Shown here: in pieces, positions 1 to 38,545 of the stretch
How the letters are laid out: each line of letters starts with the position of its first letter
Numbering within the stretch: position 1 is the stretch's first letter
Made by a program: the position numbers and the translations under genes
Notes under the pieces: model-generated
Databases searched by the model: none
Told to the model about the DNA's origin: nothing
What the model saw: only the letters and a program-made list of their open reading frames with translations
NCBI GenBank assembly: GCA_018303725.1
Contig: JAGVXP010000020.1
Coordinates: 1 to 38,545, forward strand
Source of the DNA: Candidatus Woesearchaeota archaeon
GTDB lineage: Archaea > Nanobdellota > Nanobdellia > Woesearchaeales > JAGVXP01
Direction: 5' to 3'
Length of the DNA stretch: 38,545 nt

Positions 1-2055
1 ATAGCTGCCATTAAGCTTTATCTCTTTCCTCTCAAATGAATGGGTTATTATGCTATTGTCATCTATTGGTTTAATCTCTGCTTTAAAGGAATCAAACACC
101 TTTTCAATATCTTCTATGTTTAAAGTAGTCTCTTCTTGGAATATATTTGGGGATAAAACCCCCCCTTCACTAACATATCTCCTTAAATAGGATATCTCAG
201 TTTTAGTCAGCTCAGCATCTCCTACTACAACCAAACCAAATTTTTTCAAATCCTCAGGTATGCCCCTACCTATTACTATTGTGCTGTGCTTTGGATCAAA
301 GAAATCCTGCATTATAAACTCAATTACAAAATCGTTTAATTTAGGGTGATCTTTTCCAAAAACCAGAACAGCATTGCCGCTGAAATAAGCCCTTGGCAAA
401 AACAGCTCATTTTCATAAAGATAGGGGCCGTATGCTTTTTCAAGATCTTCTATATCATCAAAACACACATAGCACTTTTCAAATTCATTTACAAGCTTAA
501 AATCATGATTCTCGATTGGTGATTTAGAAGTTAGATATTTCATATTCAAAATGCCCCAAAGTTTTGCTTCTTTGCTATTGGCCTTTATCAAATAAGCCCA
601 ATAAGGTTGATACCATGCCGGTTCATACGAGTATATATGCTCTAATCCCAAGGGTATATTATAAAAATCAGTCCCCCAGTCAATGCCCCTGGTTTCATAA
701 GTTTGGATCCTAAATATCCCCCGCTGCTTGCTTATATACTGCAATATATGGTTGTTTTCTATTGCTTTTTGGGGATCATGCAGTTTCCAGGGGACAGGAT
801 TAATGTTAAAGAGCGTTAAGTTTAATAATATCAGCGCAACAAGGGACAAGTAAATAATGTTAATTTTTTTATCATCAAATCTTTTCTTTAAAGTTAAAAA
901 TAATTGATGCGCCCCCATGCCGGCTAAAACAGCTCCGCAAAAAACAAATAAAACCAAAGCCCTGCTTATATATCTCATATAATCAAATGGGGGTATGTAT
1001 CTCCATAAAAAATAAGCAAGCGGAGATGCTGTAGCAATCAATATGGATAATATTGCTGCTGAAGAGAGCGAAAGGACCAACCGGTTATTCCATTTTTTAT
1101 ACAAAACAAAAATAATCAGTATAAACGCTGTAATGCCTATATGTTTTGCAGTGCCATACCTCTGTATTTTTGGCATTCCTTCGTAAATAGGCTCAATTAG
1201 CTCGTTGAATAGATTCTTGGCTTCTATTTTACGTGTTGAAAACTGTTCCCAGTCTGGTTTTTCCCTGCTGCTCATGTCAAGAAACTCTTTAGTTGGCAAT
1301 GCTCTTTGAGCAATTAACCCAAACAAAACAGATAAGACTATCAGTGAAATAAGGGAAGTTTTGATTAGCCTGTTAACAAAATTTTTTCTAGCCAAATAAA
1401 AGAAAGCATAAGTCAAAAATGCCATGAATGTCCATGTAAACACTTTCAAATCCGGGCCAGCCCTAATTTGCAAGGCAAATACAATCCCTGTTATTATGGA
1501 ATATTTAACCCATTTTTTCTCCCCAAACAATTTTATTGTGAATAGCAGAACTAAAGGCATAAAAGCATAAGCATTTAGGGTTGTTAGCCAGCCATCCCTC
1601 ATAAGTGTAACCACAAAGCCGTTAAACAAAAAGATCAAAGCAGCAATAAATGCAAATTTCCTATCTACCTTGATATTTATCATCAGAATATACATAAAGA
1701 TTCCGGCAAGTATGATATCAATAAGGTAGTTCAATTTTACAGCTACAAATGTAGAGGGGATTATAAGGACTAACGGCCCCAACAAATAATCCGAGCTTAA
1801 TGTGTTCCCTCTAAAAAAATAAGGCGTGCCGCTATACCTATTAGGATTCCATAATTGGAAGGGGTCATGGTATCTTGTTAAGGATTGTTTTAGGCTTTCA
1901 GCCATTGGCGAATAATAGGTTGCATAATCCCCGCCCGGCATATAGCTAAGGTGTATGGACCTCTGGTAAAACAATAAAGGAAGCAATATCAAAAGAATAA
2001 TGTAAGGTATATGTGGTTTTATCTTTCCAAATTTTTCTTTTAATAAAAGTTTCAT
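1..2055 (-). CDS. Large multi-TM membrane protein, YfhO-like/GT-C-type, truncated at the left edge of the window
   Basis: Open minus-strand frame from ATG at 2055 (MKLLLKEKFGKIKPHIPYIILLILLPLLFYQRSIHLSYMPGGDYATYYSPMAESLKQSL...) running off the window; many TM segments followed by a soluble C-terminal part. Absent from the supplied ORF track, probably because it has no stop in the window. Confidence 0.75.
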   Translation of the reverse strand, partial: MKLLLKEKFGKIKPHIPYIILLILLPLLFYQRSIHLSYMPGGDYATYYSPMAESLKQSLTRYHDPFQLWNPNRYSGTPYFFRGNTLSSDYLLGPLVLIIPSTFVAVKLNYLIDIILAGIFMYILMINIKVDRKFAFIAALIFLFNGFVVTLMRDGWLTTLNAYAFMPLVLLFTIKLFGEKKWVKYSIITGIVFALQIRAGPDLKVFTWTFMAFLTYAFFYLARKNFVNRLIKTSLISLIVLSVLFGLIAQRALPTKEFLDMSSREKPDWEQFSTRKIEAKNLFNELIEPIYEGMPKIQRYGTAKHIGITAFILIIFVLYKKWNNRLVLSLSSAAILSILIATASPLAYFLWRYIPPFDYMRYISRALVLFVFCGAVLAGMGAHQLFLTLKKRFDDKKINIIYLSLVALILLNLTLFNINPVPWKLHDPQKAIENNHILQYISKQRGIFRIQTYETRGIDWGTDFYNIPLGLEHIYSYEPAWYQPYWAYLIKANSKEAKLWGILNMKYLTSKSPIENHDFKLVNEFEKCYVCFDDIEDLEKAYGPYLYENELFLPRAYFSGNAVLVFGKDHPKLNDFVIEFIMQDFFDPKHSTIVIGRGIPEDLKKFGLVVVGDAELTKTEISYLRRYVSEGGVLSPNIFQEETTLNIEDIEKVFDSFKAEIKPIDDNSIITHSFERKEIKLNGSY

Positions 2056-2058
2056 TCT

Positions 2059-2700
2059 TTAATCAAACTTTTTTTCAAATTTTTTGTCCACAACCGGTTT
2101 TATATACTTCCTAAACGGTATTTTGTAATATATTTTTCTCCCAACTCTTCTGGCTTTTAAACCCAGCCCTATACCATGTTTCTTCTCTTCAAAATTGAAT
2201 TTGTTAACAGCGATTAAATCGCTGATTTTTCTTTTTCTTGCCCTCGGTCTTGGTTTCTCTTTGTAATAGCCCAATGCTATATAAGCGATTGGGTCATAAT
2301 AAGAGGGAATTTTCAGAATTTTTCTCAGCTGTTTTTTTGTTGGCAAATGGCAAACCCAGCAGCTGCCTATATTAAGGCTATGCGCCATTAAAATCATGTT
2401 CTCTATAGCTGCTGCTCCGCTTTGTATATGGTCCTGGTATTCAACATTATCTGTTTGATTGTCATAAACAACAATAACGCCCAATGGGGCATTTTTTATA
2501 AAAGCTGCAGCGCCAGCATCTATTATCTTTTGCAATAATCTCCTGTCATCTATAACAATAAATCTCCATCCCTGGATATCGCAGGCAGATGGGGCATAGT
2601 TTGCTGCTTCTATTATTTTTCTCAAATCTTCTCTCTCTACTCTTTTATCTGAAAATTTTCTTACACTTCTCCTTTCTTTTATTGCTTTTGATAATTCCAT
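2059..2700 (-). CDS. Nitroreductase family protein
   Basis: MELSKAIKERRSVRKFSDKRVEREDLRKIIEAANYAPSACDIQGWRFIVI is the typical nitroreductase N-terminus. Confidence 0.9.
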   Translation of the reverse strand: MELSKAIKERRSVRKFSDKRVEREDLRKIIEAANYAPSACDIQGWRFIVIDDRRLLQKIIDAGAAAFIKNAPLGVIVVYDNQTDNVEYQDHIQSGAAAIENMILMAHSLNIGSCWVCHLPTKKQLRKILKIPSYYDPIAYIALGYYKEKPRPRARKRKISDLIAVNKFNFEEKKHGIGLGLKARRVGRKIYYKIPFRKYIKPVVDKKFEKKFD

Positions 2701-2701
2701 C

Positions 2702-4330
2702 CTATTTCACTCTTTTATGGCCTGCTCTCCCATTTTTTAAATCAATATTATGCGAAATCTCTGTCAAATTACCCAAATTTTTAAATTTTAAAACCCCAAA
2801 ACCATCGAGTTCCTGTGGCTGGAAAAATTTGGATGAGGGGATATACCTGTAAGCGAATTTGTCAATCAATATCAATTTAGCTGCTTTTTCATTTGAAATT
2901 ACCCTGTCGGTTATTCTTACATTGTTTTTGTCTATTGCAATAACTCTTTTAAATGCGATTGGCAGCAGACTCTTTTTTGTTATAAGCGTTTTTTTAATGG
3001 ATTCCCTTGCAATTTTGCTTAATATGCCGCCAGTTAATATTAATCTTAACAAAATATGTTTATACTTTGTAGGCTTTAAATATTTTTGTTTGCAAAACTT
3101 CCCGTTTATTATTAATTTATTATCTTCCTTTAAAACATTCCTATTCTTGTCAAAATAAGCAGATGAAGCCTTTGTTCCATCTGAAGAAATGATATAACCG
3201 CAGTCACTATAAATGATTTTTTTCTTTTTAACATCATAAACTCTTATCACCCCGCCTTTTGCTAAACCAATTATTATATATGCATTGCCAATCTTTTTAA
3301 CTAAAACCCCTGCATTATCAAAATGTTTAGTAAACTCTTTTCCTTCAAAAGGCAATAATACCTTCTTATTAGCAGCCTTATAATCAATATAAGTTTGTAT
3401 ATACTGGTAGAGATGCAAAGGCAGATACCTGTTATCCAAACAATTTATTGAAACAATATCTTTTTTTAATGAGTCAGAAAAAAAGCTTAAGATTGATTCT
3501 GCTGTTGGAATCTCTTTATTTAGCAAAGAAAACCCATGTGGTATAAGGTATTCTGTGTTCCTTGCTGTGTATTCCCCGCCAACTGTTCCATCAGGATGCA
3601 AAAAATAAGATATAAAGTCTATAGCTTTTTTCAAAGCCCCCAAAACCTTTTTGTCCCTTTTTTTTTTGTAATACACCGCTAAAAAATCTATGGTATAGCT
3701 CAAATAGCCAACATCGCATCCTTCATATTCAGGAAACCAGCCTTCTGGATTTTGCTTTTTTATTATGAAATCAATCTTTGCTCTTACAGCTTTATCATAC
3801 CTTCCTTTTCTTAATATCCTGTTTGACACATACACGCCTAATGCAGCCAACATCTCCTGGTTTAATACAAATCTTTCATTATTCCTTGATAAAAAATTAG
3901 CTGCTTTATCTATGGCCCTTATTATCATTTTCTTGGAACTTTCATCAATTTCATCTTTAACAAGATTGAATGCTTCTGCACAAGGGTATAAGCAGAGCGC
4001 AGTTCCAATATATGATTTTTCATTAGGGTAGTATTCATCAAAAGAGCCGCCTTTCTTTTGTATTTTTGACCAGAATTTTAAACCAGCTATAATCCATTCC
4101 AATATCTTCTTATTTCTGTAATAAATATTATCAGGCAAATTGTTTTTATAAAGCAATGCCAAAGAAAAAACACCGCTCTGCAAACTTGCATAAGGGCAGT
4201 CTGTTTTTTTATATTGCCAGTATTCCCTGTCAAAACAGCCATATGTAGCTGAAATGGGATTTCTATCTTGTAAACTTACCAGTTGGGGTATCCTTGATAA
4301 TGCTAGCTCTAAAAATATCTTTTTGTCCAT
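2702..4330 (-). CDS. Conserved hypothetical, probable alpha/alpha-toroid (heparinase/terpene-cyclase-like) protein of polysaccharide loci
   Basis: 542 aa ORF, N-terminus ...PISATYGCFDREYWQYKKTDCPYASLQSGVFSLALLY, helical repeats; embedded in the glycosylation operon. Confidence 0.55.
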   Translation of the reverse strand: MDKKIFLELALSRIPQLVSLQDRNPISATYGCFDREYWQYKKTDCPYASLQSGVFSLALLYKNNLPDNIYYRNKKILEWIIAGLKFWSKIQKKGGSFDEYYPNEKSYIGTALCLYPCAEAFNLVKDEIDESSKKMIIRAIDKAANFLSRNNERFVLNQEMLAALGVYVSNRILRKGRYDKAVRAKIDFIIKKQNPEGWFPEYEGCDVGYLSYTIDFLAVYYKKKRDKKVLGALKKAIDFISYFLHPDGTVGGEYTARNTEYLIPHGFSLLNKEIPTAESILSFFSDSLKKDIVSINCLDNRYLPLHLYQYIQTYIDYKAANKKVLLPFEGKEFTKHFDNAGVLVKKIGNAYIIIGLAKGGVIRVYDVKKKKIIYSDCGYIISSDGTKASSAYFDKNRNVLKEDNKLIINGKFCKQKYLKPTKYKHILLRLILTGGILSKIARESIKKTLITKKSLLPIAFKRVIAIDKNNVRITDRVISNEKAAKLILIDKFAYRYIPSSKFFQPQELDGFGVLKFKNLGNLTEISHNIDLKNGRAGHKRVK

Positions 4331-4332
4331 CT

Positions 4333-5259
4333 TTACTTTAAGGCTTCTTTTCTGAATTTTGATATAACATTAACTATCAGGCCAAAAGAGAATATCTGGA
4401 TTCCTGCCACTATCAATAACAAAGACAATATCAAAAGGGGGAATCTTGATTCAATCCTTCCGCTTAATTCCAAATAAACCACATACAATCCAACTATAAA
4501 TCCAACTGAAGTTAAAATCCCGCCTAAAGAACCAAACACAGCTACAGGCCTATATGTGTATGAAAATTTGAACACAACCCTCAAAAAGGTTATAAATTCC
4601 TTTAGCACAGAAAGCTTTGATTTCCCTTTTTTTCTATGAACAAAAGTGATTGGAATTTCTTTTATTCTAAATCCCCTATACCATGATTCACATGCAAACT
4701 CCATGTTAAAAGGGTAACCTAATGACTCTATATAGAGTTTACTGTACATCTTTTTTGTGAATGCCCTATAACCAGAAGTTACATCTGTCAATTTAGCCCC
4801 AGCGAATATGTTTGCTATTTTATTTGCAAATTTGCTTACAACCCTTCTTTTCAGAGGCCAGTTTATTATTTTTGATTTGGGCAAATACCTGCTGCCTATC
4901 ACTAAATCAGCTCCCTCTTTTATTGCTTTTAAGAAATGAGGTATAAAATCAGGATTATGTGTTGTGTCGCCTTCCATACTGATTATAATATCCTTTTTTG
5001 CTTCAGAAAAGCCTAGTTTCCTTGCCGAGCCAACACCTTTTTTTGATGTTCTGTGTATAACCCTTATATTTTTATATCTCTTAGCTAACTTATCAGCTAT
5101 TCTTCCTGTACCATCTGGGCTGTTATCATCAATTATTATGATCTCTCCTTTTAAGCTGTTCTTTGATAAAACATCCTCTATATGGGGTATCAATTTAGTT
5201 ATATTCTCTCTTTCATTGTATGTAGGTATAACAATTGAAACTCCCATTTTTACCAGCAC
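4333..5259 (-). CDS. Dolichol-phosphate mannosyltransferase-like GT2 with C-terminal TM helices
   Basis: VSIVIPTYNERENITKLI...IIIDDNSPDGTGRIAD...VIGSRY; two C-terminal hydrophobic segments. Confidence 0.9.
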   Translation of the reverse strand: MLVKMGVSIVIPTYNERENITKLIPHIEDVLSKNSLKGEIIIIDDNSPDGTGRIADKLAKRYKNIRVIHRTSKKGVGSARKLGFSEAKKDIIISMEGDTTHNPDFIPHFLKAIKEGADLVIGSRYLPKSKIINWPLKRRVVSKFANKIANIFAGAKLTDVTSGYRAFTKKMYSKLYIESLGYPFNMEFACESWYRGFRIKEIPITFVHRKKGKSKLSVLKEFITFLRVVFKFSYTYRPVAVFGSLGGILTSVGFIVGLYVVYLELSGRIESRFPLLILSLLLIVAGIQIFSFGLIVNVISKFRKEALK

Positions 5260-6563
5260 AAACCAACATATTCTCCTTTTATTTCTTTTTTTTCAAACAT
5301 TCTTACAAAATCAATTACTATTTGGCTTTCTTTAATTAGCTTAGTTAATATCTTGAAATCATCATCTTTGTTTTTTATTACAATTGCCTCTGAACCATTT
5401 ACTACATCTCTAATTGTTGGACAAAATAGATTCATCAAATGAGGAAATTCCTCTTCAATTATCTTTTTATTAGCGCCAAATTTTTGTGATAAAAGAACAT
5501 TTTTGTCATAAATCTTAATGTTAAGCCCCCTATCTACAAGTTTTTTAACAATAGCTATCATTGCGCTTGATCTTAGGTCGTCTGTTCCTTCTTTGAAGCT
5601 TAATCCAAGAATACCAATCTTTTTCTTATTAGTGCCTAATATAATATTTGCGCAAACATCAATATGGCTTTCATTGCTTTTTTTAATTGCCTCTAATAAA
5701 GGAACATTTAATCCTTCCTTTTTAGCCTCATCTATCAAGGCAGAAGAGTCTTTCGTTAAGCAAGAGCCGCCAAAAGGAACACCGGGTTTTAGGTAGGATG
5801 AAGATATATTTAGTTTTTCATCCATGCAAAATATCTTCATCAATTCATGGCTGTCTATATTGCTTTTTTTGCATATATTACCAATCTCATTTGCGAATGC
5901 TACTTTCAATCCGTGAAATGAATTATTAGCATATTTTATCATCTCTGCTACCTTTATTGAGGTTTTTGCAATTGGCGCTTTAATATCCTTAAATAATTCT
6001 TCCACAATCCTTTCAGATTTTTCATCTAAACAGCCTATAACTGTTGTTGAAGGATTAAAAAAATCATAGACAGCTGAGCCCTCTCTTAGGAATTCCGGGT
6101 TATGGCAAACGCCAAAATCTTTAGAAGCCTTTTTTCCAGAATTATTCTCTATAATTGGGATTAATAAATTTTCAACAGATCCGGGAAACATTGTGCTCTT
6201 AAAAACAATTATGTGGTAGCTATTTTTCAATTTCAACGCCTTTCCTATGCCCTCACAAACCTTTTTGGTATGTTCAAGATCCAAACTGCCATCTTTTTTT
6301 GCAGGCGTCCCAACGCAAACAAAAGACATTTCAGAATTTAGAACAGCCTCTTTAGAATTGGTTGTCGCTTCTATCTTTTTTAATTCAACATACTTTTTTA
6401 TATATTTGTCAAGATCCTTTTCAACAACAGGACTTTTGCCCTTTTTTATAACTTCAACCTTTTCGCTGTTTATATCTATGCCTATAATATTATGGCCCAA
6501 ACTGGCCAATCCTGCTGCCAAAACACAGCCAACATAACCCAATCCGAATATGCTTATCTTCAT
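5250..6563 (-). CDS. UDP-glucose/GDP-mannose dehydrogenase family nucleotide-sugar dehydrogenase
   Basis: MKISIFGLGYVGCVLAAGLASLGHNIIGID; PGVPFGGSCLTKD active-site cysteine motif. Confidence 0.93.
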   Translation of the reverse strand: MKISIFGLGYVGCVLAAGLASLGHNIIGIDINSEKVEVIKKGKSPVVEKDLDKYIKKYVELKKIEATTNSKEAVLNSEMSFVCVGTPAKKDGSLDLEHTKKVCEGIGKALKLKNSYHIIVFKSTMFPGSVENLLIPIIENNSGKKASKDFGVCHNPEFLREGSAVYDFFNPSTTVIGCLDEKSERIVEELFKDIKAPIAKTSIKVAEMIKYANNSFHGLKVAFANEIGNICKKSNIDSHELMKIFCMDEKLNISSSYLKPGVPFGGSCLTKDSSALIDEAKKEGLNVPLLEAIKKSNESHIDVCANIILGTNKKKIGILGLSFKEGTDDLRSSAMIAIVKKLVDRGLNIKIYDKNVLLSQKFGANKKIIEEEFPHLMNLFCPTIRDVVNGSEAIVIKNKDDDFKILTKLIKESQIVIDFVRMFEKKEIKGEYVGLCW

Positions 6564-6628
6564 TTAATTATGCCACCCTCTTCCCTCTTAAGAATAATAG
6601 TCTATTTATAATATTTTTGTTTATAAGG

Positions 6629-7615
6629 CTATACGCCTTTTATCAGCTTTGTAGTAGAAAAACCGCCAAAATTCCTTATTAAATGGATTTTACCCCCATA
6701 TTTTTTGACTGTAGGTGCTTCTATGCAATCATAGCCATACTCCTCTCCATTGCAGTGCACATCCGGCTTTATTGCTTCCAACAATTTTATTGGTGTTTTT
6801 TCATCAAATATCACAACATAATCTACCATATCTAAAGAAGAAAGTACAGCTGCCCTTGCTCTCTCATTGTTAATAGGCCTTTTTGGGCCTTTGTTTTCTT
6901 TTACAGAGCTGTCTGAATTTAACCCTACAACCAGAATATCTCCCTGCTTTTTTGATTGCTCTAGAAAATACATATGGCCTGGATGCAGAATGTCAAAGCA
7001 GCCATTACAAGTTACTATTTTTTTATTTTTCTTCTTTAATCCTTTTGCTATCTTTTCAATTTCTTTTTTTGTTTTGATTTTTTCCTTTTTTTGGTTTATA
7101 AATTTAATTGCTTCTAACAAACTATCTGATATGTAATCTGGTTTTATCTTTAATTCTTTAAAGTGTTTTTTGCCGTGGCCGCTAAGCAGATATATTGTTT
7201 TTGTGTTTGCATTCTTCCCCAATCCAATATCATGTGGATGGTCGCCTATTACAAATGATTCTTTTAGATCTACATCAAACTCTTTTTCTGCTTCTTTTAT
7301 AAATTTTATATTTGGCTTTCTGCAATCACAATTTTTTTCAGGAGCATGGGGGCAATAGTAGGTTTTTTCTATTTTGATTTTTTGCTTTTTCAACTCATTT
7401 ACCAGTCTGTTGTTGAATTTATTGAAATCTCTTTCTGTGTAATAGCCTCTGCCAATTCCGGACTGGTTTGTTATTATTATGAATTTGAAATTTTTTTTTA
7501 GAAGATTTAATGCCTTGAAAACACCCGGAAAAAACTTTAAATCCTTTGTCTTGTAGGTGTAGCCTTCATCTATATTCAAAGTGCCGTCGCGGTCAAGAAA
7601 AATAAATTTATTCAT
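6629..7615 (-). CDS. Bifunctional fusion: HAD-family D-glycero-manno-heptose 1,7-bisphosphate phosphatase (GmhB-like) + HldE C-terminal-type nucleotidyltransferase
   Basis: N-terminal FLDRDGTLN...TNQSGIGRGYY...CDCRKP...IGDHPHDI (GmhB-like HAD). C-terminal VTCNGCFDILHPGHMYFLEQSKKQGDILVVGLNSD (HldE/RfaE domain II). Confidence 0.88.
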   Translation of the reverse strand: MNKFIFLDRDGTLNIDEGYTYKTKDLKFFPGVFKALNLLKKNFKFIIITNQSGIGRGYYTERDFNKFNNRLVNELKKQKIKIEKTYYCPHAPEKNCDCRKPNIKFIKEAEKEFDVDLKESFVIGDHPHDIGLGKNANTKTIYLLSGHGKKHFKELKIKPDYISDSLLEAIKFINQKKEKIKTKKEIEKIAKGLKKKNKKIVTCNGCFDILHPGHMYFLEQSKKQGDILVVGLNSDSSVKENKGPKRPINNERARAAVLSSLDMVDYVVIFDEKTPIKLLEAIKPDVHCNGEEYGYDCIEAPTVKKYGGKIHLIRNFGGFSTTKLIKGV

Positions 7616-8591
7616 TTTCCAAGCTTTGTTTCAGTTCATTTATGCTCAATGTTGATGTCCCTACTTTCCCAACAACAACACCAGCTGCATGGTTTGCAAT
7701 AATTGCTGCCTGCCTTAATGTTGCGCCAGATGTTAAAGCTAATGTTACTGTTGCTACCACTGTATCGCCTGCTCCTGTTACATCATAAACCTCTTTTGCT
7801 TTTGTTGGGATGTTCATCACCTTCCCATTTGTTTCAAACAAAGTCATTCCTTTTTCCCCCCTTGTTATTAAAACAGGCGCTTTTAGCTCTTTTAGGATTT
7901 TTTTGCCTATCTTCAGCACATTTTTTTCAGAGTCTGGTTCTATATTTGTCATTTCGGATGCTTCCTTGCAGTTTGGCGTTATCAAAGTTGCATCTTTGTA
8001 GAATTTTTTATTTTGTGGTTTTGGATCGATTGTTACTATCTTTTTATTTCCTTTGCACAATTTTATTATATTCATCATTAGATTTTTTGTTATAACGCCT
8101 TTGGCGTAATCTGAAATTACCACTCCATCAATGCCTTTTATTTTGTTTGTAACAAAATCTAAAATTTTATTTTCTATTTCTTTGCTTAGGTATTCCCCTT
8201 TTTCATAGTCTATTCTTAATAATTGCTGCCTTTGGCCAATAACCCTCACTTTTTGTATTGTTGGCTTTTTTTCATCTGTGATGATATATTCTGTTTTGAT
8301 ATTTCTTTTTCTCATCTCTTTTAATAAAATCTCATTTGCAATATCCTTCCCAACAATGCCTGACATATAAGAATCTGAACCAAAGGCAGCTATATTATTT
8401 GCTACATTTGCAGCTCCTCCAGGTGCGTAACTTTCTGCCTGCACAGAAACAACCTGAACGGGAGCTTCAGGGCTTATTCTTGTTACATCTCCCCAGATAT
8501 ACTTATCCAGCATGATATCCCCTACAACAAGAATTTTCTTATTTTTGAACTGGCTAATTATCTTAATTAGTTTTTCATTTTTTTTGCTCAT
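7608..8591 (-). CDS. HldE N-terminal-type heptose-7-phosphate kinase (PfkB family)
   Basis: RISPEAPVQVVSVQAESYAPGGAANVANNIAAFG and VYDVTGAGDTVVATVTLAL motifs; stand-alone RfaE domain I. Confidence 0.9.
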   Translation of the reverse strand: MSKKNEKLIKIISQFKNKKILVVGDIMLDKYIWGDVTRISPEAPVQVVSVQAESYAPGGAANVANNIAAFGSDSYMSGIVGKDIANEILLKEMRKRNIKTEYIITDEKKPTIQKVRVIGQRQQLLRIDYEKGEYLSKEIENKILDFVTNKIKGIDGVVISDYAKGVITKNLMMNIIKLCKGNKKIVTIDPKPQNKKFYKDATLITPNCKEASEMTNIEPDSEKNVLKIGKKILKELKAPVLITRGEKGMTLFETNGKVMNIPTKAKEVYDVTGAGDTVVATVTLALTSGATLRQAAIIANHAAGVVVGKVGTSTLSINELKQSLENE

Positions 8592-9481
8592 TTTATATCA
8601 TCCTTATAATCTTTTATACCCTCTTTTAAGCTATACTTAGCTTTAAATCCTAAGAATTTTTCTGCTTTGGTTGTGTCTGCTTGCGTGTTGCTCTGATAAG
8701 TTTTAGGGTCATATGGCATCTCAAAATATTCTGGCTCAAGGTTTGTTCCAATGACTTCGTTCAATGCTTTCACTAGCTCATTGAAGTTTGTTGCAATTCC
8801 TGTCCCAACATTATAAACTCCAGATTTTTTTGCATCAATTGCCTTTATTGTTGCTGCAACAGCGTCTTTTACATAGATATGGTCTCTTTTCTGCTCTCCA
8901 AACTTAAAAATCCTTGGATTTTTTCCTTCTTTCATTTGTTTTCCGAGATGATAAATCATGCTGGCTGCCCTTCCTTTATGCGCTTCCCTTGGGCCAAAAA
9001 CATTAAAATACCTCAATCCAACAACATGCATTTTATCAAAATATTTCTCAGCTAATTCGTCCATCATAAGCTTTGATTTAGCATAAGCGCTTAACAGCTC
9101 TTTTTTCTGGCTTTCTTTCATTGGCACAGGGCCATTGCCATACAAACTAGCTGTAGAAGCATAGATAAGTTTTGCATTGTTTTTTTGGGCTAACTTTATA
9201 ATATTTTTAAAGCCTTCAAGGTTTGCCCTTATCATTTCTTTATCATCTTCAAACCTTGGGTCTGTGATTGCTGCTTCGTGGAAAATGACATCTAATTTTT
9301 CGTTTATCTCAAATGGATGAGAAACATCCCCTTTTATGATTCTGCCTTTGAAGCCTTTTAAATTACCCTTTTTTACAGGTTTAAGACTATCCATCACAAT
9401 AACATCATGCCCTTGTTTTTCTAGCTCTAAAGCTAGGTTACTTCCAATAAATCCAGCTCCGCCAGTTACTAAGCATTTCAT
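8588..9481 (-). CDS. NAD-dependent epimerase, HldD-like (ADP-glycero-manno-heptose 6-epimerase family)
   Basis: TGGAGFIGSN; RYFNVFGPREAHKGRAASMIYHLGKQ resembles HldD; YAKSK catalytic motif. Confidence 0.85.
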   Translation of the reverse strand: MKCLVTGGAGFIGSNLALELEKQGHDVIVMDSLKPVKKGNLKGFKGRIIKGDVSHPFEINEKLDVIFHEAAITDPRFEDDKEMIRANLEGFKNIIKLAQKNNAKLIYASTASLYGNGPVPMKESQKKELLSAYAKSKLMMDELAEKYFDKMHVVGLRYFNVFGPREAHKGRAASMIYHLGKQMKEGKNPRIFKFGEQKRDHIYVKDAVAATIKAIDAKKSGVYNVGTGIATNFNELVKALNEVIGTNLEPEYFEMPYDPKTYQSNTQADTTKAEKFLGFKAKYSLKEGIKDYKDDIK

Positions 9482-9849
9482 TTTTCTTTTGGTAATTCTA
9501 ATTTTGACAAATCAACTTTTCCTGAAAGCATTCCTTCTTCCCTATATGAGTCAGAATCCTCATGGTGTGTTGAGAATTCAATTATCTCACTGTCTTCTAG
9601 TCCTGTAAAGCGGTGTTTTACTCCGGGCGTTATCCTTATGGAATCTCCTTCTTTCATTATTCTCTTTTTGTTATTTGCTTCCATAAGCACTTTTCCTTTG
9701 TTTATATAGAAGGTTTCATCCTTTTTTTTATGGTAATGCATAGAGCATCTAAAACCTCTTTTCAGGATTAGTTTTTTACCGCAATAATCATAGTTAACTA
9801 TCCACTCTTCTGATCCCCATACTTTGGGTACTTTTTTATGTTCAGTCAT
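9478..9849 (-). CDS. Cupin-domain protein, sugar-phosphate isomerase-like
   Basis: VPKVWGSEEWIVN...CSMHYHKKKDETFYINKGKVLME...ITPGVKHRF. Confidence 0.85.
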   Translation of the reverse strand: MTEHKKVPKVWGSEEWIVNYDYCGKKLILKRGFRCSMHYHKKKDETFYINKGKVLMEANNKKRIMKEGDSIRITPGVKHRFTGLEDSEIIEFSTHHEDSDSYREEGMLSGKVDLSKLELPKEK

Positions 9850-9860
9850 TTTTCCTCTTT

Positions 9861-9970
9861 AGTATGAATAGTTCATACTTTAGTTATAGTAATAGGAGGT
9901 TATATATAAAGCTTTTGGTTATTTGTATACTAGAATAGAGAAATGTTTATATAGTAGTATACATTCATAC
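9861..9970. promoter_or_regulatory. Divergent promoter region with palindromic operator-like sites
   Basis: AGTATGAA-TAG-TTCATACT (9861-9879) is a perfect inverted repeat; GTATACTA (9925-9932) and TAGTATAC (9955-9962) form a second; TTCATAC recurs at 9964-9970. TATA-like tracts at about 9901-9911 and 9946-9953. Confidence 0.6.
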
Positions 9971-9976
9971 CTTTAT

Positions 9977-10726
9977 ATGAAAAAACAGAAAATAGCTATT
10001 TCTTTGGATAAGGAGCTGCTGGATGCTGTAGATAGCAAAGTAGATGGTTCTATAATAAGGTCAAGAAGCCAGGCAGTAGAATTTTTTTTAAGAAAAGGCC
10101 TGCAGGAGCAAAGCATCAGCACAGCCGTGCTCTTGATCAAAGGGGAACAGCAAGGCATATTGCTTAAGGAGTTTAATGGCTCTTCACTAATAAAAAAACA
10201 GCTTGACTTTTTTTCCGGTAGCGGAATTAAAACGGTTTATATTGTTACGCAGCACAGCAGGAATATCAATTCCTTATTAGCTGAAATTGAAAAAGCAGCT
10301 ATAAATGTTGAAATAATAGAGAAAGATATCAAAGGAAATGCCAAGGCTTTGGATGCTATTAAGGGTAAATTGAAAGACAATTTTATCGTTATGTCCGGGG
10401 ATACATATAATGATTTCGATCTGAGGAAGATGGTAAAGAAGCATTTAGAAACGGGTAAATTAGGAACAATTGGCCTGATGTCAAGGGATAAGCCATCTGA
10501 TTATGGAAATGCTGTTCTGGATGGCGACTTAATAATTGATTTCCAGGAAAAGCCCAAACAAGCAACCTCCCATATAGTTAATGCTGGAATCTATATCTTC
10601 AAAAAAGAGGTTTTTGAATTGTTTGAGAATGCTGGTTCTATTGAAAGGGATGTTTTGACAAAGTTAGCAAGAATAAAACAACTCGTTGGCTATTTTACAA
10701 TGGGAGAGTACAGGCATTTTGGTTAA
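9977..10726 (+). CDS. Ribbon-helix-helix DNA-binding domain fused to a degenerate nucleotide-sugar pyrophosphorylase-like domain
   Basis: Likely start is the internal ATG (MKKQKIAISLDKELLDAVDSKVDGSIIRSRSQAVEFFLRKGL = RHH), about 25 nt after a TATA-like box. The remainder resembles an NTP_transferase fold (VMSGDTYNDFDLRKMVKKH; IVNAGIYIFKKEVFELF) but lacks GGxGTRLxPLT. Confidence 0.8.
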   Translation: MKKQKIAISLDKELLDAVDSKVDGSIIRSRSQAVEFFLRKGLQEQSISTAVLLIKGEQQGILLKEFNGSSLIKKQLDFFSGSGIKTVYIVTQHSRNINSLLAEIEKAAINVEIIEKDIKGNAKALDAIKGKLKDNFIVMSGDTYNDFDLRKMVKKHLETGKLGTIGLMSRDKPSDYGNAVLDGDLIIDFQEKPKQATSHIVNAGIYIFKKEVFELFENAGSIERDVLTKLARIKQLVGYFTMGEYRHFG

Positions 10727-10743
10727 AGACATAAGATTAATAA

Positions 10744-11634
10744 TCATCTTTTTAGGTATTCCTTATTCGCATTGATATACCTTTTAACAAAAAACCTGAC
10801 AAAATGCTTTTCATCATTCCATAACTGGCTTGTTTCAAGATTTGAATAATAGGCTTTCCTGTCATTGAATTTTATATCAACCATAGGGTAATTATTTCTT
10901 TGAAGCACATAATTTGCAAGAAGCCTGCTTATTCTTCCATTTCCATCAGTAAAGGGGTGTATCGAAACAAATTTAAGGTGTACCAGAGCAGCAAACTCAA
11001 CAGAATTATAGCGCTTCATATTCTTCTTGTGCCATGAGATAAATTCTTTTAGCAGGGCATCAAGATTTTCCGGGTGTGGAAAGCTTACCCTGCTGCCGGT
11101 TACCATGATTTTATGCAGCCTTATCTTGCCTGCTATCTCAGCATTAGAGCTCCCAAATATCATTCTATGCCATGCGCATACTTTTTTTAATGTAAGCGGG
11201 CCCTTATAATCAAGCATACCATAAAAGGCATTTTTATGGCCTTCTGCTTCTTTAACATCCCTCAATGGCTTGTTTTTTGGTGTTATTCCGTGTATAAATA
11301 ACTCGGCAGTATCCTTAAATGAAAGCTTACTCCCTTCTATCTTGTCAGAATTATAGATAAAGCCGACCATGAATGACTCTATATTCTTCTGCTTCGCTGT
11401 TTTGGGAAGATTTTTCAGCTCTTTTGCATAGCCCTTTTTTATGGCAATTAACGGCTCTTTCCATGCTTTTCTCATGGCTTCAAATTCAATTTCCTTTTTT
11501 ATTTCCTCTGTGTTTTTTGGCTTTTCTCTTCCAAGGTATCTGCTTAATATCTTTGTGTGTTTTCCAAGCTTATAGCTATGCTCAGCATAATAATAGTATT
11601 TCTCCCCTATTTTTCTTTTTCTTACTATGGCCAT
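10744..11634 (-). CDS. Fic family protein (predicted AMPylase-type)
   Basis: HPFTDGNGRISRLLANYVL matches HxFx(D/E)GNGRxxR. Confidence 0.93.
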   Translation of the reverse strand: MAIVRKRKIGEKYYYYAEHSYKLGKHTKILSRYLGREKPKNTEEIKKEIEFEAMRKAWKEPLIAIKKGYAKELKNLPKTAKQKNIESFMVGFIYNSDKIEGSKLSFKDTAELFIHGITPKNKPLRDVKEAEGHKNAFYGMLDYKGPLTLKKVCAWHRMIFGSSNAEIAGKIRLHKIMVTGSRVSFPHPENLDALLKEFISWHKKNMKRYNSVEFAALVHLKFVSIHPFTDGNGRISRLLANYVLQRNNYPMVDIKFNDRKAYYSNLETSQLWNDEKHFVRFFVKRYINANKEYLKR

Positions 11635-11756
11635 AATGGTAGGTTACCTTTACTATTATATAAATTTTGCTATTTTTCAGAAAAAGTAATGGTAAGCTGT
11701 TGAATACGCCGCTATAGGGGTAAAGCAGCTGGTAAACAAATTTATCTATTTTAATT

Positions 11757-11873
11757 TGTCAAGAACCTGCGGTTCTTGAGCATGAACTGAGAAATTGGCT
11801 TTGCCAATTTCTGGTTTGTTAGAAAGCTTCGCTTTCAAACACTCAGAAATTTGCTTTAAGAAAATTTCTGACA
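11757..11873 (+). repeat. Element A: four-way-junction stem-loop element (TGTC-P1-GAGCATG...CTC-P3-GACA) with two extra hairpins
   Basis: TGTC | AAGAACC-TGC-GGTTCTT | GAGCATGAACTG | AGAAATTGGC-TTT-GCCAATTTCT | GGTTTGTTA | GAAAGC-TTC-GCTTTC | AAACACTC | AGAAATTT...AAATTTCT | GACA. Same linkers as element B. Confidence 0.85.
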
Positions 11874-11952
11874 TTTTATTTATTGGCTAACTATTAATTT
11901 TTTTTAGTTACATTTTTAAATAAACACCTAAACCTTTATCTTAGGTGATATC

Positions 11953-12186
11953 ATGGCATTCGATCCAAACCTAGACAAGCAGTTGTTTTCTGAAACAAAG
12001 GAATTCGAAACAACAAGAATTACAGTATCAGTGCAGCAGTACAATGAAGGGGAGAAAAAGCTCCAGATAAGCAGGGAAAACAGGAACCAGGACGGAGAGT
12101 GGAGCTTTGCAAAGCTCGGCAGGATGTTCAAGGACGAAGCAGAAGCTGTTTTGCCTTTGATTAAGAAGGCTTTAGAGCATATGTAA
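11953..12186 (+). CDS. Small conserved protein, possibly PC4/PurA-like nucleic-acid-binding fold
   Basis: 77 aa, RITVSVQQYNEGEKKLQISRENRNQDGEWSFAKLGRMFKDEAEAVLPLIKKALEHM: beta-rich part followed by a C-terminal helix; family assignment tentative. Confidence 0.5.
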   Translation: MAFDPNLDKQLFSETKEFETTRITVSVQQYNEGEKKLQISRENRNQDGEWSFAKLGRMFKDEAEAVLPLIKKALEHM

Positions 12187-12197
12187 TTCTAATTTTA

Positions 12198-13337
12198 TTA
12201 AACATATTTCAAAACATCCTCAACACTTATAGCCTTCATGCACCTATTATCCTCTCCAAACATGCATTCTGGCACCTGGCCTTTGTGAACATTAATGCAT
12301 GGAGAATATTCGCAAGCATCGCCTTTATAGACTGAAAGGTTGCCTTTGCCAAAAGGCCCCCACCTTATAGGCAGGTTAGGCCCGAACAATCCAATTGTTT
12401 TTACACCCATTGCAGCAGCAATATGCATAGGCCCTGTGTCATTTGAGATAAATAAGGAGCATTTTGATATTAAATAGAATGTCTGTTTTAGGCTAATCTT
12501 CCCAGCAGCGTTAATTGCCTTGTTTTTTATCAGGCTTTTTATTCCTTCAACCAAGCTGGATTCTTCTTTGGAGCCAATGAAAACAACATCATATTTTCCA
12601 GCTAACTCATCAGCCAATCTGGCAAAATTTTCTTTTGGCCACATTCTAGAGCGCGCAGACTCAGCTGCTCCAGGAGCAATGCCAACTATCTTTTTTAATT
12701 TGTTTTTCCTGATGAAATTGTCAGCTATCTTTTTGTCATTAGCGCTGACAAACATTTTTTCCAGCCTGTCTGCCTTTTTTACAGCCCCTAAAGGCTTCAG
12801 CAAATCAAGATGCGTCTGAACAACATGCTGTTTATCATTATATTTTACTGTATCAGTATAAAGCAAAGCCCTTGCGCCGTGGGAAAATCCAATTCTTTTC
12901 TTTCCAACAAAAAAAGATATTATGGAAGAAATATTGAGATATTCTTCAAAATCAATAACTAAATCATATTTTTTAAAATTCCTGAGCATAAACAATTTAA
13001 TTGAAAAGGGATTAAGTTTTAAGGTAATTAATTTATTAAACAATTTAAGGCCGGAGTACACATCTTTGTTCCTGTCTGTTGCTAGTATGGTAATCTCTGC
13101 TTCAGGGAAGTTATGCCTTAATTCTTTTACAGCAGGCAATGTAAGGATTGTCTCTCCAATGCCCCATAACTGTAAAATCAAGATATTCTTTATTTTTATA
13201 TCCCTATGCTTTGGTAAAATCATATTTACCATAGCTAGGATTAAGCAGGAAACAGTTCCGATATATCTATCAATGAATTTTATTAGTTTTATACCCATAC
13301 TAAAAAAGAGAGAATAACACTTTATAAATCTTATCAA
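12198..13337 (-). CDS. GT9 family glycosyltransferase (ADP-heptose:LPS heptosyltransferase-like)
   Basis: ILILQLWGIGETILTLPAVKELRHNFPEAEITILA; SNDTGPMHIAAAMGVKTIGLFGPNLPIRWGPFG. Confidence 0.9.
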   Translation of the reverse strand: MIRFIKCYSLFFSMGIKLIKFIDRYIGTVSCLILAMVNMILPKHRDIKIKNILILQLWGIGETILTLPAVKELRHNFPEAEITILATDRNKDVYSGLKLFNKLITLKLNPFSIKLFMLRNFKKYDLVIDFEEYLNISSIISFFVGKKRIGFSHGARALLYTDTVKYNDKQHVVQTHLDLLKPLGAVKKADRLEKMFVSANDKKIADNFIRKNKLKKIVGIAPGAAESARSRMWPKENFARLADELAGKYDVVFIGSKEESSLVEGIKSLIKNKAINAAGKISLKQTFYLISKCSLFISNDTGPMHIAAAMGVKTIGLFGPNLPIRWGPFGKGNLSVYKGDACEYSPCINVHKGQVPECMFGEDNRCMKAISVEDVLKYV

Positions 13338-13345
13338 TCTATAGT

Positions 13346-13681
13346 TTATTTCTTCTTTTTAACTGCTATTTTTCTTACTATCTCCTCTAGTTTTTTCTGG
13401 TTGCCTCTTACTATAATGTATATATAAAACATAGATCCAGTTAGGAACATAAACCCAACTATTGTTAGGAAGTCCATTCTTCTTAAAACTTTTAATGAGA
13501 ATATTATCGGGTTTAGCAATTTTGGAAAACCTGCAATTATTACAAATAAAATCCATATGAACATCCAAAAAACATATTCTTTGATTGTTAACTCCTCTCT
13601 TTTATAATGCAAGAACGTGTAATAAATCATAAACAAGCCAAACAATATGCCTAAAATTTGGATACCAAGTATTGTTGCCAT
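13346..13681 (-). CDS. DUF2304 membrane protein
   Basis: 111 aa with three hydrophobic segments, adjacent to a GT2 gene as usual for DUF2304. Confidence 0.75.
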   Translation of the reverse strand: MATILGIQILGILFGLFMIYYTFLHYKREELTIKEYVFWMFIWILFVIIAGFPKLLNPIIFSLKVLRRMDFLTIVGFMFLTGSMFYIYIIVRGNQKKLEEIVRKIAVKKKK

Positions 13682-13684
13682 TTT

Positions 13685-14347
13685 TTACCTTGTTAAGCGC
13701 CACCAAATCATGTTAAAAACAATTTTTACTCCATCCAAGATTGTTGTTCCTTTGTACTTGTTCAAATAAAATGTTTGTATCGGCACTTCTGTATATTTCA
13801 GCTTGTTTTTACCAGCATTAGCTACCATCTCTGATTCCATGCTGTAATCAGAGGCCTTCCACCTGATTTTCTCATAGGCTTTTTTTGTAAATGCCCTGTA
13901 ACCACATTGCGTGTCTTTTATATCTGTTTTATACAGAATTTTTGTTACAGCATGAATAAACCAATTGCCAAATTTTAAAACCAGAGGCATTGTTTCTCTT
14001 TTTTTTCTGCATCCAAAGATGATATCATACCTATTTAAATTTTTTATGAATTTGGGTATTTCATCAGGGTCGTGCTGGGCATCCGCATCAATAGCGATAA
14101 AAGCTTCAGCGCCCCTTTTTAATGCAAAATCACAGCCCGTTTTTAAAGCAGCGCCTTTACCCAGGTTAACTATATGTTTTAATGCAATCACATTTAATCT
14201 TTTTGCTGCATCATATGTTTTGTCTTTAGAACCATCATCAATTACAACTACTTTATTTGCATACTTCTTTATTTTTTTAATTACCTCACTAATCCTTTTT
14301 TCTTCATTATATGCAGGGATAATTACCCATACATTACTGGCTTTCAT
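13685..14347 (-). CDS. GT2 family glycosyltransferase
   Basis: VWVIIPAYNEEKRISEVIKKI...VVIDDGSKDKT...IDADAQHDPDEI. Confidence 0.92.
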   Translation of the reverse strand: MKASNVWVIIPAYNEEKRISEVIKKIKKYANKVVVIDDGSKDKTYDAAKRLNVIALKHIVNLGKGAALKTGCDFALKRGAEAFIAIDADAQHDPDEIPKFIKNLNRYDIIFGCRKKRETMPLVLKFGNWFIHAVTKILYKTDIKDTQCGYRAFTKKAYEKIRWKASDYSMESEMVANAGKNKLKYTEVPIQTFYLNKYKGTTILDGVKIVFNMIWWRLTR

Positions 14348-17300
14348 TTGTGATGTTTGAGGTTATGTTTGAAGAAGTTAAATTGGTTCCTTCTTCAAAT
14401 TCAGCAGCCATGCCCTCTTCAGCTGCCGGTTCTTTAAAATCATCCAATATATTTTTTTCCCCTCCTTCCCAATTAACCTTCCATACAATAATCCTTCCGC
14501 CAAACACGGACATTTGGTCGCTAAACTTTTCAAAATGCTCTAAGCCATGGCCTTCCAGATAAAACAGCCTTGTGAACACGCTTGCGCCTAGTCTTGGAGA
14601 AGCTACAATAATATTATACCTTCCTCCTCCTGCCGGGTATAGTGTAGCGCCAACGCCAATTGTGTCATTAAATTCCTTTTTATTAAACCCTTCTTCAGTT
14701 GCATAAACCAAGGAGTTTGGATGTAACACCCTTCCATCTGGTATTGGGATATCTGCCTGCATGTTATCCAAATCTATCTTTAAAATTAAATTTTGTATGA
14801 AGCTGCATTCTAAAGTGCTATTGGATGTTTGGCTGCATTGAACAACGCCACCATAAGAATGCAAGGGTGAAATCCATGAATTAGCTTCATCATTTGTCAT
14901 ATCCTCAATCTCGTAATAGATATCTTCTGAATCTTCTCTGCTGTAATTAAGCCTCTCTTTTAAAAATGTGGCGCTTAAATCCAAACTATCCATATACTCT
15001 TTCTTTTTTAAGGTATTATAAATCAATGCCTTATCAAAATTCCAATCCCCAAAATGAGACCAAACACCAGATTTGCCTACCATATCCTCAGACACTATAA
15101 AATAATCTTCAGGAGGATCACAGTGTGTATACTCCAATAAAATTTCAATTTCCTCTTTGTCTAATCCTTTCTCAATTAAAGCTTCTCTTGCCCCTTCCCT
15201 GTCTAATAAAATCAAATCATCCAATAAATATTTGGTGTCTACAAATATAGAATTTATTTGGGTTTCTGCCATTCCAATTGTTAATCCTTCTTTTGACATA
15301 ATCTTCTTTCTTAGATTTGATGCGCTAAAATTTTCAAAATCATCCTCAACCAAATTAGGGTACTCTTGCTTTAGCATTAGGTAATATAAATAATCAAACC
15401 CCCTAGCAGAACCGCAATCCAGCATTCTTAAAATCCCTATGGCTACATGCTCATTATCAGTTAGCAATGCCTTGCCCACCCAATGGGCCATTGGCGTGTT
15501 TTGCGAAGTGCCGTCAAAAGTTACTGCCCTGTCTGCTATATTTTTGAACCAATGGCCAAAATCCCACCAGGAATTTATTATAGCATTTGGTTCAGATTCA
15601 ACCCTTATCTTATCCAAAGATACATACCATGCATCATTCACGCTTGGTATCTCGTTTTTAGCCTGCTCTTTGGCTTGGTAGCACATAAACCTTATATCCC
15701 CAAAACCCCGCATGCACAAGGGATAAATAGGCAATAAAACAAAACCAAGGACCAATAAAAAAACAAAACACATAAGAATTCCGGGTATCCACTTAGCTAT
15801 CCCCAATTCCTTGGGCAGCCATTTCATGATATACTTATACGCAATGCCCAACGCAATGCCAAATGCAATAGCAAATGCAGGAACCAACAATAAAGTAAAT
15901 CTTAAGCCTTTTGTGCTGGCATAAATTGTTGAGGCATACCACATAAATATTAATATAGCTATCTTTATATCTATTTTAAAGTCTTTCTCTATAAGCGCTA
16001 TTATAAATTTGATTATGATAGGAATACTAATCCAAACCAGAAAAAACATTAAATTCTGTGGTTTTATGAATAGTATAACGCCAAACCAAACCGTAGAGAA
16101 TGCTAAAAACAAAAGGTCGGATATTCTCCTGCTGTCTTTCCCTACCATTGTTAAGGCTATGCCTATCAGGCTTATAAGCACAACAAGTATCCATCCTGTT
16201 CCTATTTGGGAGATAACGGTATTAAGAGAAGCCGAATTCTGTTCTGCAACTGTTGTATACACATTTGGCCATATTGTTGTTATTCCTACCTCTTTTAATT
16301 TAACAAAACTTGAGAATTCGGTTAAAACATCTTTAAATGTTGTAAACCCCGCAAATAAGGTGACAAATATACCCGACACAACCACAAAAATGGCAAGAAG
16401 AGCTAGCGTATTTTTTATGTCTGACTGCATAATAAAATTTTTAATTCCTTTCTTTAATTCTTCTCTATGGAGCAATACATAGTATATAAGGTAGAGCAGG
16501 GAAGCAATTACAATAAAGTCAAAAATATACCACCAGCCAATCCATGTAAAAGCAAATACACCAACTAAGAAACCGGAAATTGCAGCTAAACTTACCTTCT
16601 TTATCCTTTCTTTTGTTTCAAATGCCTCTAAATACAGCCAAGTGATTAATAAGGGGAATAATATGTTATATGCATCTGTATCAGAAAAACCGCCTATTGT
16701 CCTGGTTAAAAATGCAGGATGTATTGCCACAACAATCCCGGCAATTAAACCGCCAAAGTTGCCGCTTATCCTTCTCCCAATAAAAAATGCTGGAATAACA
16801 GCTAAAGCTGATAATATTACTGGTATGTAGAATGCAACTGTCATCAAATCAACATCCCTATTAAAAAAATGCACTGCCTTGTACAGGTAAGCTTCAAGAT
16901 AAGGGTGTAATTTTACATCAGTAGCCCTTCCTAAGGGTGCCAGCATATGGTTATCCCATGGGACGCCATTCCTTATCTCATCACCTACATGGCCCTTTTC
17001 CAGAAGATTTTGGGCATCCCTCATCCAAAAATAAGGGTCCATTTCCAATAGGTAGGTTTGGCCGTTCTCATTTTGTAATTTTGACTTGAAATAATCAGAT
17101 GTGGCTTTAATCTGTTGGTTTATTTGTTCTTTTTGTTCTGATACAAACTCCTGCATTTTTTTTTCTATCTTTAGATTCTTATTTTCAGTAGGCAGGTTAG
17201 GGTATTGTTGGTTTATCTGTTCCCTAATCTGTGACCTTATCTGATTGTAAACAGCATTCTCGGCCCAGTCATCAGTAATTGGTAAGTATGCAGTATAAAG

Positions 17301-17780
17301 TCTTAGATGGATACTTAAGAATAAAGGAATTAGCAATAATAATAAAGCCCCATATCTCTTGAAAAAGTCGGTTACTGTTGAAGCATCAAAATCTAGTTCT
17401 TCTTTTTCTTCCCTGCCCTTTCCTTTCTTTTTAAAGAAACTTTTTATTCTGCCAAAATCAAAAGAAATCTCATCCTCATCTTTGCTCTCTTCTTTGGCTT
17501 CTTCTAGTTCTTTTTCTTCTCTTTTTCCCTTATCTTTCTTCTTAAAAAAATGTTTTATCTTACTAACATCAAAAGAAATCTCATCCTCTTCTGTCTGTTT
17601 ATCTATCTCTTTTTTTCTAATCTCCTCTGCTTCTTTTTTCGTTTCTTCTTCTCTCTTTGGTTTTTCTTCTAGCTCTTCCTTTTTCTTTTCCTCTTTAAGT
17701 TCTTCCTTCTTCTTAAAGAAATTTTTTATCTTACCAAAATCTATAGATATATCCTCATCCTTTTCATCGTCATCAAACAT
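14334..17780 (-). CDS. aglB: STT3/AglB oligosaccharyltransferase with a long charged cytosolic N-terminal extension
   Basis: Multi-TM; NAIINSWWDFGHWFKNIADRAVTFDGTSQN (WWDYG-type motif); N-terminal about 140 aa carry a repeated D-F-x-x-I-K-x-F-F-K-K-K motif. Confidence 0.9.
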   Translation of the reverse strand: MFDDDEKDEDISIDFGKIKNFFKKKEELKEEKKKEELEEKPKREEETKKEAEEIRKKEIDKQTEEDEISFDVSKIKHFFKKKDKGKREEKELEEAKEESKDEDEISFDFGRIKSFFKKKGKGREEKEELDFDASTVTDFFKRYGALLLLLIPLFLSIHLRLYTAYLPITDDWAENAVYNQIRSQIREQINQQYPNLPTENKNLKIEKKMQEFVSEQKEQINQQIKATSDYFKSKLQNENGQTYLLEMDPYFWMRDAQNLLEKGHVGDEIRNGVPWDNHMLAPLGRATDVKLHPYLEAYLYKAVHFFNRDVDLMTVAFYIPVILSALAVIPAFFIGRRISGNFGGLIAGIVVAIHPAFLTRTIGGFSDTDAYNILFPLLITWLYLEAFETKERIKKVSLAAISGFLVGVFAFTWIGWWYIFDFIVIASLLYLIYYVLLHREELKKGIKNFIMQSDIKNTLALLAIFVVVSGIFVTLFAGFTTFKDVLTEFSSFVKLKEVGITTIWPNVYTTVAEQNSASLNTVISQIGTGWILVVLISLIGIALTMVGKDSRRISDLLFLAFSTVWFGVILFIKPQNLMFFLVWISIPIIIKFIIALIEKDFKIDIKIAILIFMWYASTIYASTKGLRFTLLLVPAFAIAFGIALGIAYKYIMKWLPKELGIAKWIPGILMCFVFLLVLGFVLLPIYPLCMRGFGDIRFMCYQAKEQAKNEIPSVNDAWYVSLDKIRVESEPNAIINSWWDFGHWFKNIADRAVTFDGTSQNTPMAHWVGKALLTDNEHVAIGILRMLDCGSARGFDYLYYLMLKQEYPNLVEDDFENFSASNLRKKIMSKEGLTIGMAETQINSIFVDTKYLLDDLILLDREGAREALIEKGLDKEEIEILLEYTHCDPPEDYFIVSEDMVGKSGVWSHFGDWNFDKALIYNTLKKKEYMDSLDLSATFLKERLNYSREDSEDIYYEIEDMTNDEANSWISPLHSYGGVVQCSQTSNSTLECSFIQNLILKIDLDNMQADIPIPDGRVLHPNSLVYATEEGFNKKEFNDTIGVGATLYPAGGGRYNIIVASPRLGASVFTRLFYLEGHGLEHFEKFSDQMSVFGGRIIVWKVNWEGGEKNILDDFKEPAAEEGMAAEFEEGTNLTSSNITSNITNESQ

Positions 17781-17829
17781 CTAATCCCACCTTCCGCACA
17801 AAGAAAAAGCTATTATAATAAAAAGCTTT

Positions 17830-18918
17830 CTATTTAAATAACTTCATGGATAAGCACAATAAACGGGGCTCTTTTAATGCCAGCCTTAATAGAAAATTTG
17901 ATGGAAAATCCCTGTCATATTTTTCAATAATTTCCTTGACTTCTTTTTTATCGAACAAAGAAATTAAATAATTATAATCCTCATTAGAGAGCTTATCTAA
18001 AATTTTTCTCATTTGCAAATGCAAAAACAAATCCCTTCCTAGCCTTCCTTTCCATATCCCCTCATAGTTCTTTTTAGTTAAAATTGCATTAACCAAACAC
18101 CCTGCTCCCAATAATCCCTGTATTATCCCGCCGCCGGTTGTCGCTTTAACTTGTGCTGCAGCATCTCCCACCAGATAAACATTATTTTTTTGTGTTCTTA
18201 ACTTTGGATTATAAACAGGGATTAAGCCAGCCTGTTTTTCTATAATGTTTTTTTCATTTATTTTTTTTAATTTTAAAAAACAATCAAAGTCTTTTTTAAC
18301 ATTTTTATAGGAAGCAACCCCCAACCTCACAACATCATCGCCCTCAGGCACTATCCATGCAAAATTCCCAATAAAGGGATAAAACTCAATGCAGTTTTCA
18401 TTTTTTAATTCAACCCTGACTTGCAGCCCGGTCATAAATTCTCTTTTGCTAAACAAACCACAAGACTTAGCAACCCGGCTTAAGGGGCCGTCTGCTCCAA
18501 CAAGATAGCCCGTTTTGATTTTTTTTATTTTATTATTTTTTAAATCCTTTATTATCAATATATTTTTTTTATAATCCAGGAATTTATGGTTCAAAAAAAT
18601 TTTAGAGCCAGACCTTTCAGCCATGTCTGCCAAATATTGGTCAAATTTTTTTCTGTCTAAGATGATATTCTCCTTTTTTAATTTTAATTCTATGCATTTC
18701 TTATTTGGAGAAAAAATCCTTACTCTGTCTGTTTTGTTTACAACAGCTTCTTTTTTTATTTTTATTATCTTTTCTAAATAAGATGCTACAATGCCTGTGC
18801 ATTGGACAGGTTTGCCTACCTCTTTGTGTTCCTCAAATATATTCACTTCTTTTCCTGCTTTTGCGCTTAAATACGCCGAATAGCATCCAGCCGGACCAGC
18901 GCCGATTATTGATATCAT
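17830..18918 (-). CDS. Geranylgeranyl reductase family FAD-dependent protein
   Basis: MISIIGAGPAGCYSAYLSAKAGKEVNIFEEHKEVGKPVQCTGIV; VGDAAAQVKATTGGGIIQGL. Confidence 0.9.
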   Translation of the reverse strand: MISIIGAGPAGCYSAYLSAKAGKEVNIFEEHKEVGKPVQCTGIVASYLEKIIKIKKEAVVNKTDRVRIFSPNKKCIELKLKKENIILDRKKFDQYLADMAERSGSKIFLNHKFLDYKKNILIIKDLKNNKIKKIKTGYLVGADGPLSRVAKSCGLFSKREFMTGLQVRVELKNENCIEFYPFIGNFAWIVPEGDDVVRLGVASYKNVKKDFDCFLKLKKINEKNIIEKQAGLIPVYNPKLRTQKNNVYLVGDAAAQVKATTGGGIIQGLLGAGCLVNAILTKKNYEGIWKGRLGRDLFLHLQMRKILDKLSNEDYNYLISLFDKKEVKEIIEKYDRDFPSNFLLRLALKEPRLLCLSMKLFK

Positions 18919-19042
18919 AAAAGAAGGAATCTCTAATAGGTATATATTTTTTTGTTTTTGGGATTTGTATCTATTCTAAAATAGTTACAATAGAAATATT
19001 TAAATATAGTGATATTCTCCCAAAATTAGGGGGTGTATCTTT

Positions 19043-19963
19043 ATGAAATTTAACGGTTTAGTGCAGCAAGTAAACCAACTTGTTTCTAATTATATGTCCA
19101 TGGATATAAGATTGCCTAGATGGCCTTATGTTGTGGCCTTAGTCACAACACTTACTGTTGCACCTACCGCAATTAGCTCTGTAAGGGATGCGGCTAGTAA
19201 TTTTGTTAACAATACAAAAGAGGAGCTAGTTGAGATTATCAACCAACTAATGTCACAAAACGAACAAACATCCAAAGAAAAAAACGCATTAGAAAAGGAA
19301 AGAAGGGAATTAGAAGAGAGACTTATGTCCCTTGGTGTAGTTCCTGACAAGGATCCATGTGATATAGGTATAACCCACAAATCAAGATACTTTTTTGGTT
19401 TAATCCCTGGCAGCACGTATGAAGTTTCAATGGACAAGCTTTTAGAAGAACTTGGGGATAAATATGGAAAGATTGCTTTTAATCAAATACAGTTTTATGC
19501 CCCAGACAGGATGGCTTATACCTTTACCCCTAGAAACGGCGGTACTATAAGGATCTTAAATTATAAAGGCAATGAGATAACGCCTTATGACCCTGCAAAA
19601 GGCAATAAAAGGAAAAAAGACACCGGACCAGTTACTGCTCAAAAAAATGGTAGTTTAAGATTCAAGCCAACATGGAAAATGCCAGATAAAGGAAGCAGCC
19701 ATGCTGGCAGAGCTCCATTCTATCCTATCGATCCTGATACAGGCAGGACACCAAATCAATATACTGTTGAATACAGGGGGCCCAATGGTGATGTTGATTA
19801 CATCCATCTATGTGTTATAAGGACAAGCAGGGAACAAGAAGTTGGGATTATTGCTGCTGTTGGTGGTGTGGTAATTGGAAGTGAATTATTTCCTGAAACA
19901 AAAACATTACAAGATGTAATAGGAGTGCCGCCAGGTAGGGGACCAGGCACTGGCCCAAGATAA
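19043..19963 (+). CDS. Hypothetical membrane-associated protein with one N-terminal hydrophobic segment and a short coiled coil
   Basis: 306 aa; WPYVVALVTTLTVAPTAISSV then coiled coil; preceded by TATA-like tract and GGGGGTG SD-like sequence. Confidence 0.6.
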   Translation: MKFNGLVQQVNQLVSNYMSMDIRLPRWPYVVALVTTLTVAPTAISSVRDAASNFVNNTKEELVEIINQLMSQNEQTSKEKNALEKERRELEERLMSLGVVPDKDPCDIGITHKSRYFFGLIPGSTYEVSMDKLLEELGDKYGKIAFNQIQFYAPDRMAYTFTPRNGGTIRILNYKGNEITPYDPAKGNKRKKDTGPVTAQKNGSLRFKPTWKMPDKGSSHAGRAPFYPIDPDTGRTPNQYTVEYRGPNGDVDYIHLCVIRTSREQEVGIIAAVGGVVIGSELFPETKTLQDVIGVPPGRGPGTGPR

Positions 19964-19988
19964 TCATCAATCTATCATTTTTAAATAT

Positions 19989-22807
19989 TTGGGGGGTTGG
20001 AAAATCAAAAAAGAAATTAGTTCAATTATAGTTATACTTTTATTAATCTTTAATACAACATTTGTATCAGCTTACCCTGTTACAATTAGGTTAACAGCTA
20101 ATGTGGGTGACTTTTATACAGATGTTTACAGGTGTTCTAGCCCTAATTGCAATGGTATAACCTTTTATAGCAGCAATTATGGAAACCCTAATTTATATAC
20201 TGTGGCAGGGTCTGGAACACAATATTTTGCAGAATATGACTATTTGAATTGTTATTTGTCTCAAAAATACACTATGAATTTTACAGGCAGCACAGGGCCA
20301 GGGCCATGGGATTATGATGTCAACTTTGTAAAGAAAAATAGCTGTAATTCAACAATAAACTCTGTTGTTATTTCTGATAATAATGTTGTTGTTGGAGAGG
20401 TTGTTGCAGTAACAGCTAATATAAGGAGTGCTTTTGACGACCCCAGCGCTCCACCAAATAAAGTGCCTAGCGCATTAAACTCATATTTTTCTTCAGATAT
20501 TATTATAGAGCTAAGAATTAATGGAGCAGCTGTTGATACAAGAAACGTAGACATATTTATGGGGGCTAATCAAGATGTTCAGTTAACGTGGATTCCAGCT
20601 TCAACCGGAACTTATAGTGTAGAAATAGTAACTAATGTTAATGATTGTAGCTGCTCTAATTCATTAACATCAACAAATCCTGCTGGTAATATAAATGTAA
20701 ATCCAATCAGCAGTAGTTGGAGATATAACAGCACTTGGTTGGACCCTTACGATTATGTCTCCCAAAGCCAATATGGTTTATGTAATGAAGGTAATGGCGG
20801 TTATTGTGGAGCCCACCAGCCAGGATGGACAAGTTGCGATGATTATGATCAAGATGTATACAGGCCCGGAATGTTTTGGTGTAATCCTAATGATTGCGGA
20901 GCGGATATTTACAGGGAATTTATGTTAAGGTTGCCAGCTGTGACAGGGGATAACGATTGTTTGATAAGCATGAGGGGAGGTTATGATGACACCACAACAG
21001 AGCAGCTAAAGTTTACCCATTCCTATAATGGCAATACAGCTATAAGCACAATAATTGTTCCCGATGCTGGTTCTGGTGAAATTGAATTTACTTTCCCGGG
21101 AACATTCACCTTCCAGACAGGAACAAATTATATGCATTTCACAAACCCGCAGTTTTGTGTGCAATCTGGCAGCGGAAGTGTTCATGTTAGGGAATTTAAT
21201 GTCTTATGCGGAGCAAACACAGCCCCGACATTAGCAGGAATCCCCAATCAACAAACCGATGAGGATACAACGCCAACTTGGCAAATTGATCTGTGGTCAT
21301 ATGCCTCAGATAATGAAGAAACTGATGACCAATTAAGTTTCTCTGTTTCATCACAATCCAATCCAGGCCTTATCTCATGCTCAATATCCTCAAATAGGTA
21401 TCTAAGCTGCGGAGCTCCAGCTCCAAACCAAAATGGGTATTCTGATGTTACTGTTCAGGTTTCCGATGGCCTTTTAACAGACACAACTAATTTTAGAGTA
21501 ACTGTTAACCAGGTAGATGAACTATGCAGCGATGGTATTGACAACGACGGAGACAGCTTAGCAGACGACCTAGACCCAGGCTGTTATGACTCTGGCGCTT
21601 ACAATCCAAATGACAGTGATGAAACAGACACACTGTCTCCAAGTGACAATGGCTGTGCTGATGCAGCTGATAATGATGAAATGACAGAATGCCAGGACTC
21701 CATTGACAATGACTTAGATACATTTACAGATTTATTAGATCCCGGCTGTGCTGATGTGCAAGACAGCTCAGAGTTAAACCCAGCAGTGCAGTGCGATGAT
21801 AATATAGATAACGACTTAGACACTTACACAGATTACCCTAACGACCCTGGCTGTACAAGCCCAACAGATAATAATGAATTAGATATAGCTCCAGCATGTA
21901 GTGATGGTTCAGATAATGATTTAGATGGTTTTATTGACTGGCCTAGTGACCCAGGCTGTATAGACGCAACAGATACTACAGAAACAAACCCCGCAATAGA
22001 ATGCGATGATGGCATAGATAATGCAGATGCTGATAACCTAATTGACATGGCAGACCCTGGCTGTACAAATCCATCAGACACATCCGAAACCAATGGACAA
22101 ATGACCTAGGCTGTACAAGTTATTCGGACAGCTCAGAATTAAACCCATTAATAGAATGTGACGACGGCTCTGACAATTCAGATGCTGATAGCTTAGCAGA
22201 TTACCCAGCTGACCCAGGCTGTACAAGCCCGTCTGATGCAACAGAGACAGACGGTGATTGTGACGACCTAAATGATAATGATGGTGACACCTACACAGAT
22301 TACCCTAACGACCCAGGCTGTACAAGTTATTCGGACAGCTCAGAATTAAACCCAGTAATAGAATGCGACAACGGAATTGATGACGATTTAGATGGCTTAA
22401 TAGATTACCCTGATGATATAGGTTGCGGGACTCCAATAGATAGCGATGAATTTAATCCAGCACCCCCGGTAGAAAATATAAATTTAGAGAGCAGGGATTT
22501 GCGTATCAATCATATTACTATCCCTCAAGATAGTTTTATTAGGCCTGGTGATGATTTAGCGCTTGAGCTTGATTTCGAAAATGAAGGAACTATATTTATG
22601 GATGATGTTACAGTTACTATTATCTCCCCCGAGTTAGGCATAAAAAAAAGGATTGGCCCTTTTGATTTAGACAAAAATGAGGATACAACTAGGACGCTCT
22701 TATTAGAAATGCCTTACTATGTGGAACCAGGCATTTACGATCTAAGAATCACAATAAGCAATGACAAATACAGAAGGGTAAGGCACAGGCCAATTGTAAT
22801 AACCTAA
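19989..22807 (+). pseudogene. Secreted surface protein with Asp/Cys-rich CxDGxDNDxDxxxDxxDPGC repeats, interrupted by a frameshift at about 22100-22110; ORFs 19989-22109 and 22499-22807 are parts of one gene
   Basis: Signal-like N-terminus (IIVILLLIFNTTFVSA). Repeats continue after the TAG at 22107-22109 in another frame (NDLGCTSYSDSSELNPLIECDDGSDNSDADSLADYPADPGC...) and read directly into LRINHITIPQDSFIRPGDDLALELDFENEG. Confidence 0.8.
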
Positions 22808-22815
22808 CTATACTT

Positions 22816-22847
22816 GCGGACAAAAATAATTAGGCATTTTTGTCCGC
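22816..22847. terminator. Candidate stem-loop terminator downstream of the repeat-protein gene
   Basis: GCGGACAAAAAT-AATTAGGC-ATTTTTGTCCGC, 12-bp perfect stem, 9 bp after the stop codon. Confidence 0.4.
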
Positions 22848-22855
22848 TCGTAATA

Positions 22856-22933
22856 TGTCAGAAATCGCAACTATTAATTATAAATACTTGCGATTTCTGA
22901 GCATGCTCAAACACAGCTATGCTGTTTTTGACA
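22856..22933 (-). repeat. Element C: minimal four-way-junction element
   Basis: Minus strand: TGTC | AAAAACAGC-ATA-GCTGTGTTT | GAGCATGCTC | AGAAATCGCAA...TTGCGATTTCT | GACA. Confidence 0.8.
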
Positions 22934-22975
22934 AGCAAAAGACATTTTATTGTCTAAATGTTTATGTCTTTTGCT
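22934..22975. repeat. Inverted repeat abutting element C
   Basis: AGCAAAAGACAT (22934-22945) / ATGTCTTTTGCT (22964-22975), 12-bp perfect. Confidence 0.6.
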
Positions 22976-23037
22976 ATAATATATACTCAACTACAATAAT
23001 ATTTATATAGAAGTTATGACTCCACAATAGTTATAAA

Positions 23038-23096
23038 GAGTAACCACTTTACTATGCTCAATAATCGAAAAGTTTAAATATAAGTGGTGGTTACTC
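23038..23096. promoter_or_regulatory. Inverted repeat flanking a TATA-like tract upstream of a surface-protein gene
   Basis: GAGTAACCAC (23038-23047) / GTGGTTACTC (23087-23096) with AGTTTAAATATA between. Confidence 0.5.
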
Positions 23097-23149
23097 AATA
23101 TAAAAATAAAAATATAGAGGTTTTATAATCTCTTAATGTTAGGTTAAAA

Positions 23150-24469
23150 ATGTTGGGGGTAGGAAAAATGATGAATAAGAAAATGAAGTTGTTTAGTGTG
23201 CTAATGTTATTTGTGATTGGGATTTTAGCAGCAGGCTTTGCAAGCGCTGCTCAGATAAGCGCAATACAAGAGGTAAAAATTAGTGGTGATGTGATAGACG
23301 AAACAGGCACCAATTATATTCTTGGTTTAGAAAGGGGAGAAGAATTTGATGTTAAAGTAAAGGTTAGTTCTGCATTTGCTTTGGATGACGCTCAAGTTGA
23401 AGCTATGGTAAGGGGTTATGACCATGATGACCTGATTGACGACATATCTGACACATTTGATATGAAAGCAGGTGTAACTTATTATAAGACCCTCAACTTA
23501 AAACTGCCTTCAAGAATGGATCAGGACACATACCAGTTGAGAGTTATGGTTTCAGACAGAAACAATACACAAGAAGTTAAGGATTACACATTGGAGATTG
23601 ATACAGCAAGACATAAATTGGAGATAAAAGACATCGTTCTTAATCCAGAAAACGAAGTGCAAGCTGGAAGATCTTTATTAACAACTGTAAGATTAAAGAA
23701 TAGGGGAGAAAGCCAGGAAGAAGACATAAAAGTCAAGGTTTCAATTCCAGCACTGGGAATTAGCGCTTCTGATTATATTGATGAGCTTGATGAAGAGGAC
23801 TGTGCAGACAGTGGCTGCGATGATTCAACTACAAGCGAAGAGATTTATATGAGAATCCCTGTCGATGCTGCTACCGGCGATTACACTGTTAAAGTTGAAG
23901 TTGGCTATGACGATGGTGATGAAAAAGAAACAGAAACAGCAACAATAAGGATTATAGGAGAAGAAGAAACTGCAGCAACATCCGATACAACAACTGCTAA
24001 GACAATAATAACTGTTGGTCCTGAAATCCAGGATATTACAAAAGGAGCCGGTGGAGTTGTCTATCTATTGACAATAAGCAACACAGCTTCAACATCAAAG
24101 ACATACGCAGTTAGTACAGGCGGAGCAGATTGGGCTGATTTCAGCATAACACCAAGCAAAGTAGTTGTTGTCGATGCTGGCGAATCAAGCACAGTTTATA
24201 TATCCGTTTCAGCTAAAGACACCGCAACAGCAGGAGAAAACAGCTTCACGCTATCAATAAAAAGCGGAGAAAAAACACTGAAAGAAGTGGCATTAAAAGC
24301 TAATGTTGTTGAGCCAAAAACAAGCGGATGGAAAACACTCAAAAGAGCTTTGGAAGTGGGTTTGTTTGTGTTGATAGTTTTGCTTGTCATCTTAGGTTTG
24401 ATAATCGGATTTACCAAGTTAAAGGGATCTGAAGAAGAGCCTAAGGAAGAAGAAAAGACCTACTACTAA
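23150..24469 (+). CDS. Secreted, C-terminally membrane-anchored cell-surface protein with CARDB/NEW3-like beta domains
   Basis: N-terminal signal segment (LFSVLMLFVIGILAAGFASA), Ig-like beta domains, C-terminal TM VGLFVLIVLLVILGLIIGF plus charged tail. True start is probably one of the internal ATGs. Confidence 0.75.
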   Translation: MLGVGKMMNKKMKLFSVLMLFVIGILAAGFASAAQISAIQEVKISGDVIDETGTNYILGLERGEEFDVKVKVSSAFALDDAQVEAMVRGYDHDDLIDDISDTFDMKAGVTYYKTLNLKLPSRMDQDTYQLRVMVSDRNNTQEVKDYTLEIDTARHKLEIKDIVLNPENEVQAGRSLLTTVRLKNRGESQEEDIKVKVSIPALGISASDYIDELDEEDCADSGCDDSTTSEEIYMRIPVDAATGDYTVKVEVGYDDGDEKETETATIRIIGEEETAATSDTTTAKTIITVGPEIQDITKGAGGVVYLLTISNTASTSKTYAVSTGGADWADFSITPSKVVVVDAGESSTVYISVSAKDTATAGENSFTLSIKSGEKTLKEVALKANVVEPKTSGWKTLKRALEVGLFVLIVLLVILGLIIGFTKLKGSEEEPKEEEKTYY

Positions 24470-24552
24470 AATATTTTTATTTTTTATATTTCTTATTTCT
24501 ATTATTATTAACTGATGGTTAGCCACTCGCCAGCGTAAGCAGGGGAATTTAA

Positions 24553-26769
24553 ATGCTAAAAAAAACAAATAAAAAATTGGCGCTTCTGCCTCTTGTGTTA
24601 GTATCCTTTCTAATAATCTTTGTAAGGGCAGAAGAAGCTGTTGTAGCTTGCCCCTGCACGCCAGTTGCATACCAGTTTATAATCCAGAATTCCGGTGGGG
24701 ATATAGAGGCTTATAATTTAACTATTGATATCTTCTCTCAATATGCTGCTTTCAGCCAAAAAATCTTTAGCTTAGGGAGCGGACAGAGCCAGCTTGTTTA
24801 TCTTTATTTATCCTTGCCATGCAATGTTTATGGTTTAAATAATATAAACCTGATTGTAAATGCTGAAAAAAGCGGAGCAGTTGACAAAGTCCCATTCCAG
24901 ATTGATATAATCCCCTGTTATGATTTTAAGGTTGAGCTGGGAAATGATTTTTTAATAACTGAAAATGCAGCCCCTTTGGTTTTTAACCCGCATATAGGCT
25001 CATATTCTGTCTGTGAAGGCGACGCAAAAGCAATTCCTGTTTTAGTCACAAATCTAGGAGAAACAGCTGAAAAATACACCTTTAGTCTGGATGGTGAAAA
25101 GTGGTCAGCTTTATACACCAATGCGCTTGAATTACAAACAAAACAGTACGGGGTAACTTACATAAGCTTAGCCCCCCCTTTTGGCTCGGAAGGAAGCTAT
25201 GGCCTGATTTTTGACACAACAAATAGCATAGGTGATACAACACTATTCAATAAGGTTGATATTGATGTTGAAGAGTGTTATTCTGCTTCTCTCAAGCTGT
25301 CTAAAAAGAAAGATGGATTATGCTGCGAGCAAGCCACTTATGATGTCCTTATAAAAAATGATGGGAAAGTTGATGGTTATTTTGATTTGGCTTTAGATGC
25401 GCCTGGCTGGGCCAATTTATCCAGTGATTCTGTTTATATAGGCAGTGGAAAAGAAGCCTCTCTAAAACTGCTTGTTAGCCCCCCCTGTGATACAACAGGG
25501 AAATATAATATTGGTGTTTCTGCATTATTGAGGAATAATAAAAATATTAAATTAAAGGATGGGATGGAGCTGGATATCAGCAAAAAAGAGGACTGCTATA
25601 AAGCAGAGATAGCTGTTGAAGGCAAAACAGCAGTAGGTTATAAAACAAGCGCAATACCAATAAAAATTACAAATAAGGGCATTAAACCAGCAGACTATTC
25701 TGTTAGTTTAGAAGCACAAGACTGGGTCAAAGCAAGCACCAATCAGCTGAAATTAAATCCTGAAAAAGAATCCTTTATCAATCTTAATGTTGTCCCTTCT
25801 GAAAAAATTGAGCAGGGAAGCTATGAAACAACAATTAGATTGGATTATAATAATGTTACATATGTCAAAAAATTTGATATAAGGCTTAAAAAAGAAAATC
25901 CCCTAATTAAGAAAGCCAGGGAATTAATAGTCTATTACCAATATTATATATATGCTGCAGTCTTGTTGGTGATAATTATTATTGCTCTTATCAAGCCGGT
26001 AAAGAATAAGGTGAGGAAATGGAAAAAAAGAAGGGCAATAAGGAAAAAAAGAAGGGAAGAGAAAAAAGCCAGATTGGCGGAAGAGGAAGAGAAGAGAAAG
26101 CGTGAAGAGGAAAAAAGGCTGCAAGAGGAGCAAAAAAGGCTGGAGAAAGAAAAAATAAAAGAAGAAACAGAAAAAAAACAGGAAGAAAAGCTTAGAAAAG
26201 CCGAAGAAAAGAAAGAAGCCAAAAAAACAATAAAACCAGGAAAAAGGATAAGCTTGGCAAAATACATATCTATAATAGTTTTATTAATGCTTTTAGGCGC
26301 GCTTGTATTCACTTTTATCTATTTTGATTTGCTAAAAGACATTAGCGGCTTATTTGCATACATAAAAGATTATATTCCTTACATCATAGGAGGCATCCTT
26401 GCGTTGGTAATCTTGATATTATTTTTGAATCTAATCAGAAAAAGGCCAAAAAAGGGGGAAATTAAGGAGGAGAAAAAGGAAGAGCCCAAAAAAGTTGAAA
26501 AAAAGATTGCCAAAAAAGAGGCTAAGACGGGGAGGATTTCAAAAAAAACAATTAAGACTATTGCAATGATAATGTTGGGTTTGGTCATTTTGGCTGTTTT
26601 GGTATTTGCCTTTTTTTATTATAATCTGGCTGATATAATCAAAGATTACATGGTTTTATACTATACTTATATAATTATAGGAATTGTTGTGCTGATTGTT
26701 TTGATATTTATGCTGAGGCTTTATAAGTCAATAGCTGACTTTCTTATGAGAGAGAACGGGAAGAAATAA
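24553..26769 (+). CDS. Surface protein with NEW3-like ectodomains, multiple C-terminal TM helices and Lys/Glu-rich coiled-coil segments
   Basis: Signal segment; paired-cysteine ectodomain; TM (YYIYAAVLLVIIIIALI), KE-rich segment, further TMs, second KE-rich segment, TMs. Confidence 0.7.
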   Translation: MLKKTNKKLALLPLVLVSFLIIFVRAEEAVVACPCTPVAYQFIIQNSGGDIEAYNLTIDIFSQYAAFSQKIFSLGSGQSQLVYLYLSLPCNVYGLNNINLIVNAEKSGAVDKVPFQIDIIPCYDFKVELGNDFLITENAAPLVFNPHIGSYSVCEGDAKAIPVLVTNLGETAEKYTFSLDGEKWSALYTNALELQTKQYGVTYISLAPPFGSEGSYGLIFDTTNSIGDTTLFNKVDIDVEECYSASLKLSKKKDGLCCEQATYDVLIKNDGKVDGYFDLALDAPGWANLSSDSVYIGSGKEASLKLLVSPPCDTTGKYNIGVSALLRNNKNIKLKDGMELDISKKEDCYKAEIAVEGKTAVGYKTSAIPIKITNKGIKPADYSVSLEAQDWVKASTNQLKLNPEKESFINLNVVPSEKIEQGSYETTIRLDYNNVTYVKKFDIRLKKENPLIKKARELIVYYQYYIYAAVLLVIIIIALIKPVKNKVRKWKKRRAIRKKRREEKKARLAEEEEKRKREEEKRLQEEQKRLEKEKIKEETEKKQEEKLRKAEEKKEAKKTIKPGKRISLAKYISIIVLLMLLGALVFTFIYFDLLKDISGLFAYIKDYIPYIIGGILALVILILFLNLIRKRPKKGEIKEEKKEEPKKVEKKIAKKEAKTGRISKKTIKTIAMIMLGLVILAVLVFAFFYYNLADIIKDYMVLYYTYIIIGIVVLIVLIFMLRLYKSIADFLMRENGKK

Positions 26770-27936
26770 TTATATTCTTACCAAGCCGATTATCTTCAAT
26801 ATTTCATAAATTGTACCTGCAATAAACATTGCTATAAAGGTAAGATTCAGCAGCTTGTTTTCTTTTATGCTGTACTCTGGTTTTCTCTGGCCGAATTTTT
26901 TTGCCTTCCATATCATCAGCACCACCAGCACCCCCATCAATCCTCCTGAAAACGCTCCGGTTATATCTATCACCTTGAAAAACGCATTGTCAATATTTGT
27001 CATTATCATAATCAGGGCTATAGCCAAAGGAAGAAAACAAACCAGAGAAGATGCTAAGTTTTTCTTGCACCCAAAATCAAAGCAGTACATCTCCTTTAAA
27101 GCCAAACCAACAGCTATGAAGCTTGTTGCCATTGTTAAAATCCCAAAAGCAGTCCCAAACAAAAGCATCTTAAAGCCTAAAACAGTTGCTAAACCAAGAA
27201 TCGCCCCCTCTGTTGTTGCGTTGCCTGTAACACCCACAACAATAAAAGCGAAAATCAGGTAAACTACTATAGGTATTAAAGAGCCAATAATAATGGCCTT
27301 TTTCATATCTTCCTTGTTGTTCTTTAATTCTTCCCTTAGCTCAGGAATTGCCCCTATCCCAAGATAGGCAAATAAAACAACGCCATACGGGATAAAAATA
27401 TTTTTTATGTTGAATGATGTTAAATTTTCCTGGTTGATTGAGGAAAATGCCAGGATAAATATTATAAAGCCAATAAACAACAAGAAAAAAACCATCAGCA
27501 GCTCGCTTTCTTCTATAATCCTCAATCCCTTATAAACCAAAAAAGACACTGCAATAAAGAATAAGATAGAGTAAATCAGAGGAGAGCCCCCAAATTGAGG
27601 GGAGAGGATGGCATTCAGGAATTCTCCCTCCTTTATTGTATAAGCGACCAAAGCGCCGTACATGCCAAACATCATGCCAAAAGTCATCAGCTTTTTTCCA
27701 ATCTTGCCTAAATATATATTAGCATAGCCTGTTAATTGATGATCTCCTTTGGTTCTTAAAACAATCTCGCCAATATAAAGGTTTAGAAACAAAATAACAA
27801 TGCCTATCACAATTATATCAATAATTCCTGTTACAAAACCAGCCTTTGCAACAACAAAAGGTATCCCTAAGATGCCTGCTCCGATTACAAAGCCAACCAA
27901 TGTGGCTATTGCTTCTAAAAGGTGTTTTTTTGGCAT
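26770..27936 (-). CDS. Amino acid permease (aromatic/HAAAP or SLC38-like)
   Basis: LLEAIATLVGFVIGAGILGIPFVVAKAGFVTGIIDII; about 11 TM helices. Confidence 0.85.
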   Translation of the reverse strand: MPKKHLLEAIATLVGFVIGAGILGIPFVVAKAGFVTGIIDIIVIGIVILFLNLYIGEIVLRTKGDHQLTGYANIYLGKIGKKLMTFGMMFGMYGALVAYTIKEGEFLNAILSPQFGGSPLIYSILFFIAVSFLVYKGLRIIEESELLMVFFLLFIGFIIFILAFSSINQENLTSFNIKNIFIPYGVVLFAYLGIGAIPELREELKNNKEDMKKAIIIGSLIPIVVYLIFAFIVVGVTGNATTEGAILGLATVLGFKMLLFGTAFGILTMATSFIAVGLALKEMYCFDFGCKKNLASSLVCFLPLAIALIMIMTNIDNAFFKVIDITGAFSGGLMGVLVVLMIWKAKKFGQRKPEYSIKENKLLNLTFIAMFIAGTIYEILKIIGLVRI

Positions 27937-28029
27937 AGCTGATTTTTTATTAAGAATTATATAAATCTTATTGTTATAATCAAAGGATTAGTTGAATTAG
28001 GATACTGTTTACTTATCGGCACCTATTAG

Positions 28030-28046
28030 CAAAAACATTGTTTTTG
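28030..28046. repeat. Small triloop hairpin
   Basis: CAAAAAC-ATT-GTTTTTG. Confidence 0.35.
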
Positions 28047-28163
28047 TAATGTTGTAAACCAAATCCATAGACGATAATAAGCAAGCCCAAAAGTATTAAA
28101 ATGTAAGAAACCAGTCCAACTACCGAAGACTAAACAATACCTTGAATTAGCAAATTATATAAA

Positions 28164-28440
28164 TGTCAGAAACTTTCCACCAGTTTATGTCGGAAATGCT
28201 TTGCATTTCTGAGCACATTAAAAATCCCTTGATTTTTAATGAAACTGGTGGCTGAAAGCCAATCTCATTTCAGATGATGGAAAGTTTCTGAGTGTTTAAA
28301 ATGGCAAAGCCATTTTTAACAAACCAAAAATTCCTTTCAGGAATTTTTCAGTTCATGCTCAAAAACCACCCACATTAATGGGATGGCTTTATAGGCGTAA
28401 GCCTTTCATGCCACCCATCAAAGATGGGTGGTTTTTGACA
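28164..28440 (-). repeat. Element B: expanded four-way-junction element with nested hairpins and a nested partial copy
   Basis: Minus strand: TGTC | AAAAACCACCC...GGGTGGTTTTT | GAGCATGAACTG | AAAAATTCCT-GAA-AGGAATTTTT | GGTTTGTTA | AAAATGGC-TTT-GCCATTTT | AAACACTC | AGAAACTTTCC...GGAAAGTTTCT | GACA. Confidence 0.85.
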
Positions 28441-28453
28441 GAAAAGAACCAGC

Positions 28454-28879
28454 ATGATCAAAATGGCAGAAAAATTCTACTTTGATACCTCAATCTGGCT
28501 AGATTTTTTTGAGGATAGAGATGAACCAAATTTACCTAAAGGGAGATGGGCTCATGAACTTATAAACAAAATAATAAAAAGCGACAGTAAGATACTATAT
28601 TCGGACAACAATATCTTTGAGCTAAAGGTAGCTGGGTATAGCACATATGAAATTGAGGCGATTCTTATAAAGCTTAAGCCAATTCTAATATTTGTAGAAT
28701 CTACTGAAAAAGAAGTTGGCAAAGCTAAGGATATAGCGTTACGGAGAAATATCCCGAAAAGGGATGCTTTGCATGCACTCATAGCTAGAGACAACAGGGC
28801 AAAATTGGTTAGTTTAGACCAGCATTTCAAAAAGCTTCTTGATATCACAAAGCCTAACAGACCGCAAGACATTATTTAG
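28454..28879 (+). CDS. PIN-domain protein (VapC-like toxin candidate)
   Basis: FYFDTSIWLDFFEDRDE...RDALHALIARDNRAKLVSLDQHF. Confidence 0.85.
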   Translation: MIKMAEKFYFDTSIWLDFFEDRDEPNLPKGRWAHELINKIIKSDSKILYSDNNIFELKVAGYSTYEIEAILIKLKPILIFVESTEKEVGKAKDIALRRNIPKRDALHALIARDNRAKLVSLDQHFKKLLDITKPNRPQDII

Positions 28880-29132
28880 CTTTTAGTTTCTCTTCGATCA
28901 TATCAAAAGCCTTTTCGCCTGCCCTATGCAACTCATCATCAGTTGTTCTTCTTTTAGACGAGCCTCTCAGCTTTGCAACCTGCCTTAAAAGCTCGTCTTT
29001 TTCCAAATCTGAAAGCTTTTCTCTAATAGCATCTCTAATAAATTCAGTTCTGGTGCTGTATCTATTTTTCTTTAATGTTTGGTCAACTTCTTTCAATAGC
29101 CCATCTTCCAATTTTAGACTGATTGTTTCCAT
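28872..29132 (-). CDS. Ribbon-helix-helix (CopG-like) protein, antitoxin/regulator candidate
   Basis: METISLKLEDGLLKEVDQTLKKNRYSTRTEFIRDAIREKL; second Met of the 28872-29153 ORF taken as the start. Confidence 0.82.
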   Translation of the reverse strand: METISLKLEDGLLKEVDQTLKKNRYSTRTEFIRDAIREKLSDLEKDELLRQVAKLRGSSKRRTTDDELHRAGEKAFDMIEEKLKAK

Positions 29133-29134
29133 AG

Positions 29135-29160
29135 TATTACTTAGTATGTACAAAGTAATA
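29135..29160. promoter_or_regulatory. Inverted repeat at the RHH gene start/promoter (candidate operator)
   Basis: TATTACTT (29135-29142) / AAGTAATA (29153-29160), followed by AATATTTAAATC TATA-like sequence. Confidence 0.45.
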
Positions 29161-29215
29161 TTTAAATCTTTTGGTATCTAAATATTAATAGAATAATAAA
29201 TAATTTAAGAATGTG

Positions 29216-29382
29216 AATGGGGATGCAGGGATTTGAAGTTCAGGATTGTAAAAAATCCTTACAATCTCCCTGATCAGCCGGTATCGCCAATTAATCATTG
29301 CTTGAAGCTCATTGCTCCAATTGCTGGAGCCAGCGATAATAGCCAGGATGTACGGATTGCTCCTTTATACTACATCCCCATT
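29216..29382 (-). ncRNA. tRNA-like structured locus, possibly intron-bearing or degenerate; anticodon not assignable by eye
   Basis: 10-bp terminal stem AATGGGGATG/CATCCCCATT; A-box-like TAGTATAAAGG; TTCAAATCCCTG B-box-like region next to the acceptor strand; CAGGG...CCCTG interrupted by a 30-nt insert that folds as a hairpin. Confidence 0.4.
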
Positions 29383-29511
29383 GGCCTAAAGAAAAGCTTG
29401 TTTGTTTTTAAATATTTTCTTTTAAGAACATTTATATATCAGCTACCTCCTTTTGTATTCAGATGGTTTTAAGAAATCTGGAAAAGGCACAGAACACAGA
29501 ATGGAAATAAA

Positions 29512-30390
29512 ATGGATAAAGAAAAATCACTGATTGTATTCCAAGACAAAAAAATTCGAAGAATTTGGCATGAGGAAGAGTGGTATTTCTCTGTATCTGA
29601 TATTATAGCGGTGCTTACAGACAGCAAGGACGAATTAGCCTACTGGAGGAAGCTAAAAGAACGGGAACCTCAACTCGTGACAATTTGTCACGGTTTGAAA
29701 TTGCAGGCAAAAGACGGAAAAATGAGGTATGCTGACTGTGTAAACACAAAAAATGCGTTTAGGCTTATACAATCAATTCCTTCCCCAAAAGCTGAGCCAT
29801 TTAAGCAATGGTTAGCCAAAGTAGGCTATGAAAGGATACAAGAGATAGAAAATCCAGAGCTTGCTCAGGACAGGGTTAAGGTATATTATGAACTGAAGGG
29901 TTATCCCAAAGAATGGATTGACAAGAGGCTAAGGGGAATTGTCATAAGGCAGGACTTAACAGACGAATGGAAATCAAGGGATATTAAAGAGCAGGATGAT
30001 TTTGCTATCCTTACAAATGAGATATCAAAAGCTACTTTTGACAAAACAGTCCAAGAATACAAGCAATTCAAGGGCTTAAAGAAAAAAAGCCAGAATTTAA
30101 GAGACCACATGACTGACTGGGAATTAATACTGACAATGGTTGGAGAAAAAGCTACAACAGACATAACCATCTCAAAAGATTCCAAAGGATTTGAAAAATG
30201 CAAAGAATCAGCAGTAGAAGGCGGAACAATTGCCAGGAATACAAGAAAAGAAATTGAGCAGAAAACAGGGAAGTCAATCATTTCGAATGATAATTATCTT
30301 TATTTAGAGAAGAAAAGGAAGAAGCAACTGGAAAAAATGAAAATGACAAAAATCAGTAAATTGTCTGTAACAAACTTTCTTTTCCTCTAA
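29512..30390 (+). CDS. BRO-N domain protein (DinD/phage antirepressor-like)
   Basis: KKIRRIWHEEEWYFSVSDIIAVLTDSKDELAYWRKLKERE...NTKNAFRLIQSIPSPKAEPFKQWLAKVG. Confidence 0.85.
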   Translation: MDKEKSLIVFQDKKIRRIWHEEEWYFSVSDIIAVLTDSKDELAYWRKLKEREPQLVTICHGLKLQAKDGKMRYADCVNTKNAFRLIQSIPSPKAEPFKQWLAKVGYERIQEIENPELAQDRVKVYYELKGYPKEWIDKRLRGIVIRQDLTDEWKSRDIKEQDDFAILTNEISKATFDKTVQEYKQFKGLKKKSQNLRDHMTDWELILTMVGEKATTDITISKDSKGFEKCKESAVEGGTIARNTRKEIEQKTGKSIISNDNYLYLEKKRKKQLEKMKMTKISKLSVTNFLFL

Positions 30391-30508
30391 ATCTCAAAGT
30401 TTTTCAAACTTTGAGGGCTTAAAAATCCTTTGGATTTTTAAGCAAGAAAGTTCGTCAAAGTTTAAAAAGCGAAGCTTTTAAAACATTTAAAAATCTAAGA
30501 TTTTTAAA
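30373..30508. repeat. Element D: cluster of perfect triloop hairpins between convergent genes
   Basis: AACTTTCTT/AAGAAAGTT encloses CTCAAAGTTT-TTC-AAACTTTGAG and GCTTAAAAATCC-TTT-GGATTTTTAAGC; then AAAAGC-GAA-GCTTTT and TTTAAAAATC-TAA-GATTTTTAAA. Confidence 0.7.
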
Positions 30509-30527
30509 AGAAAAACTATCCAATAAA

Positions 30528-30875
30528 TTAAAAACTAATCTTATCTCCTACCTCTGTTCTTGTTTTTCGGATTAAATCAGATGGCAGCTCTATAACATAC
30601 TTTGCCCCTTTCTTTGGTGTTAGCAAATGAAATGGTTTAAGGCTTTCTTTCAGTTCAACAACTTCCTTATCTTTATTCAGAAATAAAACATCTATTGGGT
30701 AAAAAACAAAAAACATGTGCAATGGCACAATATTTTCTTTTTTGAAAACAAAAATCAACGCCTTGTCATCTAGTTTTTTTGAAAACATCAGGCCTATTGA
30801 TTTTGTCAGGCTGTTTTTGCAGAATTTTACATTGTAAACTAAATCTATGTTTTTTGTTGCGTTTTTTAATGCCAT
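30528..30875 (-). CDS. DUF192 family protein
   Basis: LTKSIGLMFSKKLDDKALIFVFKKENIVPLHMFFVFYPIDVLFLNKDKEVVELKES. Confidence 0.85.
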   Translation of the reverse strand: MALKNATKNIDLVYNVKFCKNSLTKSIGLMFSKKLDDKALIFVFKKENIVPLHMFFVFYPIDVLFLNKDKEVVELKESLKPFHLLTPKKGAKYVIELPSDLIRKTRTEVGDKISF

Positions 30876-31032
30876 ATTCCCTAGATTAATGCCCCATTAT
30901 AAAAATTTTTTGCTGTTTATCACTTTTGAGAAGTTCCACGCCAGCGAAAGATTTAAATATTACTTGATGTTTAGGGTTTTAGGGGGAATTCAACATTTTT
31001 TGATTTTTTGTTGGAATAGAAAAACAATTTTA

Positions 31033-31100
31033 CAAAGGAAAAACGAAACAATAAACATTGCGAAGCAATTTTTAAGCTTCGTTTTCCTTTGGAAAACGAA
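31033..31100. repeat. Overlapping (mutually exclusive) inverted repeats upstream of the S-layer-like gene
   Basis: CAAAGGAAAAACGAA (31033-31047), TTCGTTTTCCTTTG (31078-31091), GGAAAACGAA (31091-31100), plus ATTGC-GAA-GCAAT (31057-31069). Confidence 0.6.
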
Positions 31101-31138
31101 ACATTTAAATATAATATATAAAATAGTAGATAGAAAAG

Positions 31139-31169
31139 AGTTTAGACTATACTAATACAAGTCTAAACT
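31139..31169 (+). promoter_or_regulatory. Leader/operator hairpin upstream of the S-layer-like gene
   Basis: AGTTTAGAC...GTCTAAACT 9-bp inverted repeat about 30 nt after TATA-like ATTTAAATATAATATATAAAA; a second hairpin GGATAAAA-AGC-TTTTATCC at 31201-31219. Confidence 0.5.
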
Positions 31170-31263
31170 GTTATTGTAAAGGGGTTTTAAACAAAAAAGA
31201 GGATAAAAAGCTTTTATCCTTCTGAAAATCAATTAAAAATGAAAAAGGGGAGGTTTAGATAAA

Positions 31264-34200
31264 ATGAAAACAGGCAAAATTCTATTTGTGATAGCAATGG
31301 TTGTATTAATGGTTGGGTTGAGTTCTTTTGCAAATGCTGCGGTGTTTGGCAAGAGAGGGGTTCCAGCTAACGCATCAATAAGGTTTAATGCAACTGTTTT
31401 TAATCTAGACCTAGACAAAGCCGATGTATATATTCAGATTGCTGTTAATGATACATCCTTGGATGCCGATGGAGCTGTTTTTAATAACGTGTCGATATAT
31501 CTTAACAGCACCACTCTTGGTGGAGCTGCAAATGCCATAACTGTTGTTCTAAATGAGTCAGCTGTTGATAGCGGATTTTTTAATTTTAGTATGAACTCTT
31601 CAGAAGCTAACCCTGGAGAGATTGAGAATCTCTCTATTACCTTAGGGATTAAGAGCGCTTTGTCTAGTAACTTAACTTTAAATGTTACAGCAGGAGATAG
31701 AATAATGGCATGGTATACTTCTAATGATGGAAATAATTATAGTGATGTAGCTTATATTGATCAAAAAGCAACGATAGCATTTGATAATGGAAGTTACAGC
31801 TTGAAAGATGGTGTTAATATAAGTATAACTGATTGTGGTTTTAATAAAAACGCAACAAAGGTGGATAATGTTCAACTGAATGTATCGGGTGACCTAGCAA
31901 CAGGTGGAATTTTAGTAGCATTGAATGAAACTGGGATTGATACATGTGTTTATAAAGTATATACATCATCATCAAAGGATGATGAGACAGGTGTAAATGC
32001 TTTGAACCTTAACTTTAGCGATACCGCTACTGATGATCTGGAAAATATGCTGCAAGTTCAGGCTGGAAGCAGGGTTGTTGCTAAAATTAATTTTACACAT
32101 GCTGCTTTTGGAGAAAGTTATTCAGATACTAATGTGACAGGACAAACTGAAACTGATTCATCATATGATGTGGCATATCTAGATATGAATGCTATTGTTA
32201 ATATTACCATGGGCGGCAACTCTGTTAAAAGAGGGGGGGTTACTTGCGGTGTTCCTTGTGATGGCGGCAATATTAAATTTAACTTAACTATGAATATTAC
32301 AGAAGGCGGTGCTTCTGGTACTATCTTTTCTCTAATAACTGTTACTTTAGATAATATTGCTTCAAACAATAGGTCACTATATTTAAAAGTAGCAGAAGGA
32401 GGACAAGTAAACGCAACTTATACAGATACAGGTAACTTTAATGGCACTGATTATTCCGCAACTACAAACCTTAGCAGTATGAGTTTATATGACAATGGAA
32501 CTATTGAATTTAACAATATCAATCCAATAAGGGCTTACCAATCAAATTCAACGGTTACATTGACTGTAAGAGACACAGACCTTAATTATGACCCTGCTGA
32601 ATATGATACAGCTAATGTGACTTTATATAATCTTGGATTGGATAGTGGTGTGGAATATTTTGTTGTTCTGAATGAGTCTGGAGCAGATACAGGAATATTC
32701 AATGGAACGCTAAACACTACTCTTAACTCAAGGTCAATAACATTCAAAGTTAATATAACCACAGATGATAACTCAAATTTAACGGTAAATATCACAGGCG
32801 ATGGAGGAGATCTATTAAAAGCCAATTACACAGATAATTCAACGCTTCTAGCCAATATTACAGTAAGTGAATTCGCAAAATTAGAACAAAGCAGTAATAT
32901 CACAATAAACTTGACTACTGTAAAGCCAATTGTATTTGCACCAAATGACGATATAAATATAACTGTTGTTGATAATGGCTCTAATATTAATAGAACATTA
33001 GTAGAGCAGATAAACGTCTCAGTAGGCAGCCCTAATAGTGCAGGATTTATCCTTATATTAAATGAAAGTTCTGCAGATTCGGGAGTATTTAGTATAACTG
33101 TTAATAGATCAGCACCATATAATGCCAATACACTTTCAGTAGTAACAAGCGGCGCAAGTACTGATTTCTATGATATACTTGTAGCAGAGCATGGAAATAT
33201 TACAGTATATTACCTTGATACAAACCTCTCTGGCCAAATAGTCAACAAGACAACGGGAGGAAATATATCCACTACTGGTTATGTATATCTAAATACAACA
33301 GTGTTTGCTGCATCAGAGCATGTAAAAGTTAATGTATTAGATCAGGATAATAATACAGATCCTAGTAACTATGAAATTATTAAGGTAACATTTTATAGCG
33401 ATTCAGATAGTGGTGGTGGTGGTGTTAATTTATCCCTTAATGAAAGTGGTATAAATACAGGATTATTCAACGTACCCCTAAATAGTAGTATTCGTTACAT
33501 CAACTTTAGTTGGACCGTTAGCGACAATAGATCCTTATTAATAAATGAAGGAGACAAATTATATGTAAATTACTCAGACACAGTGCCAGCAGCGGTAAGA
33601 ACGCTTAACACATCAGGCAGGATAGAGCAAACAGCTACTGCAGTCATTGAATTTGCAGGCTATAATATTACTGCAGATGATATAAACATAACAGTAACTG
33701 ATATGGGAGGAAACACAAATGAATCTGCACTAGATACTGTAAATGTTGTTTTAATCTGTTCTGGTGGCAGTGGAAGTATTAACCAATCAGTAAATGTAAC
33801 CCTGAATGAAAGCGATCTGGATACTGGAACATTCTATATAGAGCATTCTGTTAGTGTAACAAACACAACAGCTTCTAGCGATTCTACTGATACAGTGCAA
33901 TGCGGCGCTGGAGGAAGGTTGTATGTTAATTATACTGATAACAAGAATGTTAACGGCACTCTCTACGCATATGTACAGGATTACGCAAACATATTTGGAA
34001 ATGCCACCACTCTTGCATTTACCAATTCAAAAGTGGCTTATAACGCAACAGATGGCATAAACATAACAGTTACAGACCGTGATGAGAATATTGACTGGGG
34101 CGTATCAGATACAATTCAAATTAGATTAGTCAGCACAAATGATACAAAAGGAATATGGATAGTGCTAAATGAGACTGATGTAGATTCAGGAATATTCAAT

Positions 34201-34959
34201 ATAACAAATGGCACTGGTAGTGATATCTCCTTAAGCGATGATGGAATCACAAATGAAAGTGGAAGTGTCAATCAGTTAGGAGTGCAGGAAGGAGATACAT
34301 TGGTTGTTGTATACCCAGACCAAAATGATACCAATGGTGATATGAGATGGAATATAACAGATGTTGCAGTTGTCAATACACAAGCAGCATTATTGCAAGG
34401 ATGGGATTTAATATCAACACCATACAGCTTAGAAACATATAAAAGGAATGTAAGCTTATTGTTTGAGGATGTTGATGTTAATTACACAGGAACCAGTTAT
34501 GACATTTTATGGTGGAATGGAAGCCAGTGGGCTAACTCATTAGGCGCTAGCAGCAATATTGAGCCATTAAAAGCATATTGGATACAAACAACCGGCAGTA
34601 GGCGTACTGTAACATTCCAGCCAAAATATGGCGGATTAGGCGCTAGCCATGGATGGCCAGATCAAGCGCCTTCAAATACACAAGGGTATGAGAATTCATT
34701 GGCTTTAGCAGCTGGTTACTGGAACTTGATAGGGCCAAACAAAATACCTGATGTAGGTGTAGATACCATATTTGGTAGCTTATTGAATGACACTAACCTT
34801 GCAAGAAGAAGGTGGAGAATACAGGAGTATGACACTAACCAAGTTAGCGCAACAGAGGCAGCATTGAGCACATATTATCTGAAGAACACCTCAGGCTACC
34901 TATTATGGGTGCCAGCTGACATGACAGGTATAAATTACCAGGGCTTTAACGTCAGATAA
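31264..34959 (+). CDS. Large secreted S-layer-like glycoprotein with tandem beta-domain repeats, extremely rich in N-glycosylation sequons
   Basis: Signal peptide (ILFVIAMVVLMVGLSSFANAA); recurring LNE[S/T]xxDxGxF and DxINITVxD motifs; terminal QGWDLISTPYSLE...PLKAYWIQTTG domain. Confidence 0.85.
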   Translation: MKTGKILFVIAMVVLMVGLSSFANAAVFGKRGVPANASIRFNATVFNLDLDKADVYIQIAVNDTSLDADGAVFNNVSIYLNSTTLGGAANAITVVLNESAVDSGFFNFSMNSSEANPGEIENLSITLGIKSALSSNLTLNVTAGDRIMAWYTSNDGNNYSDVAYIDQKATIAFDNGSYSLKDGVNISITDCGFNKNATKVDNVQLNVSGDLATGGILVALNETGIDTCVYKVYTSSSKDDETGVNALNLNFSDTATDDLENMLQVQAGSRVVAKINFTHAAFGESYSDTNVTGQTETDSSYDVAYLDMNAIVNITMGGNSVKRGGVTCGVPCDGGNIKFNLTMNITEGGASGTIFSLITVTLDNIASNNRSLYLKVAEGGQVNATYTDTGNFNGTDYSATTNLSSMSLYDNGTIEFNNINPIRAYQSNSTVTLTVRDTDLNYDPAEYDTANVTLYNLGLDSGVEYFVVLNESGADTGIFNGTLNTTLNSRSITFKVNITTDDNSNLTVNITGDGGDLLKANYTDNSTLLANITVSEFAKLEQSSNITINLTTVKPIVFAPNDDINITVVDNGSNINRTLVEQINVSVGSPNSAGFILILNESSADSGVFSITVNRSAPYNANTLSVVTSGASTDFYDILVAEHGNITVYYLDTNLSGQIVNKTTGGNISTTGYVYLNTTVFAASEHVKVNVLDQDNNTDPSNYEIIKVTFYSDSDSGGGGVNLSLNESGINTGLFNVPLNSSIRYINFSWTVSDNRSLLINEGDKLYVNYSDTVPAAVRTLNTSGRIEQTATAVIEFAGYNITADDINITVTDMGGNTNESALDTVNVVLICSGGSGSINQSVNVTLNESDLDTGTFYIEHSVSVTNTTASSDSTDTVQCGAGGRLYVNYTDNKNVNGTLYAYVQDYANIFGNATTLAFTNSKVAYNATDGINITVTDRDENIDWGVSDTIQIRLVSTNDTKGIWIVLNETDVDSGIFNITNGTGSDISLSDDGITNESGSVNQLGVQEGDTLVVVYPDQNDTNGDMRWNITDVAVVNTQAALLQGWDLISTPYSLETYKRNVSLLFEDVDVNYTGTSYDILWWNGSQWANSLGASSNIEPLKAYWIQTTGSRRTVTFQPKYGGLGASHGWPDQAPSNTQGYENSLALAAGYWNLIGPNKIPDVGVDTIFGSLLNDTNLARRRWRIQEYDTNQVSATEAALSTYYLKNTSGYLLWVPADMTGINYQGFNVR

Positions 34960-35020
34960 AAGTAAGAAAAAGTTCTTACTTTTTTATTATTATTTTTTTA
35001 TTTTAGTTGGGTGGTAATTA

Positions 35021-35947
35021 ATGCTTAAAAAATTGAATTTAAAGAGATTATTTCCTATCTTATTAGTTTTCTCTTTTCTTTTGTGTATATCTTCAGTAAG
35101 TGCAATTAATAATGTAAATTTTTTTAATGGCACAGTAAAGACCAGTTCTACAGCAGATGCTTCTGTTGGTGTTGTTGTAGCTTGGCAGAATACAGGCCCT
35201 TCTTCATATAACGGCTATAGCGGCTCTTATACTGTTGTCAATGCTGGTAGATATGGCGACCAGGGCTATATGAGCATAACTGGCGATACAGGTGATACTA
35301 TAACATTTACAATCTGCACTAGAACTGCTGCTGAAACAGCTACATTTGTAGATGGAGGCCATACCGATCTTGATTTAAGCACTTCTGAAGCTTGTCCTTC
35401 AGGAGGCGGCGGAGGCGCTGGTGGAGGTGGCGGCGGAGCAGGTGCTGGTGGTGGCGGCGGAGGTGGCGGAGGAGGAGCAGGAATACCTTCTGTAATCAAT
35501 TTAGAGGCCTCTGCTGGATTTAGGACTAGTGTTGGCGCTGTAGTAGCTACAACACAAGGCACAAAACTAACTTTTATAGTTGATGGCGCAACTTATACAA
35601 TCACTATATCTAACTTATATGATGACAGGGTTGTTATAACAATAGGCGGGATTACATCAACGCTTTATATTTTAGGAAAACAGCAGTTTGATGTTAATGG
35701 CGATGGAGTAAATGATATAGAAATTGCCTTAAATGATATAACTGGCGGAAAAGCAACATTTACAATGAAAGGGTTGGCTGCGCCGCCAGCAGAAGAGAAA
35801 CCAGAGGAAAAACCAGAAGAAAAGCCAGCTGTAAAGCCTCCGGTAGTTAAGGTTAAAGCGCCAGCATGGATTGGCTGGTTGATAGCCGGTTTGATTGTAA
35901 TAATTGGATTACTGATATACCTTACAATCACCAAGAAAAAGAAGTAA
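35021..35947 (+). CDS. Secreted surface protein with long poly-Gly linker and C-terminal TM anchor
   Basis: Signal peptide; GGGGGAGGGGGGAGAGGGGGGGGGGAG; Pro/Glu-rich stalk; TM AWIGWLIAGLIVIIGLLIYLTI then KKKK. Confidence 0.75.
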   Translation: MLKKLNLKRLFPILLVFSFLLCISSVSAINNVNFFNGTVKTSSTADASVGVVVAWQNTGPSSYNGYSGSYTVVNAGRYGDQGYMSITGDTGDTITFTICTRTAAETATFVDGGHTDLDLSTSEACPSGGGGGAGGGGGGAGAGGGGGGGGGGAGIPSVINLEASAGFRTSVGAVVATTQGTKLTFIVDGATYTITISNLYDDRVVITIGGITSTLYILGKQQFDVNGDGVNDIEIALNDITGGKATFTMKGLAAPPAEEKPEEKPEEKPAVKPPVVKVKAPAWIGWLIAGLIVIIGLLIYLTITKKKK

Positions 35948-36002
35948 TATTAGATAATAGAAAGATTTATATACCACTAAATGATACTAACAGTTAAATA
36001 AA

Positions 36003-36221
36003 ATGAATACAATCAAAAAATTAAAAGCAAAACAGACCAATTTTTTGGAATTATTCAGTGGAAAAAAAGTTGGCCCAAATGGAAGAAGTAAAGAATGGGT
36101 TGAAGTAGCTAATAGTCCAGAAATGATAAAAACATTTGAGGAAGAAGGAAGTTCTGGTTATTTTAAGGAATTAAAAAGAAAATTTGAGCAAAAAGGCTTT
36201 TATAAGGAATGGTTTAAATAA
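36003..36221 (+). CDS. Small hypothetical protein, 72 aa
   Basis: ORF convergent with and overlapping the PIN gene by 8 nt; no family recognised. Confidence 0.45.
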   Translation: MNTIKKLKAKQTNFLELFSGKKVGPNGRSKEWVEVANSPEMIKTFEEEGSSGYFKELKRKFEQKGFYKEWFK

Positions 36222-36792
36222 AATTAATTTCTTCTAATTTTTTCATAATGTCTTCTATATCATCTATGCTCCATACATAAGGAATTTTTCTATTGTATCT
36301 CATTAATTCTTTTTTAATCTTGCCTTGTTTTTCTTTAAAAATTCTTTTGTTAAAGCTAATGAATAGATCTATATTACTAAAAACAGTTAAAGTAAAATGA
36401 GCAGCATCGTATTCTTTAATCCCTATTTTCTTCAAAAATTCAAAAAAAGATTTGTTATTTTTAAGTATTTTTATAGTTTCTTTTAATTCTATAACTACGG
36501 GTTTAAATTCTTCCGCTGCTTCTACGAACTTCTTTTTAAGTTTTGGTTTTATTTTACTAATCTCGCCTATAAAGAGGGGCCTTATTTCGGATACAGTTAC
36601 AAAGGAAATAAATGTTTGAATGTCGCGTTTTTTTATGTATTTTAGAAGCAATTTGACACACTTATCTTCTCGTTCATTATCGGTTTTATAACCAAGTATA
36701 GCATTATCCAGATATACCGAACTAACTCTTATATAAGGAAGAATTGCTCTTAGTTTATCCTTAGGAATCAATTTTTTAGGTTTCTTACTCAT
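36214..36792 (-). CDS. PIN-domain-like protein
   Basis: SSVYLDNAILGYKTDNERE...FISFVTVSEIRPLF...KEYDAAHFTLTVFSNIDLFISFNKR. Confidence 0.65.
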   Translation of the reverse strand: MSKKPKKLIPKDKLRAILPYIRVSSVYLDNAILGYKTDNEREDKCVKLLLKYIKKRDIQTFISFVTVSEIRPLFIGEISKIKPKLKKKFVEAAEEFKPVVIELKETIKILKNNKSFFEFLKKIGIKEYDAAHFTLTVFSNIDLFISFNKRIFKEKQGKIKKELMRYNRKIPYVWSIDDIEDIMKKLEEINFI

Positions 36793-36896
36793 TTTTTGTG
36801 ATAATGCAAATTAAATATATAAAATTATCTTATTTTTCAGGTATTCCTTTTTTAGAAACAAAACCATTAAATAATATACCCAAAAAAATATATTCT

Positions 36897-37937
36897 ATGG
36901 AAAAGATATTCAGTTTGTTTTTAGCTGTGATATTATTAGCTAGCTATAGCTCTGCTTATTCCATAGTGAATATGCATGAACATATAATGTCAATAAGCGA
37001 AGCAGGCAAGCTGATTGCGGCCATGGATGAGAACAATATAACTAAAGCTGTTCTCCTTGGCAGCCCCGCTATAACGCTTTATTCAAATGCAGAGCCTGGT
37101 TTTAAGGGATATGACAAGAATAATGATGAGCTTATTAAAATAACTGAAAAATATCCAGACAGGTTTATTGCCTTTCCTACTATTGACCCAAAAGACAACC
37201 AAAAACTAGACAAATTAAAAGACTACACCAAAAAAGGAGCCAAAGGATTAAAGCTTTACTCCGGCCATACCGATTTCTATGAATTAGCCTTAAACGATTC
37301 AAAAATGCATCCAGTTTACAGCTATTTGGAAGAAAACAATATACCAATAATGTTCCATGTTAATGGGCATAAATACAAAGATGAGTTCAAGGCTGTTTTA
37401 AATGATTTTCCAGATTTAGTGGTAATCTGCCCCCATTTCTGCCTTTTATCCTCAAGGATTGATGAATTAAGGGAATTATTGCATAACTACCCCAATCTCT
37501 ATATTGATGTCTCTTTTGGAAGGGATCCTTTTCTAATTGCAGGAGTTAAAAGATTATCCAACAACAAAGAAGAATTTAAAAAATTCTTTGAGGATTATAG
37601 TGATAGGATATTATTTGGAACAGACAGCGTAGTTACCGACAACCAAAAAAAGACAAAGGAATGGTTGGTAAATGTCAGTGATTGCTATATAGGTATGCTG
37701 GAGAAAGAAAAATATGGCTGTTTTTTAGTTGAAGAGGAACTAGAAGGGCTTGACCTATCTGAAGAAAATTTAAAAAAAATATATGAAGATAATCCTAAAA
37801 AGATTTTTTCAGGAAAAGCCGCACAAATTAATGCAAAAAAAGATGAAAATACCAATTTTGTCGTCGGAATATCTTCTATAATAATTGTTGTTTTGGTTGG
37901 CTTGTTGGTTTATTTTATAACTATTAAACGAAAATGA
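36897..37937 (+). CDS. Amidohydrolase-family (TIM-barrel metal hydrolase) protein with N-terminal signal/TM and C-terminal TM
   Basis: Start at internal ATG MEKIFSLFLAVILLASYSSA; NMHEHIM, FHVNGHK, CPHFC, LFGTDSVV metal-ligand-type motifs; C-terminal IIIVVLVGLLVYFITIKRK. Confidence 0.75.
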   Translation: MEKIFSLFLAVILLASYSSAYSIVNMHEHIMSISEAGKLIAAMDENNITKAVLLGSPAITLYSNAEPGFKGYDKNNDELIKITEKYPDRFIAFPTIDPKDNQKLDKLKDYTKKGAKGLKLYSGHTDFYELALNDSKMHPVYSYLEENNIPIMFHVNGHKYKDEFKAVLNDFPDLVVICPHFCLLSSRIDELRELLHNYPNLYIDVSFGRDPFLIAGVKRLSNNKEEFKKFFEDYSDRILFGTDSVVTDNQKKTKEWLVNVSDCYIGMLEKEKYGCFLVEEELEGLDLSEENLKKIYEDNPKKIFSGKAAQINAKKDENTNFVVGISSIIIVVLVGLLVYFITIKRK

Positions 37938-37938
37938 T

Positions 37939-38545
37939 TTATTCTATAGCAATTGCAGCATACCCGACAGCAGAGCTGTAATCCTCAGCTATATCCCCTG
38001 ATGTGTAATAATGCAATAACCTAGCTTTCTTTGCGCCTAAAAGCCTGCACGCTTCAATAGCAGCTGCTACAGGCAGTCTGCCGCAGACAGTTGCTCCTGT
38101 TTCCTCTGTGTATTTCATAAACCTGTAGGCATTAAGTTTTTTTATCTCTTCTATTGCGCCATTGTCAAGCTTATACAAATTTTCTTTAACATTCTTCGAG
38201 AATGGAAAATAGCCATAATTAAGGCCAAAATGCGTAAAATCCGAAGAAGCGATTATGCAAACATTTTTGCATGTTTTTTTTGCAGTTTCTGCAATTGATT
38301 TTGCTGTCTCCTCATAAGGCATGTCATGGGAAACTATTATTGGCAATATCCTTATTTTGTCTAATCTATCCTTCCCAACAAACTGCAGAAATGGCAGCTG
38401 CACCTCTATGCTGTGCTCCTCCAAATGCGCATCCTCATCCTGCTTTAGCCTGGAATTTTCCATTAGTTTTTTGCCAAATTCTTTATCAGTTCTTACCAAG
38501 CCAAAAGGGGTTTCCCAGTCTTCTAAAGAAATGCAAGAGCCAAAT
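37939..38545 (-). CDS. MEMO1 family protein, truncated at the right window edge
   Basis: EEHSIEVQLPFLQ...ASSDFTHFGLNYGYFPF...YTSGDIAEDYSSAVGYAAIAIE; frame continues to the window end. Confidence 0.88.
   Translation of the reverse strand, partial: FGSCISLEDWETPFGLVRTDKEFGKKLMENSRLKQDEDAHLEEHSIEVQLPFLQFVGKDRLDKIRILPIIVSHDMPYEETAKSIAETAKKTCKNVCIIASSDFTHFGLNYGYFPFSKNVKENLYKLDNGAIEEIKKLNAYRFMKYTEETGATVCGRLPVAAAIEACRLLGAKKARLLHYYTSGDIAEDYSSAVGYAAIAIE

Follow-up and report, generated by a model that had tools for sequence, protein, structure and literature searches.

Several kinds of short palindromic DNA can be compared with the repeat family analysed in this report, and the nearest description is the group of CGTC/TGTC-tagged REPs (Di Nocera et al. 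2013, PMC3733652), which includes Rickettsia RPE-4/RPE-6 and Neisseria dRS3. Like the family described here, these are short hairpins with a tag at the foot (CGTC, with TGTC in many repeats; TGTC in our family), an A-T first stem pair and variable stems and loops; they are mostly head-to-head dimers with the tags outside, they have intragenic copies, and no transposase was found for this type, or beside its copies, in the 2013 survey (PMC3733652). REPINs/BIMEs with RAYT (TnpA-REP) resemble our family in that the mobile unit is an inverted pair of hairpins whose feet carry a tetranucleotide and in that an autonomous copy of the unit is absent (PMC3116915, PMC6006769). The Rickettsia palindromic elements (Ogata et al.), as summarised in PMC10969869, are likewise found in-frame in unrelated housekeeping genes, to whose products they add a peptide. 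Finally, the ends-only elements of IS200/IS605 (PATEs) have terminal hairpins and insert 3' of a specific pentanucleotide without target duplication (PMC7290912); our family shares the hairpins and the lack of duplication, and its one-sided five-base target motif is less strict than a fixed word.

None of these kinds accommodates the family as a whole, because its tail, its bulge, the freedom of its stems and its archaeal hosts differ. CGTC-tagged REPs are bacterial and have 8-9 bp stems, a loop of 4-5 nt and CCA-like tails (PMC3733652), whereas the family here has DPANN hosts, stems as short as about 8 bp or as extensive as long branched arms, loops often of 3 nt, and a GAGCA tail with which the tag partly pairs, leaving one bulged base. 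REPs carry a GTAG (GTAG/GTGG) foot tag instead of TGTC, keep their stem sequences within a genome and usually have a RAYT gene beside some copies, whereas none was found here at the Y1 loci inspected, and the stem diversity of our family is far above that of REPs whose stems are thought to be recognised by the enzyme. The Rickettsia elements are bacterial and about 150 bp long, whereas our family has a minimal unit of 54 bp, from which peptides such as MSEIQRISEHAQKPLVFDK are encoded. Unlike PATEs, the family had no parent insertion sequence with its ends at the 50 Y1 loci inspected. A literature search of incomplete coverage, which is not proof of absence, returned nothing relevant on such elements in DPANN archaea, and as far as searched the family was apparently undescribed before.

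Copy B and the unit nested in it

The window, by which we mean the whole stretch of 38,545 nucleotides analysed, is one contig (C40) of a draft Candidatus Woesearchaeota assembly (1.30 Mb, 62 contigs, 81% complete), and work on this genome covered the stretches around matches. Judged by its relatives and by the global scan, the genome's affinities lie with the Woesearchaeota within the DPANN. It holds three copies of the family, A, B and C. Copy B has a Trp/Tyr-permease gene (26770-27936, minus strand) on one side and a PIN-domain gene (from 28454, plus strand) on the other, with a gap of 13 bp between its end and the start of the PIN-domain gene. Elsewhere in the window, at 21644-22444 and 31264-34959, lie open reading frames in which acidic motifs of the DNDxDxYTDYPNDPGC type recur, and a repetitive protein of 1231 aa; these are probably surface proteins. 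The features of the three copies are as follows.

11757-11873, plus strand: copy A, a four-hairpin member of the family, free of nested insertions
22856-22933, plus strand: copy C, a two-hairpin unit, TGTCAGAAATCGCAA...TTGCGATTTCTGAGCATGCTCAAACACAGC-TAT-GCTGTTTTTGACA
28164-28440, minus strand: copy B, a complete compound element TGTCA...TGACA of 277 bp
28358-28440, minus strand: hairpin P1 of copy B (A-type arm), TGTCAAAAACCACCC...GGGTGGTTTTTGAG, enclosing the hairpins CCACCCATC-TTT-GATGGGTGG and AGGC-TTAC-GCCT
28293-28353, minus strand: 61-bp central insert of copy B, between GAGCATG and CTCAG, carrying P2 and P3
28326-28348, minus strand: hairpin P2, within the central insert
28298-28317, minus strand: hairpin P3, within the central insert
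28164-28291, minus strand: hairpin P4 (B-type arm; called P3 in the earlier note), TCAGAAACTTTCC...GGAAAGTTTCTGACA, split by the nested unit
28188-28241, minus strand: complete 54-bp unit of two hairpins, nested in the P4 loop, CATTAAAAATC-AAGG-GATTTTTAATGTGCTCAGAAATGC-AAA-GCATTTCCGACA

An earlier note on this DNA had described copy B as an expanded element with A-type linkers, and its stems and linkers were all found where it had placed them. The A-type linkers TGAGCATGAACTGA, TGGTTTGTTA and AAACACTCAGAAA recur on the minus strand of copy B as exact matches to copy A, and P1 is indeed a large nested stem with two inner hairpins, which also appears in the minimum-energy folds. Folded as DNA, the 301-nt region reaches -79 kcal/mol against -32.5 +/- 3.7 for shuffles (z = -12.5); folded as RNA, it reaches -119 kcal/mol on the minus strand (z = -9.9) and -118 kcal/mol on the plus strand (z = -13.2). 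No shuffle equalled the real fold, and the minimum-energy structures show the four arms of the junction together with both hairpins of the embedded piece, so that no preference for structures incompatible with the junction was seen in the DNA or RNA folds of this region. The earlier note spoke of cruciforms, that is, of the extruded double-stranded form; the evidence suits single-strand hairpins at least as well.

Where the earlier reading needs correction is in the piece embedded in P4, which it took for the right half of another element. The two flanks of this piece, CCACCAGTTT|TAAACTGGTG, join to give CCACCAGTTTTAAACTGGTG, whose 20 bases match the uninserted arm of two other copies (L014 and L018) with 0 mismatches. 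The joined flanks thus reproduce exact empty sites, from which it follows both that the embedded piece is a complete 54-bp two-hairpin unit and that it was inserted cleanly, without target duplication; accordingly, the 277 bp of copy B consist of a 223-bp four-hairpin element and the 54 bp of the nested unit. The inner piece proved to be a whole unit of the family, not an unrelated sequence, and neither of the results that would have spoken against the earlier note was seen. Copy B is a four-hairpin member whose P4 loop was entered later by a 54-bp unit, which supports the proposal that arms can take up insertions, members of their own family among them, with the outer junction preserved. The same is seen elsewhere: three further loci have nested insertions with exact 20-base empty sites (L016 compared with L027; L024 and L031 compared with L018), and in L198 a 66-bp unit has entered another unit at its centre, GAG^CATGCTC.

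Architecture, stem variation and target of the family

A single architecture was seen across the 56 contexts inspected: TGTCA-hairpin-TGAGCATGCTCA-hairpin-TGACA, which in the minimal unit spans 48-58 bp, with TGTC at both outer ends and the hairpin bodies facing inward. Judged from its sequence, each half can also form TG-TCA...TGA-G-CA, a hairpin in which a single base bulges out near the foot. In larger copies the arms are longer and branched, or additional hairpins stand at the centre; the latter holds for copies A and B, whose centre is laid out as GAGCATG|AACT-P2-GGTTTGTT-P3-AAACA|CTC; the position and linkers of the 61-bp central insert of copy B are shared with copy A and with other genomes of the order. 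A paired hairpin, pairing itself being the criterion for a hairpin, was found on both sides at 128 of 150 GAGCATGCTC centres. The start is TGTCA or TGTCG in 126 of 127 elements, which belong to loci selected partly by patterns presupposing the foot sequences and short pairing on one side. A longer related class, TGTCAAAAACCACCC...TTTTTGATGCTCA...GGTTTTTGAGCACAACA...GTGGAATNCTGTTG, has another right end (L026, 3529-3625; L027, 1960-2062; L029, L030, L036 and L043).

The stems vary between copies and remain paired. For 37 distinct short halves, which were picked without regard to pairing, Watson-Crick pairs make up 89% at stem positions 4-8; swapping arms between copies lowers this share to 68% (at most 78% in 1000 trials). 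Position 4 alternates between A-T and G-C, and position 8 between C-G and T-A.

The insertion site preference is directional and less strict than a fixed word. With elements oriented from the A to the B hairpin, the flank next to the B hairpin reads T (93%) N T (87%) Y A (70%), whereas the A side shows little; TNT occurs on the B side of 83 of 100 elements and on the A side of 15 of 100, and the full TNTYA on the B side of 46 of 100, counts that are not fully independent, many copies within a genus being related. On the other strand TNTYA reads TRANA, directly 5' of the element, and so is similar to the TGACA with which the element itself ends. The first four bases of the element, TGTC, are complementary to GACA, and the inner-side foot GCTC is not complementary to TGACA. 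A comparison of TGACA with CGACA ends against flank position +5, made for covariation of a guide with its target, gave no clear shift.

Some copies lie beside or within other repeats. Copy C (window 22800-22990) is flanked by two other palindromes, GCGGACAAAAA...TTTTTGTCCGC and AGCAAAAGACA...TGTCTTTTGCT, and several elements (L061, L075, L096, L162 and L201) lie beside one shared motif, TCGTAATA, of which L259 is the uninserted form; the palindromes around copy C and TCGTAATA look like a second palindromic repeat family serving as target. In L141, L177, L223 and L235 a conserved repeat ends in GTGTTCGAACCC, a motif that recalls a tRNA T-arm, and some copies of the repeat are split by the element at a single position.

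Mobility, host genes and distribution

Copy B very probably belongs to a mobile, REPIN-like family. As far as sequence comparison can tell, mobility is supported by cross-species empty sites, by the nested insertions described above and by insertions that keep the reading frame of host genes. Two of the empty sites are clean and without duplication: a 91-bp element is present in L189 and missing from L215, and a 92-bp element in L162 corresponds to uninterrupted GTAATA|GTCAAC in L259. One further empty-site pair is L053 and L261. Four identical flanking bases occur in none of 127 elements, against 1.2 expected, which indicates that there is no target-site duplication. Insertions are intergenic, in-frame within genes, or inside older copies, in arm loops or in the central GAGCATGCTC. 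Nine of the 127 elements lie inside reading frames open for at least 45 codons on each side, and seven of these have a length divisible by 3. In GatA, a 54-bp unit coincides with an 18-residue extra segment that is absent from solved GatA structures (PDB homologues); in GatE, a 54-bp unit lies at a 15-residue extra segment relative to solved PDB homologues. Other host genes encode a YgiQ-type radical SAM protein, CarA and DUF371. The encoded peptides have MSE...SEHAQK...FDK in common, as expected because the linkers are fixed.

The family is abundant where it occurs. This 1.3-Mb genome has about 50 copies: GAGCATGMWC matches 55 times forward and 51 times in reverse, against 0 for the reversed pattern, and blastn found 47 related places. 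Across the order, whose assemblies are drafts, the two-hairpin pattern is present in 51 of 295 genomes, with 48 matches in one of them and none of the reversed control in any genome, and the four-hairpin linker pattern in 7 of 295. A global scan of 85,488 species gave at least 112 stretches. The 80 matches listed come nearly all from Woese-, Pace-, Nano- or Aenigmatarchaeota or from bins labelled only as archaeon, and among these matches the family is thus almost confined to DPANN archaea. The contig with the nested copy in L198 (5437-5612), which is genuine, is binned as an Omnitrophica bacterium and reflects either transfer to bacteria or mis-binning. The two-hairpin pattern had no match in viral contigs, and a viral origin was rejected, two A-pattern matches (L250 and L251) being chance occurrences in coding DNA without hairpins.

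Mechanism and competing explanations

Taken as a whole, the explanation we consider reasonably likely is that of a DPANN-wide, non-autonomous mobile family of two-hairpin units, probably moved as single strands by an HUH-type enzyme acting in trans. The basic unit is two hairpins placed tail to tail, TGTCA-hairpin-TGAGCATGCTCA-hairpin-TGACA, and it would travel as single-stranded DNA. An HUH-type enzyme (Y1 TnpA/RAYT-like), recognising the feet of the hairpins, would probably cut and join at two cleavage sites, the element's 3' pentamer TGACA and the target TRANA, and the element's first bases, TGTC, complementary to GACA, might act as the guide. The lack of duplication, the pentamer target and the hairpin-foot guide are the logic of IS200/IS605 (PMC7290912), which TnpA-REP enzymes follow as well (PMC6006769), and it is this correspondence that favours HUH-type single-strand transposition; we advance the HUH mechanism tentatively, at a little short of an even chance.

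The proposal is favoured by the distribution of Y1_Tnp genes, which are present in 108 of the 295 genomes of the order and are commoner with the element (28 of 51 genomes) than without it (80 of 244; Fisher p = 0.004, ignoring phylogeny and genome size). Against it, no Y1_Tnp match was found in 23 of the 51 element-bearing genomes, several of them at least 94% complete (G052, G036 and G032). No transposase gene flanked by the family's hairpins was seen at 30 Y1 loci drawn from the order or at 20 from element-carrying genomes, nor was a RAYT gene flanked by the same repeats found among these 50, and a Y1 transposase as the immediate parent was rejected. Among the loci listed there was likewise no autonomous element, with hairpin halves far apart around an open reading frame. 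The great diversity of the stems and the lack of complementarity between the inner GCTC foot and TGACA also tell against the proposal. This genome has one Y1_Tnp match, at C11 (75 of 121 model positions, 87-aa open frame), and a single sub-threshold match to TnpB.

The family might instead descend, as an ends-only form (PATE), from one particular IS200/IS605 insertion sequence that these archaea still carry, as its two terminal hairpins, its five-base target motif, the lack of duplication and the frequency of Y1_Tnp genes in the order, with one match in this genome, would allow. The ends of the 50 inspected Y1 loci, however, lack TGTCA/TGAGCA hairpins, and the C11 gene is a fragment with different end hairpins, and we regard this origin as unlikely. 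The short terminal inverted repeats (TGTCA/TGACA), small size and many copies would also suit a MITE derived from an ordinary DDE-type insertion sequence. Target duplication is usual for DDE elements, however, whereas here a target-site duplication is absent, the empty sites are clean and the target motif is one-sided, which makes a DDE origin very unlikely.

Other accounts do without transposition as the main cause. If the element worked as a structured RNA or in regulation (as leader, terminator or processing element), its stems would be kept by selection on the RNA fold and insertion would be incidental. The very strong RNA folding of both strands, the stems paired with changes on both sides and the end of copy B 13 bp short of the PIN-domain gene are in line with this. 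Folding of both strands is nevertheless expected of any palindrome, and copies lie in-frame in unrelated protein genes, inside one another and on either genome strand, so that one RNA role does not fit; we find such a role quite improbable. A known RNA family was rejected, there being no Rfam covariance-model match above threshold in the window. The stem loops might instead be made locally by replication template switching, the shared linkers marking a preferred site, without any transposition. Arm-to-arm copying would give stems that vary between copies and pair perfectly, and it could operate on top of transposition; a complete unit with fixed ends at unrelated sites and the clean empty sites in relatives do not suit it, and the cross-species empty sites speak against template switching as sole cause, leaving it highly improbable.

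A different reading of the mobile family, possible but doubtful, is that it forms a class of mobile DNA peculiar to DPANN archaea and recognised chiefly through its fold, in which only the hairpin feet (TGTC/TGAGCA) would be fixed, the stems would be continually rewritten yet stay paired, and the TGTC guide would pair with its own GACA end or with the target; the mover would be a single-strand enzyme, perhaps not of the Y1 type.

For the family of non-autonomous two-hairpin units that we propose, the mechanism can be tested directly, since a genome may hold dozens of copies, the empty sites are precise, the target motif is directional and essential genes carry insertions in-frame. The family bears on the spread of CGTC/TGTC-type palindromic repeats and of palindromes that code for protein and, in hosts that have very small genomes and whose essential genes are hit in-frame, it shows one way in which reduced archaeal genomes gain protein segments.
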